Shown: in pieces, positions 1 through 26,356 of the stretch
Numbering within the stretch: the first letter of the stretch is position 1
Layout of the letters: each line of letters opens with the position of its first letter
DNA from: a virus
IMG/VR virus record: IMGVR_UViG_3300027917_000157
Span: 1-26,356 of that record
Direction: 5' to 3' (one strand)
Length of the DNA stretch: 26,356 nucleotides
Position numbers and translations under genes: made by a program
The notes under the pieces: generated by a model
What the model was told of the DNA's origin: nothing
What the model saw: only the letters and a program-made list of their open reading frames with translations
Databases searched by the model: none

Positions 1-391
1 AACCTTGATTTCCTTGTAATCCCTGATTTCCTTGTGTTCCTTGTAAACCTTGATTACCCTGAGTTCCTTGTAACCCTTGATTTCCTTGAGTTCCTTGTAA
101 ACCTTGATTACCTTGTGTTCCTTGTAAACCTTGATTACCTTGTGTTCCTTGTGTTCCCTGGAAGTTACTTAATGGTCCTTGAATACCTTGATTACCTTGT
201 GTTCCTTGTAAACCTTGATTACCTTGTGTTCCCTGGAAGTTACTTAATGGTCCTTGAATACCTTGATTACCTTGAAGACCTTGAGTTCCTTGTGCTCCTT
301 GATTTCCTTGAGTTCCTTGAGTTCCTTGAGTTCCTTGATTTCCTTGTGTTCCTTGTGTTCCTTGAACACCTTGAGAACCTTGGGATGGAAC
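1..391 (-). repeat. collagen-like coding repeat, including a 75-bp tandem unit
   Basis: The bases coding the Gly-X-Gln array are a low-complexity direct repeat. On the plus strand they read as runs of CCTTG followed by TGTT, ATTA, AGTT or TAAA. The marker CCCTGGAAGTTACTTAATGG occurs at 156-175 and again at 231-250, a 75-base spacing and an exact multiple of three. This fits in-frame expansion and contraction by slippage or recombination. The array continues past the left edge. Confidence 0.85.
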
Positions 392-1060
392 TTCAATTAG
401 GGTGAATTCACATTCATCAACTGTTGTGAAGATAGAATCTCCAGTATCAGCCTGATCTGCCCATGCGTAGATCTCAACATAATCATTTTTAGTTAACCGT
501 ATTTGAGTGGTTAGCTTGATGTTCTTATCGTCCCCAGATGTGGAATCTCTATTATAAGAATAAGAACGAGTCTGAGTTACTTCTGTTCCATTTACAAATA
601 ATGAAGCAACTGGAGATATTTGACCTACTGATGTATTATTATAACTTATGTTAGCATCTATTACATAAATTCCATCTACTAATACTTCTACTCTCTGTGG
701 ATTTACTGTATTAGAGTGAACAAATCCATATTCTTTATAAACTTCTGCATCAAATTGAATAGCAACTCTGTTGGCATAAGACTGATTGATATTCTCAGTT
801 GCTACACTCTTTTTAAAGTTAGCTGCATTTGTTATGCCATCTAGGCTAGCATTTGACCAGAACCAACTACCTTGACCATCAGATGCTACAACTTGATATA
901 AATCTCCCGAGTCACCATTTTTATCTAAGATTCCACCACTAATTTTTATATCCTTAAATGTGGATATATTAGGTGAAATTAAATCTCCTTCTAAGGTATC
1001 AAAGAACCTAGCTTTATTATAAAACCATGCTTCTTGACCAATTGTAAACTTTTTCGCCAT
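1..1060 (-). CDS. collagen-like tail fibre/structural protein (3' end cut by window edge)
   Basis: An open frame reads from ATG at 1060 down to the left edge with no stop, so the C-terminus is missing. The N-terminal 220 or so residues begin MAKKFTIGQEAWFYNKA and look like a globular virion-attachment or beta-rich domain with no motif I recognise. From about base 390 to base 1 the protein becomes a collagen-like Gly-X-Gln array (GTQGNQG, GLQGNQG). It is broken twice by the insertion GPLSNFQ, which recurs with a 75-base (25-residue) period. Collagen-like triplets are common in phage fibres and baseplate appendages. The gene starts 9 bases after the beta-helix spike gene ends, as last visible member of the tail operon. 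I infer an adhesin, fibre or whisker role; the exact structure is unknown. Confidence 0.8.
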   Translation of the reverse strand, partial: MAKKFTIGQEAWFYNKARFFDTLEGDLISPNISTFKDIKISGGILDKNGDSGDLYQVVASDGQGSWFWSNASLDGITNAANFKKSVATENINQSYANRVAIQFDAEVYKEYGFVHSNTVNPQRVEVLVDGIYVIDANISYNNTSVGQISPVASLFVNGTEVTQTRSYSYNRDSTSGDDKNIKLTTQIRLTKNDYVEIYAWADQADTGDSIFTTVDECEFTLIEVPSQGSQGVQGTQGTQGNQGTQGTQGTQGNQGAQGTQGLQGNQGIQGPLSNFQGTQGNQGLQGTQGNQGIQGPLSNFQGTQGTQGNQGLQGTQGNQGLQGTQGNQGLQGTQGNQGLQGTQGNQGLQGNQG

Positions 1061-1069
1061 CTAGTTACC

Positions 1070-1630
1070 TTAAAAGAGATCTTCTATAATATCGGTTCCA
1101 ATATTTACAGATTCCAAAACGGGAGTTCCAGAAAATACTTGATTGCCAAAAGAACCCAAAACAGAATCTACTAAATTTCCCAATACTCCAGCAATCTCAA
1201 TTTTCATAGCATCTAGACGAATGACTTGTCCTGCCGTTAGTGTTATGTTTCTTCCAGCCTTCAAGTCAATATCTTCCGCTGCATCTAAAACAATGTTTCT
1301 GGCCTTAATTTGAACAGAACCATTTCCCAATGCAGTGATTGTAATATTTCCTTTTAATGCATTGAGAGCTATATCAACTTCTTCTTCCTCTGATTTATTT
1401 CCAGCAGTTATTTCTACATCCCTGTCGTTAAGAATACGGAAATGTCCACCCTCAGTTAATCCTAGGGTGCATTGATCATCATTTTTTGTTACACCATATA
1501 GATTGTAAACATTTTCACCATCAACTCCGATCTGTGGATTGTTAGTATCTAGCCTCCATTGAGGCCCCAATGACATAATATCACGATTTTCCCAATTCTG
1601 TTCTGAATTTGTTTTTAATCTTTCAGCCAT
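1070..1630 (-). CDS. beta-helix baseplate spike (T4 gp5 C-terminal-like/VgrG-like)
   Basis: This 186-residue protein has a central run of short beta-rungs of the type found in the trimeric beta-helix needle of T4 gp5 and VgrG (for example GNITITALGNGSVQIKA, AEDIDLKAGRNITLTAG, about residues 92-145). The last 40 residues are hydrophobic and glycine-rich. It starts at the base after the gp5-like OB-fold gene stops, so the two should be co-translated. In T4 the needle is the C-terminal part of gp5; here it is a separate polypeptide. I infer that it forms the membrane-piercing spike below the hub. The alternative is another baseplate beta-helix appendage. Confidence 0.72.
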   Translation of the reverse strand: MAERLKTNSEQNWENRDIMSLGPQWRLDTNNPQIGVDGENVYNLYGVTKNDDQCTLGLTEGGHFRILNDRDVEITAGNKSEEEEVDIALNALKGNITITALGNGSVQIKARNIVLDAAEDIDLKAGRNITLTAGQVIRLDAMKIEIAGVLGNLVDSVLGSFGNQVFSGTPVLESVNIGTDIIEDLF

Positions 1631-3880
1631 TTATTTTATACAATCTACTATTTTAGTGTATTTAGTTATCGACGTAACGATACCAACAGAAGGTTTGATG
1701 ATCGCACCAAATCCAGTTGAAGATTTAACTCGTAGTTCTGGTAAATTCTCTGCAACAATAGCGATAGCTGAGTTTGCTTTGAATCCTACAATTCTTCCTC
1801 TATCATCAACTCTGACGTTAATGGTTTCACCGAATCCAGTAACCACCTCATCCCCATAAGGATCAACAATTGTATCATCAGGAACATAATTGATGCCTGG
1901 ATAAACAATAGTCAGGCTTGCGATTCCAACATTGATAGATGATCCGACCCCTACAGTTGCAGTTGTTGGTCTATTATATCTTGGTGCAGTTCTGTTATAG
2001 ATTAGATCTTCACCTATTCTTGTTCCTCCTGGGGAAGATATAGGAATTCGTCTTGTATCTATTTGAGTAGTACCAATTGGGTAGTTTTCACCGATAGATA
2101 CCATATAGATATCCGTGATCTGTCCATATGTTGAAGATTCTGGATTACTATCAATAATCGTTCTAGCTATTGCTCCATATCCCTTTCTACAGTTATCGAC
2201 AAATTCTACGAAAGGTGGGAACTTATAATTCTTTCCCCCATTCTCTAATTTAACACCAACTATACTTGAAGTAATTGGAGCTTCTTCTATGCTTTGCCCT
2301 TCTTTTGGTACGTTTCTAACGAATCCACCTAAGACGGCCTTAGCTTTACCTCCAGATCCACCTCCACCAAAGATTCTAACTTCTGGTTGTAAACAAAACT
2401 CAGGTATAGATGTATCACATATGGGAATAGCTGAAGCATTATTTTGAGGACTTGTAGTTAAATCATCTAAATCCCCCAAGAATACGGTATTTCCAACTTG
2501 ACCTGTTTCGATTGAGATTTTGGCATTTTCCAAAACAGTTTTAGATAAATCATCAGGTTCTGGAGTACTACCAACTCCTTTTCCAATAAGGTATTCTAGA
2601 AAAAATCCATCACATTTTTCTGAATCTTGATTGCAATCTAGGAATGAAGCTATCTTACTAATGGTATCAATTCCATCTGTTATAACACTGTAGATATCGT
2701 ATCCGTCTTCTAGTAATTCTGAAACTTTATTTATAACTGGACCCATTTTATCCTGAATCTTAAATGCAATGCTATTGACAAGAGATCCTACGAATTGAGT
2801 ACCGACACAAGTTACGAAATTCTCTGCGTTATCTAAAACTGAGTCTAAGAGATCTTTAATAATAGAAGAAAGTTCACTTACTATCTTAGCAGTTACACAT
2901 ATAAAAGAATTCTGAATCTCAAAAACTGGCTCTAAGAAGCCTTTCTGTGCAGCTACAGCGGCTAGGATTCCCTCAGCCTCGTCTGCAAACTGAGCAACGG
3001 TATTGTTATAAAGAGTGGCTAAACCATTCTGTAGTCTTGGAATTAAATTTTCTGCAAGAGATCTGACCATCTGAGACACAATTCCATTAGAATACGCCTG
3101 AATTGCTGATACAGCTCTATTAATTAAAAGACTAGGATTAGTAAATGCTCCTAGAGGTCCGGCTATTGCGTTAAACAAATTGCTTACAATTGCAATAATA
3201 CTTCCAATTCCACCATCACTACATGTACTTCCTAATGGAACTTTAGTTCCAATTGCAGTATAATAAGTTACTTCTTTGTCTAAAGGAACATAGTTTTCTG
3301 ATCCAATTGATGCCTCAGATTTTGCATTTATCTCAGTAACCTGTTCATTAAGTTCTTCTATAATTTCAGGTGAAACATCTCTAGGTGACTTTTGGGATTG
3401 TGTGTTTTGTTCATTTGATTCATCTGGAGCTAATGTTCCGTTAGCTGGCTGAATTCTTCCAGTAAATCCAGTGAATGGTGTAAATGGAGGAACAACTTCA
3501 GTAAACGGTTGTGTTGATACTTCAGAGCTTCTACCAAATACGCCAACAATTACTGGAATTTGAGAGTTATCTCCATCTAAAAAGAATCCAAAAACGTAGT
3601 CTGATGGTCTTAACTTTGTATTTTGAGCATAATTACCTGCACCTGACCCAGCAGTAGGTGGTAATAATACTTGAGCCCATGGGAGATCCTCATCTGGTAG
3701 CAATTCACGATCTACTGGGTGATATCCAATAATTCTTACTTTGGATCTATTACCCCATCCTCCTCCATTATTTTGATCTTCTTGACCAGACCCCAATTCA
3801 AATGCCGGGATCTGACCTACCCACCATCTAAAACCATCTCTACCTATAAAGTTGCTTTTTAATAATGTATCATCTATCAT
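1631..3880 (-). CDS. gp5: baseplate hub protein, gp5-like OB-fold, no lysozyme domain
   Basis: This 749-residue protein starts with a region resembling the T4 gp5 OB domain (about residues 15-120: FRWWVGQIP, RIIGYHP, LPWAQVLLPP, DYVFGFFLDGD, IPVIVGVFGR). Residues 215-430 are mostly helical and amphipathic with several cysteines. The C-terminal third is beta-rich and glycine-rich, with recurring blocks such as VGVKLENGGKNYKFPP and LTIVYPGINYVPDD. I see no T4-lysozyme-like catalytic segment, unlike T4 gp5 where lysozyme follows the OB fold. The start overlaps the gp27-like stop by four bases (ATGA), and the spike gene follows at once. The 27-5 order matches T4-like hubs. It should sit at the tip of the hub; the role of the long C-terminal region is unknown. 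Confidence 0.82.
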   Translation of the reverse strand: MIDDTLLKSNFIGRDGFRWWVGQIPAFELGSGQEDQNNGGGWGNRSKVRIIGYHPVDRELLPDEDLPWAQVLLPPTAGSGAGNYAQNTKLRPSDYVFGFFLDGDNSQIPVIVGVFGRSSEVSTQPFTEVVPPFTPFTGFTGRIQPANGTLAPDESNEQNTQSQKSPRDVSPEIIEELNEQVTEINAKSEASIGSENYVPLDKEVTYYTAIGTKVPLGSTCSDGGIGSIIAIVSNLFNAIAGPLGAFTNPSLLINRAVSAIQAYSNGIVSQMVRSLAENLIPRLQNGLATLYNNTVAQFADEAEGILAAVAAQKGFLEPVFEIQNSFICVTAKIVSELSSIIKDLLDSVLDNAENFVTCVGTQFVGSLVNSIAFKIQDKMGPVINKVSELLEDGYDIYSVITDGIDTISKIASFLDCNQDSEKCDGFFLEYLIGKGVGSTPEPDDLSKTVLENAKISIETGQVGNTVFLGDLDDLTTSPQNNASAIPICDTSIPEFCLQPEVRIFGGGGSGGKAKAVLGGFVRNVPKEGQSIEEAPITSSIVGVKLENGGKNYKFPPFVEFVDNCRKGYGAIARTIIDSNPESSTYGQITDIYMVSIGENYPIGTTQIDTRRIPISSPGGTRIGEDLIYNRTAPRYNRPTTATVGVGSSINVGIASLTIVYPGINYVPDDTIVDPYGDEVVTGFGETINVRVDDRGRIVGFKANSAIAIVAENLPELRVKSSTGFGAIIKPSVGIVTSITKYTKIVDCIK

Positions 3881-5181
3881 CTTTTATCCCCAAATGTATC
3901 TCTAATTAATTTTAATGAAGTATAAGAGTTATTTGTATCTATGTGGTGACATAGTTCTTTTATCATATATTTACCAGATACTTGTCTATCCCATTCTGTT
4001 TCTCCTGGAATAACTGTAATTTCTGGAATGTTGCAATAAATGATATCTCCAGCATTAAGATCAAAGTTGCAAGGTATCATAATACTCAGTGATTGGGTTA
4101 ATAATAAATTATATCTCATCAACGACTGAGATTGATAATTTAATGGGTCTGAGTTTAGATCTTTAGATACATCTTGATCTATAGTTCCGATATCTAATAT
4201 TTGTGTAAATATTCTTGAAGGGACTTCTCCAAGAGTTAGTGGAGATGATGGGTTAATTTTAGGTAATTTAGGTCTTCTTCCTAATGTTTCTACTTTTTTA
4301 TCAAAAGTATAAAGTCCTTCTTCTGGACTATTAATGGTAAAATTTAAAGGATTAAAGAATATTCTTTGGCTAGAGAATGCACCTAATCGAAGTTTTTCAA
4401 CTACATCTTGATTCCTATCGATGTAATAATTAAGAATATTAAATTCATTGTTTTTCTTTTCTATTCCATCAAACATCGCAATATCTTCAGAGTATGAATA
4501 CTCATACTTAACGTCTTGTGTAACTAACCCATCTAATGATCTAAAATTAAATGCTTCTTTTGTTTGATAGAATACAAATCCTGCGTTAGCATTTTTCCCC
4601 TCAGGAACTGCCTTAGAGGCTAACCATACCAGTACAGTGAATGGCTTTTTTAAGTTACCAATAAACCCATAAGGATTTTGAGTCTTATCTACGACACTAT
4701 TCTTATTGATAAGCAGACTCTCTTCCATAATTTCTTTAACAGATTCGTCAATTGTGTAATCTGTAGGAAATCTTTTTACCACTCTTGATGTTTCATTTGT
4801 AATGGCTTCTCTTGAGACTAGATTCAATGTGAATGATTCTTTATGTGCCTCTACGATTGCATTCTTGACACCAGAAACATAAAGATAGTTTTTAGGATTT
4901 GTAAAATCTAATCCAACTGGGATATTCTTAGAGTTTGGTGCTACTTTTAAAGAAACTCTTTCACCTCCACGCAATGGTAGGCCATTGTAAAGAGACATTA
5001 ACTTTCCACCTTCTCTAACTGTGGTTCCTACGTTTACAATGGTTAACTTCGCTGTAATTGTGGGGGAAAATATATCTTCATAATAGTCTAAGCTTACAGC
5101 ACCTTGAATTAAGTCAATGACTTTAGATCCATCATTTGATTCAATTTGTAATACTTCATATATAGATTTTTGTGTTGCCAT
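3877..5181 (-). CDS. gp27: baseplate hub protein, gp27-like
   Basis: This 434-residue protein fits the T4 gp27 hub family, whose trimer connects tail tube and gp5 spike. The N-terminus (SIYEVLQIESNDGSKVIDLIQGA, then SLDYYEDIFSPTITAKLTI) is typical of the first tube-like beta domain in cyanophage gp27 proteins. Further matching features are LPLRGGERVSLKV, a middle domain with the WLASKAVP stretch, and an end rich in beta strands (FDLNAGDIIYCNIPE, SGKYMIKELCHHID). Its length is close to T4 gp27 (391 residues). The start overlaps the upstream stop by one base (TAATG) and the stop overlaps the gp5-like start by four, so the four hub genes appear translationally coupled. Confidence 0.85.
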   Translation of the reverse strand: MATQKSIYEVLQIESNDGSKVIDLIQGAVSLDYYEDIFSPTITAKLTIVNVGTTVREGGKLMSLYNGLPLRGGERVSLKVAPNSKNIPVGLDFTNPKNYLYVSGVKNAIVEAHKESFTLNLVSREAITNETSRVVKRFPTDYTIDESVKEIMEESLLINKNSVVDKTQNPYGFIGNLKKPFTVLVWLASKAVPEGKNANAGFVFYQTKEAFNFRSLDGLVTQDVKYEYSYSEDIAMFDGIEKKNNEFNILNYYIDRNQDVVEKLRLGAFSSQRIFFNPLNFTINSPEEGLYTFDKKVETLGRRPKLPKINPSSPLTLGEVPSRIFTQILDIGTIDQDVSKDLNSDPLNYQSQSLMRYNLLLTQSLSIMIPCNFDLNAGDIIYCNIPEITVIPGETEWDRQVSGKYMIKELCHHIDTNNSYTSLKLIRDTFGDKR

Positions 5182-7262
5182 TAGACGTATGAAAGTGCTA
5201 TAAGTAGTCTCTTCTTCATATAAGTTTGAATCATTGAAGAATATGTTGTTTGTCTGTTAGATACTTCAGAAGAAGGTACACTTGTTTTGACATTCTGGGC
5301 ACTTGGGATTTGTACTGCTGCAATTATATCTTTAGGTTTATTGCTTGGAGTCAGATATGGTAGTGGAGTTGGAGCAGCACTAGACATTTGAGCAGAAGAA
5401 ATAGAAGGAGTGGGTGGCGGCAGAGTAGGTGCTGGAGGGGGAGATGTTGGAGAACTAACTTTTACTTCAGTATCTGGTTTACTAATACTATTTAACCACT
5501 TTCCAGGATCTATTGTGTCAGAAAATATATTTGATGATCCAATTTGCCAGTGAAGGTGTGGGCCAGTAGAACTACCTGTATTTCCACTTTGCCCTAGTAG
5601 TTGTCCTTTATTGAATTTCTGACCTTCCTTTAAGAATCCTGGACCCTTTAAGTGTCCGAATAAATGATGCTTCCCATATACAGAATCTTTCCATACAATA
5701 TAATAGCCAAATCCACCAGCGTCATATTGATTCATTCCCATAACACCAGGAAAATATGCATAGAGAGGAGTTCCAACAGCAACCCCGACATCATAACCTC
5801 TATGGAGTCTTCCGTCACGCTTACCATATCCAGATGTAAGGGTTCCTGATTTTCCTTTCAAGAATGGACTTATTGGAGTTGAAATCTCTTTATACCCTTG
5901 AGATTTGCCAGTGTCTCCAGTTAGAGCAGATAACTTTGAATCAGTCAACGAACCAGTTTTTGCCTGGGACGTATTAGATGATTTCTTTTGAGTGTCTCTT
6001 GCCAGTTTTAGTGCTGCTTGTATTTTTTCTGGGCTTATTAATGCTCTATTTCCTCCTGGACCTTCTTTATAAAGGGATTCTCCTTTTTTGATATCTACTA
6101 CTGGAAGTTCTCCATTATATGATCCACGCTTCATATCAAATGGGACACCAACAGAAGCAAACTCAGCGGCTAACTCTAGATTGGCCCGTTCAATGTCGGA
6201 CACTTGGCCTGTTATAAATTTACCTACAACTGGTCTTTTTCTTTCTATTGTGTAATTCTTATATTTTTCTTGAATCTCTGGTGTAAATTTTGTAGTCTTA
6301 CGATCATACCCTTTGGATTCTAGATATTGAACAAATCCTGGCATTGTTATACCAATAATTTGATATTTACCTACAGCAGATACTCGACCACTAGCTTGTG
6401 CTGCCATGATTTCAGCAAGAGTCATATCTCTTAGGTTTTTACCTAGCCAATTTTTAGCTGGACCTTTACTATCACCAGACTCTCCCCTATTCATGGACTC
6501 ATAACCACCTTCCTTTTCACCAATAGTTTTAAATAATGCATCAACTCCACCTTCTACAGGCATATCGGTATCAAAATCAGGAGCGGGACCTTCTGCTTCA
6601 GCCCCCCCAAACGTTCCAACTAATCCTGAATCTGTAGCTGTAAGTAATGGAGTAGTAATTAACTTAATTCCATTTTCAAATTCTACTCCTATTTCTTCTA
6701 TGGATCCTGTTAATTCATTAAAAGAATTTCTAATTCGGTTAGAATCATCTGAAAAATCAAATTCCATTAAGTTTTTTCTAATACCATCAATCATACCAAA
6801 AGTAGATGTAAAAATCTTGATAGTATTATCGAGAACCGATTTAATAATTTCACCCGCTTTATTAAGTCGGAACATAAACTCTTTTGCTCTAGCTACCCAT
6901 ATAGGTAAATCTTTTATAATCCACCCAGCAAACAGCAGAGATACTGTTTTGAGTATTCTATCTAATATACTTCCACCTCCAATACTAGAAACCCTACCTA
7001 ATGCTAGTGGATCAAATGACTTTTTTTGAACAATTGAGGTAGCCTCTAATTCTGATTCTCTAATTTGTGATCTAATTAAGGTTTCTCTCTTTCTTCTAAT
7101 ACCTAGAATATCATCATAAGCATCTTCTCTTGCTTTAGTTCTATCAACTAACTGTTTATTGATACCTTTTAAACTTAGTTGAGAAGTTTTTAATAAATCA
7201 ATACTTCCTTTGTTAAAGTTAATGGTAGATTCTTTTGGTGGTAGTAAAGCTAACTGTGCCAT
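5181..7262 (-). CDS. baseplate hub protein with lysozyme/transglycosylase-like and M23 peptidase domains
   Basis: This is a 693-residue hub-operon protein. Residues 1-200 are helical and include a hydrophobic segment with LFAGWIIKD at 110-118. Residues 240-375 resemble a lambda-R-type muramidase/transglycosylase: an EGG(Y) with candidate catalytic E251 and the signature SAVGKYQ ending at 301. Residues 470-580 form an M23 endopeptidase with the zinc ligands H487xxxD491 and H569xH571 plus H537 in FGHL. Residues 600-640 are a proline-rich linker. One enzyme would cut glycan strands, the other peptide crosslinks, both delivered at the tail tip. The gp5-like neighbour lacks lysozyme, so this protein probably supplies cell-wall digestion during DNA entry. 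M23 assignment is strong; the glycan-cleaving assignment rests mainly on the GKYQ motif. Confidence 0.85.
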   Translation of the reverse strand: MAQLALLPPKESTINFNKGSIDLLKTSQLSLKGINKQLVDRTKAREDAYDDILGIRRKRETLIRSQIRESELEATSIVQKKSFDPLALGRVSSIGGGSILDRILKTVSLLFAGWIIKDLPIWVARAKEFMFRLNKAGEIIKSVLDNTIKIFTSTFGMIDGIRKNLMEFDFSDDSNRIRNSFNELTGSIEEIGVEFENGIKLITTPLLTATDSGLVGTFGGAEAEGPAPDFDTDMPVEGGVDALFKTIGEKEGGYESMNRGESGDSKGPAKNWLGKNLRDMTLAEIMAAQASGRVSAVGKYQIIGITMPGFVQYLESKGYDRKTTKFTPEIQEKYKNYTIERKRPVVGKFITGQVSDIERANLELAAEFASVGVPFDMKRGSYNGELPVVDIKKGESLYKEGPGGNRALISPEKIQAALKLARDTQKKSSNTSQAKTGSLTDSKLSALTGDTGKSQGYKEISTPISPFLKGKSGTLTSGYGKRDGRLHRGYDVGVAVGTPLYAYFPGVMGMNQYDAGGFGYYIVWKDSVYGKHHLFGHLKGPGFLKEGQKFNKGQLLGQSGNTGSSTGPHLHWQIGSSNIFSDTIDPGKWLNSISKPDTEVKVSSPTSPPPAPTLPPPTPSISSAQMSSAAPTPLPYLTPSNKPKDIIAAVQIPSAQNVKTSVPSSEVSNRQTTYSSMIQTYMKKRLLIALSYV

Positions 7263-7263
7263 T

Positions 7264-8925
7264 TTATAATACTACATTATAGTGCATTCTAGAAAACATT
7301 ACATAGATATTATCATCATTAGATGATGATACAAACGGAACCTTTAATTTTGAAGGTCCACTATTATCATTGGATGTTGGTCTTTTTTCTGGAATTGGAG
7401 TTACAATTACATTAGGTTCTTCTGGTTCTACGGGAGGAAGACTCTTAACAAGAGGTTTTGTAGATTCTATCTTTTCAGGAGAAACCTTAGTTGTAGTTGC
7501 AGGTAATGGTATAGGAGAATCTGAAATACTTTCTATATCTGTTGCAGAAAATGCAAATGTATTTAAATTTGGAGTTACTGATAGTTTAGTGTTTTTACTA
7601 AAGTCATATTCAATATCCCCTTCTTCGTTATTAAAATTAACCGTATAATCTTTAGGTGTTGGTGTTAACGTAGCAGATGGAGTGACTATAGATGTTTCTT
7701 TTTCCTCTTTTGTTGGTGGAGTTTCTCCGGTAAATGGAGCAGAATATTCTTTAGTTGGCTTTACTTCTTTAACATTATCCTTTTTTTCTTTTTCTTTGGC
7801 TTTCTTTTCAGGCTCTTTAGATTCAGGTGTTTTACCAGTAAACCAATCGTATGCATTTTTAGCCATATCAGTTCCTAAGAAACTAGCAACTAACATTGCT
7901 GGAATCTTAACTAATGGATGTGGAGGAACTACTGCTGCTGCTACTTTTGCTGCCGCAGCCGCTCCTGTTGCTCCGACAACTGCCTTCTTTGGATCTTCAC
8001 CCATAAAGATATCAATACCACTCTGAAAGGTAATTCCGGGTATTAATCCTTTTCCGAGTCCTTTTGTAAAATTCTTAACCCCTCCCCAGAATCCTTGAGC
8101 TTTAGGTAATTTTGGGGCAGATGGTATAACTGGTCCTGCACCGGGTTTTTTACCACCAGGACCAGAAATTGGGCCTGTTGGTAGAGTAAATTTACTAAAT
8201 ATCTTCCCTAATGCAATAAAGGGAAGCCTAATCAAATTATAAGCTAACTTAGTTAAGGTTTTAGTTAGAGTAGTTAACGTAAATTTAACTAGACCAATAC
8301 CACCTTTAATTGCAGCCAGAGTTAACAAACCAAATTTAAGATGGTTCATTAACCTAGTTTTAACGGTAGTTAATCCATCCTCATTTTTATTACTCCATAA
8401 TTGTAATGCTTTTATACTATCTTGAGCAATCCACCCAACAAATAATGCAGTGATAGCTTTAGCTACATTACCAAAAATGCCTTGCACTCTTGCAGTTACA
8501 GCTTGAACCGGAGAAATAACTGCATTTTCTATTTTTCTTTCTAACTGACTTTCATTATATCTTCTTATTTTTTGATCAAAAAACTGTTGTTCTTGATCTT
8601 TTTCTTCCTGTAAAAGTCTCTGTTCAGAGGCAGTATCTTGTTGGAACAGTATACCCATTTGGGTAATTCCGTTTGTTAAAGTAGTCAGTTGTTTCTGAAT
8701 ACTATTAAACTGCTCTTGAATTGTAGAAAGCTTAGCGTCTTGTTCGTTTACTTTTTGTGCATAATCTTTAGACAGTTCTGTAAACTTTTGTTTAGATTGT
8801 AATGATGAACCACTTATATTCTCGGAAACAGTATTATTGAAGGTTACAGTCCTACTTCTAAAAGAATTTAAATTCTCTTGAGATAATGGGGATCCACCTA
8901 ACATTCCTTGATTTGGATTAACCAT
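7264..8925 (-). CDS. coiled-coil hub/tape-measure-like tail protein
   Basis: This 553-residue protein lies where the T4 hub/tape-measure gene 29 or a tail tape measure would be expected, directly after the gp26-like gene and its small partner. Residues 40-140 are predicted long coiled coil rich in Gln, Glu and Lys. Residues 155-240 contain hydrophobic helices with LFVGWIAQD at 161-169, followed by a Gly/Pro segment and an Ala-rich hydrophobic helix (about 315-352). The rest is a charged, Pro/Thr-rich, probably disordered tail. The LF(V/A)GWI(A/I)(Q/K)D motif is shared with the next hub protein. The start overlaps the upstream small ORF by eight bases. I infer a tape-measure or hub role by position and composition; no homology is certain. 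Confidence 0.6.
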   Translation of the reverse strand: MVNPNQGMLGGSPLSQENLNSFRSRTVTFNNTVSENISGSSLQSKQKFTELSKDYAQKVNEQDAKLSTIQEQFNSIQKQLTTLTNGITQMGILFQQDTASEQRLLQEEKDQEQQFFDQKIRRYNESQLERKIENAVISPVQAVTARVQGIFGNVAKAITALFVGWIAQDSIKALQLWSNKNEDGLTTVKTRLMNHLKFGLLTLAAIKGGIGLVKFTLTTLTKTLTKLAYNLIRLPFIALGKIFSKFTLPTGPISGPGGKKPGAGPVIPSAPKLPKAQGFWGGVKNFTKGLGKGLIPGITFQSGIDIFMGEDPKKAVVGATGAAAAAKVAAAVVPPHPLVKIPAMLVASFLGTDMAKNAYDWFTGKTPESKEPEKKAKEKEKKDNVKEVKPTKEYSAPFTGETPPTKEEKETSIVTPSATLTPTPKDYTVNFNNEEGDIEYDFSKNTKLSVTPNLNTFAFSATDIESISDSPIPLPATTTKVSPEKIESTKPLVKSLPPVEPEEPNVIVTPIPEKRPTSNDNSGPSKLKVPFVSSSNDDNIYVMFSRMHYNVVL

Positions 8926-9091
8926 TTTGCTTTCTCTTTAGTTCCTGTTCTTCGATATACTGCTCAAGTAAGGTAACATAAATTTCCTTTTCCCATGGAA
9001 TCATATTTTCCAATTCAGTCAAAGAGTATTTATGATGCTGCATAAGAGCAAAGTTTACTTGATAATATGACATTATATTTTCATGGATCAT
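8918..9091 (-). CDS. small tail-assembly-chaperone-like protein, -1 frame partner of the gp26-like gene
   Basis: This short frame ends in TAA at 8918-8920. It can start at ATG 9091, which overlaps the gp26-like TGA as ATGA (57 residues, MIHENIMSYYQVNF...), or at ATG 9073 (51 residues, MSYYQVNF...). The core HHKYSLTELENMIPWEKEIY followed by a charged helix looks like small tail-chaperone partners in other phages. It lies in the -1 frame relative to the gp26-like gene and that frame stays open back to 9118, across a slippery run at 9100-9109. It may therefore be made by reinitiation, by frameshift as a fusion, or both. It is far shorter than T4 gp51, so I do not use that name. Confidence 0.7.
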   Translation of the reverse strand: MIHENIMSYYQVNFALMQHHKYSLTELENMIPWEKEIYVTLLEQYIEEQELKRKQNG

Positions 9092-9816
9092 CCCGAGGTG
9101 AAAAAATTTGATAAGCCCTCAATTGTGTACTTACTCTTTATCTCAGTTTTTGGATTAAATACCTCTACCTCATGAGTTAGTTCTGGCATTGTATCAAAAA
9201 ACTTCTGAATCATTTTAAAGTGCTTAGGGGAAAGGCTCTCGATGAACTGCATTAGTTCTTTATCTGTGCATTCATCGGCAGCCCATACTGTATCATCACT
9301 ATAAACAGTATCGATACATGATGCAATAATCTCAAATGTATCTTCAACTCCAACTTCATTTTCAGATAGATTAAAGTTATTCTTTAAGAATTGTGAAAGA
9401 GATGGATATCTCATTCTTAATGTTAGAGTGTCGTCTAGTTTTATATCTTTACTGTGTTCTGGGTTGGGCTTAAATTTAATATCATCGATATTAATTTCTA
9501 CCTTTACTTTCGTCTCATTATCATCTGGGCAAACAATCATTACTTCTATAATTTCCCCAATAGATCTTGCACGAAGATTTAAAAACAAATATTCAATATC
9601 AAAAGATGATAATTGCTCTACCTTAACTCCTCGGGTAATAATGCAATTTTTAATAACAGTTTTAATTGCATTCGTAATCTGTTCGGGATCTTCACTTTGT
9701 TGTGCAATGATTAGAAGTTTTTCTTCTTTAACTAGGAATGGTCTATATGTTATCTTTTTTTCAGTAGATGGTAAAATCAACTCATATGTTGGAGTTGCAA
9801 TTTTTGGTAATGGCAT
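9088..9816 (-). CDS. gp26: baseplate hub assembly protein, gp26-like
   Basis: This 242-residue protein fits the T4 baseplate-hub gp26 family: it begins MPLPKIATPTYELILPST and includes the YRPFLVKEEKLLIIA block, a helical section with NAIKTVIKNCI, and a DxxYLFLNLRARSIGE motif at about residues 75-90. Proteins of this type also resemble tail assembly chaperones. It is the first gene of the minus-strand tail operon, with a late-type promoter motif 23 bases before the ATG. The end, TCA AAT TTT TTC, contains two overlapping canonical -1 slippery heptamers just before the stop, so part of the product may continue into the small downstream frame as a fusion of about 299 residues. Confidence 0.85.
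   Translation of the reverse strand: MPLPKIATPTYELILPSTEKKITYRPFLVKEEKLLIIAQQSEDPEQITNAIKTVIKNCIITRGVKVEQLSSFDIEYLFLNLRARSIGEIIEVMIVCPDDNETKVKVEINIDDIKFKPNPEHSKDIKLDDTLTLRMRYPSLSQFLKNNFNLSENEVGVEDTFEIIASCIDTVYSDDTVWAADECTDKELMQFIESLSPKHFKMIQKFFDTMPELTHEVEVFNPKTEIKSKYTIEGLSNFFTSG
9100..9109 (-). promoter_or_regulatory. candidate -1 ribosomal frameshift site
   Basis: On the minus strand the sequence is AAATTTTTTC. In the gp26-like frame it reads A AAT TTT TTC, so it holds two overlapping X XXY YYZ heptamers (AAATTTT and TTTTTTC). A -1 slip on the first gives 238 gp26-like residues, then FHLGMIHENI and the 51-residue small ORF. This is seen directly; use of the site is inference from the known frameshift between the two chaperone genes before the tape measure in many tailed phages. 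Confidence 0.55.
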
Positions 9817-9838
9817 GTATTAAGTATTATAATGGAAT

Positions 9839-9846
9839 TATTTATG
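9839..9846 (-). promoter_or_regulatory. T4-like late promoter motif for the tail operon
   Basis: The minus strand reads CATAAATA, matching the T4 late -10 element (N/T)ATAAATA used by the gp55-type late sigma factor. It lies 23 bases before the gp26-like ATG, a plausible leader length, and is the only such motif I see ahead of the roughly 9.8-kb minus-strand tail operon. Confidence 0.5.
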
Positions 9847-9875
9847 TGACATTATTGGATCTGGCACACTCTCCC

Positions 9876-9903
9876 TTCACGGTGGGGGTAGATATGCTAT
9901 AAT
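9876..9903 (+). promoter_or_regulatory. sigma70-type early promoter before the exoribonuclease and glycan genes
   Basis: TTCACG at 9876-9881 (four of six matches to TTGACA), a 16-base spacer, and a perfect TATAAT at 9898-9903 preceded by TG (TGCTATAAT, extended -10). Transcription would start about 9910, 17 bases before the ATG at 9927. It faces away from the late promoter of the tail operon, so this interval is a divergent early/late control region. Confidence 0.6.
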
Positions 9904-9926
9904 GAGAAATTAGTTAAATTGTATTT

Positions 9927-10397
9927 ATGAAAACATTCTATCTAGATACTGAATTTAATGGCTTCCTAGGGAGGATGATCTCTATGGCTTTAGTGTCTGA
10001 TAATTTGGATATAGAATTTTATGAAGTTCTTTTTCCTAATACTTATTGTAATCCTAACGGAGGGATTCCTCTTGATCCTTGGGTTAAAAAGAATGTAATT
10101 CCGATTTTAAATAAGGACCCAATTACAGTATCAGAGTTCCAATTCAAACTTGAAAAGTTTCTAATGAATAATGCCGAAGATGGCATAATTAGAATTGTTG
10201 CCGACTGGCCGGAAGATCTTACCCATTTCTGTAAAATGCTAATAACTGGCCCTGGTCATAGGATTTCTCTTCCAGAATTAGAGTTAGTTTATAAACCCAA
10301 TATTCATTATGATTCTAAAATTCCACATAATGCACTTGAGGATGCTCGGGCTATCGCTAGAACTATGGTTCTAAATAATTCAAAATATTACGATTAA
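9927..10397 (+). CDS. DEDDh-type 3'-5' exoribonuclease-like protein (Rv2179c-like)
   Basis: This 156-residue protein has the acidic exonuclease motifs of the DEDD superfamily: DTEF at residues 7-10 (D7, E9), D93 in VADWPED, and HNALEDA at 134-140 (H134, D139). The short length and the DTEFN...HNALEDA pattern fit the small 3'-5' exoribonuclease family found in actinobacteria and many phages. Two metal ions held by D7, E9, D93 and D139 would be expected to drive removal of nucleotides from RNA 3' ends. It is the first gene of the plus-strand block, followed after four bases by the lipoprotein gene. Substrate (RNA or DNA) cannot be told from sequence. Confidence 0.82.
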   Translation: MKTFYLDTEFNGFLGRMISMALVSDNLDIEFYEVLFPNTYCNPNGGIPLDPWVKKNVIPILNKDPITVSEFQFKLEKFLMNNAEDGIIRIVADWPEDLTHFCKMLITGPGHRISLPELELVYKPNIHYDSKIPHNALEDARAIARTMVLNNSKYYD

Positions 10398-10401
10398 ATT
10401 T

Positions 10402-11310
10402 ATGAAAAGTGTTGGTTTAATATTAGCTTTATCTATATTACTTTCCTCATGTGGAATTAATAAACCGAAAGAAGTAGAACATGAAGCGTTTATTATTAAT
10501 AAAAATGATACTTTAATTGACTGTAAGGGGAATTCCTTTAACGGGGGAACTCCTACTGAAATTAGAATTATATCTTCGTCTGAAAATAAAATATCTTCTG
10601 GTGTTATCCGAAATTGTAAAATTACAGGATCTATCAGATTTATTGGTCTAGGAAGAGTGGGTGAATCGAAAAGAGTTAGGGAGTCTTCTCTGAGTCTCGG
10701 TCATACTGAAAGAGCACAAGAAGAAGCACCCTCTTATTTTAGAATTGAAAATACTGATATCATCAGTAAAGGAAAGCCTGCAATTTATATGGGTCCAGGG
10801 ACAAATCATATTACAGTAGATAGTGTGAAGTTTACTGGGTACACAAACTCAATGGTCATTTATATGGATGCAGAAAGTGGGTATAATATTATTAAAAATT
10901 CTGAATTTGATGTAACTCCAAAGTACAATACAAGAGAAGTTATCGCAGTAGATGGATCCGCATATAATACTATTGTTTATAATAATTTCAAACAGTTAAA
11001 ATATGGTGGAATATATCTGTATAGAAACTGTGGTGAAGGTGGCACTATACGGCACCAATCTCCAAAACATAACACCATTGATGAAAATACCTTTAATATG
11101 GATGGAATGGGGTTAGGAGACGTAGCAATATGGCTGGGGTCTAGAGATGGAAATAGAAACTACTGTGACCATGATAAAGGATATAATTTTGGTAGCAGTG
11201 AAAATGACGGAGACTTTGCAAATTATAATACAGTAAGTAAAAATAATTTCAGTATATTATCTAAAGCCATTAAAAACAACGGAAAAAATAACATAATTAA
11301 TTTAATATAA
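10402..11310 (+). CDS. predicted lipoprotein with right-handed beta-helix fold
   Basis: This 302-residue protein begins with a bacterial lipoprotein signal: a charged MKS, a hydrophobic stretch, and the lipobox LSSC with C17 as the lipidated residue. The mature part has beta-helix rungs of the pectate-lyase/NosD type: repeated N-x-I-x-x-N/S-x-F units such as NTDIISKGKPAIYM, NIIKNSEFDV, NTIVYNNFKQ, NTIDENTFNM and NTVSKNNFSI. Such folds commonly bind or cleave polysaccharides. It is followed after one base by three glycan-related genes, so a surface-polysaccharide role is likely. A lipid anchor implies action in the infected cell's envelope rather than in the virion. No catalytic site can be assigned. 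Confidence 0.78.
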   Translation: MKSVGLILALSILLSSCGINKPKEVEHEAFIINKNDTLIDCKGNSFNGGTPTEIRIISSSENKISSGVIRNCKITGSIRFIGLGRVGESKRVRESSLSLGHTERAQEEAPSYFRIENTDIISKGKPAIYMGPGTNHITVDSVKFTGYTNSMVIYMDAESGYNIIKNSEFDVTPKYNTREVIAVDGSAYNTIVYNNFKQLKYGGIYLYRNCGEGGTIRHQSPKHNTIDENTFNMDGMGLGDVAIWLGSRDGNRNYCDHDKGYNFGSSENDGDFANYNTVSKNNFSILSKAIKNNGKNNIINLI

Positions 11311-11311
11311 A

Positions 11312-12316
11312 ATGATTTTTACCAATGAATGTATATCTGTGGGGGGAAGTATTCACCCACTTATGGTTCCTTCTGAGACATTGAAAGGACCAGCATTGAC
11401 TAATCCATCAGTGTATTTCGATAGGGCCACTGGTAAACTATTGGTTAATATACGAAACATCAATTATACCCTTTACCATTCTGAAAAGAAAAAATACGAG
11501 CACCCATGGGGACCATTAGTTTATATTCATCCTGAAAATGATCAGCACCTAAGAACCTGGAATATTTTATGTGAACTAGATGAAGATATGCGAATTATAA
11601 ACTATTCTCATATCGATACAACAGCTTTTCCTAATAAAGAATTATGGGAATTTGTTGGGTTAGAGGATTGCAGAATAGTTAGATGGGATGATAAACTGTT
11701 TTGCTGTGGTGTTAGACGAGACTTAGATACTGTAGGAACTGGGCGAATGGAACTATCCGAGATAGAAATTTGTGATAACTTTACGGTTACTGAAGTCAAT
11801 CAAATTAGAATGCCTATACCTAACGAAGGAGTAAAAGAGTCGTATTGTGAAAAAAATTGGATGCCTATTGAGTCTATGCCCTACCACTTTGTAAAGTGGA
11901 CAAATGGCACAGAAGTAGTTCGATATGATCCAATAACAAATACAACAGAAACTGTAACACTAAAAGAATGGAGAGATGGTCTTAATAATGCAGACTTAAG
12001 AGGGGGTAGTCAGGTTATAGAACTAAATGGATACCATGTGGCACTTGAGCATGAAACCTATCTATTTAAGAGTCCTGCTGGTCGAAAAGACGGCAAATAT
12101 CTCCATAGATTTATTGTTTGGGATAATTCTTGGAACATTGTAAAGGTATCTCAATTGTTTTCATTTATGGGAGCTGATGTTGAATTTGCAGTAGGACTGA
12201 CTGAATATAAAAATGACATATTAATGACATTTGGATTTCAAGATAACGCAGCATATTTACTTAAAGTTCCTAAACAGAACTTGATTAACTTTATATTTAA
12301 TGACTCTATCGTTTAA
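11312..12316 (+). CDS. GH130/GH43-like five-bladed beta-propeller glycosidase or phosphorylase
   Basis: This 334-residue protein has repeated propeller blades with motifs resembling GH130 phosphorylases and related GH32/43/68 folds: NPSVYFDRATGKLLVNIRN (31-49), GLEDCRIV with the acidic ED (116-123), EKNWMPIE (180-187) and RGGSQVIELNGYHVALEHE (230-248). Members often act on beta-mannosides or other oligosaccharides by phosphorolysis. Viral relatives sit beside glycosyltransferases, as here, and may be binding modules or transferase partners. The stop overlaps the GT11-like start by 17 bases. The fold is fairly secure; substrate and activity are unknown. Confidence 0.68.
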   Translation: MIFTNECISVGGSIHPLMVPSETLKGPALTNPSVYFDRATGKLLVNIRNINYTLYHSEKKKYEHPWGPLVYIHPENDQHLRTWNILCELDEDMRIINYSHIDTTAFPNKELWEFVGLEDCRIVRWDDKLFCCGVRRDLDTVGTGRMELSEIEICDNFTVTEVNQIRMPIPNEGVKESYCEKNWMPIESMPYHFVKWTNGTEVVRYDPITNTTETVTLKEWRDGLNNADLRGGSQVIELNGYHVALEHETYLFKSPAGRKDGKYLHRFIVWDNSWNIVKVSQLFSFMGADVEFAVGLTEYKNDILMTFGFQDNAAYLLKVPKQNLINFIFNDSIV

Positions 12317-13052
12317 TAACTTAGGAAATATGGGACGTTTGGGAAACCAAATGTTCCAATTTGCTGCTCTATATGGGATCAGTAGTAATATGAGATACCA
12401 GTTTATGGTTCCTAAGACTAACATTGAACTATACGATGAATTTGATATTCCTAATAGAATAGGTTTAAGTTCATTTAAAACTATTAGTCCTGAAAGTTTT
12501 GGGTTCGATAAAAAACTATTTGAAAGATGCTCACCATTATCAGATTTGTGTGGGTATTTTCAGACAGAAAAATACTTCTTAAATCAAAAAGAAAGTATTA
12601 AGTTATTTTATACATTCAAACCTTGGACTCAAAAAATTGCGAAGCATTATTTAGACAGTAAATTCAGAGAACAGGAAGTTATTTCAATTCATATTCGTAG
12701 GGGAGATTACCTCACAGATGATGGTTTTGTTAATTTATCTCTAACGTATTATGAGAACGCGTTAAAAATATTACCTGAACGAAATGTTTTAATTTTTAGT
12801 GACGACATAGAGTGGTGTAAGTTAAACTTTATAGGAGACAAGTTTACCTTTATAGATACTTCAAATCATTTCTTGGATTTATGTTTAATGAGTATGTGTC
12901 ATTATCACGTTATTGCCAATTCATCCTTTAGCTGGTGGGGGTCTTGGTTATCTACCAGCAAAAAAACAATTGCTCCCACACAATGGTTTGATAACCATTA
13001 TAAGTATTGGGATATTATAGACATTTACTGCCCTAATTGGAAGATATTATGA
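12300..13052 (+). CDS. GT11-family alpha-1,2-fucosyltransferase-like glycosyltransferase
   Basis: This 250-residue protein carries the GT11 signatures: GRLGNQMFQ at residues 12-20, the nucleotide-sugar binding HIRRGDY at 131-137, and DLCLMSMCHYHVIANSSFSWWGSWL spanning about 193-217. Family members transfer L-fucose from GDP-fucose, usually in alpha-1,2 linkage to galactose, on bacterial surface glycans. The length is typical or slightly short, with no gap in key motifs, so it looks active. ATG at 12300 places the GRLGNQ motif 11 residues in, as expected. It is translationally overlapped on both sides. The acceptor may be host LPS or a phage glycoprotein; the sequence does not decide. Confidence 0.9.
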   Translation: MTLSFNNLGNMGRLGNQMFQFAALYGISSNMRYQFMVPKTNIELYDEFDIPNRIGLSSFKTISPESFGFDKKLFERCSPLSDLCGYFQTEKYFLNQKESIKLFYTFKPWTQKIAKHYLDSKFREQEVISIHIRRGDYLTDDGFVNLSLTYYENALKILPERNVLIFSDDIEWCKLNFIGDKFTFIDTSNHFLDLCLMSMCHYHVIANSSFSWWGSWLSTSKKTIAPTQWFDNHYKYWDIIDIYCPNWKIL

Positions 13053-15253
13053 GTATATCACTTATCTGTGCTTGTAAAAATAGAATAGCACCACTAAAAG
13101 TATCATTAGCTTCTTGGTTATGTTTTCCTGAAATCAAGGAAATCATAATTGTAAACTGGAGTTCTGATAATGATAAAGAATTAAATGAACTTATTAAACT
13201 TAGTGGTCATATTAAGATTATTAATGTATTTGATGAGAAGTATTTTAATATACCACAACCATTAAATCTTGCTGCCAGTGTGGCAACTCAAGAATACATA
13301 TTAAAAATGGACTCAGATTATATTCTTAATCCATATTTTAACTTCTTTGACACCTACCCAATAGATGACAATACATTTATTTGCGGTCAACCTGATGTAA
13401 AAAATTACGAAACTCTTCATCCTATTACTGGAAGCCCTGTAATTGATATTACTAAGCTTTCTTTATATGAAGCTAAAGAATATATTAATTCAATTAGTTC
13501 CTACTTCAAATATCTACGAGGTCTTCTTTTCGTTAAAAGAGACAACTTTATTAAAGTTGGAGGGTATAATGAAAATCTAGGAAGATACTATGCATTTGAA
13601 GATGATGAATTATCAATGCGCCTAGAGCTTTTGGGGTTAACGAAAGTTAATATAAAATATGATCACTCTATGATTCATATTCCTCATCAAGATATTAAAA
13701 GAATTGAAAACTTTGAGGGATATGATACAGAAGACCAGAAAAAATATCTAGAGACTGTTAATACTAACGAAGAAAAGTGGGATTTAGAATACTTTTTTGC
13801 ACAGGAGCATATTCAAAATAATAAAAAAGAATATGAATTTCCTACTGAATATTACTCTCAGCCTAAGTATTCTTGGAATATTACTAAAGTTGAAGATCAG
13901 ATTTACTATGCAAAAAAACAAAATATAAGTAAACTGTCTGGGTTTCCAAAAGTAACTTGCATATCTTTATCTGAAAGTAAAACAAGAAGAGATAATATAA
14001 TTGCACAGTTCAAACAATATGATAGTAGTATTTCAGTAGACTTTCTAATATCTGAAAGATTTGATGAAACTCAATATTCTGTATCTGGAGAATATGTAGA
14101 TACATTGAATTCTGGAACCAAAGGATGTGCTATTTCACATATTCAAGCACTTAAGAAATTTGTAGAATCTGATGAAGAGTACATGTTCGTATGTGAGGAT
14201 GACTTATCATTAAAGACAGTACAGTATTGGGATTTTGACTGGAAAACAATTGTAGAATCATTACCTAACGACTGGGATTGCATTCAACTTTTGACAATTA
14301 GAGACACGTTTAACGATTTTAATTTAAGAATGCGAGAGTGGAATGACTGGGGGGCTACTGCATATCTTATCAAAAAAGAGTATGCTAAAACTATTGTTAA
14401 CGAATATACTAGGGGGCAAGAATACATTCTAGAGCTACCTATAGCAGGACTAATGCCTCTTGTAGAAAATCTTCTTTTCTTATTAGGTAAAGTCTATACT
14501 ATTCCATTATTTGTTGAAGAAGTTAACTACGAATCTACATTTGTTGATAGAGATCACGATGTACAAAATGGATCTAAAAATAATCATGTTAGTGCTCATG
14601 ATATTGTACTAAATTACTGGAAAAATAAAGCAAGAAAAAAACCTCTCAGTTTTTCTGTTAAGACTGTGAAAAAAGAACCAGCTAAAAAAACAGAACTAGA
14701 AGAACTTTTAACAACGTATTGCTCAGATGTAGAAAATGCAACCTATAATTTTAATCTAGGATTGTATTATCAGAAAGAAAATCAGAATGCAGCAGCATTC
14801 TCATTCTTCTTAAGAACTGCAGAAAGATCTAATTTTGATCTGTTAACATATCAATCTTTGATTCTTGGATCTAACGTTTATGATTCCCAAGGAACCAGAG
14901 ATGGAACTGCTAAAGCTATCTTACAACAAGCAATGTGTTTACTTCCTGAAAGACCAGAAGCAAGATTCTTACTCAGTCAGTTTTCGGAAAAGCGTCAATG
15001 GTGGCAAGATTCATATATCTATGCCAAAGAAGCATTAGAGAAATGCAACTTTGATGTTTCACCTCTTGATGTTAATGTTGGATATCCTGGTAGAGATGGA
15101 CTACACTTTCAGCAAGCACTCGCAGCCTGGTGGTGGGGAAAAATTGAAGAATCATCAAAAATATTCAATTACATCTTAACATCATATCCAAATAGCATAT
15201 ATACCGAAAAGGTATTACATAACCTAAAATATATCAACAATTCTATTAATTAA
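13049..15253 (+). CDS. GT2-GT25-TPR multidomain glycosyltransferase
   Basis: The best start is ATG at 13049. It overlaps the GT11 stop as ATGA and has GGAAGA upstream; an in-frame TTG at 13037 is less likely. The 734-residue product has three parts. Residues 1-215 are GT2-like (SLICACKNR, DxD in MDSDY at 88-90, YAFEDDELSMRL near 183). Residues 300-510 are GT25-like (CISLSESKTRRDNI, GTKGCAISHIQALKKF, VCEDDLSL near 381), as in LPS galactosyltransferases. From about 555 the protein is helical with TPR-like repeats (NFNLGLYYQKENQNAAAF, SEKRQWWQDSYIYAKEAL, ILTSYPNS). One chain could add two sugars in sequence, with the TPR part binding an acceptor or partner. Substrates are unknown. Confidence 0.85.
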   Translation: MSISLICACKNRIAPLKVSLASWLCFPEIKEIIIVNWSSDNDKELNELIKLSGHIKIINVFDEKYFNIPQPLNLAASVATQEYILKMDSDYILNPYFNFFDTYPIDDNTFICGQPDVKNYETLHPITGSPVIDITKLSLYEAKEYINSISSYFKYLRGLLFVKRDNFIKVGGYNENLGRYYAFEDDELSMRLELLGLTKVNIKYDHSMIHIPHQDIKRIENFEGYDTEDQKKYLETVNTNEEKWDLEYFFAQEHIQNNKKEYEFPTEYYSQPKYSWNITKVEDQIYYAKKQNISKLSGFPKVTCISLSESKTRRDNIIAQFKQYDSSISVDFLISERFDETQYSVSGEYVDTLNSGTKGCAISHIQALKKFVESDEEYMFVCEDDLSLKTVQYWDFDWKTIVESLPNDWDCIQLLTIRDTFNDFNLRMREWNDWGATAYLIKKEYAKTIVNEYTRGQEYILELPIAGLMPLVENLLFLLGKVYTIPLFVEEVNYESTFVDRDHDVQNGSKNNHVSAHDIVLNYWKNKARKKPLSFSVKTVKKEPAKKTELEELLTTYCSDVENATYNFNLGLYYQKENQNAAAFSFFLRTAERSNFDLLTYQSLILGSNVYDSQGTRDGTAKAILQQAMCLLPERPEARFLLSQFSEKRQWWQDSYIYAKEALEKCNFDVSPLDVNVGYPGRDGLHFQQALAAWWWGKIEESSKIFNYILTSYPNSIYTEKVLHNLKYINNSIN

Positions 15254-15256
15254 ATT

Positions 15257-15514
15257 ATGTCTACACCATTTAAAGTCTATTCTACTCCTAGCTGCCCATA
15301 TTGCAAAAAGATTAAAACAGTTTTTCTGATGACAGGTCAGCCATTTATTGAGTATTATGTGGGAACTCATATTACAAAACAAGAGTTCTTTGCTCAATTT
15401 GGAGAAAATGCATCCGTCCCACAAATTACATACGGAGACAAATATATCGGAGGTTGTTCAGATACTATTGTCTTTCTTAAAGAAAATAATATGATAAATG
15501 GAAAAACCAACTAA
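15257..15514 (+). CDS. glutaredoxin
   Basis: This 85-residue protein has the active-site CPYC (C13, C16), the cis-proline ASVPQ and the glutathione-binding GGCSD near residues 65-69, all standard for a glutaredoxin. It would reduce disulfides using glutathione in the host cytoplasm; in T4-like phages such proteins feed electrons to ribonucleotide reductase. It starts three bases after the glycosyltransferase stop, but the product belongs to nucleotide metabolism rather than the glycan genes. The last 17 bases overlap the next small frame. Confidence 0.94.
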   Translation: MSTPFKVYSTPSCPYCKKIKTVFLMTGQPFIEYYVGTHITKQEFFAQFGENASVPQITYGDKYIGGCSDTIVFLKENNMINGKTN

Positions 15515-15668
15515 AAACGAAAGCACAAATAGAGCATTAGATCTATTCATTGCTGGTGGTATAAAAAAAGAAGAACCCAAAACTGTGGAAATTAAGATAG
15601 ATAAAACTATCAAAATATTTAAAAAGAAGATACGAATTCATCTTAATTTCTTCTATAACATCGAATGA
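15498..15668 (+). CDS. small basic protein of unknown function
   Basis: A 56-residue frame starts at ATG 15498 and ends at TGA 15666-15668, overlapping the end of the glutaredoxin gene by 17 bases. The product begins MEKPTKNESTNRALDLFIAGGIKK and has a lysine- and isoleucine-rich second half (EIKIDKTIKIFKKKIRIHL). I recognise no family. Overlap with the upstream gene, the same strand and filling of an otherwise empty 230-base gap support it as a real gene, but no motif confirms it. Confidence 0.5.
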   Translation: MEKPTKNESTNRALDLFIAGGIKKEEPKTVEIKIDKTIKIFKKKIRIHLNFFYNIE

Positions 15669-15703
15669 GTTACCAAACCAAAATTGGGTGGCTAGATATT
15701 GTC

Positions 15704-15711
15704 GATAAATA
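15704..15711 (+). promoter_or_regulatory. T4-like late promoter motif
   Basis: GATAAATA matches the T4 late -10 element NATAAATA and ends 30 bases before the ATG at 15742, in the 73-base gap ahead of the DUF6433-like gene. Confidence 0.5.
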
Positions 15712-15741
15712 AAAATATGAATTGCTTATTCTAATCTAACT

Positions 15742-16407
15742 ATGACTACAAAAACTAAATCAACTAGAGCAGTGACTCTATCAACCAAAACTCCCGTATC
15801 TCAAGATAATCTGACTACTCCTAAAAAAACTGTTGCTAAAAAGTCCCCTAGAGCTACCAATACGATTCAAACTTTACCAGCAAATCCATTTTGCTTTGAA
15901 ATTTTAACATTGGCTAATAATCAGAGAACTAATGCCAAAAAAGTTGAGATTCTTAAGAAATATGAACATCCGTCTATCAAAAGCGTCCTGATCTGGAATT
16001 TTGATGATAGTGTGGTGAGCGCCCTCCCCTACGGGGATGTCCCGTATGGGGGTCTAGACAAACATAGCAACCAAACTGGCACACTCTCTGGACAGATCCA
16101 GGATAAGGTTGCTAAGATGGAGGAAATCAGCTCAGGTTCGTTGGGGGTAGCATCAGAAACACTGCAAGATCGTACTTCTCTTCGCAGAGAGTATAAAAAA
16201 CTTTACAATTTTGTAAAGGGTGGCAATGATGCATTACCTTCTACTAGAAAGGAAATGATGTTCATTCAATTACTAGAAGGTCTTCACCCTCTTGAAGCTG
16301 AGATTTTGATTCTAACCAAAGATAAAAAGCTACAAACCAAATACAAATTGACTCAAGAAATTGTAAGTCAAGCTTATCCTGATATACAATGGGGAAATAG
16401 GAGCTAA
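15742..16407 (+). CDS. conserved T4-like phage protein, DUF6433-like
   Basis: This 221-residue protein has a basic, Thr/Lys-rich disordered N-terminus (1-45) and a conserved body I recognise from T4-like cyanophages: FEILTLANNQRTNAKKVEILKKY, LIWNFDDSVVSALPYGDVPY, YKKLYNFVKGGNDALPSTR, LEGLHPLEAEILILTKDKKLQTKYK and a C-terminal DIQWGNRS. The function of this family is not known to me. A late-type promoter just upstream suggests late expression and possibly a virion or packaging role, which is inference only. An internal near-palindrome at 16024-16053 encodes the PYGD/PYGG repeat. Confidence 0.75.
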   Translation: MTTKTKSTRAVTLSTKTPVSQDNLTTPKKTVAKKSPRATNTIQTLPANPFCFEILTLANNQRTNAKKVEILKKYEHPSIKSVLIWNFDDSVVSALPYGDVPYGGLDKHSNQTGTLSGQIQDKVAKMEEISSGSLGVASETLQDRTSLRREYKKLYNFVKGGNDALPSTRKEMMFIQLLEGLHPLEAEILILTKDKKLQTKYKLTQEIVSQAYPDIQWGNRS

Positions 16408-16410
16408 ACT

Positions 16411-16776
16411 ATGAGCAAACAGAAAACTCAATCAAAAGACACATCCATGCCAAATACTCAGACAGAAGATCCCGCTAAAAAGTGGACTAAATCTGAAATT
16501 GAAACTTCAAAAAAAGTTCATGGGTGTGAATTGATAAAAGAAAATTGTAATGAAGTTGAGTTAAAAAACAAGCGTCTTCCCAATGATACCTATATTATTA
16601 CTTATGAAGTTGATGGTACTATCTATAAAGATCTTGTCCGAGGCAGGCGAGTAAAAATCTTTGATATGTATTGGGATAAACTTGGTAATTGCATCAAAGA
16701 TATTGACTGGGGATATGGTACAATTAACCCCAGGATTTGGGAAGATATGAAAGACCCCCCTAGTAAGAAAAAGTAA
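16411..16776 (+). CDS. hypothetical protein of unknown function
   Basis: This 121-residue protein has a polar, disordered first 30 residues (Lys, Gln, Thr, Ser), then a compact domain (ELKNKRLPNDTYIITYEVDG, DLVRGRRVKIFDMYWD, WGYGTINPRIWEDM) and a lysine-rich end. I do not recognise a family. It starts three bases after the DUF6433-like stop with GGAG upstream, and speD begins directly at the base after its stop, so it is part of the same transcription unit. Confidence 0.72.
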   Translation: MSKQKTQSKDTSMPNTQTEDPAKKWTKSEIETSKKVHGCELIKENCNEVELKNKRLPNDTYIITYEVDGTIYKDLVRGRRVKIFDMYWDKLGNCIKDIDWGYGTINPRIWEDMKDPPSKKK

Positions 16777-17103
16777 ATGGGAACACATTTGTTATTGAGT
16801 TTGTATGAATGTCCATATGAGCTTCTTGATGATCTTTATTTTATTGTAAATTTAATCAAAAATGCTGCGTTAGAGTGCAATGCTACGATTATTGACGTAG
16901 CTTATAACAAATTTGAACCTCATGGGGTGACTGCTATCTGTCTTTTGGCAGAAAGTCATATTAGTATTCATACTTGGCCCGAAGCCTATAAGGCTGCATG
17001 TGACATTTATACATGCGGAGACGCTGATCCAACCTTAGGTTCTGATTATATTATCAAGAATCTAAATCCAGGATCTCATTCAGTGACCCAAATCTTAAGA
17101 TAA
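16777..17103 (+). CDS. speD: S-adenosylmethionine decarboxylase proenzyme
   Basis: This 108-residue protein is a class 1b (short bacterial/archaeal type) AdoMet decarboxylase, which supplies decarboxylated AdoMet for spermidine synthesis. The self-cleavage site is E59|S60 in LLAESHISIHTWPE; serine 60 becomes the pyruvoyl group. H65 and C80 (DIYTCGD) match the known catalytic residues. The length is slightly below the usual 115-130 residues but nothing essential is missing. speD is a recurrent auxiliary gene of marine cyanophages, where polyamines may help DNA packaging or host photosystem stability (established proposal, not shown here). Confidence 0.95.
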   Translation: MGTHLLLSLYECPYELLDDLYFIVNLIKNAALECNATIIDVAYNKFEPHGVTAICLLAESHISIHTWPEAYKAACDIYTCGDADPTLGSDYIIKNLNPGSHSVTQILR

Positions 17104-17148
17104 TTGTGTATCACTACAAACTATTTTGTAACAATAGCTACAAAATAT

Positions 17149-17156
17149 AATAAATA
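17149..17156 (+). promoter_or_regulatory. late-type promoter motif / A+T-rich promoter region upstream of the riboswitch
   Basis: AATAAATA lies in a run of TATAAT and AATAAATAATA at 17146-17160, about 20 bases before the structured leader. It could be a late-type -10 or, using TATAAT at 17146, a sigma70 -10 without a clear -35. Either would transcribe the riboswitch and the small ORFs. Confidence 0.35.
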
Positions 17157-17179
17157 ATAATAGTATGGTGACATACTCA

Positions 17180-17240
17180 CGTTCATCACAAATAGTGACG
17201 GAAGTAGGATGTTATTGACAGATAACAAACGAAGGAACGC
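17180..17240 (+). ncRNA. glutamine riboswitch-like aptamer (glnA / Downstream-peptide class)
   Basis: The leader can fold into a three-helix junction. P1 pairs CGTTC (17180-17184) with GAACG (17235-17239). P2 is TCAC/GTGA (17186-17189 with 17195-17198). P3 is TGTTAT/ATAACA (17210-17215 with 17222-17227). The unpaired joining strands CGGAAGTAGG (17199-17208) and ACGAAGG (17229-17235) match, as I recall them, the conserved core of the glutamine-binding glnA and Downstream-peptide RNAs of cyanobacteria and cyanophages. The latter class lies before short ORFs, as here. A hairpin TAACT-CTC-AGTTA (17245-17257) between the aptamer and the AAGGAG site may be part of the expression platform. Ligand binding is inferred. 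Confidence 0.82.
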
Positions 17241-17272
17241 TTTTTAACTCTCAGTTATTAAGGAGATTTCTC

Positions 17273-17452
17273 ATGTCTAATAAAATATATAGAGGGGTTC
17301 CATATACTACCCTCTCAGATTTTAATGTATCAACTGATTCATCTAAAGTATACCGTGGTGTTAAGTACATTAACACTCATAAGAGAACCGATCCCAAAGT
17401 AGTAAATGAATATTACCGTGGTGTTCGCTTTCAAAAAGTTATAGGAGGTTGA
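17273..17452 (+). CDS. YRG-repeat small protein (DUF4278-like), riboswitch-controlled
   Basis: This 59-residue protein starts at ATG 17273, with AAGGAG at 17260-17265 as a strong ribosome binding site. It consists of three copies of a short motif: IYRGVPY, VYRGVKY and YYRGVRF, spaced about 20 residues apart. The tyrosine-arginine-glycine-valine-x-tyrosine motif is that of DUF4278, a family of small cyanobacterial and cyanophage proteins of unknown function. It is the first gene after the glutamine-riboswitch-like RNA, so its expression probably responds to glutamine, meaning host nitrogen status. Function is unknown. Confidence 0.8.
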   Translation: MSNKIYRGVPYTTLSDFNVSTDSSKVYRGVKYINTHKRTDPKVVNEYYRGVRFQKVIGG

Positions 17453-17557
17453 ATCATGAACAAAAATTTCGTCACCTTCCTTAAAAATAAGGAAGCTAAA
17501 AGAAAAAATCTGAAAAATGCACAATTACTTATTGCCAAATTGCCTCAAGTGGCATGA
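17443..17557 (+). CDS. very short basic peptide with strong ribosome binding site
   Basis: The coding part is ATG 17456 to TGA 17555-17557, 33 residues: MNKNFVTFLKNKEAKRKNLK followed by NAQLLIAKLPQVA. The range given here includes a perfect AGGAGG at 17443-17448, eight bases from the ATG and inside the end of the previous gene. The product is basic (nine Lys/Arg in the first 20 residues) and could form one amphipathic helix. The stop overlaps the next ATG (ATGA). The strong binding site argues that it is translated. I recognise no family; a small glutamine-synthetase-inhibitor-like peptide is conceivable given the riboswitch, but there is no clear similarity. Confidence 0.6.
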
Positions 17558-17712
17558 TTAATTATATCTATCACGAAAAAGATCCAGATGAAAGACCCCC
17601 CTCATGCTATCAGCTAAAATATAGAGGGTGTATTTACTGGGCTTGTTATGAGATAGAGATATCAGATTGGCTTAACAAGTTACTAAATACTCCAGACAAC
17701 CTGGACCATTGA
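17554..17712 (+). CDS. small protein with one YRG motif
   Basis: This 52-residue frame starts at ATG 17554, overlapping the previous stop as ATGA, and ends at TGA 17710-17712. It contains QLKYRGCIYWACYE (about residues 20-33), a single copy of the YRG-x-x-Y motif seen three times in the first protein of this cassette, with C18, C26 and C31 nearby. The rest is polar at the N-terminus (YHEKDPDERPPS) and helical at the end (DWLNKLLN). It is probably a divergent DUF4278-like protein co-expressed from the riboswitch leader. The stop codon lies within a -35 box for the next gene. Confidence 0.6.
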   Translation: MINYIYHEKDPDERPPSCYQLKYRGCIYWACYEIEISDWLNKLLNTPDNLDH

Positions 17713-17737
17713 CACCTTCCCTCTTACCTGCTATGCT
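17709..17737 (+). promoter_or_regulatory. sigma70-type early promoter
   Basis: TTGACA at 17709-17714 (perfect -35), a 17-base spacer, and TATGCT at 17732-17737. Predicted start is near 17744, 27 bases ahead of ATG 17771. The -35 box contains the TGA stop of the preceding ORF. Confidence 0.7.
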
Positions 17738-17770
17738 AAGGGGGAATTTTTTTACCGAACTACGGATAGT

Positions 17771-18067
17771 ATGGATACCGAAAAAATAAAAATTCTAATC
17801 AGAACTATAGAACTTTCTCTTGATAAAATCAAAGAAGAATTATACAAAGATAACCAATCAACTAAGAAAATAAAAAAAGAAAAATCCCAGAAAAGATACG
17901 ATGAATGTAAAAAATCTGTATCTGAAAATTTAGATAAAATGGAAAAATTAAACTATTCTGATAATACGGATGATGACATATATGATTTGATAACTACTGG
18001 GAAATACAGTATGCCAGATGATTTTGAAGGATTATGGAAAAGACAAAAAAACTACTCAAACTACTAA
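17771..18067 (+). CDS. hypothetical charged helical protein
   Basis: This 98-residue protein is very rich in Lys, Glu and Asp, predicted largely helical with coiled-coil character over residues 1-60 (LIRTIELSLDKIKEELYKDN, ENLDKMEKLNYSDN), then an acidic stretch (TDDDIYDLITTGKYSMPDDFEGLW). No family recognised. It is the first gene after the TTGACA/TATGCT promoter, so early expression is likely, which is typical of small host-takeover proteins, but no function can be assigned. Its end overlaps the next ORF by 34 bases. Confidence 0.65.
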   Translation: MDTEKIKILIRTIELSLDKIKEELYKDNQSTKKIKKEKSQKRYDECKKSVSENLDKMEKLNYSDNTDDDIYDLITTGKYSMPDDFEGLWKRQKNYSNY

Positions 18068-18195
18068 AACGTCTAATTAAACAAGAACATTTGTTTGATG
18101 ATCAAAAATTAAGAGAATATAAGAGTCAAATAAAAACGTTAGAAAAACAGATAGCAAAATACAATAAAGAACAATCAAAAGGATTTGGAAATTAG
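18034..18195 (+). CDS. small coiled-coil protein of unknown function
   Basis: A 53-residue frame from ATG 18034 to TAG 18193-18195, overlapping the previous gene by 34 bases and ending one base before the thyX ATG. The product, MEKTKKLLKLLKRLIKQEHL and onward through LREYKSQIKTLEKQIAKYNK, is a Lys-rich helix with heptad-like leucine and isoleucine spacing, so a short coiled coil is likely. It fills the only gap between its neighbours. No family recognised. Confidence 0.55.
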   Translation: MEKTKKLLKLLKRLIKQEHLFDDQKLREYKSQIKTLEKQIAKYNKEQSKGFGN

Positions 18196-18196
18196 T

Positions 18197-18949
18197 ATGA
18201 AACCAGTATCGGCAAAAGACTTACTAGAATTAGATGGAAGGATGAGAGTAGAAATACTTCAATGTTATTCTATTCCTGAACAAGTCGTATATCAAGCAGG
18301 AAGAGGAGACTACTCTGAGATCCCTGCTCATGAGATTAAAGTCCCATCACCCAGCAAGTGTGGAGAGTGGATCGTAAATAGGCTGTTATCCAACGAGAGA
18401 GGCCACTGGGGACCACTAGAACACCCCTCAATTACATTTTCGGTGGCTGGATACGTTCATAACGTAATGGTCCAGGCCAGGACGCACAGGATTGGAATGA
18501 GCTTTGATGTTCAATCTCAACGATATACTAGTGAAAGAATCTTAAAGCTAGCTCGCGGTGAGATGGATCCTGAGGATGTATTTTATGTTCGTCCACCTGG
18601 ACTTTATACTAATAGAGAAGGTAAAAAGTATGAGTGGACAGAAAAAAATTACCGTGATGAATTAGATTTCGCAGTTCATATAGCCAAGAGATATAAAGAA
18701 AAAGATGATCTTGGAGTATCTGAGGAACACAATAGAGACTATTTAATACAGGGAATTCGACAAAACTTTGTGTTCTCAGCTAATTTAAGGTCTATACTTC
18801 ACTTTTTAGATCTTCGTTCTAAATTAGATGCTCAGTTAGAAATTCAGGCACTATGTGAACAAATATCTCCACTTCTTAAAACTTGGGCACCTAATGTTTG
18901 GGCATATTATGAAGAAAAAAGATTACATCGTGCAAGACTCGCTCCCTGA
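18197..18949 (+). CDS. thyX: flavin-dependent thymidylate synthase
   Basis: ThyX makes dTMP from dUMP using FAD, NADPH and methylenetetrahydrofolate, supplying thymidine for phage DNA. The 250-residue product carries the ThyX signature as ARTHRIGMSFDVQSQRYT (about residues 95-112), the variant seen in cyanobacterial and cyanophage enzymes. Further matches are GHWGPLEHPSITF upstream of it and LRSILHFLDLRSKLDAQLEI near residues 198-217, the conserved substrate and FAD helix. Start: ATG 18197 is preferred over an in-frame TTG at 18185, which lies inside the preceding small gene. Confidence 0.96.
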   Translation: MKPVSAKDLLELDGRMRVEILQCYSIPEQVVYQAGRGDYSEIPAHEIKVPSPSKCGEWIVNRLLSNERGHWGPLEHPSITFSVAGYVHNVMVQARTHRIGMSFDVQSQRYTSERILKLARGEMDPEDVFYVRPPGLYTNREGKKYEWTEKNYRDELDFAVHIAKRYKEKDDLGVSEEHNRDYLIQGIRQNFVFSANLRSILHFLDLRSKLDAQLEIQALCEQISPLLKTWAPNVWAYYEEKRLHRARLAP

Positions 18950-19053
18950 TAGATTCCGTTGTATGTTGGTGTGGGGATATTTTAGTCAATCACCATTCCC
19001 GATAGGATGTATTTGTGGATATTGAATCATAGATTTAGCGAATAAAAGGTCCT

Positions 19054-19060
19054 CTAAATA
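19054..19060 (+). promoter_or_regulatory. CTAAATA late-type promoter motif
   Basis: CTAAATA is the variant late motif reported for T4-like cyanophages. It ends 21 bases before the ATG at 19082. The 132-base gap after thyX holds no gene that I can see. Confidence 0.42.
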
Positions 19061-19081
19061 ACTTCAGTTCGTTATAAAATT

Positions 19082-19324
19082 ATGGCTATATATCCCATAG
19101 TGAATAAAACAACGGGAGAAAAAAAAGTTATCGAAATGAGTGTGAATGAAATCACACAATGGTATAAAGATAACCCCGAATGGTCAAGAGACTGGTCCGA
19201 AGGTTGTGCATCAATTGGTGAAGTTGGGGAATGGAAAAATAAATTAATTTCTAAACATCCCTCATGGAATCAAGTTTTAGATAAAGCTGGTAAAATGCCA
19301 GGTTCAACAGTTAAAAAAATATAG
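19082..19324 (+). CDS. small conserved cyanophage protein of unknown function
   Basis: This 80-residue protein reads MAIYPIVNKTTGEKKVIEMS, then WYKDNPEWSRDWSEG, GEVGEWKNKLISKHPSWNQV and a Gly/Pro end. The IYP(I/V)xNKxTGEKK start and the DNPxWxRDWS block are features I associate with a conserved protein located near phoH in T4-like cyanophages. The start superficially resembles FmdB-type small zinc proteins, but the zinc cysteines are absent (one Cys only). The gene ends one base before phoH. Function unknown. Confidence 0.7.
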   Translation: MAIYPIVNKTTGEKKVIEMSVNEITQWYKDNPEWSRDWSEGCASIGEVGEWKNKLISKHPSWNQVLDKAGKMPGSTVKKI

Positions 19325-19325
19325 T

Positions 19326-20066
19326 ATGACAAGAAGAAAAAAGACCACCGAAAGTTTATCATCACAGAGATTAAAAAGAAGGAAACCAATTAATTCTGAT
19401 ATTTTAGTTAATATAGAACCAATAACTGAAAATCAAAGATTAATGTTTGACTCATATCATAGAGGTCAAAATATTGTTTCTTACGGATCTGCTGGAACTG
19501 GGAAAACATTTATTACATTATACAATGCCTTAAAAGATGTACTAAGTGATAAAACTCCTTATGAAAAAATATACATTGTTCGATCTTTAGTTCCTACTAG
19601 AGAAATTGGATTTCTTCCAGGTACTCATGAAGACAAGTCCGCTCTATATGAGATTCCATACAAAAATATGGTAAAATATATGTTTGAGCTTCCCAACGAG
19701 TCAGACTTTGAAATGCTCTACGGGAATCTCAAAGGCCAGGAAACAGTTAAATTCTGGAGCACTTCCTTCATTAGGGGAACAACATTAGACAATTGTGTTA
19801 TTATTGTTGATGAGTTTTCAAATTTAAATTTCCATGAACTAGATTCAATCATCACCCGTGTTGGTGAAAATTGTAAGATCATGTTCTGTGGTGACGCCAC
19901 TCAAAGTGATTTAATTAAAACCAATGAAAGAAATGGAATCGTAGACTTTATGGAAATCTTAAGAGCTATGCCTTCCTTCGACATTATTGAATTTGGTATT
20001 GAAGACATTGTTCGTTCTTCACTAATTAAGGAATACTTAATAGCAAAATACACACTGAATAAATGA
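19326..20066 (+). CDS. phoH: PhoH-family P-loop ATPase
   Basis: This 246-residue protein has a Walker A GSAGTGKT (54-61), a PhoH-type IVRSLVPTREIGFLPGT (83-100), Walker B VIIVDEF (158-164; D162, E163) and a sensor-like FCGDATQSDL. The basic N-terminus (TRRKKTTES, QRLKRRKP) could bind nucleic acid. PhoH is an ATPase of unclear function related to helicases and RNA-handling proteins; it is widespread in marine phages and is used as a marker gene. It begins one base after the preceding stop and its stop overlaps the nuclease start (ATGA). Confidence 0.96.
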   Translation: MTRRKKTTESLSSQRLKRRKPINSDILVNIEPITENQRLMFDSYHRGQNIVSYGSAGTGKTFITLYNALKDVLSDKTPYEKIYIVRSLVPTREIGFLPGTHEDKSALYEIPYKNMVKYMFELPNESDFEMLYGNLKGQETVKFWSTSFIRGTTLDNCVIIVDEFSNLNFHELDSIITRVGENCKIMFCGDATQSDLIKTNERNGIVDFMEILRAMPSFDIIEFGIEDIVRSSLIKEYLIAKYTLNK

Positions 20067-20737
20067 CATTTGTACATCTAGATAAAAAATTACCAACTAT
20101 AAAAAGAAGAACTATTGATGGAGTACGATACTATACAGTAAAGGAAAAAGAAGAAACTAAGATAATGGTTTCTATTACTTCTGTAATTAGTCATTACAAC
20201 AAAGAAATTTTCTCTGAGTGGAGAAAACGAGTTGGAAATGAAGAAGCAGAAAGAGTGATTAAAGCATCCACTACTAGAGGTACTGGAATGCATACACTCA
20301 TAGAACATCATCTATTAAATCAATTACCCCCAATAGATGATGTTCCAGAAATCTCAGCGGAACTATTTGAGCTATGTAAAGAACACCTAGACAAAATCAA
20401 TAACATTCATACACTAGAAGGTTCTGTGTATAGTGATATTTTAAGTGTTGCTGGTACTACCGATTGTATTGCTGAATATGAAGGAGAGCTTTCCGTTATT
20501 GACTTCAAATCTTCTGCTAAAATAAAACCTATAAAGTGGGTAGAAGGATATTTTGTTCAGGCCATGTTTTATGGTATGGCATATTATGAAATGACAGGAA
20601 TTCCTATAAAAAAACTTGTAATTATTATGTCATGCGAAGATGGAACTACAAAAGTATATCAAGAATACAATTTAGATAAGTACATGAAACTTGTACTTCA
20701 ATATGTTAAAAAATTCCTGAAAGACAAACTTGCCTAA
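20063..20737 (+). CDS. PD-(D/E)XK nuclease, RecB/Cas4-like
   Basis: This 224-residue protein matches the RecB-family exonuclease fold: the RGTGMHTLIE helix with H77, E119, D134 in AGTTDCIAEY, the catalytic D147-F-K149 in LSVIDFKSS, and Q166 in the QAMFYGMAYYE helix. The D-x(12)-DxK spacing and downstream Q/Y motif are typical of processive or DNA-end nucleases (motifs III and IV). It lies between phoH and the 33-59-32 block, so a role in phage DNA recombination, repair or host DNA degradation is probable. Substrate is unknown. Confidence 0.87.
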   Translation: MTFVHLDKKLPTIKRRTIDGVRYYTVKEKEETKIMVSITSVISHYNKEIFSEWRKRVGNEEAERVIKASTTRGTGMHTLIEHHLLNQLPPIDDVPEISAELFELCKEHLDKINNIHTLEGSVYSDILSVAGTTDCIAEYEGELSVIDFKSSAKIKPIKWVEGYFVQAMFYGMAYYEMTGIPIKKLVIIMSCEDGTTKVYQEYNLDKYMKLVLQYVKKFLKDKLA

Positions 20738-20742
20738 TTATT

Positions 20743-21039
20743 ATGACACTATTAAAAAATATCATCAAAAATCCAGTTATGGATATCAACCAAGAACTAG
20801 AAGAAACTATTGAAAATAAGTTTTTAACCCCAACCAAATTTGCATTAAAAATTGAAGAGATAGTTGAAACCGAAAAAGTAAACTATATTGATGCTATTGT
20901 TATGTTTTGCGAAATGCATAACTTAGAAGTCGATTCAATTTCTAAATTAATCCCTAAACCACTCAAAGAAAAGCTGAAATGTAATGCCATTGAATTAAAC
21001 TTTATTAAGAAAACCACAAAGGGTCGCTTGCCCATTTGA
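20743..21039 (+). CDS. gp33: late-transcription co-activator, gp33-like
   Basis: This 98-residue protein has the C-terminal two-thirds of T4 gp33: FALKIEEIVETEKVNYIDAI resembles T4 FIIEKMVEEFGMSYLEAT, and ISKLIPKPLKEKLKCNAIEL resembles FAKFIPSGIIEKIQSEAIDE. gp33 binds host RNA polymerase and the sliding clamp so that late promoters are used with gp55. Its C-terminus is short and ends KKTTKGRLPI; the T4 clamp-binding end is LDFLL, which is not present here in that form. Gene order 33-59-32 is as in T4, which supports the assignment. Confidence 0.75.
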   Translation: MTLLKNIIKNPVMDINQELEETIENKFLTPTKFALKIEEIVETEKVNYIDAIVMFCEMHNLEVDSISKLIPKPLKEKLKCNAIELNFIKKTTKGRLPI

Positions 21040-21064
21040 CAAGACCTCTGACCTATGCTAGACT
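21036..21064 (+). promoter_or_regulatory. sigma70-type promoter directly before gp59
   Basis: TTGACA at 21036-21041, a 17-base spacer, TAGACT at 21059-21064. The predicted start near 21071 leaves almost no leader before the GTG at 21074. The -35 box contains the TGA stop of gp33. Confidence 0.58.
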
Positions 21065-21073
21065 ATGTGACCA

Positions 21074-21664
21074 GTGAAGCCATTTGACGTATATTGTAAT
21101 TATTTAAGTATTAAGAGACACTTCTCAGAAGAGAGTTATGACTACATAAAATATAGAGGAAAAACAAGAGCATCGTTAGAATCATATCACAAAAGAAAAG
21201 ACAGATACTGGTTTGAAAAGTTAGGAAGACAAAAAACAGATACAGAGATATTTGATTTCTTTTTATCCAATTTTATTCATACAGATAATCCAAAAAAACT
21301 GTGGATAAGAAACATTATAAAAGACGGGGAAGAAATCTATCTCAACTGGAAAAAACTCAATGAAAGTCTAAGTTATAGATTCAAAGAGACAATGACTTCT
21401 CTACTTGAAAAATATACATTAACTGAACTATTTGACTTTACCGAAGGGCATTCTATTATTCTAAAGCAGTATCTAGCAAATAGAATAGATATTGAAATAC
21501 TAGTGATTCTTGACCAACTCTATACCTTTACTAGACTATATGATAAGAAGCTAAATGATCCAATATGGGATTCAATAAGCCTCAAGATTAAGAAGTATTC
21601 TCCCTTTTTGCAAATAAATACAGTAAAATACAAACACATTATTAGGAGCATTACCCATGAGTAG
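21074..21664 (+). CDS. gp59: replicative helicase loader, gp59
   Basis: This 196-residue protein matches T4 gp59, which binds branched DNA and gp32 and loads the gp41 helicase. The start KPFDVYCNYLSIKRHF, then DYIKYRGKTRASLESYHKRKDRYWFEKL and a largely helical body through KYTLTELFDFTEGHS and PIWDSISLKIKKYSPFL, follow the T4 pattern (VIKYNW...YQKRRDKYFFQKL; LVWNNYSIKLKAYRKIL). A GTG start at 21074 is used, with no strong ribosome binding site visible. It is slightly shorter than T4 gp59 (217). The stop overlaps the next ATG by eight bases. Confidence 0.9.
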   Translation: MKPFDVYCNYLSIKRHFSEESYDYIKYRGKTRASLESYHKRKDRYWFEKLGRQKTDTEIFDFFLSNFIHTDNPKKLWIRNIIKDGEEIYLNWKKLNESLSYRFKETMTSLLEKYTLTELFDFTEGHSIILKQYLANRIDIEILVILDQLYTFTRLYDKKLNDPIWDSISLKIKKYSPFLQINTVKYKHIIRSITHE

Positions 21665-22007
21665 TTTTTTCGATTCTGAGATTGTACAAGAAGAAATGCA
21701 TGAAATCGCAGAAATGCAAAGAGAAGTTTGTCTTGAACTTCCATACTTCAATTTTATGAGAAAAACTGAAAAGGAAAAGCACATTAACAAAATTCTTGAG
21801 TTAATTGAAAAACAAAGAGTTCTTTTCACACGATTCTCTTTAACAGATGACTCAGATGCTAAAGCACTAAGGGAAACTTTTATTAATACTATGTCTATGA
21901 TGGGGTATGGTGAGTCTTCTGACATTCAAACTGTCTTATTAAATATGAAAGAAGCCATGCTCAAGTATAAGGCTGAAGTTCTCGGGCTTGATATCCCTTC
22001 ACCTTGA
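21657..22007 (+). CDS. DUF1825-like cyanobacterial-type protein between gp59 and gp32
   Basis: This 116-residue protein begins MSSFFDSEIVQEEMHEIAEM, which strongly resembles the FFDSEIVQEE start of DUF1825, a family of small helical cyanobacterial proteins of unknown function. The middle, INKILELIEKQRVLFTRFSLTDD, also fits its pattern (about 70 residues in DUF1825, then RFELSxD). The C-terminal 30 residues (MMGYGESSDIQTVLLNMKEA) are extra. Position between gp59 and gp32 suggests a role with the replication proteins, but that is inference from context. Start overlaps the gp59 stop by eight bases, with GGAG upstream. Confidence 0.7.
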   Translation: MSSFFDSEIVQEEMHEIAEMQREVCLELPYFNFMRKTEKEKHINKILELIEKQRVLFTRFSLTDDSDAKALRETFINTMSMMGYGESSDIQTVLLNMKEAMLKYKAEVLGLDIPSP

Positions 22008-22027
22008 GTGATAAAGATATTACTATT

Positions 22028-22050
22028 CAAACATACAAACATACAAACAT
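22028..22050 (+). repeat. tandem CAAACATA repeat in the gp32 leader, possible translational operator
   Basis: Two full copies and one near-full copy of CAAACATA lie just before the ATG at 22054. The leader has no Shine-Dalgarno match and no G in the repeat, so it should be unstructured. T4 gp32 represses its own mRNA by binding an unstructured leader region, so the repeat is a plausible equivalent. Binding is not shown. Confidence 0.5.
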
Positions 22051-22053
22051 CTA

Positions 22054-22923
22054 ATGAATTTCAAAGATCTAAAAAAACATTCTAAGTTAGGTACTTTAAC
22101 TGAAAAGTTAGTAAAAGATGCAGAATCTAAAGTCTCATATGAAGACGAACGTTTCTGGAAATTAAATGTCGATAAGGCAGGTAATGGCTACGCTGTTATT
22201 CGCTTCTTACCTCCTGTAGGTGATGAAGAAAAGAATATGGTAGAGCTTCATTCTCATAACTTTAAGGGACCAAACGGGTGGTTTATTAAGAACTGTCCAA
22301 CTACTAAGAATATTGGTAAACCTTGTCCTGTTTGCGAAGCAAACAAAGAGCTATGGGCAAGTAATGATGAAAAGCTAAAGAAGATTGCGAGCAGTAGAAA
22401 GCGAAAGCTGAGCTATATCAGCAACATCTTAATCATTAAAGATCCTTCTAATCCTGAAAACGAAGGAACTGTGAGACTATTCAAATATGGTAAAAAGATT
22501 TACGATAAAATTATCGCTGCTGCAAAGCCGGTATTTGAAGACGATCCTACAATTAACGCGTTCGATATGTGGCTTGGCGCCGACTTCCGCTTAAAAGCAC
22601 AAACTGACGGTAGCTACAGAAGCTACGATTCTAGTGAATTCTCTGCTCCCAATCCAATCTCAGAAGATGATTCTGAAATTGAAAAAATCTGGAATCAGGT
22701 TTATCCACTACTTCCTCTTGTCTCTGAAGACCAATTTGAATCTTATTCTGATCTTAAGAAGAGATTCGATCAAGTTACTGGCACAAAGTCTACATCATCC
22801 TTTAATATGGATGAAGAAGACGATCAAAGATCTGTCAGTTCATCTTCTGTTGTTGAAAATGACGATGACGAAGAAGATGATGACGAAACTCTAAGTTTCT
22901 TTAAACAGCTATCCGAAGCCTAA
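22054..22923 (+). CDS. gp32: single-stranded DNA-binding protein, gp32
   Basis: This 289-residue protein is the T4-type SSB. Its zinc site has the exact T4 spacing: H68-x12-C81-x9-C91-x2-C94 (SHNFKGPNGWFIKNC, KPCPVC). Residues 1-20 include a basic LKKHSKLGTLTEKL, corresponding to the cooperative self-assembly (LAST-like) segment. The C-terminus (from about 250) is very acidic (DDDEEDDDET), as in T4, where it binds other replication proteins and occludes DNA. It coats single-stranded DNA in replication, recombination and repair, and recruits gp59. It ends the replication block just before an intrinsic terminator. Confidence 0.97.
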   Translation: MNFKDLKKHSKLGTLTEKLVKDAESKVSYEDERFWKLNVDKAGNGYAVIRFLPPVGDEEKNMVELHSHNFKGPNGWFIKNCPTTKNIGKPCPVCEANKELWASNDEKLKKIASSRKRKLSYISNILIIKDPSNPENEGTVRLFKYGKKIYDKIIAAAKPVFEDDPTINAFDMWLGADFRLKAQTDGSYRSYDSSEFSAPNPISEDDSEIEKIWNQVYPLLPLVSEDQFESYSDLKKRFDQVTGTKSTSSFNMDEEDDQRSVSSSSVVENDDDEEDDDETLSFFKQLSEA

Positions 22924-22935
22924 CTTAATAGATCT

Positions 22936-22961
22936 TGCTCCCAGAAATGGGGGCATTTTTT
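22936..22961 (+). terminator. intrinsic terminator after gp32
   Basis: TGCTCCC (22936-22942) and GGGGGCA (22949-22955) form a 7-bp stem with one G-T pair and a six-base loop, followed by TTTTTT (22956-22961). It serves the plus strand. The opposite strand has no T-run after the stem, so the convergent gp53 side is not clearly terminated here. Confidence 0.82.
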
Positions 22962-24027
22962 ATGTAATCAATTTAGTCCCGTAAGGAATCTGAGGTGATG
23001 TGTTATCTACACGGATAATATCATCACCATTTTCATCTTGAATTAACTGAGAGGATTCCTTATAAGTCATCAACTGTCTAGCATCATTTAGGAATTGTTG
23101 AAGATAAATTGGATTTAATACGGAAATATTTCTTTTTCTATTATTCAACTCTATCTCATACTCATAGTTACTGATGGGTAATGTTATGTTATACTTAGTC
23201 TCATACAGATTATTCACATTATCAAAATAAGTAATATAAGAAGCTCTATTAGAGTTGATGCTGTCAGAGTCAACTAAGAAAGTAATATCTAGATTTTCCT
23301 CATCAGTATTATCAACTTCAATTTCTATTGTTATATTTTTGAAAAATCCATCAGTTGCAATGTACCGGAAGGTATCCTTGATCCTAGAGAGATTATTGAC
23401 ATATGATAAATTGACGAGTTTTCCTAAATCCAAAGTATATGTCCATACATTTAGATTTTCATCAATAACGAAAGAACCATAATCCTCAGTTTTTTCTATT
23501 GTACTTAAATCATGTAGAAAGAGATTTGCAAAGACTGTATTTTCTATTGAATTGACTGTTATATCAAGTTCAGAATCTGTTAACTCACTTGCCAGATAAG
23601 GATAAGGTAGTTGAATAATGTTGTTTACAAATCTACCAGAATTTAGTAGAATATTATTATCTGAATCTTTTACTTCTACTGTTATAAAATGATGAGGCTC
23701 ATATAGTTCATCTCCATACTTAGAATACACATAGTTGTATAGATCTCCATCTGAGATGGGCCACTCGTCTCTTACATTAATAATTTCAGCAGAAATTAAA
23801 ACAACCCAATCATAATTAGGTGACCTGTAAAGCTCATCTGCCACATTATCAGGTCTAGCTCCATCAGGAATTACATACTTATTGAACAACCGAGTTTCCC
23901 CTTTAAGCTCATCTCTGATCTTAATCCTTCTGAATATATTTTTGGTTCTTATATAGTCAGTAGATCTTTCCTTGCTTTTTAGGAATGATGGATATTGTAT
24001 GTCTAGAAGTTCTCTAAAATATGTCAT
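22960..24027 (-). CDS. gp53: baseplate wedge protein, gp53-like
   Basis: This 355-residue protein has the conserved N-terminal domain of T4 gp53: YFRELLDIQYPSFLK, DYIRTKNIFRRIKIRDEL, LFNKYVIPDGARPDNVADELYRSPNYDWVVLI and WPISDGDLYNYVYSKYG (residues 5-110). T4 gp53 is 196 residues and helps close the wedge-hub contact; here an additional beta-rich C-terminal domain of about 200 residues is present, with runs such as VEVKDSDNNILLNSGRF. The ATG overlaps the upstream stop by one base. Confidence 0.85.
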   Translation of the reverse strand: MTYFRELLDIQYPSFLKSKERSTDYIRTKNIFRRIKIRDELKGETRLFNKYVIPDGARPDNVADELYRSPNYDWVVLISAEIINVRDEWPISDGDLYNYVYSKYGDELYEPHHFITVEVKDSDNNILLNSGRFVNNIIQLPYPYLASELTDSELDITVNSIENTVFANLFLHDLSTIEKTEDYGSFVIDENLNVWTYTLDLGKLVNLSYVNNLSRIKDTFRYIATDGFFKNITIEIEVDNTDEENLDITFLVDSDSINSNRASYITYFDNVNNLYETKYNITLPISNYEYEIELNNRKRNISVLNPIYLQQFLNDARQLMTYKESSQLIQDENGDDIIRVDNTSPQIPYGTKLIT

Positions 24028-24896
24028 CAGAACCCAGTTCCCTGTTGATTGTCGTAGTCTTCTTTGTAAATAGGAGTTAATTCAGCAAATGTCAAAGATA
24101 GTAAAACATTAACTGGTGTTCCATCAGCATATGTTGCATACATCCCATTTGCACAATAATCTACCGATAGATCAGCTAAAGCACACACTTTGAATTTATT
24201 TAAGAATGGGTGATCTCGGTTCCCTGTCTTATAAACTATTTCAAAAACATTAGGTGCATTGATAAACAGTCCAGCCCCTCCAGTAGCACCTCGTCTCTCA
24301 GGAGTCATTGATCTTTTAAGGTTGAATATTATATCTTTAATCATTGCTCCTTCTGTTTGCTTCCTAGGTGTCATCATAAAATTAAATGTAACTGGTTGTC
24401 TAAGTTTGACCCCTTTGAAAAGAAGTTCTAGATTTCCATTAAAAACAATTCCTCTACCTCTAGATAGAATATCATTCGCTGACGATGCATTACCCAGTTC
24501 TGTTGCCTTTGCTACAGCCGTAGCAATTAATGCACTTGTAGCATTCTGTCCTACTGTGCTATTTAATGTACTTAATGAATCATTAACTAATGCTTTTGTA
24601 TTTTCAACAATATTCTCAGGATCTCCAGCTAGTCCTAATACAGCCCGCTCAACTGGCCCCATAGTATTTTCACCCCAATCAACTGAATTAGAGATTCTTG
24701 GAAGAGACTCTGGAATAGGAAGTTGTATAACATACTCTAGAGACCCCGCCGCCGCCCCACCAGAAGAAACCGAAAAAGCATTAGAGGCCCCCGATCCAGA
24801 GAATAAGTCTCCAGGACTATACTTATAACTTCGTATTTCTAAGAAGTCATCCGTTATATTAATTTTGTCTTCGGGATATCTAAATCTTCCAGGCAT
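24027..24896 (-). CDS. gp48: tail tube cap/initiator protein, gp48-like
   Basis: This 289-residue protein has a Gly/Ala/Ser-rich linker (30-55), a helical region with repeated Ala/Thr (100-135), and a C-terminal tube-like domain (VTFNFMMTPRKQTEGAMI, APNVFEIVYKTGN, FKVCALADLSVDYCANGMYATYADGTPVNVLLSLTFAE). The last block resembles the end of T4 gp48 (CVLTGIDVDYTGG... SLQFTEIE), where tube-cap and tube-initiator proteins have the tail-tube fold. Gp48 and gp54 are related, so the number is less sure than the fold. Late-type motifs precede it. Confidence 0.76.
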   Translation of the reverse strand: MPGRFRYPEDKINITDDFLEIRSYKYSPGDLFSGSGASNAFSVSSGGAAAGSLEYVIQLPIPESLPRISNSVDWGENTMGPVERAVLGLAGDPENIVENTKALVNDSLSTLNSTVGQNATSALIATAVAKATELGNASSANDILSRGRGIVFNGNLELLFKGVKLRQPVTFNFMMTPRKQTEGAMIKDIIFNLKRSMTPERRGATGGAGLFINAPNVFEIVYKTGNRDHPFLNKFKVCALADLSVDYCANGMYATYADGTPVNVLLSLTFAELTPIYKEDYDNQQGTGF

Positions 24897-24906
24897 TTTT
24901 TATAAC

Positions 24907-24922
24907 TATTTATCTATTTATT
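24907..24922 (-). promoter_or_regulatory. two tandem late-type promoter motifs
   Basis: On the minus strand AATAAATA (24922-24915) is followed at once by GATAAATA (24914-24907), ending 11 bases before the gp48-like ATG at 24896. The stretch also covers the final codons of the upstream gene. Either could be a T4-like late -10 box. Confidence 0.4.
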
Positions 24923-25326
24923 TTAAAACTACTATATGGTATTTTTCTCATTTCATCTAGTTCATATGGATAAACAACATGAAGAGATCCTATAATTTCT
25001 TCCCAAGTGTATTGTCGATGCTCCGGCCAGTGGAAATTCATTGCCTTAAACCCCCAAGAATATACACTAGTTACTACAACCAGGGGAAATTCATCATATC
25101 TCAAGTTTGGGGTCTTTGCTTGATACACGAAAGTATATAGTCTTTCAACTTCTGGAACCAGTTCAGTTACAGTAAGAATCTCTAAGATACCTTGCATTAA
25201 ATCGTCAGGTTGTTCTTTACCCGTTAATTTCAACATAAAGTTAGAAATTCTACTAACAGATTTTTTGGGATTTGACTTTTTTCTGGATGTAGAAATCCCT
25301 CGTTGTTTTAACGTCTTTCTTGGCAT
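24910..25326 (-). CDS. conserved phage protein, putative virion component
   Basis: This 138-residue protein has a very basic disordered N-terminus (RKTLKQRGISTSRKKSNPKK), then a folded domain with LTGKEQPDDLMQGILEILT, YQAKTPNLRYDEFPLVVVTSVYSWGFKAMNFHW and RQYTWEEIIGSLHVVYPYELD. I recall similar proteins in cyanophages between gp4 and gp48 homologues, usually without function. Its position between two structural genes suggests a tail or head-completion role. Start overlaps the gp4 stop by one base. Confidence 0.7.
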   Translation of the reverse strand: MPRKTLKQRGISTSRKKSNPKKSVSRISNFMLKLTGKEQPDDLMQGILEILTVTELVPEVERLYTFVYQAKTPNLRYDEFPLVVVTSVYSWGFKAMNFHWPEHRQYTWEEIIGSLHVVYPYELDEMRKIPYSSFKINR

Positions 25327-25766
25327 TACTTAATTCCTAAATCATCTTCTGTCATTATCTTAAATTCAAGACCATTATCTAGACAGAATTCTCTAGCGGC
25401 TTCCCATTTACTTTGATTTTTGATATACGTCAATTGCTCATAAAGATAAGATTTTGTTTTCCTTTTAGGAACTTTTGGTTCAACTGTTTGTTTTTTAGGT
25501 TTGATTTCAATTAATAGCTTTTTGATTGATCCATTTTTCTGTTTAATTTTAACAAACATATCTGGATAATATCTTCTCACTTTTTTTGTAGTTGGATCAT
25601 AATACCTTATCGGAATCTCTTCTGATGCATATCCTATTACATTTTCATTAAGATCACAATAAATTAAAAACTTCCGTTCCCAGAGGCTTCTATAGATAAT
25701 ATTGTTTGGATTTCCCATATATTTTTTGGGATTCTTTGGTTTGAATTTACCTTTATAAGATTTCAT
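25326..25766 (-). CDS. gp4: head completion protein, gp4 (gp50/65)-like, PD-(D/E)XK fold
   Basis: The better start is ATG at 25766, giving 146 residues beginning MKSYKGKFKPKNPKKYMGNP. This matches T4 gp4 (SGKWVPKNPSKYKGD), and the next block YRSLWERKFLIYCDLNENVIGYASEEIPI matches YRSLWEKRVMDWCDRNGNVIQWSSEEIII closely. An open frame runs 29 codons further upstream but lacks similarity. The nuclease-like signature is PDMF followed by LLIEIKPKK (D, then E-x-K). Gp4 acts in capsid completion after packaging, before tails join. Confidence 0.92.
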   Translation of the reverse strand: MKSYKGKFKPKNPKKYMGNPNNIIYRSLWERKFLIYCDLNENVIGYASEEIPIRYYDPTTKKVRRYYPDMFVKIKQKNGSIKKLLIEIKPKKQTVEPKVPKRKTKSYLYEQLTYIKNQSKWEAAREFCLDNGLEFKIMTEDDLGIK

Positions 25767-25777
25767 GAAAAATATAC

Positions 25778-25784
25778 CTAAATA
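25778..25784 (+). promoter_or_regulatory. CTAAATA late-type promoter motif for the right-edge gene
   Basis: CTAAATA lies in the short divergent gap between gp4 and the tube-like gene, 34 bases before the TTG proposed as its start. TATAAT also occurs at 25787-25792. Confidence 0.38.
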
Positions 25785-25818
25785 CTTATAATAAAATAAG
25801 TCATATAGGTATTTAGGA

Positions 25819-26356
25819 TTGGCTGTAAGACAAGGTAGAATTAGTGATTTCAAACCGTTATTAACTAATTTAGCACAAACATCTCATTATGAGTTTCAAT
25901 TTGGTGGTCTTCCAGCACCATTAAGAAGCTATCTGAAAAGAAAAAATATAGATTACTCATTTGTAACAAATGAAGTGGGGCTACTATGCAACGCCGCAAG
26001 TATTCCTGGATATGACTATACAACATTTGAAGCTAGAGGAAACTTTACTGGTATTGTAGAGAAATTTGCCCACATCAGAAATCAAAGAGATACCTATTTA
26101 ACGTTCTATGTGGACAAAAGCTATAAGACTCTTATTTTCTTTAATGGTTGGATGGACTTTATTTCCAGTGGCTCATATGATCCCGGAAACATGCGGTTCC
26201 AAAATGAAAAAGGGTATCACACCAGAATGCGATACCCAGAAGAATATAAATGTAATTCCTCAAGAATTATTAAATTTGATAGAGACTACAAAGTAGAATT
26301 AGAAATTAATTTTGTAGACATGTTTCCTACTTTTATTATGGAACCTCAACTTAGTT
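25819..26356 (+). CDS. tail-tube-fold protein (T4 gp19/gp54-like), cut by right edge
   Basis: An open frame runs from the stop at 25792 to the right edge without a stop. There is no ATG in its first part. The likely start is TTG at 25819, giving (M)AVRQGRISDFKPLLTNLAQT. The visible 179 residues show a tube-like pattern: HYEFQFGGLP, VGLLCNAASIPGYDYTTFEARGNFTG, DTYLTFYVDKSYKTLIFFNGWMDFI, MRYPEEYKCNSSRIIKFD. These match tail-tube and tube-initiator proteins (strand, CxxAxxPG loop, then a W-containing helix or strand). Position next to gp4, gp48 and gp53 suggests the gp54-type initiator, but a gp19-like tube subunit or paralogue is possible. Confidence 0.62.
   Translation, partial: MAVRQGRISDFKPLLTNLAQTSHYEFQFGGLPAPLRSYLKRKNIDYSFVTNEVGLLCNAASIPGYDYTTFEARGNFTGIVEKFAHIRNQRDTYLTFYVDKSYKTLIFFNGWMDFISSGSYDPGNMRFQNEKGYHTRMRYPEEYKCNSSRIIKFDRDYKVELEINFVDMFPTFIMEPQLS

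Follow-up and report, generated by a model that had tools for sequence, protein, structure and literature searches.

The gene 26 and 51 homologues of this T4-like virus probably form a tail assembly chaperone pair (TAC-N and TAC-NC) resembling G/GT of phage lambda, the longer product of which would be made by -1 frameshifting; we assign this reading a rough probability of 0.93. The window, i.e. the whole stretch of DNA that was analysed, spans 26,356 nucleotides (positions 1 to 26,356 of IMG/VR virus record IMGVR_UViG_3300027917_000157).

Very probably, some ribosomes shift into the -1 frame where gene 26 ends and thereby make a gp26-gp51 fusion. Most ribosomes would end gp26 at its TGA and release the short chaperone TAC-N. 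In a minority, with AAT-TTT-TTC in the decoding region, the upstream GAGGG would pair with the anti-Shine-Dalgarno sequence of the 16S rRNA, and the ribosome would move back by one nucleotide on T TTT TTC before reading 60 more codons, resulting in a 299-residue gp26-gp51 protein (TAC-NC). If lambda gpG/gpGT is a guide, the tape-measure protein would be coated by gp26, and tail-tube subunits or hub proteins would be brought in by the gp51 domain. We infer the slippage itself, its rate, the role of the Shine-Dalgarno (SD)-like element and the molecular and assembly roles of both products. The proteins have long been named 'baseplate hub' (gp26) and 'hub assembly catalyst' (gp51), and the roles given to them are contradictory (PMC3004832). 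One frameshift-made gp26/gp51 chaperone pair would represent a testable tail-assembly mechanism in very abundant marine phages.

Layout of the gene 26-51 junction

The gp26 frame ends on the minus strand with GAG GGC TTA TCA AAT TTT TTC ACC TCG GGA TGA (Table 1). Re-reading of the sequence confirmed the coordinates and length that the sequence-only reading had given for this end, for the -1 frame open from 9118 to 8918 and for a fusion of about 299 residues. The -1 frame is bounded by a TGA at 9121-9119 and a TAA at 8920-8918, and a -1 slip at T TTT TTC leads to a virtual fusion of 239 + 60 = 299 residues with the predicted junction peptide LSNFFHLGMIHENIMSYYQ. The ATGA overlap that had been placed at 9091 is real as well: the gp51 ATG (9091-9089) lies over the gp26 TGA (9090-9088), a 4-nt overlap at 9091-9088. 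Two heptamers had been named as canonical slippery sequences. Both are in phase, but conservation holds only for T TTT TTN; as the preceding codon is AAT in so few relatives (18/133), A AAT TTT is probably incidental, and it was rejected as a working slip site. The small ORF is present as claimed; left unnamed by the earlier reader, it is a gp51 homologue. It also matches the C-terminal end of the phrog_150 gp26 profile (positions 239-278 of 282), and a phrog_150 search of the window's own record gives a match that continues across the gp26/gp51 junction.

Table 1. Features at the gene 26-51 junction of the window and the gene that follows it.
Feature	Position	Strand	Evidence or remark
gp26 homologue, 242 aa, 0-frame product, TAC-N (putative)	9088..9816	-	PF12322 T4_baseplate, E 4.5e-71; phrog_150, E 3.4e-77
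GAGGG, internal SD-like, putative upstream stimulator	9116..9120	-	~9-10 nt before the heptamer
Second heptamer A AAT TTT, overlapping T TTT TTC, non-conserved	9103..9109	-	AAT as preceding codon in 18/133 relatives
Slippery heptamer T TTT TTC, 0-frame codons AAT TTT TTC	9100..9106	-	T TTT TTN kept in 133/134 non-redundant relatives
-1 frame extension, 60 codons + stop TAA; gp51 domain (putative TAC-C)	8918..9100	-	phrog_634
gp51 57-aa ORF as would be annotated, ATG at 9091-9089	8918..9091	-	phrog_634, E 2.5e-26
gp26 stop TGA, four codons past the heptamer (one or two in most relatives)	9088..9090	-	
553-aa protein in tape-measure position, hydrophobic central segment	7264..8925	-	homologues adjoin gp51 in related loci

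The downstream gene had been called tape-measure-like. Its position fits, but a family match is absent: the 553-aa protein has no PHROG match and one sub-threshold Pfam match only, and T4 gp29 shows no detectable similarity to either of the two downstream candidate tape-measure genes. In HTVC008M, the annotated putative tape measure lies two genes past gp51. By position, the 553-aa protein is a putative tape measure. It shares a weak local match around the hydrophobic segment with the product of the next gene, a 693-aa M23 peptidase gene (5181-7262, minus strand); the shared segment is LF(V/A)GWI, with an E-value of 3e-4 for a single comparison. The two genes are possibly a duplicated or split tape-measure gene.

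Elsewhere in the window, a collagen-repeat tail fibre gene (PF01391; 2-1060, minus strand) runs off the window end. Two adjacent genes on the plus strand (12300-15253) match the phage glycosyltransferase families phrog_2644 and phrog_2835; this pair sits between the tail genes and the thioredoxin, thymidylate synthase and PhoH-like genes.

The -1 extension and the routes to gp51

Loci encoding gp26 were gathered from IMG/VR contigs and phage records. Of the 268 usable loci, 134 were left at an 80% identity cut; the relatives compared are phylogenetically non-independent, which counts against the frameshift reading. In every locus uncut by a contig end, the open -1 extension spans 55-69 codons (60 in the window), and the remaining two frames over the same stretch are open in 0 of 264 tests. 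In 30 non-redundant loci, the first 14 codons of the extension contain no ATG, GTG or TTG. These start-less codons are coding, because differences at codon positions 1, 2 and 3 are 0.41, 0.34 and 0.59, respectively. The analysis shows the sequence elements, their conservation and the fact that the -1 frame is coding even ahead of its first start codon. As the peptide is conserved in these 30 loci, separate initiation is insufficient unless non-standard starts are used; the extension would be translated from the gp26 start.

Some free gp51 could still arise beside the fusion. Three features count against frameshifting in the window, namely a weak hairpin, a stop further from the heptamer than in relatives and an ATG for gp51 itself. 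Overlapping the gp26 stop, this ATG could also allow a separate gp51 to be made there. That both routes operate, a -1 frameshift yielding the fusion and re-initiation at ATG 9091 yielding some free gp51, is a possibility to which we give clearly less than even odds. An ATG is present near the extension start not only in the window but also in roughly half of its relatives; it is unconserved across the family, and free gp51 is therefore not generally needed. This dual production is compatible with the fusion reading rather than exclusive of it.

We consider it very improbable that translational coupling, giving a separate 57-aa protein, is the sole source of gp51, with ribosomes terminating at the TGA, restarting at the overlapping ATG and never making a fusion. 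The 4-nt ATGA overlap in the window speaks for such coupling, as does the first ATG being the fourth extension codon in 57 of 133 relatives. A further point in its favour is Vibrio phage K469 (L140, about 2660-2905; ACG CTT TTT GCG TAA TG), the sole non-redundant exception to the slippery run, which keeps the -1 arrangement, the gp51 frame and the overlap and has perhaps switched to re-initiation. However, 31 of 133 relatives lack ATG, GTG and TTG in the first 9 extension codons and nonetheless conserve the peptide, and re-initiation alone was rejected on account of the 30 start-less loci described above. Coupling also leaves unexplained why T TTT TTN is conserved in phase and absent at other Phe-Phe pairs. 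The SD-like element, moreover, lies ~25 nt before the ATG, further than normal initiation allows, but its placement suits a stimulator of -1 frameshifting.

Production of gp51 as the end of a frameshifted gp26 would also account for gp51 being missing, truncated or split in many annotations. In P-SSM2 and other phages, the gp51 profile match reaches back beyond the annotated gp51 start, still in the -1 frame. No gp51 is annotated in S-SSM4 and ACG-2014j, the extensions of which are start-less, nor in S-CAM7, the extension of which has an ATG. For HTVC008M, likewise start-less, and for Ochrobactrum phage OC, the annotation begins the small ORF past its conserved N-terminus. The records with a missing or late-started gp51 are loci L136, L138, L139, L083 and L084 (S-SSM4, S-CAM7, ACG-2014j, HTVC008M and Ochrobactrum phage OC). 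In none of the annotated relatives' records compared are gp26 and gp51 joined as one product.

Slippery run and putative stimulators among relatives

The sequence-only reading had proposed comparing the junction across T4-like relatives, with a missing run or a different phase as evidence against it. Both the run and the -1 phase turned out to be conserved: T TTT TTN lies in phase near the stop in 133 of 134 gp26 genes (<80% identical), usually one or two codons before it, with C (109), T (19), G (4) or A (1) as final base. Grouping at 40% identity gives 21 groups, 20 of which carry it, and phages bearing the signal are as distant as 22-26% identity in gp26. They range over the Kyanoviridae (including Pelagibacter and Ochrobactrum phages), the Pootjesviridae, Stenotrophomonas and Nitratidesulfovibrio phages and the Straboviridae outside T4's subfamily. 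This comparison shows the predicted -1 frameshift arrangement to be almost universal in this T4-like (cyanophage-type) group. The preference for TTTTTTC/T fits the shift-proneness of UUY codons and homogeneous heptamers (PMC4066793). In one close relative of Stenotrophomonas phage BUCT608, IMGVR_UViG_2974778117 (L125), the run at the gp26 3' end is one T short, with five and not six, which breaks the frame and represents a sequencing error or a mutation.

Among the relatives, pairing with the anti-SD peaks sharply just before the heptamer, with a mean of -6.9 kcal/mol for the 8-mer ending 7 nt upstream and values of ≤ -5 in 83%. At the SD-like site, Glu is encoded by GAG in 84 of 99 cases, whereas 20 of 92 Glu-Gly pairs elsewhere use this codon (p ~2e-19); selection therefore acts on the nucleotides and not on the amino acids alone. 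A GAGG that can pair with the anti-SD ~10 nt upstream is thus preserved at the synonymous level, in the window as well, which suggests a tuned gp26 : gp26-51 ratio. The rule for proven SD stimulators of -1 frameshifting, taken from PMC4066793, holds for the window and for 103 of 133 relatives, against an expectation of 59.9 from synonymous shuffles; elsewhere it holds at 10.8% of positions.

The RNA fold right after the heptamer is stabler than that of synonymous shuffles (z < -2) in 65 of 132 loci versus 7-10 of 132 elsewhere. A stable hairpin starting 4-10 nt past the heptamer, as in the published hairpin rule, occurs in 58 of 133 relatives versus about 12% of control positions. In one subfamily, the hairpin is a ten-pair stem (GTATGGCTCA/TGAGTCATAC) with a T-A to G-C replacement at one pair. 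A search for a stable hairpin in the window itself was negative: the weak downstream fold there (-3.9 kcal/mol, a z of +0.5 relative to synonymous shuffles) falls outside the published rule. Downstream hairpins are lineage-specific, occurring in about half of the relatives and not being evident in the window.

A change of frame by RNA polymerase slipping on the T run, and not by ribosomes, is likewise very improbable. A run of six or seven T is indeed present, and E. coli genes are depleted of T7 in every frame, possibly because of such slippage (PMC4066793). Most loci, however, have just six T, and the run always lies in the phase xxT TTT TTN suited to tandem tRNA slippage, whereas transcriptional slippage needs no phase; the SD-like element at ribosomal spacing and the downstream hairpin also indicate ribosomes. 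The chance that the run is a functionless by-product is negligible: the gp26 gene is AT-rich and its C-terminal Phe-Phe is conserved, but with these amino acids and the genes' own codon usage only ~54 of 133 loci should carry T TTT TTN, against 133 observed, and it occurs at 0 of 127 other Phe-Phe pairs of these genes; chance arising from AT richness was rejected on these grounds.

Protein relationships and known systems

The likeness to the lambda G/GT arrangement noticed in the sequence-only reading is backed by gene order, by a TAC-like N-terminal domain in gp26 and by the alignment of T4 gp51 along the fusion. For residues 1-88 of the AlphaFold (AF2) model of gp26 (pLDDT 87.5), the best VIA structural matches are 2ob9 (Z 7.7), 3fgx (7.7) and 3klu (7.0), aligned over 84-86 residues with an rmsd of 4.1-4.3. 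These structures are called tail assembly chaperones in PMC9603447; 2ob9 is HK97 gp13. The next match is an uncharacterised protein (Z 5.0), and the first clearly unrelated one has a Z of 4.0. Foldseek also places 2ob9 first, but weakly (E 0.43). As the Z-scores are middling and Foldseek alone is weak, the model gives moderate support for a TAC-N fold in the gp26 N-terminal domain. A PDB sequence search with the gp26 profile yielded nothing relevant, and the NCBIfam search gave no match.

T4 gp51 (249 aa) aligns along the whole virtual gp26-gp51 fusion. The C-terminus of T4 gp26 is an equivalent GLKEFF, encoded in gene 26 with GAG TTC TTT and hence without the slippery run, and T4 genes 26 and 51 are separate and on opposite strands. 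Judging by the split genes and the lost run, two genes seem to have taken the place of frameshifting in T4's group. We lean, by a modest margin, towards a broader generalization: outside T4's own group, gp51 would exist mainly or only as the C-terminal domain of the fusion, expressed through a bacterial dnaX-type composite signal under synonymous selection, consisting of an anti-SD-pairing GAGG ~10 nt before the heptamer, T TTT TTY itself and hairpins that are specific to lineages, and databases would systematically mis-annotate it.

Vladimirov, Gautam and Davidson reportedly found frameshifting to be conserved in several T4-like groups and T4 to use genes 26 and 51 separately. The sequence-only reading did not recall such an arrangement being described for T4-like phages, but the principle had already been described (Vladimirov, Gautam & Davidson, Virology 2022, 566:9-15). 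That study identified the T4-like chaperone genes and has since been cited for poly-T signals of -1 frameshifting in T4-like TAC-N genes and also for T4-likes with separate genes. Its T4-like pairs are the same gene pair (26/51) as in the window, which is therefore a well-supported further example of a known principle. The scale of the conservation, the SD-like stimulator kept at the synonymous level and the hairpins may be additions of the present analysis. In a 2016 review, T4 was still the exception among long-tailed phages (PMC5009743). Its split form has an independent, full-length TAC-N-plus-C gp51 apart from gene 26, whereas gp51 of the window is a 57-aa ORF overlapping the gp26 stop.

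The slippery heptamer of lambda G/GT is G GGA AAG, whereas the window has T TTT TTC close to an SD-like element, and the two systems have no sequence relationship. They are alike in having a short chaperone, a -1 slip near its 3' end (predicted for the window), a fused C-terminal domain and a position upstream of a large tail gene (PMC5009743). With dnaX and IS911-type signals, the locus shares an SD-like element upstream of the heptamer and, in many relatives, a hairpin downstream (PMC4066793, PMC3711429); it differs in the heptamer, T TTT TTY instead of A AAA AAG, and in a hairpin that is lineage-specific and not evident in the window. The Vandenendeviridae and Andersonviridae, as presented for Pseudomonas phage Adele in PMC12846349, belong to another phage group with the motif GTTTTT, and the account given there does not mention an SD-like element, but they likewise combine a TAC-N gene, a poly-T motif and a conserved open -1 frame.

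Follow-up and report, generated by a model that had tools for sequence, protein, structure and literature searches.

The window analysed here, a virus record of 26,356 bases (IMG/VR IMGVR_UViG_3300027917_000157), raises the question of what a glutamine-sensing leader ahead of three tiny genes does in a phage. The window carries a T4-like myovirus gene set (baseplate hub, gp32-like single-strand binding protein, exonuclease, ThyX and the S-adenosylmethionine decarboxylase SpeD), and judging from these genes its source is a T4-like cyanomyovirus. The hub, the gp32-like protein, ThyX and SpeD bear out the phage setting given in a first-pass annotation of this DNA. The DNA of the region showed no similarity to the phage collection searched.

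The aptamer

The following elements were located in the leader.

17178-17243, + strand: type-1 glutamine riboswitch aptamer, RF01739 (cmscan, full-length)
17180-17184/17235-17239, + strand: P1 (inspection, consistent with the energy fold)
17186-17189/17195-17198, + strand: P2 (inspection, consistent with the energy fold)
17210-17215/17222-17227, + strand: P3 (inspection, consistent with the energy fold)
17199-17206, + strand: aptamer core CGGAAGTA
17230-17235, + strand: aptamer core CGAAGG

When the whole window was scanned by cmscan with all Rfam families, the single match was RF01739 (Glutamine), which scored 40.3 bits against a cut-off of 35 (E-value 1.1e-5) and covered model positions 1-53 of 53, placing the leader in this family by a full-length covariance score above the gathering cut-off. 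RF01704 (Downstream-peptide, glutamine-II) had no match anywhere in the window, and the leader is not a member of that family. The first-pass annotation had named the class as glnA/Downstream-peptide and proposed the Rfam search; the glnA half of that assignment stands and the Downstream-peptide half falls. The three-helix layout that it described at 17180-17240 was recovered as P1, P2 and P3, and both joining strands that it cited, CGGAAGTAGG and ACGAAGGAACG, are present in the aptamer. Free-energy folding of 17178-17269 returned the same three helices followed by a hairpin over the Shine-Dalgarno (SD) sequence. As the z-score of this fold was a modest -1.43, we base the RNA assignment on the covariance model together with the relatives described below. 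Glutamine binding by the aptamer is predicted from its sequence.

Expression platform and flanking elements

17150-17157, + strand: possible T4-late-type promoter element ATAAATAA (inspection; weak)
17240-17265, + strand: expression platform, anti-SD CTTTTTAA (17240-17247) pairing with TTAAGGAG (17258-17265) (folds, arm-swap test)
17260-17265, + strand: SD AAGGAG of ORF1 (sequence)
17717-17753, + strand: terminator-like hairpin TTCCCTCTTA/TAAGGGGGAA followed by a T run (inspection)

The SD at 17260-17265 is the strong ribosome binding site that had been noted behind the aptamer. Pairing is possible in the window between CUUUUUAA (17240-17247) and UUAAGGAG (17258-17265), and the predicted minimum adopts a slightly different register in which the SD is still covered. 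Across phage leaders the SD-pairing strand begins right after P1, and the two arms occur as matching pairs (CACC...GGUG, CAUC...GAUG, CACU...AGUG, CUCUUUA...UAAGGAG). Swapping the arms among phage leaders gave a mean of -3.33 kcal/mol (sd 0.14) against the observed -4.41, with none of 300 swaps as good; with one leader kept per distinct arm (15 leaders), 1 of 500 was as good. The SD hairpin therefore co-varies, which supports translational control. Ligand-driven strand exchange was sought in the folds, where competition between the SD hairpin and P1 amounted to about one base pair at most. Because P1 and the SD hairpin merely adjoin, the folds do not reveal how glutamine opens the hairpin, and the leader of the window may be an OFF switch.

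Elements similar to ATAAATAA (TATAAATA/CTAAATA) lie 5' of the aptamer in many relatives. In freshwater phage promoters (L394, L297, L307, L318 and other loci), the -10 element lies inside a palindrome (GGGTATAATACCC, GAGGTATAATACCTC) beside the T4-late-type TAAATA. The window has AGTATGgtgaCATACT at 17162-17177, just upstream of the aptamer and in the position of that palindrome, which could be an operator. At the other end, the terminator-like hairpin has a 10-nt loop, longer than the limit of the scanner, and likely marks the end of the operon.

The three small ORFs

17273-17452, + strand: ORF1, 59 aa, three YRG motifs, DUF4278 (PF14105; Pfam)
17443-17448, + strand: SD AGGAGG of ORF2, within the end of ORF1 (sequence)
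17456-17557, + strand: ORF2, 33-aa basic peptide (S-SRM01 gp19 similarity, synteny, pN/pS)
17554-17712, + strand: ORF3, 52 aa, one YRG, ATGA overlap with ORF2 (conserved cyanophage family)

ORF1 matched PF14105 over residues 5-52 with 26.5 bits, a narrow margin over the gathering cut-off of 25.3 that nonetheless makes it a member; marine viral relatives scored up to 29.4, and the freshwater 45-aa proteins about 20.5, below the cut-off. DUF4278 is the N-terminal part of IF17, a glutamine synthetase inactivating factor, and genes of this class are the ones that cyanobacterial glutamine riboswitches chiefly lead; within IF17 it increases stability and inhibition strength, the basic C-terminal part attaches to glutamine synthetase by electrostatic contacts, and the role of DUF4278 proteins in marine picocyanobacteria has been described as open (PMC6316151). 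The first-pass annotation had described the 59-residue protein with three YRG motifs, the 33-residue basic peptide and the second YRG protein as they are found here. Its remark that no similarity to glutamine synthetase inactivating factors was visible is incorrect, because ORF1 is DUF4278, the N-terminal domain of IF17. Of the profile searches that it had suggested, the one with ORF1 led to PF14105, and ORF3 matched no Pfam family, DUF4278 included. By sequence, ORF3 is a separate conserved family, matched by 37 cyanophage records (best E-value 2e-10) and also located behind the riboswitch in L340, L345, S-WAM2 and S-RIM8.

A profile search of the PDB for DUF4278 gave no match. The AlphaFold2 model of ORF1 (pLDDT 69, pTM 0.26) placed every YRG next to a beta-hairpin and was too weak for a fold search. 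Neither tblastn with ORF1 nor a direct viral scan with ORF1 alone returned a match; as these and the DNA search were empty, relatives were reached through ORF2, ThyX and a neighbouring ORF of 221 aa.

ORF2 showed 58% identity over its full length to gp19 of Synechococcus phage S-SRM01 in tblastn, a match with an E-value of 0.1 on its own that is syntenic. The ORF2 family comprises about 30 distinct basic peptides at syntenic phage loci, whose core aligns without internal gaps. In relatives, pN/pS was 0.26 for the 33-aa class and 0.08 for a second class, with the 45-aa YRG proteins again at 0.26, as rough counts pooled across non-independent pairs; this purifying selection indicates that the small ORFs are real genes.

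Homology of ORF2 to IF7/IF17 was considered and dropped. An approximate IF7 query matched NF052599 (IF7A) at 123.6 bits, and the later IF-core profile was built from genome sequences of cyanobacterial loci. This profile had no hmmsearch match in the ORF2 family; in hhalign of the ORF2 family against the IF core, 69 of 200 column shuffles were as good, and in an ungapped profile test with fused and isolate members added, 747 of 2000 were as good. ORF2 stands where IF17 has its core, but by IF core sequence it is not a member of the glutamine synthetase inactivating factors. As all three homology tests were negative, we claim for the operon a probable mode of action like that of IF17, and do not claim that an inactivating factor is encoded there.

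Conservation and modularity in relatives

Relatives were sampled as IMG/VR neighbours of ThyX and the 221-aa ORF. Glutamine-type aptamers were present in 48 loci, counting the window and S-SRM01 and including several identical or overlapping copies, and most of these loci encode a YRG protein and then a basic peptide. The order in S-SRM01 (aptamer, 45-aa YRG protein, 33-aa peptide, homologues of 17771-18067 and 18034-18195, ThyX, PhoH) is that of the window, and the cassette adjoins ThyX in S-SRM01 and in many IMG/VR contigs. Lying between the operon and ThyX, the small ORFs at 17771-18067 and 18034-18195 are conserved in S-SRM01 and in relatives.

The modules also occur in other arrangements. 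The basic peptide stands alone directly 3' of the aptamer in several loci (L380, L340, L269); in S-WAM2 and S-RIM8 a single ORF joins the basic and YRG modules, with a homologue of ORF3 behind it; and in two marine contigs (L020, L038) a basic helix is fused to a YRG motif. In cyanobacterial genomes, riboswitch-led loci include full IF17 genes and short ORFs with the IF core only. From these fusions, solo forms and IF17/IF-core loci it follows that phage and host share a modularity under the same sensor, in which DUF4278 and the basic module occur each by itself or together. The riboswitch-led ORFs of about 50 aa in cyanobacterial loci L146, L123, L150, L204 and L168 consist of the IF core without DUF4278 or the QGKP...YDRS tail, and are possible minimal glutamine synthetase inactivating factors.

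A gene nested in the second aptamer of relatives

Many relatives carry a tandem pair of aptamers. The P2 slot of the second one is occupied in 114 elements by an ORF of 49-69 codons, and in 21 elements by a plain hairpin of 10-25 nt. The ATG of the nested ORF lies 3-5 nt past CGTTCA, within the 5' strand of P2, and its stop lies within the core motif GAC-TGA-AGGAACG in 106 of the 114 elements (103 TGA, 3 TAA), 15 or 18 nt into the motif (53 elements each). P2 closes the nested ORF, the first bases of which pair with the last, and the pairs change together (UCUAU/AUAGA, UCCCA/UGGGA, UCCUC/GAGGA). The mean P2 stem was 5.84 bp, against 4.34 bp (sd 0.14) with arms swapped (0 of 2000 as good). This comparison ignores phylogeny, but in the 67 distinct segments the pairs vary in both arms. 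The nested form was found in the isolates P-SSM2, P-SSM7, S-SZBM1, S-WAM2, S-RIM8, DSL-LC02 and S-SRM01, in the last of which the ORF reads through the core with no stop there, and the loci that bear it include L411-L416, L242 and IMG/VR loci. Its 3' motif was absent from 386 cyanobacterial genomes in an exact-pattern scan, which divergent copies would escape.

With the start in the P2 stem and the stop in the core, glutamine binding by the second aptamer and translation of the nested gene may be mutually exclusive. The window has one plain aptamer with no nested ORF, and so the nested form is context and not a property of the window. We tentatively suggest, with less than even confidence, that the locus in the window represents the simple version of a glutamine-sensing cassette specific to phages, and that its nested relatives, which are the commonest ones, would toggle between the nested gene at low glutamine and DUF4278/basic-peptide effectors imitating IF17 at high glutamine. 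The relatives thus add an RNA architecture in which an aptamer encloses a gene. No description of it turned up in our literature search; as evidence of novelty this is weak.

Survey of viral and bacterial aptamers

The viral aptamer pattern occurred in at least 120 viral stretches. Among the matches listed, and leaving out ORFs shorter than 20 aa, 87 of 89 distinct SD-led first ORFs were at most 75 aa long, all 87 of these were net basic (median +7), and 21 of the distinct first ORFs carried YRG. Unrelated tiny basic families, none with a known function, were also seen behind the viral aptamers listed (L002-L121): MTKYQ..RAVKK, MTYRPFQWKKF, MNFKWDL, MTMWTRYCR and MTDRFTHLFKAR...GTSGY. According to one review, the glutamine riboswitch is reportedly restricted to cyanobacteria. 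RF01739-like aptamers were observed in non-cyanobacterial genomes (L125-L241; SAR86, marine alphaproteobacteria), where they often lead ORFs resembling, by eye, glutamine synthetase, ammonium transporter or glutamate synthase. In marine viruses, many glutamine riboswitches lead other tiny basic proteins, some of them probably in phages of non-cyanobacteria, and thus glutamine synthetase is not necessarily the target throughout.

Proposed function and alternatives

A glutamine riboswitch that leads small proteins in a cyanophage is real, and the link from riboswitch to nitrogen status drawn in the first-pass annotation is upheld. In the reading that we favour, the type-1 glutamine riboswitch would be the leader of a small operon in a T4-like cyanophage. 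Without glutamine, the ribosome binding site of ORF1 would be locked in the hairpin beside the aptamer; with glutamine, when nitrogen is plentiful, translation would be permitted. ORF1 and the basic ORF2, probably with ORF3, would then form a two-module effector working like the host IF17, on the template of which DUF4278 would stabilise a basic peptide that binds glutamine synthetase. We give this whole explanation a probability of about 0.55. The fusion of the basic helix to the YRG module in S-RIM8 and S-WAM2 makes the two-module effector likely. The ON direction is argued by analogy with the Synechocystis gifB and Prochlorococcus riboswitches; in both riboswitch types tested, glutamine activates expression (PMC6316151). 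The virus probably reads and adjusts the nitrogen state of its host; the chances that host nitrogen assimilation is the target appear even, and glutamine synthetase in particular is less likely than not.

The riboswitch might instead be a timing device, responding to glutamine that rises as phage protein synthesis ends and releasing late small proteins unrelated to nitrogen metabolism, with nucleic-acid or ribosome binding or lysis timing as candidate functions. Late-promoter-like elements precede many aptamers, the small net basic first ORFs of the survey would suit nucleic-acid binding, and lysis timing has been proposed for phage Melnitz (PMC9004378). We nevertheless regard this as rather unlikely, as in cyanobacteria DUF4278 has a specific link to nitrogen control and the same domain and riboswitch are paired in phage and host. 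The presence of DUF4278 in IF17, a glutamine synthetase binder, also bears on the idea that DUF4278 and the basic peptide act, like PirA, on PII or another nitrogen regulator. Small PII-binding proteins are reported to be common in cyanobacteria (PMC8092223), and the ORF2 family is without IF-core homology, but no sequence link was found between ORF1-3 and known PII binders, and we consider a PII-type target unlikely. A decayed leader that has lost glutamine binding would accord with the modest fold z-score; it is very improbable given the intact conserved cores, the 40.3-bit score and the aptamers kept at the same genomic place in many phages, in which the P2 sequence varies and the pairing is preserved.

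Cyanophages redirect host metabolism via small inhibitor proteins, for example CP12. If the IF17-like reading is true, the operon would be the nitrogen counterpart of CP12: through the RNA sensor of its host, the phage would sense glutamine and restrict an IF17-like effector to times of plentiful nitrogen. The finding also offers a testable function for DUF4278 proteins.

Comparison with known systems

Glutamine riboswitches have been reported in cyanophage S-CREM1 (PMC9964418) and, associated with tmRNA, in marine phage Melnitz (PMC9004378), and are known in cyanophages also from PMC9602691. The RF01739 aptamer in a T4-like phage is common to S-CREM1, Melnitz and the window. The accessible parts of the S-CREM1 and Melnitz reports make no mention of DUF4278/basic-peptide genes, and the Melnitz switch goes with tmRNA, unlike that of the window. 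The DUF4278/basic-peptide cassette was not found in our literature search; as far as the literature searched shows, it is new that a phage operon encodes DUF4278, that this has a conserved basic partner which in relatives is fused to YRG, and that relatives carry the nested form.

The glutamine-II/Downstream-peptide class (RF01704) is unmatched by the aptamer of the window, and gave weak sub-threshold matches in the first tandem aptamer of P-SSM2, P-SSM7, S-WAM2, S-RIM8 and S-SZBM1. In sequence and three-helix structure, the window aptamer is like the type-1 glutamine riboswitch (glnA RNA, RF01739), for example that before Synechocystis gifB. Both lead a DUF4278 gene and have a translation-level platform near the SD, whereas the riboswitch of the window is phage-borne, has a short SD hairpin directly abutting P1 and heads three tiny ORFs, not one IF17 gene. 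Compared with IF17 (gifB) itself, the modules in the window are separate genes and the 33-aa basic module is not homologous to the IF core by three tests, while the DUF4278 N-terminal domain, the riboswitch class and the presence of a basic partner module are held in common.
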